Shown here piece by piece: positions 1 to 64,000 of a stretch of DNA of 64,000 nt (position 1 is its first letter; each line of letters begins with the position of its first letter). This stretch comes from Pagrus major (Eukaryota; Chordata; Actinopteri; Spariformes; Sparidae). The stretch spans positions 25,115,749 to 25,179,748 of the forward strand of contig NC_133237.1 of NCBI RefSeq assembly GCF_040436345.1. The letters run 5' to 3'. The translations under genes and the position numbers were made by a program. The notes beneath the pieces are model-generated. The model saw nothing but the letters and a program-made list of their open reading frames with translations, was not told the origin of the DNA and did not search any database.

Positions 1-289
1 AGCTGAGCTCCAGTCCAACGAAGCCTCTCTGGTCTGTCTGTCCATTTTGCCCAGTGAGTCAAAGGGTTTTGCAGATGTGAGCTGGTTTGCTGCTGGGAGT
101 CAAGTGAGCAGTGGGATCTCTACCAGCACCGCTGTTCAGCAACCAGACCGCACTTTCCAAATCAGCAGCTATCTGGCCATCCAGACGTCAGACTGGAACA
201 TGGAGAAGGTTTACGCATGTAAAGTGTCTTTGGGCTCCCAGACTGCAGAGAAACACATCAAGTCAGACTGTCCCACTGAAGAACAGTAG
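1..289 (+). CDS. Immunoglobulin light chain constant region, last exon (partial)
   Basis: An open frame from base 2 encodes about 95 residues of a C1-set immunoglobulin domain, cut at the 5' side by the window edge. Visible marks are the B-strand Cys in LVCLSI, the C-strand Trp in VSWF, the F-strand Cys in YACKV, and a C-terminal SDC followed by PTEEQ and the stop. The late Cys is the one that in light chains bonds to the heavy chain. There is no membrane segment, as expected for a secreted light-chain C exon. The V and J segments would lie to the left, outside the window. Poly(A) signals AATAAA are at 388-393 and 460-465. Teleost isotype (L1, L2, L3 or lambda) was not decided. Family call firm, isotype open. 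Confidence 0.87.
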   Translation, partial: AELQSNEASLVCLSILPSESKGFADVSWFAAGSQVSSGISTSTAVQQPDRTFQISSYLAIQTSDWNMEKVYACKVSLGSQTAEKHIKSDCPTEEQ

Positions 290-480
290 AGGAGCACAAT
301 GACCATTTCAAATCTGCTTCTTTACTGTTTGTGCTGTTTGCTCATAACAAGGTTCACATGTTAGAAAAGATGTGTCTGCATGCTTGTAATAAATGTTGTG
401 ACAGTTAGGTGGAGGTGTTGTATCAGCTTTGCAACTACTGCATTTTTCAAAACTCATTCAATAAAAATTTTGAACAGAAA

Positions 481-2230
481 TGTTTTTGTATTCATTTGTA
501 TTCTTGAAAACGTCATTTAAAACAATAATGTTCAACCAAATATTGTCTATTTTATTTTTCTCCTGATGTTCATCACACTGATAATTACAGTTAATGCAGG
601 ACACATAGATAACAGACATATTTCTGCTTAATTCTTACTTGAATATGCATATTTAAATGAATACATCTACATTGTAATTAGATGTTAATTCTCAAGCAAC
701 GTCCAACAGACAGATTAATATTACTCTGCCTGGTTTTAGTTGCTTGCAGATGTTAGAAAAATCTGATAAAATGAGCAAATGAAACTGAGTTTTCATCCTC
801 CGTCGGTGAAGCGTCACCTCTCGACTCCTCCCTCTCTTCCTTCCCAGGATGCACCTGCAGGCCTCCTCTCCTTATTTACAGCTCCATGTAAATGAAGAGG
901 TCAAGTGTCAGCTCTCTGTAAAGTCAGAGGGAACCGCCTCTGACCACAAACCAACTGAATTTTCAATTAGTTGCATTTGATCAGTCATAGACAGTGTACT
1001 TCTTGTGTTTTGTGTTTTGTGTTTATGTGTGCAGATCCAAAACGAACATCCTGCAACAGACGTTCCTTGTTAAACTCCAAACTTGTTAAAGACAAATAAA
1101 TATAAAAACTGTAGTGTGTGTACGAAACATTATACACAGTTACATTTGTGATTGTTGTCATTGATTAAGAGGTGAGCAAGGAAACAAAGCTAATATGATA
1201 AAACTGAACTCTGTTTCAAATCATGATGTTGTCATATTTGGGGGTCAGGGGGAGACATGGTGTCACTGAAAATAACTGACCCATATATATGATGTAGTCG
1301 GAGAGAGGAAGAGCGCCTGAGCTTGCAAAACTGTTGGTGAATGAAGTCAACTGAAGTCAGTCAGTAAAGAAACAGACTCCAGTCCTGACACAGCTGATGC
1401 TGCTCTGATCCCTGTTCAGTTGCTGCTCTCTAGCTGACATTTTTAGGTAGTGCTTATTTTTCTTAAGTTTCAGTTTCCATCTTGCATTTTGTTTCTAGTT
1501 GAACAAAGAGCAGCCTATAATAGACATCCAAAACAGTGTCCTCCTGTTGTTTAAGCCTTGTAGTAGATAAGTCTGTATATTTGTGTGCATTGAGTTTTTT
1601 CATTAGAAAACAATGCCAATAAGTGTACGGTTCATATGCCGATACTTACCTGCCATGTTACCTGTAAAGAGAAGTATAGAAAAATATGTATATGTCTCAT
1701 TCATAATATAATTGTTTCAAAACAATGCAAGAGAAAGATAAAAAAATACTACTAAATACAGTGTGCCATTTTCCACCATTTCCAATGACTCACTACTGTA
1801 TCATAATTGAAATGATACTTTACCAATTAGTATCAGTTTCACAGAGATCAAATACTCATTCAACATATAAGAATGTATACATGCCCCTCCTATGAGCTGC
1901 ATGAATTCTGCTTCAGAGATTTATTGATTAAAGTAAAGAAGCTCATTCTGTCAGGTAGGATCGGACTACGACCTCAATAAATCTAGTTAATATGTATATT
2001 TCCTACTGCCTTTAAAGGCAGCATCAGGATATCAGCTTTGAGTAAATTAAGGTGTGCCGGTGTGAAGGTGTCCTTATATGACAATGAACACTTTCGTTAT
2101 CACTACCACACATCGGTTCAACCTCGAAACCAAATATATCTGAGTATCACCTGGTGATGTTCTGTCCACAAACCAGTTGGTGATTTTGTTCAATCAGCAG
2201 ATTTAGTCGAATGAGCTGTTGATCTCAGGC
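481..2230. other. Intergenic spacer, no gene seen
   Basis: About 1.75 kb between the Ig constant exon and the first APOL-like gene. It is AT-rich and holds no credible coding exon, RNA gene or recognisable V, J or recombination signal on either strand. A (TA)4 run near 1283 and short direct repeats are the only structure noticed. Confidence 0.6.
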
Positions 2231-2263
2231 ACTAAAATCGATCAGATTTCCAATTTTGATCTA

Positions 2264-2273
2264 TTTCTCTTTT
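2264..2273 (-). promoter_or_regulatory. ISRE-like element upstream of APOL copy A (imperfect)
   Basis: On the minus strand this reads AAAAGAGAAA, one mismatch from the interferon-response core GAAANNGAAA. It lies about 65 bp before the donor of the first non-coding exon of copy A, a place comparable to the perfect match in copy B. Weak on its own; supported only by position. Confidence 0.35.
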
Positions 2274-2280
2274 AACTACG

Positions 2281-3087
2281 CAGGTAATACAAGAAGAATC
2301 CAATAAGGAAGACTGCTGTGTGCAGTGCGCACTCACGGTAAGCTCTGGTTTCACACATTTGACTCACAGGCATTAAGTTATATGTTTAAATACAGTTTTC
2401 TTCTTTATGACAAACAGCATTCTGCCTTACTATCTTATTAGTTAGTGTTACAGGATGAAAAATGTTGAATCTTGACTTATTTTCCTTTTGCCACCACAGC
2501 TATCAGCCTACAATAGAGCCACAAGGAGTTGTAGACAGTGTGCCAAGTGGAGACAAACAGCTAAGGTAAAGTTATGTTGTTGTTTTTTACTAGTATTTAT
2601 TTATTTATTTTTATTAATAATGTGTTACATTTACAGGCCCTACTTTAAACTAAAGAACTAGAAGCTCTGACATTGGAAAAGAAAGATGAGAAATGAATCC
2701 ATAATATATAGACTTACATCATCTCTCCTATCTGTTTTATCTGAGTGTTTCCCTGAACTGGCAATTTATCATAACAGGACAGGACCAAGTCAGGGGAAAC
2801 ATAAAAAATACTGGAAACTCAAAAACTCTATAACGTATTTAAAATTCTGCCACAGCTTGGGTGTGGTTCATATGTAAGAGATAAACAAAAACAATGTATG
2901 TGCACGTTGAAGTTCTCCACAAAAGGTTGCTCACTTAGTGCTACAAACAGACATCTGTGTTTAAAGTCTGAAAACATTTTAAAATCTTGACCTTTTTTCT
3001 TTTTTTCCTCCGCAGCTAATAACAAGGAAACCATCAAGGGGATGTAGACAGCGTACCAAGTGAAGACGAACAGATGTCGGGGAAAAG
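2281..3087 (+). other. 5' non-coding exons U1, U2 and U3 of APOL copy A
   Basis: Three exons are inferred from splice sites shared with copies B and C. U1 ends at 2337 (donor GTAAGC); its start is not defined. U2 is 2500-2565, between CACCACAG and GTAAAG. U3 is 3016-3087, between CCGCAG and GTAAGG, and carries the start codon at 3074. U2 and U3 resemble each other along much of their length (shared core GTAGACAG.GT.CCAAGTG.AGAC.AACAG), which suggests one arose from the other by exon duplication. Confidence 0.6.
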
Positions 3088-5054
3088 GTAAGGATTATTT
3101 ATGTTGTTGCTTTTCAGACTGAAGAGTTTATTCACAGCAAAGCCTAAAGTATGAGCACGGCCAAATAAGATTAAGTTATGTCCAGTGAAAGTTCAAATGC
3201 TTTCAGGCTATTTATTTTCAACAACAAAGATCATATTGTATTACAAAGCACATGCATGCAGCTGTCTGTGTGAAGGTACACCTAGGCACAACACTTAAAC
3301 CATTTCCTGGAAACAAGGGTTGTTAAAGATTATTACCTTATGAAAGCCTTCTCATAACCTACCAACAGTCTTTTCACTGTGCTTGATAATTGACACATAA
3401 AACTGATGGTACAGTAATGATGAGTGGACAAAGGGCAAGGTAGGTTACAGATGTCATTTTTTAGATTTGTTTTGCAAAAGAATGTGAAAACTAAAGTGAA
3501 GCAAGAATCATTTTGGAGGTTGCAGTTTGTGGTGCTGTTGAATAAACAAGAGAGAGAGAGATGTTCATCTCCAAAGCAAAAACATTTTGACCTTCATGAA
3601 GGACAAATTTATTGAAGAACTGTTGTAATGCATTAGTTTTAGCAAGGTGTATCCAATGAACCAATGAACTGACCCAGGGTCTGGGAGGAGATCCCCCAGG
3701 ACAGCACCCGCCGACTCATCAGGAGCTTCCCCAGGTGTTGTCAGGAGTGCAAACAGGCACACGGGGGCAATACACACTACTGACTCACATTATGAGTTGC
3801 TGTGATAAAATTCCTACACGTTGGATCAGCCTGTGATTTCAATCCCCCCGCAATATATATATACATATATATATATATATAAATAAAAGATCAATCTACA
3901 GACAGTGTTGTGTTTTCTTACAGAGAACAACTACAGGAGGCCTTGTACCGCTACACCACAGATACCCTCACTTACATTGACACAGTTAGAGGATTCTGTC
4001 AGAGGATCTCCTCATGGATGAATGCAAGGAATACAGAGTTGATCCACATGAGGGATATCAAAGACAGAGCTGACAAAGCTGACCTGAGCTTTAGTCATGT
4101 TACCCAGTCAGAGAGCAAAGGTAAGGCTCTGGGGGAATATATTAAGAACAAGGTAACGTCTGCAGACAGCAGGCGTGCAGAGCTGCAGAAAGAGCTGGCT
4201 GCTGTGTTGAAGTCCACTCTGGGAGGTCTGAAGAAGCTCGACCACTTCCTGGAGGCAGTGGAGAAGCTGGCGGTCACCTCACTTCATGTGTCCATGGAGG
4301 AGAACCAGGTGTTACACCTGCCCAAAGGGATCAGCCTTGAACAAGTTCAGGTTGTCATCTCTGCTGCACGACTAATCTGCCCTCTCCTCCTCGAGTTTAA
4401 AAGAGATGCAAGTGTCTTCTTCCTCCCCAAACTAGAGAATGTGGAAGTGCTGTCATACCAGCTGGACAAATACATAAAGACCACACAGATAATCTGTGAG
4501 AAACTAGAGAAAAGGTATCTCTTATTAGTATTTTCATTCGTACACCATGTTCTTCAGCTTTTAAATATGAATCAGAAACAATAATTACTTAAAAACAGAA
4601 ACACCAGGGAATTTATTAATGAAAAAATATATATATTTAAAATTATTTACATAGAAAATGCCAACGTGCTTTACATACAAGATATTATAATCGGCTGTTT
4701 CTATTTTAGTCAGCATCTCCTGATAATGACAACAACAACTCTGGCAGACCTCGGTGTAAATTTGTCTGAAGATGACGCACAAAGAATTATTCGTCACATT
4801 AATCAGCAAGCTGAACTGGGGTAAGTATTTCCTCTGTAAGGTTTGTTTGGGGCCAAACTCATACAAGATACTAAAATCAATTGTTCCCTTTTCAGACAAC
4901 TATTTCAGAGAGCGACCACAAAAACTGTTGTGGACCTTGATGTGGATTTGTCTGAAGATGAAATACAAAGGATGCTTCATCACATTAATCAGCTGGATGA
5001 AATCAGGTAATTATTATACAAGTATAAGTATATTTTGGGGGGGCAAAGTATTAC

Positions 5055-5128
<74 letters not shown>

Positions 5129-5139
5129 CATATACACAC

Positions 5140-5200
<61 letters not shown>

Positions 5201-7029
5201 CATATACATATATATATATATATATATATAGACCATGCAATACATTTGTAGGGAAGATTTGACTCAATTGCGGAAATATGGCGTTGATAGGAATTATTGT
5301 TTCATGGAACCAATTTGATTATCTGTCCATATGATTCATAGTCTGTGCTTAATGAGTCCACTTAATAATACTTACAATCTTGTTTCCTTGGTGAAAATCA
5401 AGGGAGTCTAACAAATACCATGTATATTAAAGATTTATTCAATGTAGGGTTTCTTCAGTCCTGACCTTGTTGTGTCAGAAAGCAGCATTAAAGTTCTGCT
5501 TTCAAAGGCGTCTTCAGCATCCCTTGTGAAAAGGGGGCTATGGTGTCATCGGCATGACACTTCTCCCTGCAGTAGAATTGTACTGTATGTATTCTGTATC
5601 TAATTGTCCCTGTAGTATTGTAAATGGATCAGCCAGACTTTGTACTTTAATATATAATTTTTGTATCTCATTATTTTATGTAAATGTATGTTATAGTTTT
5701 GTACAGTGCAGTTGTGGTTGTCATCGCCTACTGTTGACAACCTAATAAATGTTTAATGGGGAATCTGACTTTAGTGGATTATCTGCTAATCTGCACCTGA
5801 TTAATCAAAGAAACACTTAATAGGGAGTTTTGGGTTACATTTGGCTATCAATAATAATTCATGATTATCAGGGATAATTATTGATTATGATAAATAATAA
5901 GATCCAATTGACATTAGATCACCTCAGGGAACCGCCCTTGAAGAAGGGAAAAGATAGCCAATTCACCAAATCAGTGTCATAAAAGATACTAAACTGTCAG
6001 TTTGTAACTCTGATTAATGATTAACTTTGTGGATATTTTTTTTTGTCTTTCCTCTTCATCAGGATGGACCAGAACTTCAGACTGGTGTTCTTGTTCCAGG
6101 ATGTTTCATGTTCTAGCTTCATCGATGAGTTCAAAGTGCGACAACCCAGGATGCTGCAGTTTCTAACAGACCTGGAAGGGAGTGCTGTTCAGCTAGACAG
6201 GATGAACAAGGGGGCAAAGATCTCCAGTGTGGCAGGCAGCTCAATGGGAGCAGTTGGAGGTGTGCTTTCTATTGTTGGTTTGGCATTAATTCCTGTAACA
6301 GCAGGAGTGTCTCTAGGTCTGACAATAGGTGGGGTAGCGCTAGGAATAACCAGCGGAGTCAACAGTGCTGTCACCACCGCCACAGAGATTGGAGTAAACC
6401 GTACACAACAAAAGAAAGCCAGTGAAGTCTTCGAGAGCTTCATGGAGGATGTGCAGAGTGTCCAGGATTGTCTGGAGGAGGTCATTGGTCAATTACGCTC
6501 CAACTTAGAGGAAAGTGACATAGAATTGGTTGTTGGAGTAGGCAAGGTGCTCGGTAAAGTTGGTACTGTTGGAAAAGGTATTGATTCGCTTGTTGACGCT
6601 GTCTCTGCTGTGAAGTTGTTGAACAGTGAGGAGGTGATTGTAAGTGCTGGCAGAGTGGTGGCGCAGGAAGGCAAAGCATTACGCAACGTGCCCAGGGTGG
6701 CCTCGGATATCCCAGATATCGGTCAGGCAGCAGTCAAAGGGCCTCTTGCTCTTACTAAGTCAGCCAGAGCAGGTTTCATTGCACTCAATGCTCTTTTCCT
6801 TGGCTTGGATGTCTTCTTCATCTGTAAGGATAGCTACGGGCTGTCCAAAGGCAGCGAGACTGAAGTCTCAAAGTTCATCAGAGCCAGAGCTGCACTTTGG
6901 AGCTCAGAGATGGACTCATGGAAGAAGATCCAAGACTCTCTGTGCAAAGGTCAGAAGACATCAGAGGAACACCGAGCCGTCCTGGATGAGCCATTTTATC
7001 CAGAGAGGGCGATCAAGAGGAAAGTTTGA
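3074..7029 (+). CDS. apol: Apolipoprotein L-like protein, copy A (597 aa)
   Basis: Coding exons 3074-3087, 3924-4514, 4710-4820, 4896-5006 and 6063-7029 join in phase to 597 residues. Exon 1 gives only MSGK plus a split Arg. Exon 2 (residues about 5-201) is a largely helical, charged module rich in Leu and Lys, with no family I can name. Exons 3 and 4 (about 202-276), both 111 nt, are repeats of one another, sharing DL.V.LSED..QR...HINQ. Exon 5 opens with [13 protein letters not shown] and carries the APOL domain: a Gly/Ala/Val-rich hydrophobic hairpin at about 328-379, a variable linker, a second hydrophobic stretch at about 515-531 and the [12 protein letters not shown] helix. APOL proteins bind membranes and lipids and the human members form pores or act in innate defence; location in this fish is unknown. 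Poly(A) signal at 7412-7417. The start is chosen because the same 14-nt exon occurs in all copies. Confidence 0.84.
3851..3882. repeat. (TA)n tract
   Basis: Interrupted TA dinucleotide run just before exon 2 of copy A. Copy B has a much longer TA tract at the same place (13081-13335). Confidence 0.85.
5056..5230. repeat. Long (TA)n microsatellite in intron 4 of copy A
   Basis: About 175 bp of TA repeat broken by TACACACATA units. It begins about 50 bp after exon 4. The related site in copy C received a Tc1 transposon, and the orphan exon pair ends in a TA tract at the same place. Confidence 0.9.
5806..6040 (+). repeat. Interspersed repeat, copy 1 (unnamed, possibly LTR-like)
   Basis: Sequence around GGGTTACATTTGGCTATCAATAATAATT recurs at 20296-20660 in the same orientation and at 33480-33995 and 34112-34262 inverted. 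It continues through GAAGAAGGGAAAAGATAGCC and a GATTAATGATTAACTT end. It may be part of a solo long terminal repeat or of a short DNA element. No coding part of a parent element lies nearby, so the family is left open. Confidence 0.5.
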
Positions 7030-8100
7030 TCAGCATCAAACAACACTCAAGTCTATCTTTGCTGGATCAAGATTACAAAAAAAAAGTTTGTGCAGCGCAG
7101 TAGTGCTCAGTGGGAGTCCTGTATTTGTGGCAACACTCACAATGTGCCTTTTTGCTAATCATGAAACAGTGTTTAGATCTAGTTACATAAATCCCAGATC
7201 ATCCTCAATCATTCAAGCGTATATCTTTTGAAAAAAAACTTTAATAGCTTTGATTCTTATGAAGTAAACAATTTCACTGTCATTTTTTAAATGATTATAT
7301 GGCCAGCATGTCTGTTTATATAATGTAACTTTTGCCGCAATTAAGATTACTTCAGTATGTGCACATGTCATTAAGTCATAAATGCTTTAACTGATTAACA
7401 TTGTACGTGAAAATAAATATTAATATGTTTGCTGTTTATCTTAGAGGTGCCATTTGTAGCCACTTGCCGTAAATAATTTGATTACTGATCTGAAGATATA
7501 CAAGCCCACATTGCTTTCATCATCAAACACTGAAGTCAATTCATACCAGCAATTGGGTTGAATGTTCATTTTTTGTTTTACATAACTATAAATTATATCT
7601 TTGAAATGTTCTATTGTCGCAGTGCTTTAAATTTATAATGTAATCTTGCCTCCTTGTCTGTACCACCCATTTAAACATGTACCTTACTCTCTTTTGTATC
7701 GCTGTGTAGATGAAAAAGATGTATCAACGTAATTAAATCAAAATGAATTTTAACTCTGAGCACACATTAGCAATTAATGTAATAAACAGACTTCTAAAGT
7801 AACAACAAAATGTCTTGCGTTTGTGATTCTGTTTTGTTTTAAGGCCTCTATCTTTAGATGAGGAGCTTCATACATTAAGAGGATAATAGTGACCTTCATA
7901 CACGATCGTGAAATGGTGCTGACCTCATTCCTGAATACCGGAGAAGAATATGTAGTATCCAATCAACCACGATCGAGCTTTATTGTCATTATACAACACA
8001 GGATTGCACTATGAAATGCAGTCATAGTCCTCTATGCAAAGGGAAATGGTGTAAATTATTTCTGTCCTGCTCCATGGGATTATTATCTTAAAGTATTCAG
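7030..8100. other. 3' UTR of copy A and following spacer
   Basis: The 3' UTR of copy A runs to the poly(A) signal at 7412-7417. Beyond it, 7970-8060 contains TTTATTGTCATTATACAACACAGGATT-type sequence, the kind found at the tails of fish retroposons. No gene is seen. Confidence 0.45.
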
Positions 8101-8107
8101 ACAGGGG

Positions 8108-8690
8108 AAAAGAGATCCAAACAAGAACTTCTGGTCAATCTTTGGTTATTCTGAGAGTTTGTGTAGCCATCAACAAGCACTAATGTTGGCAGCTAAAAGT
8201 ATACAGTGCCTATAAAAAGTATTCACCCCCTTGGATGTTTTCCTTTTTTATTGCTTTTATATGATGTTTTTTTATATTTATATTTATGAGGATTTTTTCT
8301 TTTGAGATCTCACTTTTAACCATTAGGGGGCTCCAGAGACTGGATCAGCTTGAACACTGCAGTCCTGACCCAATATTTCCTGTGATGGCAAACATTTCCT
8401 GAAAAAGGCTGTTAAAGTCCCTGACACTCATGCTTTTAGTTTAGGAGTTCTGGTTTTAATGATAGAAATGATAAAGGCAGATAACAGAGGTAAATAAATC
8501 TGGGGAGTGAAGTCTGTAACTTAGTTTTCAAGAGCTTATTTTTAGTACAAAGCTGATACCTTTCTTTTTGTGATAGAGCTTTTAGCTGGCAGACACATAC
8601 GCAGACACATAGTCACACACCGTATTTACAGTAAACTAACAATGATGCTAAGATTAGATTAACAGCCTTTCATACTACCACGACTAAATT
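8108..8690. repeat. Segmental duplicate block X (partner 20655-21225)
   Basis: Nearly the same text, from GATCCAAACAAGAACTTCTGG through AACAGCC, recurs at 20655-21225, upstream of copies B and C respectively. Inside, at about 8203-8245, CAGTGCCTATAAAAAGTATTCACCCCC resembles the end of a fish Tc1/mariner-type or similar DNA transposon; no second end is visible. Confidence 0.7.
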
Positions 8691-9790
8691 GTAGGTTGAT
8701 GACAGGTAATGAGTTCTGTAGCTGCCAAGATTTGCATTCCCTGTTGTGTCCAGCCAGGAAGGCTGGAAGTCACATTTATGAAATGCCCAAAACATGCGCT
8801 GGCAACATGATATGACTTTAAAGTGTCTCTAGAGAAATATAATAGAAGGGAAGCATAATGGGATGCATTGTTTGCCATGGCTAATTTTGGAGTTTAGGGG
8901 TTTAAAACATTGATGACTCAAAATGTTGAGAAACTAGACTTCAGATCACCTACAGTTATTGATGAACTCAACAAAGAAGATTATATTGTATTGTAGGGAC
9001 ATGCATGCAGCTGTCTGTGTGAAGGCAGGCCTCGACACAACACTTAAACCAGAAACCACTTCCTTAAACAATGGTGGTAAAAGATTATTACCTTATAAAG
9101 CCTTCTTATGATCTACCAAGAGTCTTTCCACTGTCCTTGAAAACTTGACACATAAAACTGATGGTACAGTAATGATGGGTGGACAAAGGGCAAGGTAGGT
9201 TGTGGTGCTGTTGAACAGACAAAACAGAGAGATGTTCATCTGCAGGGCAAAAACAGAACATTTTGACCTTCATGAAGGAAGGATTTATTGAAGACCTGTT
9301 GTAATGCATTAGTTTTAGCTAGGTGTGTCTGATAAACTGGCAACTGAGTGTATAAAGATATCATCTTTATTTTCACTGAGTTAATTACATGTAGCCATCA
9401 TGCAGCAGCTGCTATGTACTTACACTGAAATGTTTTGAGCCACTGTCCACCAACACTGTTCAACCATATTGAATGTATATTGATGTATGTCTTGTGTCTG
9501 TCCCAAATACCAACGCTTGAAGTAAATGCAAGTAGTCAACTTGTGAGACATAGACTACTCTGGTAACTGCCAATTTTCTGTCTTAAAACAACGTGCTTTC
9601 CCAATAAAGCTGATCTAGGCCAAGCTTCAGCAGCAGAGTTAAATCAAGTGGATACCTTTGAAATGTAGTCTTTTTCATGTGAGACTTTCTTAAAAAGGCT
9701 GTAACTTACTGATTTCTTAGACAGTTTAAAACTCTTATTAGCAGAAGCTACATTTTGGAAAGTACTGTTGTATGAAATGAGGAATGTGGA
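8685..9790 (+). pseudogene. Relic of intronic sequence from a lost APOL-like copy
   Basis: 8685-9335 matches 11305-11930, which lies in the intron after U3 of copy B. It also matches 23050-23395 in the same intron of copy C and, in part, 3240-3650 in copy A. 9385-9780 matches 11935-12340. This sequence is normally intronic, yet here it sits upstream of copy B's own first exon, so it looks like the remains of another gene unit whose exons are gone. Alternatively only the intron segment was duplicated. Confidence 0.5.
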
Positions 9791-9809
9791 TCTGCTCAGT
9801 CTGGGTGGT

Positions 9810-10380
9810 GGAATGTCCACACACCTTGTTAGAGCAATCGATGTGGTTTGGCTCCTGATTAGTCGGCAAAGCAGCGCAAGGCAATTTCTGCATTTCCAGC
9901 AATGGTCATTTCAGCTGTCATCATTCATTTTCTAGGTATGATTATTTTCTTTGGACCCTCTCCACTGCAATGCACTCGCTGCAATCACTATTTTATAGGT
10001 CTATAGGCATATAATATGTATTAGAGTAGATGTCTTAATGTCAACCATAACCAAACCAGTTACATAATCCCTGGTTAACATAAGGTCAGGCATTTTGTCT
10101 GAGCTTCCTTTAAGACAGTGTGACAGCCCCTGATATTGGTTGACTGTTTGTGCAGGTTGGTCATTTTAGAAAGAGCAAAAAAAGGTGTATTTTTACAGCT
10201 GTTATTCCAGGAGCAAACATCTGCTTTACAGCCGATACCTTCTCACATGAAACAATAATGCTGATACCAACAATAAATAAATGCCTTTCTTGGTCCATTC
10301 TTACTTTCATTTTTATTTTGTTTGCCTAAACACATCTAAAAGTTTCCATGCACCCTGCACTGCTTTCACTTTCATTACAG
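9810..10380. repeat. Duplicated upstream flank of copy B (partner 21556-22150)
   Basis: From GTCCACACACCTTGTTAGAGC onward this flank matches the flank of copy C at 21556-22150. The tandem unit therefore includes several hundred bases of upstream DNA as well as the gene. Confidence 0.7.
10364..10373 (-). promoter_or_regulatory. ISRE-like element upstream of APOL copy B
   Basis: On the minus strand this reads GAAAGTGAAA, an exact match to the interferon-response core GAAANNGAAA. It lies 16 bp before a TATA-like box (TATAAA, 10389-10394), which itself is about 50 bp before the donor of exon U1. Human APOL genes are known to be interferon-inducible. The aligned bases in copy C (22107-22116) are TCTCACCCGC, no longer a match. 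Confidence 0.5.
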
Positions 10381-10388
10381 TGCGGTCT

Positions 10389-10394
10389 TATAAA
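10389..10394 (+). promoter_or_regulatory. TATA-like box of APOL copy B
   Basis: TATAAA about 50 bp before the U1 donor and just after the ISRE-like site. The aligned stretch in copy C reads TATCAA. Confidence 0.4.
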
Positions 10395-10417
10395 CTGGCA
10401 GGAAGGGGAAGTAGGAG

Positions 10418-11077
10418 GAAGACTGCTGTGTGCAGTGCGCACACAGGGTAAACTCTGTTTTAACATATTTGACTCACAGGCTTGAAGTTGTATGTTTAAA
10501 TACAGTTTGCTTCTTTACTACAAAGAGCATTCTGCCTTACTATCTTATTGTAGGTTATGTAAACAGACAAAAAAAAGTGTGTTAATGTTACAGGTTCATA
10601 AACTTTGAACTTGACTTATTTTCCTTTTGCCACCACAGCTATCAGCCTACAATAAAGCCACAAGGAGTCGTAGACAGTGTGCCAAGAGGAGACAACAGCT
10701 AAGGTAAAGTTTTTTTAGTTGTTTTTTATCAATAATGTGTATAATTTACAGGCACAACTTTAAACTGTAGAACTAGAAGCTCTGACATTAGAAAGAAGGA
10801 ATGTGATATGAATCCATGATATAAACAGTCACATCATCTCTCCTATCTGTTTTATCTGAGTGTTTCCCCAATGTATCATATTAGGACAGGACCAAGTCAG
10901 GGGAAACATGAAAACACTGGAAAGTTCTCCACAAAAGGTTGCTCACTGATACAAACAGACATCTGTGTTTAAAGTCTGAAAACATTTTAAAATCTTGACC
11001 TTTTTTTCTTTTTCCACAGCTAATAACAAGGAAACCAGCAAGGAATTACGGACAGCGTACCAAGTGAAGTCAAACAG

Positions 11078-11091
<14 letters not shown>
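10418..11091 (+). other. 5' non-coding exons U1, U2 and U3 of APOL copy B
   Basis: U1 ends at 10447 (donor GTAAAC). U2 is 10639-10703 (acceptor CACCACAG, donor GTAAAG). U3 is 11030-11091 (acceptor TTCCACAG, donor GTAAAG) and holds the start codon at 11078. The U1 start is a guess from the TATA-like box. Confidence 0.55.
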
Positions 11092-16834
<5,743 letters not shown>

Positions 16835-17560
16835 AGAGCAGAGACTCAAAAAATGAAATATCCATATGATCAAGTGGATGAAAATGAAATAAAAGTCTGT
16901 GTGTATCACTGATCATCAGAATCACACGAGTCATTTAAGTCTATCTTTGAGGGATTTTTAACCAGCTGTATTTCTTATGACAAACATGATTTATTGAGTC
17001 TCTGTATATTAACTATCACATGGTCAGTATGAGTGTTGTCACTATGAAGCTTGTCTCTCAACAGATTCTTTACTGAGTAAGTGGAAATATTTTACTATAA
17101 AGCTGCAGTGTGGTGCATTTTGTAATTATTCAATATATCTTTGAATATATAAAAACATTTTCTGTCTCATAACAAATAGAACTAAGTTTGTAGATTTTCT
17201 TCATTTTCTGTATTAGACACAGAGAAGCCTGTGAATGTATATCAGTACTTGGATGGTTGTTGATTTGTTTCAAACAATGTGGAATTGTGTTTTCCAAAGC
17301 TGTAGTGTCAGTAGAGGTACCTGCAAAGTCTCATTTTCGTGATGTTTAAATTTTATTGAAATGGTATCACTATTTTCACTTCTTTGTTCAGTACAACAGT
17401 CTTTTCTTTTTCTTTTCTATTCGCTGTTGTGAGGAAAGAGCTGTATTCAATGAATGTATCTAGGTTTAAGACTGTTTGACTTACTTTATAAGATATCAAG
17501 AAGAATAAGAGTGAAATCATTTGTTGTGCCTACTTAACTTTAAATAAAGAGGATTCTTCC
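16835..17560. other. 3' UTR and flank of copy B, shared with copy C
   Basis: This region matches 28980-29700 downstream of copy C almost base for base in its first 350 nt, but not the 3' side of copy A. See the mosaic finding for copy C. Confidence 0.7.
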
Positions 17561-18838
17561 GTGTCCGTGGTCTGACAAGCCTGTCTTTGCTGGATTCCTG
17601 GGTTAGCTGTATTTCTTATGACGAATTAGATTTATCGAGTCCATATTGAAACAAACAAATGGACAGTATGTTTTTTTTTTCTTAATTTAAATGATATATC
17701 ATTTTTCAGTATGAAGTTTGTCTTAATATATACATTTAGGTTGTATTAAGATGATGCTCTGTTTCTTTTCTGCTTTATTGATTTGACACTGAGAATCGCA
17801 CATAGATAATTGTTTCATACAGTGTGTGAAGAATTTTGTTTCAGAGGCTGGACCCAGTTTTCAAAAGCTCTGGTATCAATGGAGTTATCTGCTTTACTCA
17901 TCTTTGCACTGTCTTATTTCTGTAATTTTTTAATTTTACAATGAAACTGCAACACTGTTTTCACTAACTTTACTATCTTAATTATTTAAATAGTTTCTTC
18001 TATTGGCTGTTATCCTTATGAGGAAAGAGCTGTATTCAATTAATGAATCTAAATTTGAGTTTGACTTCAGTTGTGTGATTTGTATAAAAAAATAAGAGTG
18101 AAATGATTTTTAGAGTGTATAGTTAATGTATAACTTCTGTCTCTTTTTTTATGTTTTTAGTGTGTTGTTTTTATTATGGGTTGTCTTTGAGTACCTTGAA
18201 GCACTATAAAAATAAATGTATTATTATTATTATTATTATTACTACAGTTAAAAATAGAGAAATCTCCCATGTCGTCTGAAATGAGGTCTGGTCATTAATT
18301 TAGGAATGTATCAAATAAAGAGAAGATTTTCATCACTTCTGACACAAAAGCTATGTCTACAAGTTTTAAATACACATTTTACACCAACAAACATGGATAT
18401 AAACATAAAGACTTGTTACCTGGAGTCAACTGAATGTTATCAAAAGGAAGCAAGAAGATTTAGTGATTCTGATCTCATTAAAAATATCAAAAATCCCCTC
18501 CAGACATGTTTAACACATAGAAATAGTCTAGATGGAATAATTAAGAGTAAATCAGCAAGAAATCATGAAAAACTCATAGAGATGATCCTGTCAAGTATAA
18601 ACAAATGGGAGTGTCAGTATATTGAACATACTTAAGAATGAAACATTATTAATACTTTGAAATAAAGACCAATTGAGAAATGTCAACATGTACTGTATAT
18701 ATTTTTAACCTAAACAGAAGTTGATAAACAAATTAACGGAGCCTGCTAGAAGAAATATGAGTGCTTTCATGTTTGAGTTCGAGTCACAGGTTGGTCAACT
18801 TTTGGATCAACCAGAGGAAAACAGAATGAGTGAGCGTG

Positions 18839-18890
<52 letters not shown>

Positions 18891-19735
18891 TGTGTGATAA
18901 TGCAGCTCTGCTATTGTAAATCAAATGTAATTACAGTATCTACTCATTTTATTTGTTTTCATAAAAAAAAATTATCTTTTATTTTCTAGGTTTTTTCCCT
19001 ACTTTTGCTTTTTTGTTGTACGGTTTGTCTCATTTTCTGCAGCTGCACTTGTAATATATTTTTTACAAAATGCTATGAACAAGAAAAACATGAATAATAA
19101 GCTGAAATAAAAGAAAAATCCAAAGTCCATATTGTTCATTTTTGTTGTTTATGTGAACAGAACGCTTCAAGTTTTCACATCACACTTGTAAGTTGCTTTC
19201 AAACTAGTTTTGATGTCACTAAAATTAAGCCTCTAAGTCTTAACTCAAGCCCCATTCACATTGCCTTTTCAGTGTGGGAATCATGTGTCCATATGTCCGC
19301 TTCGTCGTCTCTGTGGAAGTTACAGATGCGGAGAGGGGTTACAGTTTTCGCTGTGGCTTCGATATGCCTCTGGAGGTAGTATCAAAGCCGCAGCAGAGCG
19401 AGACAGCATCCGTGTGAATGACAAAGCCGGCAGCACAGGATAGGGGTGTGTCGGTCTGATGTTGTTCCTAGTCTGACAGCTAACAGATCCTTCACTCATT
19501 AAATAAAAGAGAGATCTCCCACACGTTGAAAAACACGGATGTCACCGTCATGATGTGTACCGTCATGCCACTTTTGGCTCCGCAGGCCCGGCATGCTGTA
19601 TGAATTGACACACTAGAGCGTTCATGGATGATTTCCTACCAGTGTCAGAGAAAGAGATAAAGTCACTTTTATGCAGTTAGCAATAAAGGTTGGTAGCTTA
19701 AGGATAGCATTTCTCTCATTACCACAGGAATGTTT
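17561..19735. other. Spacer between copy B and the orphan exon pair
   Basis: AT-rich DNA with an (ATT)n run at 18216-18242 and a GT/GCGT tract at 18835-18895. At 17560-18120 it repeats, in weaker form, motifs of the copy B 3' flank (GCTGTATTTCTTATGAC, GAGGAAAGAGCTGTATTCAAT), suggesting an older tandem copy of that flank. A 109-codon frame at 18306-18635 has no recognisable domain and is not called. Confidence 0.5.
18835..18895. repeat. (GT)n/(GCGT)n microsatellite
   Basis: GTGTGTGT changing to GCGTGCGT, about 60 bp. Confidence 0.9.
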
Positions 19736-19822
19736 CAGATATATATATTTAAAATTATTTACATAGAAAATGCCAACGTGCTTTACATACAAGATATTAT
19801 AATCGGCTGTTTTCTATTTTAG

Positions 19823-20120
19823 TCAGCGTCTCCTGATAACGACGACAACAACTCTGGTAGACCTCGGTGTAAATTTGTCTGAAGATGACGCACAAAGAAT
19901 TCTTCGTCACATTAATCAGCAAGCTGAACTGGGGTAAGTATTTCGTCTGTAAGGTTTGTTTGGGGCCAAAATCATACAAGATACTAAAATCAATTGTTCC
20001 CTTTTTCAGACAACTATTTCAGAGAGCGACCACAAAAACTGTTGTGGACCTTGATGTGGATTTGTCTGAAGATGAAATACAAAGGATGCTTCGTCACATT
20101 AATCAGCTTGATGAAATCAG
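19823..20120 (+). pseudogene. Orphan exon 3-exon 4 pair of the APOL-like gene
   Basis: Two 111-nt exons (19823-19933 and 20010-20120) with intact acceptors, donors and a 76-nt intron. They differ by one base in 222 from the same exons of copy C. No exon 2 lies upstream within the copy and no APOL exon lies downstream before the next gene. The duplicated block starts in an AT run near 19738 and ends in the TA tract at 20168. It is a partial duplicate rather than a gene, though a spliceable exon pair could in theory be used by a longer transcript from copy B. Confidence 0.75.
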
Positions 20121-20165
20121 GTAAGTATTATACAAGTATAAGTATATTTTGGGAGGGCAAAGTAT

Positions 20166-20295
<130 letters not shown>

Positions 20296-20660
20296 TAAAT
20301 TTGATGGGTTAGAAATTTGATTGATAAATCAATTCTCACCACACTGCAATTGTTTGCAAGTACAAATCAACGTCTACTCCTGTAGTAAACTAGTGGGGTT
20401 AAATGTAAAGACTTTTGGCTAAAGTCTTCAAGATGTGAATCTCAAATTTTCACACTGTCCAAATTATGCTGAAATTAATATTGAACATTTATGAATGATT
20501 GCCATCAGTACACTGCCTCACACGGGGCACCGTATGTAGTGCTTCATGCAACATTAATAGGGAATTTTGGGTTACATTTGGCTATCAATAATAATTAATG
20601 ATTATCAGGGATGATCATTAATTATGGTAAATAATGAGATCCAATTTACATTAGATCCAA
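20296..20660 (+). repeat. Interspersed repeat, copy 2 (unnamed, possibly LTR-like)
   Basis: Matches 33615-33995 in reverse orientation over about 350 bp, including CACACGGGGCACCGTATGTAG, and 5806-5920 directly at its end. Family unknown. Confidence 0.5.
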
Positions 20661-22150
20661 ACAAGAACTTCTGGTCAATCTTTGGTTATTCTGAGAGTTT
20701 GTGTAGCCATCAACAAGCAGTAATGTTGGCAGCTAAAAGTATACAGCGCCTATAAAAAGTATTCACCCCCTTGGATGTTTTCCTTTTTTATTGCTTTTAT
20801 ATGATGTTTTTTTATATTTATATTTATGAGGATTTTTTCTTTTGAGATCTCACTTTTAACCATTAGGGGGCTCCAGAGACTGGATCAGCTTGAACACTGC
20901 AGTCCTGACCCAATATTTCCTGTGATGGCAAACATTTCCTGAAAAAGGCTGTTAAAGTCCCTGACACTCATGAGACCGTGTGCTTTTAGTTTAGGAGTTC
21001 TGGTTTTAATGATAGAAAATATAATGGAAGATAACAGAGGTAACTGATTTCTTTCAGTTTCTTTCTTTCTTTTTGTGAGAGAGCTTTTAGCTGGCAAACA
21101 CAACGGCAGCACCGACACATACGCAGACACATTGCAAACAATAGTCACACACCATATTTACAGTGAACCGACAATGACGTTAAGATTAGATTAACAGCCT
21201 TTAATACTACCACGACTAAGGCAGCCTTAACAAGAACTGACCGGTGTGTTCAGTGAAGAGTTGCAGTGTCACTAGTAGAGCAGTAATTTTGCTGAAGCAG
21301 CATATTGCTGCCACAGGATCAGCTCCTCATCTCCTACCTTCAGGAAAAAATGTCCAAACTAGAACAGCACACAGAGCGTTTACCTCAACCGAGGCCTGAC
21401 AGTCCCCTTTTTTACTCTCTCATAGATACCACCCAACTAAATACAGTATTTTGCTCATGTTCATCAAGATCCATCTATTATTCCCTGAGAAATGACCTTC
21501 CGGGTGGTGAAATGGTGGATGGTGCTCACTGGCAATGGTTAGCATATTTATCACGTCCACACACCTTGTTAGAGCGATGGATGTGGTGGTTTGGCTCCTG
21601 ACTAGTCGGAAATGCAATGCAAGGCAATTTCTGCATTTCCATCAATGGTCATTTCAGCTGTCATCATTCATTATTTAGGTATGATTATTTTCTTTGGACC
21701 CTCTCCACTGCAATGCACTCGCCCCAGTCACTAATTTATAGGTCTATAGGCATATAATATGCATGAGATTAGATGTCTTATTGTCAACCATAATCAAACC
21801 AGTTACATGATCCCTGGTTTACATATGGTCAGGCATTTTGTCTGAGCTTCCTATAAGACAGTGTGACAGCCCCTGATATTGGTTGACTGTTTGTGCAGGT
21901 TGGTCATTTTAGAAAGAGCAAAAAAAGGTGTATTTTTACAGCTGTTATTCCAGGAGCAAACATCTGCTTTACAGCCGATACCTTCTCACATGAAACAATA
22001 ATGCTGATACCAACAATAAATAAATGCCTTTCTTGGTCCATTCTTACTTTCATTTTTATGTTGTTTGCCTGAACACGTCTAAAAATGTCCATGCACCCTG
22101 CACTGCTCTCACCCGCATGACAGTGTGGTCTTATCAAAACAATCCAACTG
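20655..22150. repeat. Duplicated upstream flank of copy C
   Basis: 20655-21225 matches 8108-8690 and 21556-22150 matches 9810-10380. The part between (21226-21555) has no partner that I see. It shows that copies B and C share an extended tandem unit. Confidence 0.65.
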
Positions 22151-22154
22151 GTCA

Positions 22155-22821
22155 AATAGCAGGAAATGCAGGAAGGGGAAGTAGGAGGAAGACTGCTGTG
22201 TGCAGTGCGCACTCAAGATAATCTCTGGTTTAACATATTTGACTCACAGGCTTGAAGTTGTATGTTTAAATACAGTTTGCTTATCAGCCTTCAATAGAGC
22301 CACAAGGAGTCAGAGACAGTGTGCCAAGTGGAGACAAACAGCTACGGTAAAGTTATGGTTTTTTAGTAGTATTTATGTATTTTTGATTAATAATGTGTTA
22401 AATTTACAGGCCCCACGTAAAAACTAAAGAACAAGAAGCTCTGACATTAGAAAGGAAGAATGAGAAATTAGTCCATAATATAAAGACTTACATCATCTCC
22501 CTAAACTGGCAATTTATTATAACAGGACAGGACCAACATAACAATATTGGAAACTCAAAAACTCTATAAAGTATTTAAAATTTTGCCACAGCTTGGGTGT
22601 GGTTCATATGTAAGAGATTAAAAAATAAATTATTCAATGTATGTGCACGTTGAAGTTCTCCATAAAAGGTTGGTCACTGCTACAAACAGAAATCTGTGTT
22701 TAAAGTCTGAAAACATTTTAAAATCTTGACCTTTTTTTCTTTCTCCACAGCTGATAACAAGTTAACCAGCAAGAGTTGTAGACAGCGTACCGAGTGAAGT
22801 CGAACAGATGTCGGGGAAAAG
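22155..22821 (+). other. 5' non-coding exons of APOL copy C, with U1 and U2 apparently fused
   Basis: The U1 donor present in A and B (GGTAAGC, GGTAAAC) reads AGATAATC here, and intron 1 is shortened to about 75 nt with its acceptor gone. U1 and U2 would therefore be read as one exon ending at 22346 (donor GTAAAG). U3 is 22751-22821 with the start codon at 22808. Confidence 0.55.
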
Positions 22822-25800
22822 GTACAGAATATTTATGTTGCTGCTTTCCAGACTAAAGAGTTCATTCACAGCAAAGCCTAAAATATGAGCAAATAAGATA
22901 AAGTTATGTCCAGTGAAAGATCTAATGCTTTAAGGGTGTAAAGATTTATTTTCTGTGTATTTGAAATCTACTTTAACTGAGGTTAATTCTAAAACAGATA
23001 TCTACCTATGAATACACATGATTTAAAAGAAGCTAATAAAAAGCTAAATTGTAGGCTGATGACAGGTAATGAGTTCTGTAGCTGCCAAGATTTGCGTCCC
23101 CTGTTATTTCAGCCAGGAAGGCTGGAAGTCACATTTATGAAATGCCCAAAACATGTGCTGGCAACATGATTTGACTTTAAAGTGTCTCTAGAGAAATATA
23201 ATAGAAGGGAAGCATAATTGGATGCATTGTTTGCCGTGGCTAATTTTGGAGTTTAAGAGAAAGAGAAACATTGATGACTGAAAATGTTCAGAAACTACAC
23301 TTCAGATCACTTAGAGTTATTGATGAACTCAACAAAGAAGATTATATTGTATTGTCAGGACATGCATGCAGCTGTCTGTCTGCAGGCAGACATAGGCACA
23401 GCACCACACACACCCCTCCCCTCCCCTCCTGCGCTGCCTGCCAGAGCAGAGACAGACTGGCGAGATAGCAGAGAGGAAGAGGAGTGCTGTTTGGAGTTAT
23501 TTCACAGTTTCAGACAGAGAAACTGCTACCTGTGATGTATGCGGGAAAGCAATACTTGTATAAGCATTTAAAAGCAGCACACCCAAAAGTTAACGCTGAG
23601 CTGCAAAGCAAATGGAGGGAGGAGGAGGAGGGAGCTCCCCAAACCCGAACCAGACCCCTGGGACAGAGACAGACGTCACTGACAGAGGCCTTTCAATATA
23701 AACCTCAACAATATCCAGGTAGCAATTTCTAGAAGTGAAAGTTATTTCCAGCATTAATTAATGTTGGTTTTTTTAAAGTGTAATTGGTGGTCAGAGATGT
23801 AATTTTAGCAGAGTGATTAAACTATTATCATATATTCAGACAGTTGAAATAAATCTTAATTGTTTTACTGGAACTCAAAAATATATACTTATATTAAGAT
23901 ATATAGCCTACCTCAAACCTGAAGTATGAATATGGCAGAATATAATAACCCTTTTGTGTATCTGCTGAAGGAATATTAGTATTCCCATTTAGGCTACATG
24001 CAGATTTTCAAGTAAAAAGTATCGGTATCGGCAATACTGGCCCTGTAATTACTTGGTATCGGATCGATACCAAAATTTGCAGTATCGCCCACCCCTATTG
24101 CGGGGATGTTGCCGCTTTATCCCCCCCTTTCAGGGGGTTGCAGTGGTTACTGGAGCCAATCCCAGTTTTTCATATGGGCAGAGGCCATGGTATATCCCTG
24201 GACGAGTCGCCAGCTCATTGCAGGGCCCTTCTGATGACACAAGGTGCCAACTGCACGTCAGGAGCAATTTCGGGGTTCAGTATCTTGCTCAAGGATACTT
24301 CGGCATGTAGCTCAGTTCCGCCCAGGGGAGCCGGGGTTCCAACCAGCGACATCCGGTCACTGGTCACCTGAAAGTTATAAAAACTCACTGTGCAGAAGAT
24401 GCTCAGAGCCAAACATTTGACAGACACAGTTGAGACATTTATTGGAGCATTTGGCAGCTTCAGAGCAGATATTTCCCTTAAGAGTAGGTTCACCATCTTA
24501 CATTAAAAGGCGTGGATGATACACTATGTCAATGTTGTGCTTCTTTTCTGCTGCCCCCAAGAGGCCAAAAAAAATCTGTTATTGAAGTTCAAATTTGCAT
24601 GTAGTGGTAAAACTCCATGTGGCATTTTGAGCAGGATCACGGCTTCTGCCTACTGTTTTAAAACATTGCAAGATCAAACGTTAGTCAGATTTTTGAGTAA
24701 TTCTTCCTTCATCCAACATCTTTTCAATTGTTTTTGGATATATATATACACTTATACACTGTATATATACACTTATACACTGTATATATATGTGTGTGTG
24801 TATACATACACACATACATACATTCAAAATGAATACAATGACGATGTTTTGTTTTTTTAAAGAAAACAACTACAGGAGGCTGTGTACCGCTACACCACAG
24901 ATACCCTCACTTACATTAACACAGTGAGAGGATTCTGTCAGAGGATCTCCTCATGGATGGATGCCAGGGAGAAAGAGTTGATCCACATGAGGGACATCAA
25001 AGACAGAGCTGACAAAGCTGACCTGAGCTTTAGTCATGTTACCCAGTCAGGGAGCAAATGTAAGGCTCTGGGGGAATATATTAAGAACAAGGTAACTTCT
25101 GCAGACAGCAGGCGTGCAGAGCTGCAGAAAGAGCTGGCTGCTGTGTTGAAGTCCACTCTGGGAGGTCTGAAGAAGCTCGACCACTTCCGTGAGGCAGTGG
25201 AGAAGCTGGCAGTCACCTCATTTCATGTTTTCATGGAGGAGAACCACGTGTTACACCTGCCCAAAGGGATCAGCCTTAAACAAGTTCAGGTTGTCATCAT
25301 TGCTGCACGACAAATCTGCCCTCTCCTCCTCGAGTTTAAAAGAGATGCAAGTGTCTTCTTCCTCCCCAAACTAGAGAATGTGGAAGTGCTGTCATACCAG
25401 CTGGACATATACATAAAGACCACACGGATAATCTGTGAGAAACTGGAGAAAAGGTATCTCTTATTAGTATTTTCATTTGTACACCATGTTCTTCAGCTTT
25501 TAAATATGAATCAGAAACAATAATTACTTAAAAACAGAAACCGGAGAATTTATTAATAAAAAATATATATATTTAAAATTATTTACATAGAAAATGCCAA
25601 CGTGCTTTACATACAAGATATTATAATCGGCTGTTTTCTATTTTAGTCAGCGTCTCCTGATAACGACGACAACAACTCTGGCAGACCTCGGTGTAAATTT
25701 GTCTGAAGATGACGCACAAAGAATTCTTCGTCACATTAATCAGCAAGCTGAACTGGGGTAAGTATTTCCTCTGTAAGGTTTGTTTGGGGCCAAAATCATA

Positions 25801-28800
25801 TAAGATACTAAAATCAATTGTTCCCTTTTCAGACAACTATTTCAGAGAGCGACCACAAAAACTGTTGTGGACCTTGATGTGGATTTGTCTGAAGATGAAA
25901 TACAAAGGATGCTTCGTCACATTAATCAGCTTGATGAAATCAGGTATGTATTATACAAAAGTATTATCCATGTATATATTTGGGGGGCAAAGTATTACAT
26001 AAATATACACTCCTGAACAAAATCTTTGAAAACTGCATTTAAACTCAAACAGGCTGTTCATCAGCTCATCAAAAGTTTAATACCACAGCCTTAAAAAGTC
26101 CAAATCTGTGCTAAAATCTGGCTTTCATGTCATTTTCTGTCAGACATTCACACTGTCATGAGCCAAAAAGGCTTTCTGTCTTTGAACGTGGCAGGATTGT
26201 TGAGCTGCACAAGCAAGGCCTCTCGCAACGCACCATCACTGCCAAGGTTGGACGCAGTAAGACAGTCATTTTAAATTTCTGGAACTGACGTCCGTTTTTG
26301 TAAATTTTCCTTGCCATCCATCCCCAAACGTTCTCAATGGGATTTAGATCAGGGGAACACGCAGGATGGTCCAAAAGAGCAACGTTATTCTCCTGGAAGA
26401 AGTCCTTCATCAGGCAGGCGTTGTGAACTGCAGCGTTGTCCTGTTGGAAGACCCAGCCATCACCGCACAGATGAGGGCCCCCAGTCAAGAGGGATGCCCG
26501 CTGCAACATCTCCACATAGCCAGCCGCCGTTTGACGCCCCTGCACAACCTGAAGCTCCATTGTTCCATTGAAGGAAAAACCACCCCAGATCATGATGGAG
26601 CCTCCTCCACTGTGCCACGTAGAAAACATCTCCAGTGGGAGCTCCTTGTCATGCCAGTAACATTGGAAGCCATCAGGACCGCCCAGGTTACTTTTTTTCT
26701 CATCAGAGAATAAAACTTTCTTCCACCTTTCAATGTCCCATAATTGGTGCTCCCTTGCAAATTCCAAACGGCAAGTCTGTGGCGTGGGAGGAGACGTGGT
26801 CTTTGAAGATGTTTTTTGTTCTTTAAGCCCTTCTCTCGCAGATGCCGTCTTATAGTAATAAAAATGCATTTTATTTAAAAGGCGCCTTTCAAAGCACTCA
26901 AGGACACCACACATAACAACAACAGTACATCAAAAAATAAAATCAGGAAACCTTTTAGTGTAATTATGAAGATGCAATTACATAGTGCAATAACACAGAA
27001 TAGGCAGGAGTGTGATTGTATGATTATTGTGATACAGAGTAAGCCCTCGGAATAAGTGTGTTTTCAGGCGGGATTTAAAGGTGGAGACAGTGTCAGTGTC
27101 AAAAGTGCATATGTGCATAAATGCTTATGGTTATTGGGCTGCAGTCAGCATCAGTAAGGGCCTTAATTTGGGTCGAGGCCCGTTGGATCCTCCAGCTCAG
27201 CTAAAAAAATTTTGGGTCTACCACTTGACTTTTTTGTCCCATAAACCTCAGGATCTTTTAAGAAATTTAAAATGACTGTCTTACTGCATCCAACCTTGGC
27301 AGCGATGGTGCGTTGTGAGAGGCCTTACTACTACTCAACAATCCTGCCACGTTCAAAGACAGAAAGCCTTTCTGCCATTGCCATCAGGAGGTCATGACAG
27401 TGTGAATGTCTGACAGAAAATTACATGAAAGCCAGATTTTAGGGCAGATTTGGACTATTAATAAATTGCCTACTCTTTTTTTTCTCTTGCTCCTGTTTCT
27501 TCTTTTTGCATTTTGAAGCTCTACTTACAAACTGTTAAATATCCATCGCGCGAAATGCAAATACTTGTAATTTTCCCCTGGTCTTAAGACTTTGTTCAGG
27601 AGTGTATATACATATATAGACACACACACACACACACACACACTCACTGGCCACTACTGTCGGTCTGACTTCTACGCAGTGTTAACTCTACATCAATATG
27701 TTACAAAAGACACATGCCATACATTTGTATGCTAGATTTGACTCAATATTGCGGAAATATGGTGTTGATAGGGATTATTGTTACATGGAACCAATTTGAT
27801 TATTTGTCCATCCATATAAACTAAGCACAAAAAGTAAGGAAATTTGTGTTTGGTAGATTATTTCTTTGTTGTAACAAACAATTTGAAGAAAAAAAGACAG
27901 ATTTCCATATTTTTTAACCTTGGAGATGAAAAATATTAAAATCAGTGGTACACACACCAACTGTGTAAGTTAAAGCCATACTGATATTTACAGAGTCTTG
28001 AGGGGGCTTGCCCAGACTCATTTTCATATTCTGCAGAATAATTACATAAATTGTTGATATAAAAAGTTTTGATTAGTGGAAAAATTTTGTCTTTCCTCTT
28101 CATCAGGATGGACCAGAACTTCAGACTGGTATTCTTGTTCCAGGATGTTTCATATTCTGGCTTCATCTATGAGTTCAAAGAGCGACAACCCAGGATGCTG
28201 CAGTTTCTAACAGACCTGGAGGAGGTAGCTGTTCAGCTAGACAAGATGAACAAGGGGGCAAAGATCTCCAGTGTGGCAGGCAGCTCAGTGGGAGCAGTTG
28301 GAAGTGTCCTTTCTATTGTTGGTTTGGCATTAATTCCTGTAACAGCAGGAGTGTCTCTAGGTCTGACAATAGGTGGGCTAACGCTAGGAATAACCAGCGG
28401 AGTCAACAGTGCTGTCACCACCGCCACAGAGATTGGAGTAAACCGTACACAACAAAAGAAAGCCAGTGAAGTCTTCGAGAGCTTCATGGAGGATGTGCAG
28501 AGTGTCCAGGATTGTCTGGAGGAGGTCATGGGTCAAATATGCTTCAATTTAGAGGCAAGTGACATAGAATTGGTTGTTGGAATAGGCAAGGTGATTGTAA
28601 GTGCTGGCAGAGTGGTGGCGCAGGACAGCAAAGCATTATGCAACGTGCCCAGGGGGGCCTCGGATATCCCAGATATCGGTCAGGCAGCAGTCAAAGGGCC
28701 TCTTGCTCTTTCTAAGTCAGCCAGAGCAGGTTTCATTGCACTCAATGCTCTTTTCCTTGGCTTGGATGTCTTCTTCATCTGTAAGGATAGCTTCGGGCTG

Positions 28801-28992
28801 TCCAAAGGCAGCGAGACTGAAGTCTCACAGTTCATCAGAGCCAGAGCTGCACTTTGGAGCTCAGAGATTAACTCATGGAAGAAGATCCATGACTCCCTGT
28901 GCAAAGGTCAGAAGACATCAGACGAACACCGAGTCGTACTGGACAAGACATTTTATCCGAGGAGGCAGATAGAGAGCAGAGAAAAAAAATGA
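22808..28992 (+). CDS. apol: Apolipoprotein L-like protein, copy C (570 aa)
   Basis: Coding exons 22808-22821, 24863-25453, 25647-25757, 25833-25943 and 28107-28992 join in phase to 570 residues. Exon 2 differs from copy A at about 17 of 197 residues by eye. Exons 3 and 4 keep the paired LSED repeats. The APOL exon has the same Gly/Val hairpin as A but a linker shorter by about 27 residues ([13 protein letters not shown]), which accounts for the length difference from A. The last 60 codons and the 3' UTR instead follow copy B. Poly(A) signal 29024-29029. Intron U3-exon 2 holds a hAT remnant; intron 4 holds a Tc1 element. The upstream ISRE-like and TATA-like sites seen in B are not kept, so expression may differ, although the reading frame is whole. 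Confidence 0.83.
23404..24097 (+). mobile_element. hAT-type DNA transposon remnant with BED zinc-finger coding part
   Basis: The right end (about 24010-24097) is the GGTATCGGCAATACTGG...CAGTATCGCCCACCCCTA terminal sequence common to fish hAT elements. At 23520-23730 a short frame contains [14 protein letters not shown] after a CDVCGK-like stretch, a BED-type zinc finger, followed by an Arg/Gln-rich linker. The left terminal repeat and the catalytic domain are absent. It replaces intron sequence that copies A and B retain. Confidence 0.65.
24098..24368. repeat. Fish interspersed repeat fragment
   Basis: The GTCGCCAGCTCATTGCAGGGCCC and CTCAAGGATACTTCGGCATGTAG motifs are typical of an abundant fish SINE-like or LINE-tail repeat. 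Homology to copy B resumes at 24371. Confidence 0.5.
26008..27604 (-). mobile_element. Rearranged Tc1-like DNA transposon in intron 4 of copy C
   Basis: Ends CACTCCTGAACAAA and TTTGTTCAGGAGTG are inverted repeats, flanked on each side by TA, the Tc1 target. On the minus strand the transposase reads through HTH sequence ([11 protein letters not shown], near 27380) and then GRPK. After an insertion at about 26857-27124 it continues with [56 protein letters not shown] and [20 protein letters not shown]. The D-x-D-type catalytic core motifs are visible but the frame has stops and shifts and the C-terminus is absent. In its place, 26110-26287 is an inverted copy of the 27265-27440 end, so the HTH region occurs twice, head to head. 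Confidence 0.85.
26857..27124. repeat. Short repeat inserted within the Tc1 transposase
   Basis: About 268 bp lying between codons for SPITI and TIRRHL of the transposase. It begins with AATAAAAATGCATTTTATTT, then AAGGCGCCTTTCAAAGCACTC, a motif repeated widely in fish genomes, and ends near GTGCATAAATGCTT. Family not named. Confidence 0.55.
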
Positions 28993-30260
28993 AAAATCCA
29001 TCTGATCAAGTGGATGAAAATGAAATAAAAGTCAGTGTGTATTACTGATCATCAGAATCACACGAGTCATTTAAGTCTATCTTTGAGGGATTCTTAACCA
29101 GCTGTATTTCTTATGACAAACATGATTCATTGAGTCTCTATATTAACTATCACATGGTCAGTATGAGTGTTGTCACTATGAAGCTTGTCTCAAAACATAA
29201 TGCTTATATATCATTCAGAAACAGATTCTTTCCTGAGCAAGTGGAGATATTTTACTATAAAGCTGCAATGTGTTGCATTTTGTAATTATTCAATATATCT
29301 TTGACTATATAAAAACATTTTCAGAATTTTTAGTTTTTCTTAATTTTCTGTATTAGACACAGAGAAGCCTGTGAATGTATATTAGTACTTAGATGGTTGT
29401 TGATTTGTTTCAAACAATGTAGAATTGTGTTTTCCAAAGCTGTAGTGTCATTAGAGGTACCAGGTTTTACCTTCATCTTTGCAAAGTCTCATTTTTATAA
29501 TGTTTTATTTTTGCAATGCAACTGTATCACTGTTTTCTCTGACTTTACAACCTGAATATTTCACTTCTTCTTTTATCCTGTCGGTAGATATTCTTACAAG
29601 GAAATAGTGGTATTCATTTATGTTTAAAACCATTTGATTTCATTTATATAGTATCAAAAAGAAAAAAAAATGTACTAATCTTTACAGTCAATAAAGAGGA
29701 TTATTCCATCTCGTATAAAATGTGGTTCATCAATTTAGGAAAACAAAGTTCTTGTCAGACAAAGAGGAGATTTTTATCACATCAACACAAAAACAGCTGA
29801 TGTCTACAAGCCCGTATGTATTTTACACCATAATATGACTGATAAACATTTCCTGGAGCAAATTTTGTGTTATAAGAAAGTTAGTGATTCTTGTGAATCT
29901 TTGAACAAAAGTTTATTGTGTGGACAAAGCTAAAATAAGGTCCATCCAATAGTTATGGAGACATTTCACACAAAAAAATTATACACGAAACTCATGGTGG
30001 TACTGTGCCAATCCATCAAGTAGACACTGAGATATTTCTCTGAGGATCATGAACAAAATTTCATGCAGCTAACATGGCTCAACCTCACTCTTGTTGGCAT
30101 TGCATACCCTGCTGGCAGTATTTCAGATATAGACCTAAAAAGGAATAAGCAAACAATCATTAGCATGCACAAGTCCAGAGTCCAGCCACTGTACCTGGTG
30201 TTTATCCTCTTCTCTCATCCCATATGAGAACAATCTCCTACTTTTTTCTGTATGATTCAG
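28993..30260. other. 3' flank of copy C and spacer before the sulfotransferases
   Basis: 28993-29700 is the copy of the copy B 3' flank. 29700-30200 is AT-rich spacer without a visible exon. 30125-30267, including CCTGGTGTTTAT and ATCCCATATGAGAAC, recurs before the second sulfotransferase (34460-34600) and is part of that tandem unit. Confidence 0.6.
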
Positions 30261-30267
30261 AAGTAAC

Positions 30268-32359
30268 ATGGAGCAGATCACAGACTATCTCTTCAGGTAC
30301 AAAAACTACAACTTTCCCATCAAGTACACAACTGCAGAGTACATCGACTCACTGCAGAGCTTTGAAATTCGAGATAGTGACATATTCCTTGTCACCTATC
30401 CAAAGTCAGGTGAGTGCAACAGACTCTTCAGTTCTTCTGTTTTTGCATTTATAGTTCTGTTCTGGCTGGGAACAGATTGTATCTATTAGTGATGTTTCAT
30501 AACTTAACGTCTGTCCCCCCACAGGAACCATATGGACTCAGCAGATCATCATCTCCATCTGTGAGTTAGCTGGAGGTCTGAATGAATATCCAAACAACAG
30601 TGAGCAGATGCCATGGCTGGAATTCCTGGAGGGTAGAGAAGATTACTCTCTACGACCCTCTCCGCGACTCTTCTCCTCTCACCTCACCCCGGCTCTCATG
30701 CCTCCAGGACTGAAGGACAAGAAGGGAAAGGTAAGTATTTATGCAGGATCAATCAATCCTGCCAATAAAATAAGAGTTTAAAAAATAAAGTGAGAAAGTT
30801 ATAAATTCTAAATCTCAACAAAAATATAAATGCAATGCTTTATGTCCACAAAATATTAATTTCTTGCAGATTTTGAGCACAAATTTGTTAAAATCTGAGT
30901 AGTGTGTACCTTATCCACCTGACCTGACAGGTGTGGCATATCAAGATGCTGATTAAACAACATGATTATTGCACAGGTGTGCTTTGGACTGGTCACAATA
31001 AAAGGCCACTCTAAAATGTGCAGTTTTATCACGCAACATAATCCCACAGATGTTGCAAGTTTTGAGGGAGCGTGCAATTGGCATGCAAGCTGCAGGAATG
31101 TCCAGCGGAGTTGTTGGCCCATGAACTGTTTCATTTTAGTGAATTACATTTCAAAATAGTTGCTGATTAATTTACTCTTTATCAGCTGTGTGATGAGATA
31201 CAAAGTGATTTCTGTGAAGATACAAAATAAGATACAAAAATACAAATTATAAAATAGCAAATTCAGATTTGTGACTTTAAGGCAGGCGATTCTGGAAAAA
31301 GATAGCTGGTTGTTGAGTCTCATTCCAAGGTTGTCAAATACAGATGCTATATTAAAGGGACAACCTTTACCTCTGGTCTGATTGCTGTTTGTTTTGATGT
31401 CAGATTATCTATGTGATGCGGAATCCAAAGGACAACATCGTCTCCTTTTACCACTTCAGTAGTGTCATCACCGACATAGAGACGCCCAAGAGCTTTGAGC
31501 AGTTTCTTGAGGACTATTTGACAGGCAAAGGTGATGTACCTCAGAGTCTGGTTCACGATGACCAGATTAAGAAAAAAAACATATGATCATGAAAACTTGA
31601 CAGAAAAATTTAAAACATTTTTTTTTATGCAAAAAATAAAAAAGATTCTGGAATTGTGGAAAAGTCTGGATTGTGTGTGTGTTGACAGCACCTGCAGATT
31701 TGCATCGACAATTTAATAATAAAAAACAGTTCAAAAATTAAAAATATTGTATATGCAAGCTGTTGGGATTCAAATATTCAACAGACACCTCATTTTTCCA
31801 TGATACAGTTGTGGCATCATCCTGGTTTGACCACATCAGGGTGTGGCATTCAATGACAGACCAGTGCAACATCCTCTTCCTGACCTATGAGGACATGATT
31901 TTGGTAAGATTTGTCCCTACAGTTGGACTGTAAAATGATGCTGGTAAAAAAAAAAAAGACAAATTCCATGAAATCCATTAAATTCTGTTTTCCTTTTAGG
32001 ACCTGAAGACGGCCGTGACCAAGATCTGCACTTTCTTGGGTAAAAACCTGAGTGAAGCAGCCATTGAGCAAGTTGTAGAAAAATCTACGTTCAAGAACAT
32101 GAAGAAAGACGTAAAAGCCAACTACGAGTTTCTGCCAGAAACGAAGGTGAAGGGAGACTTCATGCGCAAAGGTAACGTAACATAACTGTAGCACCTGCTC
32201 AGAAACATGAGGTCAGATATCAGCTGTAGTTTTTGTTTCTTCATTACAGGTCAGATCGGTGACTGGAAGAACATGTTTACTGCAGCTCAGAGTGAAAGAG
32301 TTGATCGACTGCTTCAGGAGAGACTTGGTGACATGTCTCTGAAGTTCATCTTTGAATAA
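30268..32359 (+). CDS. Cytosolic sulfotransferase, SULT3 (amine sulfotransferase)-like, copy 1 (283 aa)
   Basis: Six coding exons join in phase: 30268-30409, 30525-30730, 31404-31530, 31809-31903, 32000-32171 and 32250-32359. The enzyme class moves a sulfonate group from PAPS to hydroxyl or amine groups of small molecules in the cytosol. Motifs: TYPKSGTIW (residues about 43-51, 5'-phosphosulfate loop), SHL (catalytic His region), [18 protein letters not shown] (3'-phosphate binding) and [13 protein letters not shown] near the end (PAPS binding and dimer region). [24 protein letters not shown] and the C-terminal SLKFIF resemble mammalian SULT3A1 more than SULT1, SULT2 or SULT6B. Length is normal. 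Intron 2 carries a Tc1/mariner fragment not found in copy 2. Poly(A) signal 32783-32788. Confidence 0.88.
30811..31131 (+). mobile_element. Tc1/mariner-type transposon 5' fragment in intron 2 of sulfotransferase copy 1
   Basis: Begins with the fish element end ATCTCAACAAAAATATAAATG, passes through AAGATGCTGATTAAACAACATG and CACAATAAAAGGCCACTC, and runs into the first codons of a transposase helix-turn-helix (LREHAIGM.AAGMSS). The catalytic part and the other end are absent. Copy 2 lacks it, so the insertion followed the gene duplication or was removed from copy 2. Confidence 0.65.
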
Positions 32360-32789
32360 GCACAACATGTACATTAGCCAAGGCTGAATAGTAATAGAAT
32401 ACATGTAATCAGGATTATGTTATGAGACTAAAAAAAATTTACAGATTACATTTGAAAAATGTGTGACTAAATTATGGTTACATTGTAAAGAAGCACTTGA
32501 TTACGTCTTTTAAATATTACAGTTTTAAGTAAACATTTTTTGATGGTAACCAATGCTCAGAAATTCAGAAATACCATGTCAGACAAACAAGGTTTCTTAG
32601 ACAAGTGCTCCACTTTGTGGTGGACATACTACACTTCAGTATAGTTAAACACCACCCTGACTGCAGCTGCTAATGTGTATTGTAACTGCATCACATAAAG
32701 AAGCTTTTATGATGAAATGATTTCTGACCCATGTTTGAACTTCTGTACAGAAAGAAATGAACACTCCTGAGCAAAAAACAGGAATAAAT

Positions 32790-33479
32790 ACAGTTGACCA
32801 ATCTGTTGTCCTTATTTTAAAAGTCAAATGTCAATCCTTTAAGGCGACAAGGAGAGGACGCACGCAACCTCTTGTTTTTGGATTAAGATGCAGTGCCCAC
32901 TGATAATGTTTTCTACTGTATACATTTCAACATCTAGCTGACCAGTTTGATGTTTACAAAACAAAATAAGTCTTGTTGGGCTCAGGTAAAGCCCAACAAG
33001 AAAAACCACCACAGTAGTTATCTAAAATACTCTCAAACGCCTGTCACAGCTGTTCGACTTAGTACCAGAAAGAGACATCCAGCCCTTATACTCTCTCTTC
33101 TATTACAATGTAATGGTTTAACACAACATAATACAGCCCGTGATTCATACTTAGTGTCATTAACCAATGTTTACCATGTAATTCCTCTGAAGTACGGTGT
33201 CAGTTTTGGTATCGGTAGTGAATAATTAGGCCTACTGGTTCCTGCTCATAGGCTAATTAAATGTCCACATCAGGTTTGTCAGGGGAGTATTCGAACAGAG
33301 TGTTCCGATTAATAGATAATTATTATACCTTCTGATTTACAAATTAAGCACTGCTGGGGAGCATGAATACCCGTAGGTCTATCCAAAGAAATACAAATGT
33401 GAAACTCAGTCATGCTGTCTATTTAATATTGTACAAGAGTGAATGTTGCCAACCTCTACTCTGTCAAGGACTCCAAAAT
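32790..33479. other. Spacer between the two sulfotransferases
   Basis: No exon seen. The first 40 bases after the poly(A) signal still match the region beyond copy 2's poly(A) signal. A short perfect inverted repeat, CTTGTTGGGCT...AGCCCAACAAG, lies at 32972-33000. Confidence 0.5.
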
Positions 33480-33995
33480 CCTTCAACCATTACTAGCTGT
33501 TATGGTAATTTTGGTTGTAGTTAAGTTAATTATTAATCAGAGTTAGAAACAGTTTAGTTCCTTTTTTCTGAGACTGATTTGATGAATTGGCTATCTTTTC
33601 CCTTCTTCAAGGGTGGTGCCCCGAGGTGATCTAATGTAAATTGGATCTCATTATTTACCATTATTAATGATCATCCCTGATAATCCTTAATTATTATTGA
33701 TAGCCAAATGTAACCCAAAATTCCCTATTAATGTTGCATGAAGCACTACATACGGTGCCCCGTGTGAGGCAGTGTACTGATGGCAATCATTCATAAATGT
33801 GCAATATTAATTTCAGCATAATTTGGACAGTGCTTAAATTTGAGATTCATATCTTGAAGCCTTTAGCCAAAAGTCTTTACATTTAACCCCACTAGTTTAC
33901 CACAGGAGTAGACGTTGATTTGTGCTTGCAAACAATTGCAGTGTGGTGAGAATTGATTTATCAATCAAATTTATAACCCATTTGATTAATCAAAA
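33480..33995 (-). repeat. Interspersed repeat, copy 3 (unnamed, possibly LTR-like)
   Basis: Reverse-orientation counterpart of 20296-20660 and, further out, of 5900-6030 (CTTCTTCAAGG...GATCTAATGTAAATTGG). A second shorter copy follows at 34112-34262. No coding part is attached. Confidence 0.5.
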
Positions 33996-34111
33996 TCTTT
34001 TAGGTTATTAACTTTGAGCCATTTGCTGTTGCTGCTTAAGTGTCTTAAAGTGCTCTGTAGAAATTGTAAGAATTTCAGTTCAGCATTTGAATATGCTGTA
34101 TTTGTTGCATT

Positions 34112-34262
34112 CTAGTCAAGCTGTCATAATTCGGTGACAATTTGATGCCAATTTAATTATTTATCATAATTAATCATTATCCCTGATAATCATTTATTAT
34201 TATTGATAACCAAATTCAACCCAAAACTCCCTATTAATGTTGCATGAAGCACTACATCAGTA
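34112..34262 (-). repeat. Interspersed repeat, copy 4 (short)
   Basis: Repeats TAATCATTATCCCTGATAATC and CTCCCTATTAATGTTGCATG from copy 3, in the same orientation. Confidence 0.5.
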
Positions 34263-34600
34263 TGCTTGCTTTATCCTCTAAGGACCGTGAATCTCTATAC
34301 AACAGGTCATGCTGCAAACATTGCTAAAAGAAGAATGTAACACTTTTGAAGTCCAGGTTATTTTTTGCAGACTTTGTACACGTTCATATTTGTCCTTGTT
34401 TATCCCCTTTCGTTGTCCTTACCCCACCTGAATGGTAAAGTGATAAAATGATAATAAAAAAATAAAATAAGCCAACAATCATTGACATACACAAGTCAAG
34501 CGTGTAGTCCAAAGTCCAGTCATTGTACCTGGTGTTTATGTGCTTTTCTCATCCCATATGAGAACATTCTCGTATCCCTTCCGTGTGATTCAGAAGTAAC

Positions 34601-37156
34601 ATGGAGCAGATCACAGACCATCTTGTTAGGTACAAAAACTACAACTTTCCCATCAAATACACAACTGCAGAGTACATCGACTCACTGCAGAGCTTTGAAA
34701 TTCGAGATAGTGACATAATCCTTGTCACCTATCCAAAGTCAGGTGAGTGCAACAAACTCTTTAGTTCTTCTGTTTTTGCATTTATAGTTCTGTTCTGGCT
34801 GGGAACAGATTTTATCTATTAGTGATGTTTCATAACTTAACGTCTGTCCCCCCACAGGAAGCATATGGACTCAGCAGATCATCATCTCCATCTGTGAGTT
34901 AGCCGGAGGTCTGAATGAATATCCAAACAACTTTGAGCAGATGCCGTGGCTGGAGTACCTGGCTGGTCGAGAAGATTACTCCCTACGACCCTCTCCGCGA
35001 CTCTTCTCCTCTCACCTCACCCCGGCTCTCATGCCTCCAGGACTGAAGGACAAGAAGGGAAAGGTCAGTATTTATGCAGGATCAATCCTACTTGGTAAAT
35101 AAAAGTTAAATGATGAATCTGAACAATGTATACTTGTGTAATTTACTATTGTTCTTTTTTTTTTTTGATGACTTGACTGATTGTTTCAGTTGCGAGATGA
35201 TGGACAAAGTGATGAAATAAGTAATCAAAAAATAAAATTAATTGTAAAGATACAAATACAAAATAAAAAAGGTAAATAGCAAATTCAGATTTGTGACTTA
35301 AGTCCTATTCTTACAGGCCTGATATTAACCAGGGACCTCATGTGATTAAGAAAAACTTCTGTGTTTTGTTCAACACATTTGCAATGGAGTAACAAAACTG
35401 TATTTTGTTGCAAGTTATTGACAACATTTTGTTGCTCCTAACCTGTTCAACCTTATATAACCTTATCAATAATTTTAAACATCAGTAGAGCTGAGCTCAG
35501 CTGTTCAACATATGCGCTGTCATCAAATTTCATGATTGTTCATTTGTCTGACAACAGAAAGCATGTAAAAAAAAATTAAAAACAATAGCCGCAAATCGCA
35601 GAGATGGCGGTTTATTATTGTCCTCTGTGTTTGGTGAAATTTGGTCATTTACGTCAGATTGTCTACATTACAAATTACAGACATGGCAGATTTGCACGTG
35701 ATTAAGATTCTAGACGACCTCCGCAACTATTACAAATTACTAGAGGTCCCCAAGAAATACTAGTCCAGTGTGAATAGAACTGAAGCAATACATTTATTTT
35801 ACTAGCGGAAACAGACTTCCATATTTAATATATGCCTGAGCTCTAAATCAATGTTTTCTTAAATAGTGAAAAATCTGAACAGAGTTTGGCAAGGGGGAGA
35901 GAAAAGTATACTTTGGTTTCTACTCTGGGTTGATTGTTGTCTGTTTATGTATCAGATTATCTATGTGATGCGGAATCCAAAGGACAACATCGTCTCCTTT
36001 TACCACTTCAGTAGTGTCTGGGTCGACATAGAGACGCCAAAGAACTTTGAGCAGTTTCTTGAAAACTTTTTGACAGGCAAAGGTGAGGTACCTCAGAGTC
36101 TGGTTCCCGATGACCAGTCCAGGTTAAATGATAACTATGTGACCATAAATACTTAACTTGAAACATCAGAGTGAATTTTTAACCTTGTTTAAATAAAAAA
36201 AAAATAAAAAAAAGTCTGTCTTGTGTTTGTGTTGAAAGTACCTGCAGATACAGAGCATCTGATTATGAACATTTTCATTAACATTATTGTAAAGAGTTCA
36301 AAATTAAAAATCTTAAAATCATCTTTGGCCAAGGACACTTATTTAGGCATGTATTGGTTCCTTCAATGCTGAAAGATCAAGGCATCATTGTAGTATTTGT
36401 AGTGTTTCTGTTACTTCAGGCCAGTAGATTTTCTAACTCTCCAGAAAAATTAGTGTGTAGAAGTGATAAATGTATTATTTGTCGTCAATATTACTTTCTG
36501 CTTTTTTACCATGTTGTATTTGCAAGCCGTTAGGATTCAAATATTCAACAGACACTTCATTTAAATGACAATGTTAAACTAAGGGATACATTTTTCCATG
36601 ATACAGTTGTGGCATCATCCTGGTTTGACCACATCAGGGAGTGGCATTCAATGAGAGACCAGTGTAACATCCTCTTCCTGACCTATGAGGACATGATTTT
36701 GGTAAGATTTGTCCCCTCAGTTGGACTGTAAAATGATGCTGGTAAAAAAAAAAAGATGAATTCCATGAAATCCATTAAATTCTGTTTTCCTTTTAGGACC
36801 TGAAGACGGCCGTGACCAAGATCTGCACTTTCTTGGGTAAAAACCTGAGTGAAGCAGCCATTGAGCAAGTTGTAGAAAAATCTACGTTCAAGAACATGAA
36901 GAAAGACGTAAAAGCCAACTACGAGTTTCTGCCAGAAACGAATGTGAAGGGAAACTTCATGCGCAAAGGTAACGTAACATAACTGTAGCACCTGCTCAGA
37001 AACATGTGGTCAGATATCAGCTGTAGTTTTTGTTTCTTCATTGCAGGTCAGATCGGTGACTGGAAGAACATGTTTACTGCAGCTCAGAGTGAAAGAGTTG
37101 ATCGGGTCCTTCAGGAGAGACTCGGTGACATGTCTCTGAAGTTCATCTTTGAATAA
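34601..37156 (+). CDS. Cytosolic sulfotransferase, SULT3 (amine sulfotransferase)-like, copy 2 (283 aa)
   Basis: Exons 34601-34742, 34858-35063, 35956-36082, 36607-36701, 36797-36968 and 37047-37156 have exactly the same lengths as copy 1 and join to 283 residues. Exon 1 and exons 5-6 are nearly identical to copy 1; differences cluster in exons 2 and 3 ([29 protein letters not shown]). The phosphosulfate loop reads TYPKSGSIW, with Ser in place of the usual Thr, a mild change. The 3'-phosphate motif [13 protein letters not shown] and [13 protein letters not shown] are kept. Poly(A) signal 37898-37903, 23 bp from the opposing eif3d signal. Recent tandem duplicate; probably both active. Confidence 0.88.
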
Positions 37157-37474
37157 GCAGAGCAGCCGCACCCGACACAAGCACTGTGTCTCTGAGCGTC
37201 TTTCACAACGTATACAGCAGCTCAGGTTGGACTGTAAGGGATTACATGTAATCAGGATTACATAAGGATCTACCGGATTACATTTGAAAAAATGTGAAAT
37301 TATAGTTGCATTGCTTGAGTGCAGTTTTGATTACATCTTTAAATATTGCAGTTTTAAAGTAATTAAACTTTTTGTCATGGTAACCAATGCTCTATTAACA
37401 TGTGAAAAGCCTGTCCGACATGTAGGATTACTTAGACAAGTGCTCCACTTTGGGGCAAACATACTTATCAATTA

Positions 37475-37570
37475 ATGCTGGGCGATATGGCCCTGAAATC
37501 GTATCACAATACATGAAATATATCTCTACCTCCTGGGCAACAAAATCAAATATCACAATATCTTTAGTCA
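37475..37570. repeat. hAT-like terminal fragment in 3' UTR of sulfotransferase copy 2
   Basis: GCTGGGCGATATGGCC and AATATCACAATATC resemble the ends of fish hAT elements. Only one end is visible. Confidence 0.4.
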
Positions 37571-37897
37571 GTAATGTTTCAAATTGAAAAAAAAAATCTT
37601 TTGAACAGAATATTTGTGGCTGCATCCATTTTTTTTTTAATAAACTGTTTTATTTCTGCAAAGTATGATTTAGAATTAATCCAAAAGTATTCAGATTCAG
37701 TCACGTTCTTTTGTAATCCGATGCCATTTCATTTGTATTCATGAACTGACTGCATTTCAACATAATCACACACAACCCCATCTGCACCTGCTAATGTGTA
37801 AGCTGCATCACATAAGTATGATGAAATCATTTCCGACCGATGTTTGGACTTTTGTACCATCAAGAAACACTCCTGAGCCAAAACAAAAGAAAACAGG

Positions 37898-37931
37898 AAT
37901 AAAGTCAGTTGGCCAATCTGTTGTCTTTATT
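37898..37931. terminator. Convergent poly(A) signals of sulfotransferase copy 2 and eif3d
   Basis: AATAAA on the + strand at 37898-37903 and AATAAA on the minus strand at 37926-37931. With cleavage normally 10-30 nt beyond each signal, the two 3' UTRs should meet or overlap by a few tens of bases. Confidence 0.75.
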
Positions 37932-38001
37932 GAATGTCAAAGGAATTAAATTGTTTATGTATGGTGAAGGCTGCTTTGGTCTCGGGGGCCGACTCAGCAC
38001 T

Positions 38002-41000
38002 TCAGTTCTCTTCGTCTAGAATGACAAGAGCAGGAGAGAAAACAGGATTTAGATATTTAAGAAGAGAAGAATTCATTTGATAGATCCACCAGCAGTGAAG
38101 TGAATAATAGTTTCATGCAGTTGATGAATGTGAAATTGCCGTTTGCCATCTTTGCAAACCTGTTGTTCAATTTAAGAAAAAAAATTTCATTTAACTCGCA
38201 AGAACTGAACCCTCACCCTCTTCCTCCTCATCCTCTTCATCTTCCTCTTCTTCCTCCTCTTCATCGGAGCTGAAGGTTCCATCGGGCAGGCTGTACACCC
38301 GGATCACTTGCTGTTGAACAAATAAAAATGAGCATTGGCCCGTTAGCTCAACATTTCACACCTGCTTTTAAAAACAGGAAGTCTTTATCGTCTTTGCAGC
38401 ACAAAGCATGAGCAGAAACAGCGACGGCTCACCTTGTTGGGGTCCTTGAGGATGAGGTACTTGCCCTCGTCCAGCTTGCGGCAGATATCGATGACGCAGC
38501 GGAGGATTCCCCATGCGTTCTCCATGCTCAGGTTGATCTGGCTGGCGAACTCGTTGGGTTTGAACTGCTGGGTGCCCAGGATGACGTGACGAGCAGAGTC
38601 CTTCACGTGGTACCGAGACACGTACCTGTCCGACACAATGATGCAGACGTCAGTTAAAACTTTAACAAACAAACCACTGCTCTGTTTGTGTTTTTTGTTA
38701 CTATCAGCTGACAGAACCAGGCGAATGTGTTCACATGAAAGACATATTGGTTTGTATCATCGAGTTAAATCCATTGCTGGTTGTTTTTATTAGGAGATTT
38801 ATTTCATTTTTGTAAAAGATATTTGAATGCAGAAGGTGTACGGCTATATTTTTTCTTTAAAAATAAAAATAGGAGTAAGAACATTTCCTTTCTTTATATT
38901 TTATTTATTAGACTAAAGACTATCCCTCGAGTTCACCATGTCTGCAACCAGCCGACCTCCTCCAGACGGGACAAGAATGCTTTTCAGAGCTGAAATTTCC
39001 ACATTATATTCCTGAAGAAATCAGAAGTGCTGTAACATAACTGTCCAGTGTAAAGCTTGTTTATCTGATGTGAAAATCCTGTCAGCATGTCCTGAGGAAA
39101 CATCTAGAGTTAAGTTAATGGAACGTACCTCGCAATGATGAAGTAATTAAAATAGTTACATCTGAACAGGGTATCTAGTAATCTGTAACCCGTTCCTTCT
39201 CAAAATAGTAGTCTCCAATAGTAACTTTTTAAACAAACTAATTTAATTCTTAGAAATATTTCTGGGATTCCTCTGTGTACCACTAGAGGGAGCCTGCGTA
39301 CCACCAGTGGTACATACAGTATACCTTAGTGTGAGAACAGGAGTATGACAGTAGACTGCAATACCAGGTGGACCTTACAAAGTGGCAACTGAGTGCATCT
39401 ACAAATAATCTATGAATACTCAGTAAATCCACTGTGAATTTCTTTCATAACACAACTGTGAATGTCCCTGGTGTCTTAGTCTTACCTGCTTGTTGGTAAC
39501 AGTACTGTAGAAGCTAAAACTTGGCTTGCTTAAGCTAAATGCTAAGACAATGATCTGGCCTCTTCCATTTATAGTCTGACAGAATCCCTCGTGTGTGTTC
39601 CTCACCCCAGTTTGAGGTACTCTGATCCAGCCAGCATGGCGCAGCAGGTCCAGCGGGCCAATTTGTAGCTGTTGTTCTTCAGCTCGGTGGCCAGAACGGC
39701 TCCTCTCTGAGAGTCCAGCTTCTGACGCCAGTCCACCCCGTTACAATACTGACGACAAACAGAAGTAACAGTAACACTTTAACTGACACTCAAGGTAAAG
39801 GGTCTGAAGAGGATAAAAACAACATCTGAATAAAGCTTTTTTTCAGATTGTGTTTTCAGGCCTGGTAATATTGTATTTTTCATGTTTCCCCTCATGCTTC
39901 CTCTTACCCTGGAGTCCCACTCGTTCAGGGTCTTGACGTTAATGAAGGACACTTCTCCGTTGGCACCGGTCATCACTCCATCATGCTCACAGCGGACGAT
40001 CAGATCGATGTCTTCCCCGAGCTTCCAGTGACGGTACCTGAAATACAAAAACAAGCCGTCAGCCTGAGAGGAAGCAGTTATTACACCTTGCAGAGACTTA
40101 CAGATGTCATTATGACACTGGACATGATGGAGGTGACAGTAAACTAACCAGCAGGGTTCAGAGTCTCACCTGTAGGCTACAGATGCCACCTCACTCTTGT
40201 CCATGTCCTCCTCCACAAATGGGTTGGAGTTAGGAAACTTGTGCCGCTCTCCACCCTGAACAAAGGAAAATAGAACAGCTCTTCATTAAATAAACACATG
40301 TGGAAGGTTTCAGTGATCCCTACCTTCATGTCTTAAGGGTAAGGAGGTGTAGGGGTTTGCATCGTGTGCCTTCTTACCATACGTAAACACTGCTGGCTGA
40401 AGTTGTGGTTGATGTATGTGGCCTCCATCGCCAGGTTACGAGGAGAGTTGAAGGAGTTGCCTTCATCCTGCGGTGGCTCGTTGGCAGTCTCGCTCACAGT
40501 TAGCAAATCTGAGAGGAGCCATTACAGATGTTAGAGCAGCCCAGCAGGGAGGTAACATGTAACAGAGCACTTCAGTCAACTTAAAAAAAGGTACCTAAAC
40601 CAACGACAACTTAAGACCAGATTAAAAATCTCTGGTGTCCGTAGATCTCTCAAAGACTCACCAAAGTCAGAGTTGTCTCTCTTGTCAAAGAACAGCTTGT
40701 TGCCGACTCTCTGCACGATGATGTCCCAGGAGTTGACTGAGCGTGTGCAGCACATCAAGGTGGCCAAGATGGCATCAGTGGCAAACACATTACCCTGAGT
40801 CTTAGCCAGCTGTAAATGCAACAAAAAATACCTGTTAACATACAGAAAGAAACAAACAAACTTCTGACTGTTCGTGTTGTGTTTAGCTCATCATGTGAAT
40901 GACCTTGCGGATGACGGGGTCGTCAGTGGTGGTGACGGTGTGGAAGATCCTCTTGATGCTTTTGAGCTGCTTCTCATTGCGGGTGGTGATTCGGTCAAAA

Positions 41001-42807
41001 GCTTTATCGTAGTACTCCAGGGCTCCGCAGCACTCACTGCAGGAAACAGGAAACAAATGCTCGTCACTTTCTGTGTTTCCCCCTCAGATTAACAAACAGC
41101 AGGTCTGTTTCACTTACATGTCAAGAGGGTCAGCCACCTCCATGTATCTCATCTTCATCAGTCTGGGGAAGTCCATTTCCTCCTTCACCTCCCAGTCGCT
41201 CCTAACCTCCACTGATGAGTCTCTTGGTTTCAGCTGAGCCTTGAACAACAAAGACATAGTGAGGGACGAAGGGATATTTCCCTAAAACCCTCAATACAAC
41301 TCTTTTCACAATCCTGGGATCAGAAATGACTTCCCCTTACAAATGATCCCTAAAGATTCATGCCTGTCTTGTGGAACTGCGACGATCAATAGATTAGTCG
41401 CCAACTACTTTAATAATCTATTTAACAGCTTGAGCAATTTCTTTATAAAAGTAAAGTCACAATTCTCTAAATTCCAGCTTCTTAAATGTAAATATGTTCT
41501 GGTTTCTTTCCTCCTCTAATCCAGTAATAAGAACCAATTAAACGATCAAAGACCTGGGATTTCTGGTCCCACTTCTGACGGACACCAAACTGCTTTTGGA
41601 ATTTCTTCTGCAGTCTCATACGATCCCTGAAAAAGACACAAACACAAGGTTAAACTGAAGCCTTTGCAACACGATCAGCCATCTACACAAACTATGCAGA
41701 TCTGATCTCGTACTAGGATTCTTCGTGCCTTTGCTGAGCCACAGGAAATCATCTAAAAAGAGAACAGGAGTTGCGACAGAATCTCACCTCTCCTTCTGCT
41801 TGGCGCTCTTCGGCAGCGTCTGCATGTTGAACTGGGTCAGGTTCCTGCGGTCCTTGTCCCTGCGCAGGTTCCTCTGTTCAAACAAACATCATCATGTTAT
41901 TAGTTAAAATAAAACACGTGTCACTTAAGACTTTAAAATCAACTGACACATATATGGCAAAGGAGAGCATTCAGTGCGTTTGCCGTACCTGAGCAAACCT
42001 CATGCGGTTCCTCTGGTAGGCCGTCTTCTGCGTCTTGGCAGTGTCCACCAGCTGGAAGCTCGTCTCATCCTCCTCATGAAAGTAGGCGTACTGACTGCCG
42101 CCTCCGAACTGAGAGGAATACTTATCTGAAGACAAAATAATCACATAACTGCATAAGAAACCATCTTGAAACAATACGATGATCAGTGTTTTCTTTTATT
42201 TAACCAAATAATGATGTTTGAATAATTCTAACGTTTCCATAAACAGCTGAGAAAAGCATAAATGTCTCAATTTGCTGTTAAAATACATTAAATCACAAGT
42301 AAATAATAAAGTTTTCCATTGCCTAATATTTTAAGATGTTTAAATGTGTTTGGTGCCTGATCAACAGAACGATCAGCTGCATTAAAATAGTATCTTGGAC
42401 AGTTATTAATGTGGCCAGATGTTTCAATCGATCTGTATTTTCAATTGCATCATCACACAGATGTGAAGTAAAAAAAAAAAACTCTAGGTGGAGGCACATC
42501 TGGGTGGACAGCTGTCTTACTCACTTGTGTATCTCTTGTCTTGATAAGTCGCTCCAGTCCAGTCAGCAACCTGACAGAGGGAACACACAGCGTGAGGAAA
42601 ACATTGTGTCAAAACACTGAAGACAAAGAAAACTTGGTTCTTCCAGTACATACATGTATAAGGCGGTAATGTCTGAAAACAAACCTTTCCCAGGCGGTCT
42701 CCTTTGCTGAAAGGCTGGTAGGGCATGTCTTTAAACTTCTCTGGGACCGCACACGGACCCCACCCGGATGGGTTGTCCTGGATCACAGGGGCGTTGAACT
42801 TGGCCAT
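38002..42807 (-). CDS. eif3d: Eukaryotic translation initiation factor 3 subunit D (550 aa)
   Basis: Fifteen coding exons on the minus strand: 42807-42685, 42570-42525, 42125-41989, 41873-41788, 41626-41554, 41233-41118, 41036-40904, 40809-40662, 40508-40378, 40255-40170, 40037-39908, 39748-39606, 38625-38433, 38310-38217 and 38015-38002. All phases agree and give 550 residues, close to human EIF3D (548). The product is the eIF3 subunit that contacts the 40S ribosome and can bind the mRNA 5' cap in specialised initiation. Recognised stretches: the start [19 protein letters not shown], then [61 protein letters not shown] and [21 protein letters not shown]. The tail is acidic and Glu-rich (FSSDEEEE...). 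The last exon adds only DEEN and is inferred from phase and acceptor. Confidence 0.96.
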
Positions 42808-43947
42808 GGCCTGAAGTCAGAGTGGAGAAGACTTCTGTCACCAAACAGTTCAAAAAAAGTATCTCCAGACGAGCAGATGACACACGATCTACACCTTTTT
42901 TTTTTTACATGCACAGGGTCTCAGCCAAATTAGCAGCACTGATTTCTCCAGCAATGCACTAAAACAAATAGGCACTGATCAGCTTGCGCAGTGGGCTAGT
43001 CATCATCGACCCCTGAGTATCCAACAACAAGACAAACACACTGAAACCTGCACATAACCATTTTGTATTGGTGCAAAACAGAGAAGATAAGAAGATCTTC
43101 ACATCTAAGACACCGGAAAAAAGAAAATGTACATCTTTTTTTGCTTGATAACTGCACTGGTTCACACTGCTTTCAACTATTACGCACAGTGAGTTATAAC
43201 AAAAGGAGTCCAGGGATTATTAATCCTGAATTTTCATTGGAATAATAGCAACTTTGTGGATTTAATGGATGCCGAATTTATCTTTTGACACGCAGGTTTA
43301 AAGCAGTGTAGGAGCTGATGAGTGGGACTTTAACAGTAGGAAATTGTACGCTTCAGATTTTAAAAGTTAACGTTTTCCGCTAATATGTAATAACCCTGCT
43401 AGCAGAAGTGACAGAAGTCCATTAGGATCACACTCAAGTAATCAGTTGTTACATTAGTTTCTGACGCCATTAACGAGTTTACACTGAAAGTGTGTGCTGT
43501 TCAGTAAGAAGAGATGTTCGGTCAACAAGCTCAGCACAAAAAACATCGATATATTTGTACATTTTGAACAACATCTGGCACCACTGGCTAACGTTAGCAT
43601 AGCGTTATCGTCACTTGTTAGGTCACATGCTAACCGATCGGGCTAATATACAAATAACCTCGACTGTGACACATTACGGATTAATTACTGATACATGTGT
43701 GATATCAAAGAAAAAGAACGGAACTTTCTTCTGGATCATCTCGGGTTAAATTCAGAATTCAGACTCAGTGAGCTAAAGGTGGCTAATGCTAACGCTAGTC
43801 ATCTTGCCAGGTGGCCGCGCTAGCAAGGCTAAGCTAACTGGGTGGCCAGCTACATACGCCTTCACAGGACTCTCCGCGATTTAACTACAAACACGACTGG
43901 AAACGGCCGCTTTTCGCGCGTCTGTACATGTTTTACAGCGATGTTAC

Positions 43948-44080
43948 CGTGAATGATGTGACACTATCAGGCCTTTTAATCCAACCGGTCCTTTAACGCT
44001 GCAAATCCCCGACAGAGCGCCGGTGTGAAAGGAAGTGGAGGGCTGCCGTAAAGCGGAAACTGGTTCCGGCCGTATTCCGA
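43948..44080 (-). promoter_or_regulatory. eif3d: Probable eif3d 5' non-coding exon and promoter
   Basis: A minus-strand donor (CACG|GTAACAT, at 43947) ends a GC-rich stretch, and the acceptor at 42811 (TTCAG|GCC) leads into the start codon, giving a first intron of about 1.14 kb. The exon and its upstream edge hold ETS-like CCGGAA and ACTTCCTTTC motifs, CpG pairs and no TATA box, which is usual for a housekeeping gene. The transcription start is not fixed. Confidence 0.55.
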
Positions 44081-44099
44081 GTGCAGCTGTCGTAACGTC

Positions 44100-46040
44100 A
44101 AACATGCAGCCCACTAATGGCTACGCGGCTAATATGTTTCTTACAAATATATTATTATACATAATTTTACATTCTCTTTTTTCTTTCCGTAACTTTAATT
44201 CACCTAAAGCCTAAAAACATGTTCCAGGCAGCATTTCACCATAAAGGCTGCTGTACTTGTGTAAAATAAATAATATAAATATAGTGAATAGATTAAATTT
44301 TACAACAAATAACTAAATGTAACGAAAGGAAAGATAAACAAAGAATAAGAACTGTTTGATAAACAAATAGAGTGAATCAGACATGTCTAAATAATCTAGT
44401 AGTTTTAGCAAATTATGGTTTTTGAGTTTTAAGTTTACAATAATTGTCAGATATGTTGAAAAATATTAAGGAGGGCAATTGCATACTAATTTTTATGGTT
44501 AAAACTGTCAAAATAAATTAAACACATGACAACAAACTCAGTCACTGGCAACAAAGCTTTCAGACAGGAAGTAGCCTATAATGCAGTTACTGCGAGAACC
44601 CCATTTATCTATTTAAACAGATAATAATAGCAACAATAATAATAAAAATAATAATATATATTCGTATTAACTTGCAAACTTGTAGTTTCACGACCACAAG
44701 AAAACAAAGAGAGAACAGAGAATGATTGTTTCAAGATCATTTACGCCTTTTCGTCTCTGGTTCAAATTGTCTTTGTTTTATTTTGAAAGAATTGAACGGA
44801 AGTGCTTGCAACGCTATCGTGTCTAGCTTGACGTCGTTTGGTAATGTAATTCCACATTGTGACCACACGGGGGCAGCAAACACTCATGTTTCTACACCAG
44901 CAGCAAGGCAGAAATTGTTATTAATATAATAAATGATATAATAACAATTAATATAACAATAAAATCATAATAATAAATGATTATAATTATTATTTATTAT
45001 TAAAATTATTATTATTTACTACAGCTGTGTTCAACCTGATGAGTTTGATATAGAAAAATTGTGGAAAAGACAAAAAATACTCCCAGAAACAAACTGGGAA
45101 TAAATACATTTCCTTTAAAAATCTTTTACTGAACATAACGAGGTTGTTTATGATGGATGAATGTGGATTTCTTTGAGTACATGTTGTTAAAATCACAGAA
45201 AAGTGTCTTTATCTCATTAAATCTTCTTTATTTTCCTTCCGCTTGATTTGCACATGAAACACGAAGTCAGGAATACATCATTCAAGCTTCATTCCTTCAA
45301 CCACGTTTGCATTTTAATTTGCCTTTTGAATGCCATGTCATACAGTTAATTAGGCTGTATTCACCCTCCACACACGCACAGACAGCCTGTCGAGGTGTCC
45401 AGAAGGATAACCGAGCATCTCGTTTGATCTCGACGGGACAAACACTCTGATCTTCTCTGCTGTCACGCATCAGGACTCGTCGAGAGCGTTTTATAACCCC
45501 CTGAATCCATTTAATTTGTTATTCACACACTGCAAAGGTCAGTAAATCTGATTAATACAGATTCAAACGTGTGTGTCTGTGTGAAGGATGTCAGTCACAC
45601 AGTGCAGATAGTTGACCGACAGCAGCAGCAGCTGTTGTCATGTGATGAATGATGTCAGTGCACATCTGGTCCTTTAAACATCTGTGTCCATCTACACATC
45701 GCTGAATCGAATGTAACCAAGTACTTTTACTTCTCATATGTTTATTTAATCTTGCTGATTGAATAACAAGACTTTTCCTTACGTGATGCAGTGACTTTAA
45801 CTTGTAATGGAGTATTATTCTCAGTAAAGTATCTGATTACTTCTTCCTCTGCAGCAGAGAGCAGAGTTCTGCCATTTTAAATGTTCTCTCCGCTGCGTCG
45901 TCACCTGGCAGCTCGGCTCTGACTCATGTCCGACTGTCGTCCTTCAGGGATCTTTGGAGCAGCAGATGGTAAAAACGCAGTGCGTCGTGTTCATCTTGAA
46001 TATTAATGAGGATATTATTGATTACTTCTATAAACTAGAT
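44100..46040. other. Intergenic, upstream of eif3d
   Basis: AT-rich, with ATT/AAT runs at 44625-45015. No exon with splice sites and coding character was found on either strand. Confidence 0.5.
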
Positions 46041-46049
46041 GGATTGCTT

Positions 46050-46255
46050 TTTTACTTCATTACTGTGCAGCTTCGATGTACTGCCACAACTAGTAGGCCG
46101 TGGCTCGATGGACGGTCTCTTCACTTCGCTCCAGACAGAAATATCTCGACAACTGTTGGAGGGTTTGCCATTAAAGTTTCGTGCAGACGTTCAAGGTCCC
46201 CAAAGCATGAATCCCCCCGATGACTGTGACGATCCTTCACATGCAGTTCCTCTCA
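46050..46255 (+). repeat. Fish interspersed repeat fragment
   Basis: ATATCTCGACAACTGTTGGAGG, then TTTGCCATTAAAGTT and GTGCAGACGTTCAAGGTCCCC, matches a motif set repeated widely in fish genomes (TCTCAACAACTATTGGATGG-type). Degraded; class not assigned. Confidence 0.5.
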
Positions 46256-47520
46256 GAGAAAGGTGTTTAGTATCAGGAGGAACTTCAGAAATGTAGCCTG
46301 AAGTGTACCAGAGCACAAAAACTTTATCAAAAAAGGACTGAAGTTTTGACACCACGTGTGTCTTTAAGCAATACGGATTATCAGATAATCTGATGAAGAT
46401 GCACACGGCGTTGAATCATCCATTAACACGTGTGTTGATATTTGTAGATTTGTGTGAAACGTCTCAAATAACTGTCGGATCGATTGTTATGAAGCTGACT
46501 ACAGACATTGACGGCCCCTTCAGGAGGAATCGAAAGGCTTAATGTCTCTTTAGATGCATTTTTTGTGTTCATATTGTTGAAACAGAGACTTCATGTCCTT
46601 TTTTTGGTAATACAACTTGTCTAGTTGCTGTATAAATACTGTGAAAGTATCAAAAAACGCCTTTATTCAAAAATCTGTGCCTTTAAATGAGCCGTCAGGA
46701 CTTCTGTAACGTTCTGATGTCACAACTATACAGTCCCCGCCCTCAGACACGCCCCCCAGCACAGCCCACAGCTGCAAAAACACCGGCAGAGTTTAATTAT
46801 ACAGCACCGATCAGACACGAGGCAATCGAAAGTGCCTGAGATGCAGAAATACTCCAAAATAAAACATTACTTACATGTTAGAATTGCTAAAACAAGCAAT
46901 TAAATAGTTAAAAATAACAGTAAAAACAATAACAATCAAGTAAAAAGTTACAGATTGAAACAAAGTGATGTATCTCGTTTATCAGAAGGCAGTAAAGTCA
47001 TAATAAAATACTCAATAATAGAGTAATTTTTTTCTAGCATGTGTTGCTTCGGGGGTATTTTTGTAATTTGTTTACTGTTTTTAATGATGTTTGCACTGAT
47101 TGCTAATGAAGCAAAGCCTGTTGTGTGTGCGTGTCCTCATTAATTAGTACACAAACTGATGTTTTCATGCATTTAAGCCTTTGGCCCTCGTCACCTTTTC
47201 ATGAAACATGTCACTCTTCTGTGTTAATTAAAGATCCTTAATTGTATTTTTTAATGAACAGGATGTTTGATCGCCGTCACAAACACTTCAGCTCTGAGGC
47301 TGTTTTTTCTCCCTTTGTCTCCTCGTTCTGTTGCTACAATAATCCAGTGATTTTGAACAGAAACCGGGAAAAATTAGAGGACAAGTTTGAAGAAATAAAG
47401 CTGATTTTGTGCAGCAGAATGTGTTCTGATTATTATGATCAGGAGGTAATTGCTAACACCTGTGTTCAATCAGAGAGATCCTCCCCCTCACTCACCAGTG
47501 ATTACAGCAACGTCTATTAA
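46256..47520. other. Intergenic, no gene seen
   Basis: 46690-46850 (ACTATACAGTCCCCGCCCTC ... CAGAGTTTAATTATACAGCAC) has the look of another degraded fish repeat. The remainder shows no coding or RNA feature. Confidence 0.4.
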
Positions 47521-47524
47521 TACC

Positions 47525-47525
<1 letters not shown>

Positions 47526-47590
<65 letters not shown>
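47526..47590. repeat. (GT)n microsatellite
   Basis: About 65 bp of uninterrupted GT. Confidence 0.95.
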
Positions 47591-47596
<6 letters not shown>

Positions 47597-47734
47597 TTTC
47601 TTCACACTAAGAAAAGCCTGATACAATTAAAACACTGCTGTAGCAGATGATGGACTCCCAATGTTGAACAGTGTATTTTATACATTTTAAAAAGGAAATA
47701 TTCATCACTTATTCGCTTCTATGCCGAGTTACAT

Positions 47735-47860
47735 TTTTATTTTATTGTAGGGACAACGCACAACACATGTTTTGTACCACATGTTGCTAAAAGCTCATTT
47801 CCATCTGTAATCCCTGAGCCAAGACCACCACCGCTGTACAGGTTACAGGAAATAAGGATC
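47735..47860. repeat. Degraded fish repeat fragment
   Basis: TTTATTGTAGGGACAACGCAC followed by GCTAAAAGCTCATTTCCATCTGTAATCCC resembles the end of a common fish retroposon-derived repeat. Confidence 0.35.
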
Positions 47861-48061
47861 AATTATAGTAAAATCAAAAAGTTTATGGTTAATACAATCA
47901 ATACAAACAAACCAAAAGAAGCATTATGAAAATTGAACGATGATACAACTACCCTGACACAAAATACTACTGCTACAACAACAATGACGACAATATCAAC
48001 AACAACAAATTCCCATCAGCATTCTCAACATCTGTTAGATCATTAGTGCAATATATTAAGT

Positions 48062-48725
48062 AATGTCTGTTAGCTTAGCTCAGCACAAAGACTGGAAACA
48101 AGGGGAAACAGCTAGCCTGGTTCTGTCCAAAGGAAACCACCTTCCAGTGTGGATCAAACAAATAAGATGTTGGTAGTAAAATACTTACAGACCGGCCCCG
48201 ACCTACATAAAGATATAAACTAAAAACATGTAAATCTAGAGGGGGATGCCCAATGTCAGCTTCTGGGACAATAAACCAGTAAACAAATGTTTCTTCATGG
48301 GATGATCAAACTGAAATGTACAAGCTCTCAAGTCCCCAGTGAAATACAATGTCAAACTGAAGGTGTATAGGAGGTTATTCAAGAATAATTCAATGAGTCA
48401 GGGACAGATTCAGAATGAGTCTGAGAGCCACCTGGGTGTCATTCCCCTCCTCTTTTAAGCCTTCACAAAAAGGGCGTCGTCACACCCTGATTGGCTGGAG
48501 TCAGTCTCTCCACCTGCTGCACAGGTGATCTGAATCTCCTGCAATCAGTCCAGAGGGATTTTAAAAAATCAGCCCAAAACAAAGAAAGATAGAAAGTCTT
48601 AAAAAATTGGACTGCTACAATATAAAAATCAGGGAGCTTTACAGCCAGGCTAGCTGTGTCGAGTGTTTATGCTAAGCTAAGCTAAGCTAACTCACTGCTA
48701 GCTGTAGCTTTATATTTAACATGAG
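48062..48725. mobile_element. MITE-like element with inverted ends and an internal insertion
   Basis: The left end (48068-48140) reads TTAGCTTAGCTCAGCAC, then AAAGACTGGAAACAAGG and ACAGCTAGCCTGG. The right end (48645-48725) carries the reverse form: CCAGGCTAGCTGT, GTTTATGCTAAGCTAAGC and CTAGCTGTAGC. This inverted pair is common in fish genomes. Between the ends are about 500 bp of mixed sequence, possibly a nested insertion (48210-48640). A single degraded end also occurs at 56690-56760. Confidence 0.5.
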
Positions 48726-49790
48726 AGTCGTGTCAGCGAGAAAGTCAACAAAAGTGTTTCTCAGTCTTTACTACTGCTTTAAGTAATGTAAACTAATTAA
48801 AAGAAAAACAAATAAAAAAGACTAAATCTACACCGACAGAATCACGCTGCACATTTTCATCCCAAACGATTTACTGAGCAGAGACGTGAAACATGTTTTT
48901 AATGAGGTTTCATGTCCCTTTGGGGGAAACCGTGTCTGCTTTTTAAATCACCACCGACACTTCAGCTGAAGTGATGTTTGATTTTTTTGAAAACACAAAG
49001 TAATAAAGACTGAGTGGGATAATTGTCCGACTCCTCGTGCCTCCTGATTACACTGTGGAAATAAAAACGTGTGTTATTCTCGAATAAATCAGGAAACGTA
49101 ATCCAATGAATCCGTTACATTAGGATCATGTGTTGCGTTCGTCCTCTTCAGCTGATGTCAGTGTGTGTCTCTGTGTGTGTGTGTGTGTGTGTGTGCAGCG
49201 GGGTTTCCATAGTTGCTCCTGCCAACAAAAAAAAAAGTGAATAACAGCCTATTAGAGTTAACTTGAGTCTTGTCCATATTGTACGTGGGAGAGAGCCTGT
49301 GGGCAGCGAATCACAGTGAGTCATCCTGAAGCCACCGGCAGACCCGTCGACTGACTATCGCCTCTCTGTGTGCGCCGAGCACAGGTGGGTTATCACTGAG
49401 GGGAGTCTGGGATCACACAGGCAGGAAGCTACGAACCAACACATATTTATAGCTGAACACACACTCGCACAAACACTAGTAAACAACTCACACACACATA
49501 AACACATAAACACACACACACAGGCCTCCGCTGCAGCTCTACTCGCCCTGAACAAATCTCCGCTCTCATCAAACTGCCGGGCCTCCAGGGGCCGGGCAAA
49601 TAAAGTTTCAGCCCGGCAAATCCCTTTTTAATGTGGCTTTAATGATGGTTTTATGCTCCTCGGAGGATCTTTGCAGGAAAAGGGTGTGCGTGGGCGTGTT
49701 GGTGCTGAAGACCAGCAGCAGCAGCAGCAGCAGCAGCACGGTGATGCGGAGCAGAGGCATCGTTTCACAGCCGGCTAAATATAACGTGGC
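48726..49790. other. Intergenic, no gene seen
   Basis: Contains a GT tract at 49165-49196 and CA-rich stretches near 49480-49530. A (CAG)n-like run is at 49711-49738. No exon supported. Confidence 0.45.
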
Positions 49791-49796
49791 TGCTGT

Positions 49797-49850
<54 letters not shown>
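49797..49850. repeat. (GT)n microsatellite
   Basis: About 50 bp of GT repeat. Confidence 0.95.
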
Positions 49851-49853
<3 letters not shown>

Positions 49854-49859
49854 CATGAA

Positions 49860-52530
49860 TGAACAGCGCTGAGGTGAGTTTTTGATGAATGATGCAGAGT
49901 TTGTGTTAGAGGCTTTTTTCAGTGATGGAAAAAATACTGATTCTTACCCAGTCGCCAGGATATAATGTCAGAAGTTAACGTTTCTGCAAACAACAGCTAC
50001 GTCCGAGGTTGATATTGATACTAACCGTGGCAATGTCACGTTCACATTATATGCTCACTAGCCAGAGGATTGTGTGACGTTGTTACAAACCAACAAGGCT
50101 GCCATGGGGACATTTCCAGCTGTTTTCGGTGATAGTGCTTCTCCAACACCGGGCTGATCTGTAAATCTGGCTGACAGTCGAATATAAGAGGGCTGTCGTC
50201 TGACTTTATACGTTTAGAGATCCTTCAGTATGTCTGGTAAAGATAACAATGTGGTGCCATGTATGTAAAATGTGTTGTGTTGTGCGCTCCGCCCCAAAGT
50301 CAGTGTTTGTTTTACACGATAACTGACATTCCTGACATACATCACCCGTGTTAAGCACCACCTAAAAGTGTTTTCCTGATAAAAACATGTTCAATTATTA
50401 ACTTTTTAATTGTTGACAGTGTTGTAAGTGTACAGCACGTGACAAAGAAGTTATCTCAGTGGCTGTTTTATTGTTGCCGGATACACTGACGCTAAACGAT
50501 AATACCACAAAGCAATATTGTTTCCCCTCCGTCAGGCAGCACCGGCTCGTTTATTGTCATCAAATGTGCAGTCGTTACTCCTGAGCTTTCATCCGGAGTG
50601 CGAGGTTATCGCACACAACTCTGCGCTTTCAAGAAATAGTGACATTTTCAAACGGTAGAATAAAGAGAAGGTAAATCCTTCAGCACAGATCTCAGCTACA
50701 TTTTAGATTCATTCAAAAGGAAGAGCGAGGTCAGCGCCTGAATGTGAGCTGTACACATAAAAGCTAAAAACCAATTACATTTGTGTGAGTAATATAAATA
50801 TAAGAGCATGTGAGGGTATGCAACCCTGTCTCTTAGAAATGATGCTCATAAAGAGCGAGGAAACACGATACTGCCTGAATCGTACAAACAGATTTATTCA
50901 TAAGTTTCTCGTACAAATGTTTTAGGAGAGTTTGTGGAATTCATTTCTTGGTGGTTCAGAGCTGTCGAACAAGTCACGGACAGATTGTGGTTTGTCTAAT
51001 AAAAAGGGCACATTGGACGTGAAATGTTAATGAATTTGGAGTTTAATTAAACGTTTTTCTTCAGCTTATCATTCTGAAGTAAATACTGATTGCACAGTGT
51101 GACGGCTGCAGAGAAATGACACCATTTGGTTCCCTATAAGCCTCAACTTCACTGCTATTCCAGTGTTTCCCACACATATAGTTTACTTGGACGGTCCTCC
51201 CAGGTGTATTTGACGACCCATTTAAGCATTTTGTAGGCCGCTTTTACTTTTAGATCCATCCGCGACTAACTAACTCGGCTCCTCCCGTCGGTTGTCAATC
51301 ACACGTGCTCTGCAGACGCTCGTCTTGTACAGACTTGTAAGTGCATTGTGATGTCTATATAACAAGCTCCCTCCACGTGCAGCTCACCTGCGGTCTCTGT
51401 CCCCAGGTGTCGGTGGAACAACTGGAATAACTGTGGAGACTCTACTGGACGTTCACTCGAGAGTCTGTTTCCCCATTGAAGTGTTTCCCCTTAAAACCAA
51501 GTTGTCTATTTCCACTTTAAGTAGACCAACTAAAATGTTAAACTCTGGTCCATATCATCATCATGGCATCATGACTTATGGATGTCAGTAGCTGCCAGGA
51601 CAGTTCTCCCACTCTGACAGCTGTTTCTGGGTCTTTCTGATCAGGATCTTCCTCTGAAGCACCGACTGTAACGTCGCCTACTGAAGGATATAATATTCTC
51701 TCATCTAATATCTGTGCGACTGTCACCTCCCCTCGTATTTCATATAAGTACCGCTTCAATTAAGAGACGTTCTTCGCCTCTGACCTCGTTTCAAATCATC
51801 CCCTCTTCATGTCTCCGAGTGTCTCCGAGTGAAGCTGCTCTGATGACACATCAGCAGCTTCATGGTGAGATTTTCTAATAGTTTCAGGTCCTCTGACCTA
51901 TTTCCACAATGTTTACAAAACCCTCTGGCTTGTTTGTATTTCTTTAAACCAATCACAATCACGTCTTGCCTCTGCCTGAAAAACAGCGCAGTGACATTAA
52001 AATGACTAAATCGCTGCAAAATAAAGTTGAGAGCTGCTTGTTTAGGCTCGTACGGTTAGCGACCAGGTAAGTGTTTCTGGCTCAGCAGCTGTTGTTGTTG
52101 TTGTTTTCCATATTGACGGGGAAGCGAAGTGAATGCAGCCTGAAATTTGTACCTCCAGTCTACAACCGGTGACTCAGTTCACAACTATCCTGACACCACT
52201 TATTCACAGTTTTTATGAATGAAACCTTCCCCGAAATGTAACAAACAGGAAGCCTTATGCGGCAATTTTAGGGGCGTCAGTTATGACTTTGGCATTCATG
52301 AGGCTGAAACGAGCCATCTCCAAAAGTTTGGCTAGTTCAGAAAGATGATGGAAGCAAAGTAAAGGGGGGTTCAGATAAGATTACCACATGTTCTTGCATG
52401 CATAGCTGCTTCTTTAAAAGTTAGGGAAAGTTTGTGGTCTTAGTTTGATACAAGAAAAGTCAAAAGCAACTTGAAGTGTGAGACACGACAGGTTTATTAA
52501 CATTTTTTTAATATATATATAATTTTTTGT
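49860..52530. other. Intergenic, no gene seen
   Basis: Mixed-composition DNA without a supported exon on either strand. Small conserved regulatory elements for sstr3 could lie here but cannot be told by eye. Confidence 0.4.
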
Positions 52531-52534
52531 GCTG

Positions 52535-52645
52535 GCTTTATTTTACAGGACAGTTTAAGAGTGACAGGAAATGGGATGAGAGAGGTGGAGGTGACATGTA
52601 GCAAAGGACCAGCAGAGGACACAGCCTCTGCACACGCTCCATGGT
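52535..52645. repeat. Fish SINE-like fragment
   Basis: GACAGGAAATGGGATGAGAGAG followed by GGTGACATGTAGCAAAGGACC is a degraded piece of a repeat very common in fish. Confidence 0.55.
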
Positions 52646-53276
52646 TTATTAACATTTAACTGAAACTATGATGTTTCTTTAACCTCCACTAAAATGCTTT
52701 TCTTGCCTAAACCCATCAGATTTGAAACTTCTCCTATGCTTTGTACACCCGCTATCCACCTCCGATAATAATCCTGGCAGCAATTACATTCCCCTTAAAT
52801 CGTAACCGGCAAGTAGCACATAAACACAATTAATAGGAGGCTTGGTATTCCCATCTAAAGTAAAGAAATAGCCGTGTCATGAATGTTAATGTGTAGATGG
52901 TTGCAGTGAAGGTCGACTTAAAGCTTAAATACAGTTAAATTCAAGCAAATGATTGTCATATTGTGGAAATTAAGCTACAAGTACAACAATCAACAAGAAA
53001 CGTGTGATAAAATTAAATAAAAGGCACCACTTTGTACATTCAGCCATGCATATGTACACAATATAAACAGTAATACATTCTGTGTGTTGGTAAAACTTCT
53101 TTCAAATGAGTCCATTGATCAAAAATAGCGATTCTAAGGCCCGTCTGAGTGTTTCTAAAGTGTTCACATGTATACTTGGCTCCATTATAAACAGCTCAGT
53201 GCTGTGGATTAGAGTCAGGCCGCCCTGTGTCGTAATACTGAGTTCAGTTCAAGTCAAACACGGTCCATATTTTATA

Positions 53277-54716
53277 CTATAAGTAACTTATCTCCAGTGA
53301 CGTGCTCTGTTCCAAGTTTTCCTCTGGCAGAGTTTTAATGCTCCCGTTTTTGGTTCCATTGAGAAGCAACGGTACAGTCAGTGTGGACCCGTTGGCTGGA
53401 TCTTTCCCTTTCGTGTCCCCAGCTTTGTCCTTCCTGTCTGGTGACAACGGCTCCGTCGCTCCGGGAGTCGCTCCTCTTTCCAAGAACAGCGGCTGTGAGC
53501 TCTGCGGCTGGAAGCTGCTGTTGCCGTTTTGGGCGATTCTGTAGATCTCAGTCATTTCCGAGACGTCTTCCTCGTCGTCCTCCTCTTCGTTCTTGATTGC
53601 TCGTCTCAGGCTCTCCCTGGGCATGAGCGCCATCCTCCCCTCGTCCTGCTGCTGCTGCTGCTGGCGCTCCATGGGCTCGTGGTTCTCCACCTTCCTCGTG
53701 GAGCGGCAGAGGGCTTTCCGGAAACCCCTCTTGAAGTTGTCTGACAAGAAGCCGTAGAGGATGGGGTTGGCACAGCTGTTAGCGTAGCCGAGCACTACGA
53801 CGAAATAGTAAAGACCCTGGTACTCGCCAGGCAGGGACACCATCAGGTTGACGATGTTGAGGGCGTAGAAAGGCAGCCAGCAGAAGACAAACATGGCAAC
53901 GATGATTACAACCATGCGTGTCACTTTCCTCTCCGACTTCCTTCGCTTGGTTGAGGTGGCGTGTACCTTTTTACCCGAGCTGCGGATCTTGAAGACTATG
54001 AGCAGGTAGCAGAGGCAGATGATAAGAAGAGGGCAGACAAACCCAACAGTGGAGGTGTAAATTATGAAAGCTGCTTGCCAGATGTTAGCCGGGTGTGGCC
54101 AGGCAATGTTGCAGTTACCGCCAGGCTTCTGGACGTTGGCGAAGATGACCACAGGCAGAACAACAAGAAATGACAGAGCCCAGATTGTCCCATTCACCAC
54201 TTTGGCCACCTGAGGGCGCCTCCACTTTGAAGACCGAATGGGGTGGACTACAGCGAGGTAGCGATCGATGCTCATCACAGTCAGGCAGAAGATGCTGGTG
54301 AACTGGTTGATGGAGTCGACAGTGTAGACCAGGCGGCACATTAAGGAGCCGAACGGCCACGACTGGAGAGTGTTCTGAACCGCCAGGAAAGGCAGACTGA
54401 GCATGAAGAGCTCGTCAGCGATGGCTAAGTTGAGGATGTAGATGTTGGTCACAGACTCTATCTTCGAGTAGTGCAGCACAATGTGGATCACCAAAGTGTT
54501 TCCACCCAGGCCGATGATGCAAACGATTATGTATATGAGTGAGATGAGGACGCCCTCCACGGTCGGACCAGAGGGGCCCTCTGTGGCGGTGCCGTTGGTG
54601 TTGTTGAACAGCGTCTCGTTCAGATCGCTGTCGTTCAACACCAGGAGAAACAGGGGGAGTCCCGGCGAGGGGCTGGCGAAGCTGCCATTCTCCCACATTT
54701 CGTCCGTCATCTCCAT
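53277..54716 (-). CDS. sstr3: Somatostatin receptor type 3 (479 aa)
   Basis: Uninterrupted single coding exon, as usual for somatostatin receptors; class A GPCR coupled to Gi/o, at the plasma membrane and, for mammalian SSTR3, on neuronal cilia. Marks: N-glycosylation sites at N10, N28, N33, N38 and N41; TM1 at about 55-81; the ligand-binding Asp in TM3 (D134 in YTVDSINQF); Cys127 and Cys202 for the extracellular disulfide; DRY at 151-153; the receptor-family signature [12 protein letters not shown] at 311-322. The tail has a six-Gln run (352-357) and an acidic patch (NEEEDDEED), and ends in ISYL, the same last four residues as human SSTR3. It is about 60 residues longer than human SSTR3 (418), mostly in the tail. 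A minus-strand acceptor near 54780 (CTCCGACAG) suggests an upstream non-coding exon. Confidence 0.95.
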
Positions 54717-54809
54717 CAGCTCGGGCAGCGAGTTTCAGTTGCTTTGTCCTTCTGCTGTCTCAGCTCCCACCCATCTGTTCTGTCGGAGCAGAAAAATCAA
54801 TTAGTTACC

Positions 54810-55290
54810 CAACCAAAGAGTTGACATTTATGTTAGACCCCAGATCAATTGGAGACCAGAGCTCTGATGCCATAAATGGTCATGACATTAGACAGGTCAC
54901 TTCTTACAGATATTTAGAGGTCAGCGTTGATAGAGAGATGAGAATCCATCAGTGCCTCTTTTTTACTTTTCTGTTGCCTGAAGTAATATTATGTTTAACT
55001 TCTAGAGTCCAACTTACATTATGGTTTTAACAGCTGGTTTGGAAACTCAAGTTTTAAGCTCAAATAATTACTTTGGTTAAGACAGAAGCGCCCCAAACCC
55101 TCATTCCCCAAAATATTTTTTAGCACTTCTATATTACAAGGCCAAACTGAAATTGTTTTTTTACCCTTCCCATGTGTTGAATAATGTGCTAATGAACTCT
55201 GGAGATACAAGGTCCCCTTGTGCAGCACAATTTATTCCCTTTGTCAGTAGTAATGGGAAAATGAAATGTCTTCATTTTTACACTTTTCTT
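54810..55290 (+). mobile_element. LINE reverse-transcriptase C-terminal fragment
   Basis: The frame DPRSIGDQSSDAINGHDIRQV, then SYRYLEVSVDREMR, followed in shifted frames by WFGNSSFKLKSNN and a SHVLNN..MNSGD..SPCAAQFIP-like end, matches the C-terminal part of fish non-LTR retrotransposon polymerases of the CR1/L2/Rex group (compare YKYLGV.ID). It is short, has frame breaks and no intact 5' part. It lies just upstream of sstr3. Confidence 0.6.
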
Positions 55291-55299
55291 AACTTGTTA

Positions 55300-58200
55300 T
55301 TTTTTTAAAAGAACAATCCTAATTTTTGTCAATAGCTTCCAGTTTATGTAACCCAACAAAGTTTGAATGAAGTTTCTCGTTGAATCCACGAATGAGTAGT
55401 TCAGAGTTAAAAATGCTTAAAAAAGTGTGAAAATGTGGGATTTTGGATCATTCCGCCGTTCATTTTAAATATTGCCGAAAACACTGAATATTTTGGAAAG
55501 TATGAAAGATATCAATGAGTAACAGCAATCATCTCCAAGCTGAATATGTTGATGTTTGAGTGGAGTGAAGGAGTTCGGTGCCAAAGAAAGTGTCAGGAAA
55601 CATTTGTAGAAGAACATATGTTGTGAATCGCATCTCATCGCAGTTTTACACATCGTCTGCTATTTGTTGTCGTATCTGGTCAATAATTCATCATTTAGTT
55701 AAAGTACATTTTCAGCTCAGTGTAGGAAGCCAATATATGGATGTGATCCTGGTTATGAAAGAGTCCTTCAATGGCTGCATGAAGCACCAGGCTGAGACTC
55801 GACCTGAGCTGTTATTTCTTTGTTATCTCTCACTCATCACAAAGGACCAGCGGAGTATTTATTCTTTTCTCTCTTTGAAACACTTTCAAACGAGCAGAGA
55901 AGAGAAGAGATGAATCTTGCTCTTGTGTTCCTGCCATGTGTTGCCGGTTATTTGCTCGCATTTGATTTACGACACTGATCTCTGGGTTTTCTCATTCTCT
56001 AGTTTCCATGGTGATCCAAATTGCCAAATTGAATGTGAAATGTCCGTAATCACGAGGAATTAGAAGATATTGAAAAATGATTAATGTGACAATGTGCTGA
56101 AATCAAAGAAACTACTCTGGTCTCATAAAAAGACGTACAGACGGTTGTTGGTATTTCTTGCTTGTTCAGGTTGTTTTGTTTTCTTTCTATGTGTCTTTTA
56201 AATTGAACTCCAGGAAGGCAGAGAACTCGAATGCCTTTTTATAATAGACTCTGTAGCCGTCGTCACTGAGGTGACAATAACCTTCTATCAGTGAAGCTCA
56301 GGGCACATCTGTGTTTTTCTCACAGCTGATTTTCTTATTTTTTTAAAAGCAATCTGGGGGAGAAAAAATAAAGGAGATGGTCAGAAATATTTCTCAGATG
56401 ACTTTCTTCTGAAATGGTGCTCGTGATGGTTTTATTGGGATGTGACATTTCCTTCGGGACAGCTGTGTAGCCAGTGAAGAGTGAAGTGAAATGAGACTCC
56501 TATATGCCCTAATGGTGTGCCATCACAGTGCGCTTCAAATGATGTTATGGATCTTTCCTCACATCAGTGTTAATGCATGTCTGAGGAAATGACTCCATCT
56601 GCACCGTAAACAGTGTTCAAGATTTTGGGGGGAAAAGATTTGGGCACTGATACCACTCTCATGTCTGTAAGCTAAATATGAAGCTACTGCCAGCAGCTAG
56701 ATTAGCTTATCTTAGCATAAAGACATTAAACAGCAAGACTGTTAGCAAGGCCTAACGCTAAAAGTGTATTTTTCTTGCCTAACCCTGACCAAGATGCGAG
56801 CGTACGCTGACGATTCCACCATGTGTGTCACAGTTACGCTGGTAAATTCATTTGCATTTAGCCTCTGGGGGACATGAATGCACAAAATTCATTTTAAAAA
56901 TCCATGTAATAGTTGTTGATTCATTCCAATCTGGACAAAAGTGGATTTACATGAACATGGCTGTGTGAACGTGTGGGCGAGTGCACCAGCTGTTGCTTTG
57001 GCAGTCTGACGGTGGAGAGTAGATGTTTACCAAGCATGAGTCTCCTGAGATCACAGTCTCACCTCCACTGCCTTCCAGCTGACTCTCCGCTCCCCATGTT
57101 CCCAGTACAGGTTAACCACACCGCTGCTGGGTTGCTAATGAAATGTCAATTATCAGCACAGGATCACCCATGTGTGGGAACACACTGTGTTTAATCTGCC
57201 TGCTCTATCAATAGGGCCAAATATAGCTGCTATGGTCAAATCAATCTACCTGCAAACATGCATCTTTAATTGTTTCCGGTCTGACTCATCAGCTCATTTC
57301 CACCATTATCCCGTCTGCTTTTCATCTTTTTATCTGTATCCTGTCAGTGTTATCTTTACCTACTCCCTCTGTTTTTCATTGTAAACATGTTTTTTGGTCA
57401 CCAGGATCAGACATTGCAGTATTTTTATGATTGCTGTGGCTCAGCTCTCACCCGAAGAACCAAACTGACTTAACAATAACAGAAAATTCTGAACTCAGAC
57501 ACATTTCACTATATTAAATCACATGCTTTGTTTTCATACACCACATTTCACCACAAGTTTTATTATTAAGCAAACAAATCACTGAACCAGTGTGTGTTTG
57601 CAGCATCATTACCCTCATGAGCACTGCTGCAACATCGCTGCTAATTACTTCCTCAACCGCTACCGCACATCTGAGATGTATGGGAAGGGGAAAAAAAATC
57701 AATTTCATCAAATTAAATCAGTTTAATTTATTGTGTTTTGAACCATGTCAGTGTAGAAATGTATTGAGAAAATGAGATAAGATTTTGGAGTACAATAACA
57801 ACAATCACTTTGTGTAAATGTAAGATTTACTGCAGTGTAAAGTCAGATTTATCATTTTAGGGATGCACAATATGGATTTTTTTTTCCAGGCGGAAATAAT
57901 TACCTGCTACTCATGGCGAAGATAACCAATAGAAGAAGTTCCTATCCTGTAGTTTATGCACACCTGGGGTTAAGAGAGGCAAAAATATAGTGGGCAAAGA
58001 TGGGTTTTTTTATATTCCTCAGCACCTTCCTTTTTTCTGTTGTGAAAATTGATCCAAGTCAAATCGTGAAAGCAAAAATGTCCTTAATGTCTTTAAATGG
58101 CATTATAATTAAAACTTTATAATTTTCTGTTGCTTTTAAGATCAGAATATGTTTTTTTTACTAGTTGTTGTGAGTTTTGAGTTAAAATATTTGGGCAGCT

Positions 58201-58700
58201 TTTATGGAATTTGCAATCAAGGAAACCTTCGACATGTTTTAAAGACTAAATTACAGCGAGTCATTTCAATGTAATTTGTATTTGGCTCAAAGAAACGACC
58301 AAAATGTGTCTAAAAATGAAAAAACAACGTTGTAAAATGACTTTGTGCGACACAAACACCTTGAAGATTTCATCAGAACAAAGTCAACATTCCCGCTGAT
58401 GCTTTTCAAAGCTGAAATGTACAAACATGCCGTTTTTCCAATAAACAGAAATGTGCTATTGACGTTAGCAGGCCTTAAGCATTGTGAGTCAGCTGTGTGG
58501 TATGTGTATAAAAATCTCAACACTTTCTCATGTCCTTGGAAAACAAGCGCTTTTTCTTGGGTAGTTAAGTTTTTTTGTCTCCCTGAGGAGAAAACTGTCT
58601 GAGATTTAAGAAACCGTTGCATCGAAACAGACATCGCAATAAAAAGACAAAAAACACAAAAGGAACGAAGGAGCGGATTAGTCTCAAAGCCGTTAAAACT
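55300..58700. other. Intergenic, no gene seen
   Basis: AT-rich DNA. A degraded MITE end is at 56690-56760, and GGATGCACAATATGGATTTTT at 57861 resembles a hAT end. Frames of up to 115 codons lack domains, splice context or coding bias that I can see. Confidence 0.45.
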
Positions 58701-59400
58701 TTCGAAGGCAGAATATAAACATCATGGTTCATAAATTAGAGGCAACACATCTCACTTTGCATGCTTACAAGAAATTGGTGGGTACTGCTGCAGTTGTCTT
58801 AGAGCCTCCCTGTAGCACCCAAACCATCATCTTCAGCTCTTATAGTCTCTGGTCTGATGGGCCATCCAGGCACAACGACCAATCTGTATGGGTGGGTTCA
58901 TTTCACACCGATAGGTATTTAGCTGGGTGCATCTTTGCTTTATAACAAACCATTTGCCATCAAATTTCGAACTCAAACATGAAATCGGTGTCAAATCTTC
59001 ATGTTTTGAGTCGGCTAACATGACAGCAAGAGTACAAAAAGTTAAATTAGCCGTTCTCCTTGTTCCATTAATGTGACGTACGATCTTACAGAAGGAAAAC
59101 CGAGCTGTTGTCGCGTTAATCTGATCCAGGATCAGTTTGCCCGCCGACTGTGCTCTCAACCATAGTCTCGATCTTAGCTCGTGAATGCATTTCTTCAGTG
59201 CGTTTGTGTTAGTTTTGGATAGTTGTCGGGTAACTTTGTTACCGCTAACTAATATTGTTTTAACTAAACTGCAAAAGTAAAGTAGTTTATTTTCTTGTTT
59301 TGCAGTTACCAAACAACATAAAGTGCTTTCAAGAGGAGTGGGTCGATCTTGATGTTCATGAAGCCACAAACAAACAAAGACAGGATGCTAGCAGATTTGT
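58701..59400 (-). other. Unassigned segment with a 178-codon open frame
   Basis: A minus-strand frame at 58833-59369 begins MWLHEHQDRPTPLESTLCC and is rich in Cys and Arg. No domain is recognised and no splice or promoter context is evident. It may be part of an undescribed repeat or a chance frame. Confidence 0.2.
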
Positions 59401-62400
59401 GATGTGGCTTACTGAGATATAAATGTGGCTAACTGTAAACTAAAGTGTTTTTTAAAAGATAATTGAAATGACAAGTGTAAATGGGGCCATAGAAACATTT
59501 TCAGCCAGTAAGTGCATCTCCAGCCACCTGTTTCAATTTTCAGGTATTAAAAAACCTGAAAGGATGAAAGATTAAGGCAAAAACTTGTTTTAAAAAGTCG
59601 TACTCAATAATATTTTTATGATTGAATTTGAGTGGGGCCTCTAGCTTCTTTCTCATCTCTGTTGAACAAAGTCTGTAACTTCAACGGGCGTCTTAACGTC
59701 GCACCTGAAAGGAGGCTAAAAAAAACAAAGCGCCAGAGCTGGAGCCAAAAACAGCTACGACTACAACAGACCTTGGAGTAAATGCCAGTGTGAAAGGGGT
59801 GTATAACAAAAATCAATGCTTTTTTGACATTTCACAGACCTAACAATGAATTAAGACTCAAGGAAACAAGGATGAATGGCCTCAGCATAAAATGAATCTC
59901 TTTCAAACCTTCACTGTGGTGCAGCTGTCACATCAATCACATTTCTTAGAGCCTCAGTGAAATCAATTTATCAACCTTCCTGTCTGCGTCTCTCATCTCA
60001 AACAGCCTGAAGTTTAATATCTGTATTGTATTTGCCATATTTCATTCCATCTCATTAATCTTATAGTAAACAGAGCCGGGGACCTTTCAGGCCTTTCAAA
60101 CCCGCTCTGAAAGGGAAAATCCATTCAGTTTGTAAATTGAGGTTCTGAACTGCTGCCAGTGTCACACAGCAGCAAGACATCCTGTGATCAAAACGTCTCC
60201 TCACCTGTCTTTCTGTTCTTCAGCTGACACGAGGCGAGTTTCTGCACAGAAACAGCAATATAATCTGAACACCGACAATCAGACGATCAGTACCTTTTGT
60301 GTTTTTTAATGGAAAATCAGAGACGACCGTGTGCAGCTAAAGGCAGAATACTTGGTGTCAACAACATGTGAAAAACGAGGACACCCAGGATAAATGATCT
60401 ATATTTGTCTCCTCTGATGTCTGCATCTTTTGATTGGCTGACGGCCTGAGCTGTATCGAGGACTCATCTCTTGTGGTCATGCTGTTACCGGTGACACATT
60501 CATGCCACATCGTTTACTGATTCACTCCTCGACAGAACTGCATTTTTTAATGCCTCGATCAAGATTCAGATTCAGATTCAGACAGCTTGAAGTTTTAAAT
60601 CATTAGCCAGACGCTGTTTGTTTATATACGCCGAACTGCAACAGTAAATAAGACTTCAAAGCATTTAATGCCAGCTGAAGAAATGTTGAACATATCAGTA
60701 AAATGTTCAATAAAAACATGTCTAATTTATCTCTCCAAATGTAAGGTTTTTATGTTAGAAGCATCCAGGTTTGTTTACTTCTGGAGGAGGCGGGTCTACA
60801 GCAGTTTGTACCGGTGTATCATTACTGCAAAAAATAAGTATTGAAACTGTTTCAAATATTCAGAATCGATATGCATCATATCCCCCTTTGTTTTAATCTA
60901 TCAAAGTACTTTGTGACCCTTTATTCTTTCTTTTTGATTGACTTGTGCACAGATCTGATCTTTTTACTTTGTCAATGTGATATACAGGAGTCATTCGCGT
61001 TGCATTTTTTGGAAAACTTTCGATAGCAATTAATAAGCAGCGATATTTAATTATTGTTGAACAATGCAGCGTGTGATCCAGCTTCACCGTCAAAACATTT
61101 CCTGCTGCTTTAAATTAAAAGACTTCATCTGTCAAAACACTGGGTGGCTTTTATTGTGTGTCAATTAATGTAATTAATGTGATTTGTTTGGGCTGAACTG
61201 TAAACAGATTAGCTGCTCAACAAGTGTTTAAACCTGCCTGTTAGAGGAAGGATTACAGCTTTAAATCATTATGGATGAACATAACGTCACTGTTTATTCA
61301 AACAATCTTGGACGACTCAAACAAACTATGAGTCGCTCTATATTTTTTCTTTTTTTCCGTCAGCTATCAGAGCTGCTGAAAGGGAAATCTGCCTTATCTG
61401 AGACATGAAGGCGCCGCTTATTTCTTCTTCCTTGGAAATTTCAACAACTGGAAAAACGGGAAGCACATTTTTTTTTCCACAGTGGAGTTCTTGGTGTTAG
61501 TGGAATAATTATGCAAACAGCATAATGTTTTACTGTTAGCTGTAAATGCTTTGTTCAAACAGTAAAGGTGCTATTTTGAATGAGCTCACCGTCTGGAAAT
61601 GATTGCACACACACCGTTCACGATAAACACGATTATACTGGATTTAAAATTGCCCCAAAAATCAGATTTATACGACAACTTTTTATTTAATCTTAGAATA
61701 AATTGTCTTAGAATACTTATAAAATATGTCAAGAACTACTTAAAGTTAAATTAGTTGTAAGAGTCAACTTAATCCTTCATATTTTAATGAAGAATTTGTT
61801 TCATCACTGGCATCCGAAGGGACCCAACTAAGCATTTTATGATTTGCCACCTCACGATAAATAAAGTTAAGTTTGAGGAAACTAAGAATACTTAATAAAG
61901 AAGGACCGTGAGTGGGAGAGACATGAATCTTTCTTGATAAATTCAGACTCTTTGAACGTCCAACAGTCGGTGTTTGAAATGACGGATGCCGTTGTCTCAA
62001 TAAAATCTTAAATCATCAAACAAAATGTTAAAAACTAGCCAGGTCTGCTGAACCTTAATGATGAATCAGAGGATAATCAGATAATCAGATTATTCTCACG
62101 TATTTCCTGCCTTTATCTTCCACTCTTATTTACTTGGCTTCTCAGTCTGCTGCTGTGGTTACTTTATTCAGCTCAAGAGCTCAATTTTCAGGAGGTTGCT
62201 GCAGAGTAAACTCATTTGTTTTGAAGAGAAATCTAATTTTACACTTTAAAAACACTCAACAACATCTCCGAGCTTCATAAACACTTCACTTTATAAACAC
62301 GCTCCGTCTCGACACTGTTCCCACTCATCACAATGAAAACAGATGAGCAGAATTGAAATGAGCGCGTGTCAAAAGTCTTGTCGTTGTAATTTGGCTTCAC

Positions 62401-64000
62401 GCAGCTGAAGTGTACAGCCTTTGTTTTTCCATAACAGCCTCAACTTTACTGAAATTCTTATATTATGTCCTCACTTTTGCTCTCTTTTGTTCACTTTGAG
62501 CTTTTTGTCTTCTTTCTTTATTAAGTGCCACATTAAAAACAAGGTAACACTTCACTTTAAACCCTCCTCAACATTTAATAACTCTTTAACGAGGTTGAAG
62601 CAGCTATGAGTGTTTATTAATGTGTATAAACTATTACATTTTCAGTCAGATACACTTATTCTTACTTAATTCCTCTTCTTTAAACACCTACGATGCATAT
62701 TTCAAAAAAGGACTTCAATATTTTCTACACAATTTGCAGGCAAGTAACCTCTTTCACATTACCACAACATATAGGAATACCAGTACATTAATAGACAATA
62801 ATAGTAATAATAACAATGTTTTAACAGGTTAATTGCAATACAGTCCTAGTATTATGACAAAGGCAGTAACAGACACAACAAAATCTCCTTTTTCAAAGCA
62901 TCTCAACAGTCTGAATTTGTTTTTGTGTGTGTTTTCTTATCTTTTTTCCCCACGGGAGAGGTTGTAATTGACAAAAACAGTAATATAGTGCATCATAAAC
63001 TATTCATTAAATGTTTGTAGTGCTTATTGATCTAAACAGGGGGCTTAAAGTAAAGTGTTTCCACTCAGGTCTCTTATTACTGCCTGTGCTGATGTAAAAG
63101 GGACAACAGACTTCATATAGTCACATTAATCAACACCAGAATGCTGTTGCTGATAAGCTGAAGGTGAGGAAATGTTTGTACCTCACACAGGTTTTTAACT
63201 GCAGCTCGCTGCAGGAGCGGAAATGCCAACATCTCGGCTGTCAGGCGCTGCTGCACCGCTGAGCCGAGCATCCATCACAAAGGTCAGAGTATCTGACAGC
63301 GGCAGCACTTGAAAGGTTCGGAGTATTTCAGGGAGGAGCAGCGTCATCCTGACATCTCGGCTCCGATCAACACAGGCGTTCAGGTTCACAGAGTTTACAC
63401 CGAGGGGGCGCGGGTTTGTTTTCTCAGTACAAATCTGAAGTACAGTTACTTGCTCTTTGCCGAAGTTTCATCTTCGTCATCTAAAAAACAGCAGACGAGA
63501 CGAGCTGGTCGACAAAGCAGCTCAGTCTTCAGGATGAAATGTTGGCAGTTAATGTCTCTGCAAACATCAGACACGTACCATGTCGACACGTCTACGAAAC
63601 GTGTCATATCAGATTACGTGTTTATTACCTGACTTTCAAGCCAGCGACCGCGGCCTGTTTCAGTCTGAGTTTCAACATTTGTAAATGTGACACTGGCGAC
63701 AAAAAACAGATATTTTTGACAGGAAGTCTGACCATCACCAGCCCATGCTTGTAGCAACGAAAACAGGTATTTTAAACCAAAACATGACGTTTTCCTCACC
63801 ACCATCAAGTGGCGCTGTGTCTAAACCTAACTAGAGCGTTAGAACAGCCTTGTGATAGGCATGAGATGATATCAAAGTTCATGTCATGATTATCATGTCC
63901 AACATAATTGTGATTCACAACAATATCCCACTAATCATCTTAACATTTTTAAAACTTTAAAATAAAAACTAAAACATACTTGAGTCACTTTAATTTTACA
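59401..64000. other. Intergenic, no gene seen
   Basis: No supported exon on either strand. The last 140 bp (GATAGGCATGAGATGATATC...ATTATCATGTCC) resemble a degraded hAT-type terminal sequence. 62780-62820 is ATA/AAT-rich. Confidence 0.4.

Follow-up and report, generated by a model that had tools for sequence, protein, structure and literature searches.

Tandem APOL-like genes in Pagrus major that probably join a long helical module to the APOL domain

APOL proteins help humans to fight parasites and bacteria, and variants of APOL1 cause kidney disease; to our knowledge, how their membrane insertion is controlled is unsettled. In the human genome, APOL, EIF3D and SSTR3 lie on 22q12-13. The N-terminal helical domain of human APOL1 is held to lie outside the pore and might aid membrane insertion (PMC8316464). 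Among fishes, zebrafish apol1 is presented in part of a second source as a single candidate orthologue, aligned to the human domains and lacking the secretory domain; that portion of the text mentions no front module for the zebrafish protein (PMC4492502).

We analysed a 64,000-nt stretch of Pagrus major DNA (the window; 25.116-25.180 Mb of contig C23), in which three tandem genes, A, B and C, resemble the human family (PF05461; for example, the intracellular APOL2 and APOL3) in forming a tandem cluster and, in A and C, in having an ApoL domain with hydrophobic helices. Genes for eif3d and an sstr3-like receptor are nearby. The fish genes differ by adding a helical module of ~200 residues, and we know of no human APOL with so long a front part. 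They differ too in a short exon, here called LSED, that is duplicated in A and C. We consider it likely that A-C are divergent tandem fish APOL genes, each encoding one protein composed of the ~200-residue helical front, one or two LSED helices and a membrane-active APOL body. Among the literature matches listed, titles and abstract openings hold no description of a long N-terminal module in fish APOLs, although one may still be published.

Exon anatomy of the array

Genes A, B and C occupy 3.1-29.0 kb of the window on the + strand, as modelled from splice motifs, and give unbroken spliced proteins of 597, 570 and 570 residues, respectively. Each runs from a 14-nt ATG exon through a helical exon of 197-213 codons and one or two LSED exons of 35-37 codons to an APOL-type last exon. 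In window coordinates, the features are:

3074-3087, 3924-4514, 4710-4820, 4896-5006 and 6063-7029, +: gene A coding exons (splice motifs, open frame)
11078-11091, 13402-14040, 14460-14564 and 15880-16834, +: gene B coding exons (splice motifs, open frame)
22808-22821, 24863-25453, 25647-25757, 25833-25943 and 28107-28992, +: gene C coding exons (splice motifs, open frame)
2284-2337 and 2500-2565, +: two probable untranslated 5' exons of gene A (putative, from splice motifs and resemblance to their counterparts in B and C)
3016-3087, +: gene A first coding exon, of which the last 14 nt are coding (ATG at 3074) and 3016-3073 looks untranslated (splice motifs, phase)
3924-4514, +: gene A helical-module exon, 591 nt (open frame, splice motifs, genome search)
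4710-4820, +: gene A first LSED exon
4896-5006, +: gene A second LSED exon
6063-7029, +: gene A terminal exon encoding the APOL domain; its TGA stop ends at 7029 (PF05461, E 2.8e-30)
11020-11091, +: gene B first coding exon, of which the last 14 nt are coding (ATG at 11078)
13402-14040, +: gene B helical-module exon, 639 nt (splice motifs, open frame, genome search)
14144-14207, +: gene B LSED remnant, edges without splice motif
14460-14564, +: gene B LSED exon
15880-16834, +: gene B last exon, apparently diverged APOL domain, VVVGEDE-type repeat linker, stop TAG ending at 16834 (PF05461, 17.2 bits, below cut-off)
19823-19933 and 20010-20120, +: orphan LSED exon pair between B and C, splice motifs intact; no helical-module or APOL exon accompanies it, and the earlier note does not mention it
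22751-22821, +: gene C first coding exon, of which the last 14 nt are coding (ATG at 22808)
24863-25453, +: gene C helical-module exon, 591 nt (open frame, splice motifs, genome search)
25647-25757, +: gene C first LSED exon
25833-25943, +: gene C second LSED exon
28107-28992, +: gene C terminal exon encoding the APOL domain; its TGA stop ends at 28992 (PF05461, E 1.2e-31)

All coding introns of A-C (75 nt to 2.3 kb) interrupt the frame in one phase, after codon base 2, each later exon starting at the third base. Exons sharing this phase can be gained, lost or repeated with the frame left intact. The exon arrangement exceeds chance: stop-free stretches of 591 bp make up 10 of 1,308 sampled across the window (a count that includes the array genes), and a fourth gene outside the window, D, repeats the order of the parts. 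An earlier note on this DNA had described a three-gene APOL-like array, which is confirmed by the open spliced frames, the common phase and the stops at 7029, 16834 and 28992. Its start, placed there at 2264, takes in the 5' exons of gene A, but those exons look untranslated. Similar upstream exons precede all three genes, clearest in A and with vaguer edges for the first one in B and C; splice motifs and similarity between copies suggest that they are untranslated. The 14-nt coding start is common to A, B and C; gene D has one candidate ~1.15 kb upstream. Within the last intron of gene C, a transposase-like frame (PF13358 DDE_3, E 4.6e-14) lies on the minus strand at 26156-26929.

The helical module and its probable attachment to APOL

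The helical module is restricted to four genes in this genome. Searching 786 Mb in 25 contigs (counts being lower bounds for repeats and large families) with the module of A as query returned, at E <= 0.001, only A-D, all beside an APOL-type exon; the module of D, at E <= 10, again returned only A-D, with B in two pieces. PF05461 gave 17 genome matches, merged into 14 loci, namely A, C, D and 11 others. Over at least 7 kb upstream of all 11, the best module-profile match has an E of 2.9 and the best LSED-profile match 0.31. Gene D (C23:17287642-17289912, minus strand) is on the same chromosome, 7.8 Mb from the array, and keeps the order seen in A-C: the module, one 40-codon LSED exon and the APOL exon, separated by introns of ~86 nt (module to LSED) and ~420 nt (before APOL). 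In a tree of A-D and ten of the 11 other ApoL loci (without C1, and with partial frames in three rows), A-D form one group at 82/96, which is under the firm-support mark of 95/80 and carries a long-branch warning. Three closely related weak ApoL matches, at C23:27.88 and 28.01-28.02 Mb, sit on a very long branch.

In each gene, one mRNA probably contains the helical, LSED and APOL exons. Were the helical exon instead a separate gene interleaved with the APOL genes, the proteins would not be fused, and two points leave room for this: the gene structure is read from genomic sequence, and in all four genes the last exon has Met as its first full codon, from which translation of a short product with APOL only could begin. 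We nevertheless regard separate genes as very improbable, given the shared phase and open frames across exons, the ~86- and ~420-nt introns of gene D, near-equal dS in the two modules (A-D, 0.406 for the helical module and 0.400 for APOL) and a module that the genome-wide searches did not find apart from an APOL-type exon. The note's reading of front module and APOL as parts of a single gene is supported by phase, dS, the order of parts in D and the presence of an APOL-type last exon beside every module found. Because dS is near-equal, the module and the APOL exon were probably duplicated together.

The front module, of no family known to the writer of the earlier note, finds no match above a shown cut-off in Pfam or NCBIfam, and PDB sequences give nothing below E 0.25; none of the three holds a convincing relative. 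The structure prediction that the earlier note had suggested does yield five helices (residues 2-56, 66-100, 103-124, 138-160 and 167-195) but no nameable fold: the AlphaFold model reaches pLDDT 52 and pTM 0.44 on a three-row alignment, and for this reason its structural matches were not used for naming. The candidates compared were a ClyA-type alpha pore-former and other known bundles, and a pLDDT of 52 is too low to choose a name among them. The module may be a diverged member of a known helical-bundle family beyond the reach of sequence search, with no new domain added to APOL; we hold this to be a serious possibility, a little short of evenly balanced.

The APOL exon and its LSED front

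Against the curated PF05461 cut-off of 25.9 bits, A scores 106.2 bits (2.8e-30), C 110.7 bits (1.2e-31) and D 123.8 bits, all above it; gene B reaches 17.2 bits (E 0.0036; 16.9 in the full-length protein) and falls below. A C-terminal APOL domain, once read in each gene of the array, accordingly stands for A and C but is under the threshold in B. The last exon of B is 48% identical to that of A as protein and contains a repeated VVVGEDE-type linker, and we file B as a diverged relative. The repeats (16300-16480) weakly match the ice-binding beta-roll PF21300 (23.6 bits, cut-off 30), a match that probably arises only because both consist of short repeats. Near the 3' end of the same exon, a 90-nt block is 92-94% identical to A and C, whereas D is 72-74% identical to A and C over that block. 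This suggests gene conversion among array copies, which we grade as probable; with that grading, the idea that copies vary by exon gain or loss, linker repeats and conversion is upheld. Judged by hydropathy only, A, C and D each have two places hydrophobic enough to cross a membrane (Kyte-Doolittle peaks, 2.06-2.23); in the APOL exon of gene A the peaks are at residues 64 and 236.

LSED is present twice in A, twice in C, once in B (plus the remnant) and once, as the 40-codon form, in D. Taken alone, the start of the APOL exon matches the PF05461 profile from position 51 (A) or 52 (D). With LSED placed in front (A second, A first and D), the match starts at 14-16 in all three short native constructs, for a gain of 0.5-1.7 bits. 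Shuffled LSED sequences before the A APOL exon leave the start at 49-51 in 10 of 10 cases and never extend the match (0/10), scoring 53.0-54.1 bits, whereas the two native A fronts reach 54.7 and 55.9. In the complete proteins of A and C, the ApoL match begins inside the second LSED, at slightly lower scores than those of the last open reading frame alone (105.4 versus 106.2 bits for A; 109.3 versus 110.7 for C). Contrary cases exist: a longer gene D construct matches from position 48, short of LSED; the gene B match does not reach LSED; and no ApoL match at E <= 10 is obtained for LSED by itself or when 41 residues of the APOL exon are added. With moderate confidence, we take LSED as probably the first helix of the ApoL domain, present twice in A and C, and not as a separate module. 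Its earlier treatment as a part in its own right holds in that it has its own exon, in one or two copies, but for the most part it seems to behave as the first part of the domain.

There is a likeness to APOL1 and APOL2, in which a small helical domain stands just before the membrane segment (PMC8316464), as LSED sits at the probable start of the Pfam domain. The fish helical module is longer than this N-terminal domain as described there, and further upstream; a profile of LSED plus the APOL start, run against the PDB, matched no chain of the human APOL N-terminal domain, which has a four-helix fold.

Selection, surroundings and possible function

Judged by pN/pS, comparison of A or C with D shows purifying selection on the helical module and on APOL alike. 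For A-D the helical module has a ratio of 0.47 (p 5.6e-5) and APOL one of 0.45 (p 2.6e-8); for C-D the two values are 0.50 (p 1.4e-4) and 0.45 (p 3.0e-8). Values of 0.45-0.50 imply that the fusion has been maintained on the longer time scale. B-D ratios are weaker, at 0.70 (p 0.05) and 0.74 (p 0.003) for the two modules. Within the array, none of six tests differs from 1 (helical module: A-B 0.87, A-C 0.61, B-C 0.94; APOL: A-B 0.86, A-C 1.22, B-C 0.99), a pattern that fits either relaxed or fast-changing recent copies. It could also mean that the array is a decaying side branch, with D the working gene and A-C drifting under little constraint; the LSED remnant in B, the orphan LSED pair and a gene B below the ApoL cut-off would agree. 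Yet no stop interrupts the 570-597 codons of any of the three frames, B included, the ApoL matches of A and C are still strong, and A-D and C-D show the constraint given above, and we judge decay unlikely. The array more plausibly consists of divergent genes that, like many immune genes, change quickly by being duplicated, by gaining or losing exons and by conversion.

Downstream of the array lie a sulfotransferase exon, eif3d exons (38.4-42.8 kb) and an sstr3-like gene (53.3-54.7 kb, so called from its best PDB match); the latter two neighbours would be consistent with the human APOL region. The sulfotransferase exon (PF00685; 35863-36156) is in a tandemly duplicated region, with repeated stretches at 30-37 kb. 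Upstream, 2 kb before the array, lies an immunoglobulin-like V/C exon cluster (+ strand, ~35 kb, C23:25.080-25.116 Mb), which ends at the start of the window in a frame (2 to ~290) resembling the neighbouring immunoglobulin constant exons (76% over 42 residues). A similar V/C cluster lies near gene D (- strand, C23:17.265-17.284 Mb), ~3.7 kb past its 3' end, with ~1 kb in between outside the sequence examined. Eight V/C frames were scanned, giving V-set in five and C1-set in three with Pfam; one C exon matched antibody chains, both heavy and light. The label 'light chain' is drawn from the V-C layout and is not certain.

How such a protein might work can be outlined conditionally. It would be intracellular: the gene A start, MSGKREQLQ, is hydrophilic, and by eye the fish proteins have no obvious signal peptide, in contrast to secreted APOL1. 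The APOL body would carry hydrophobic helices that insert into the membrane, and the front module would most likely mediate assembly or oligomerisation, partner binding, positioning or restraint. The membrane-insertion step could be altered by the additional bundle and by the doubling of the LSED helix. A sensor or assembly role for the front module, as put forward in the earlier note, is conceivable. A defence role might be argued by analogy with the human family and from the neighbourhood, in which the immunoglobulin clusters are a circumstantial sign; a scan for interferon-type motifs gave no enrichment to claim. More speculatively, the module could be a new domain, so far known only from its fusion to APOL in this fish. 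It would recognise or collect a target and push the APOL body into membranes, and would have arisen in a rapidly changing array next to immunoglobulin light-chain-like clusters; recombination in these clusters, or their enhancers, may have influenced its copy number or expression. We consider this doubtful.

These genes would give the APOL family a front part whose function is now accessible to experiment. If LSED is the opening APOL helix, that helix is here an exon of its own, and a duplicated one. A branch of the family in fish that has acquired a helical module and kept it under selection would be a natural experiment on the control of APOL membrane insertion.
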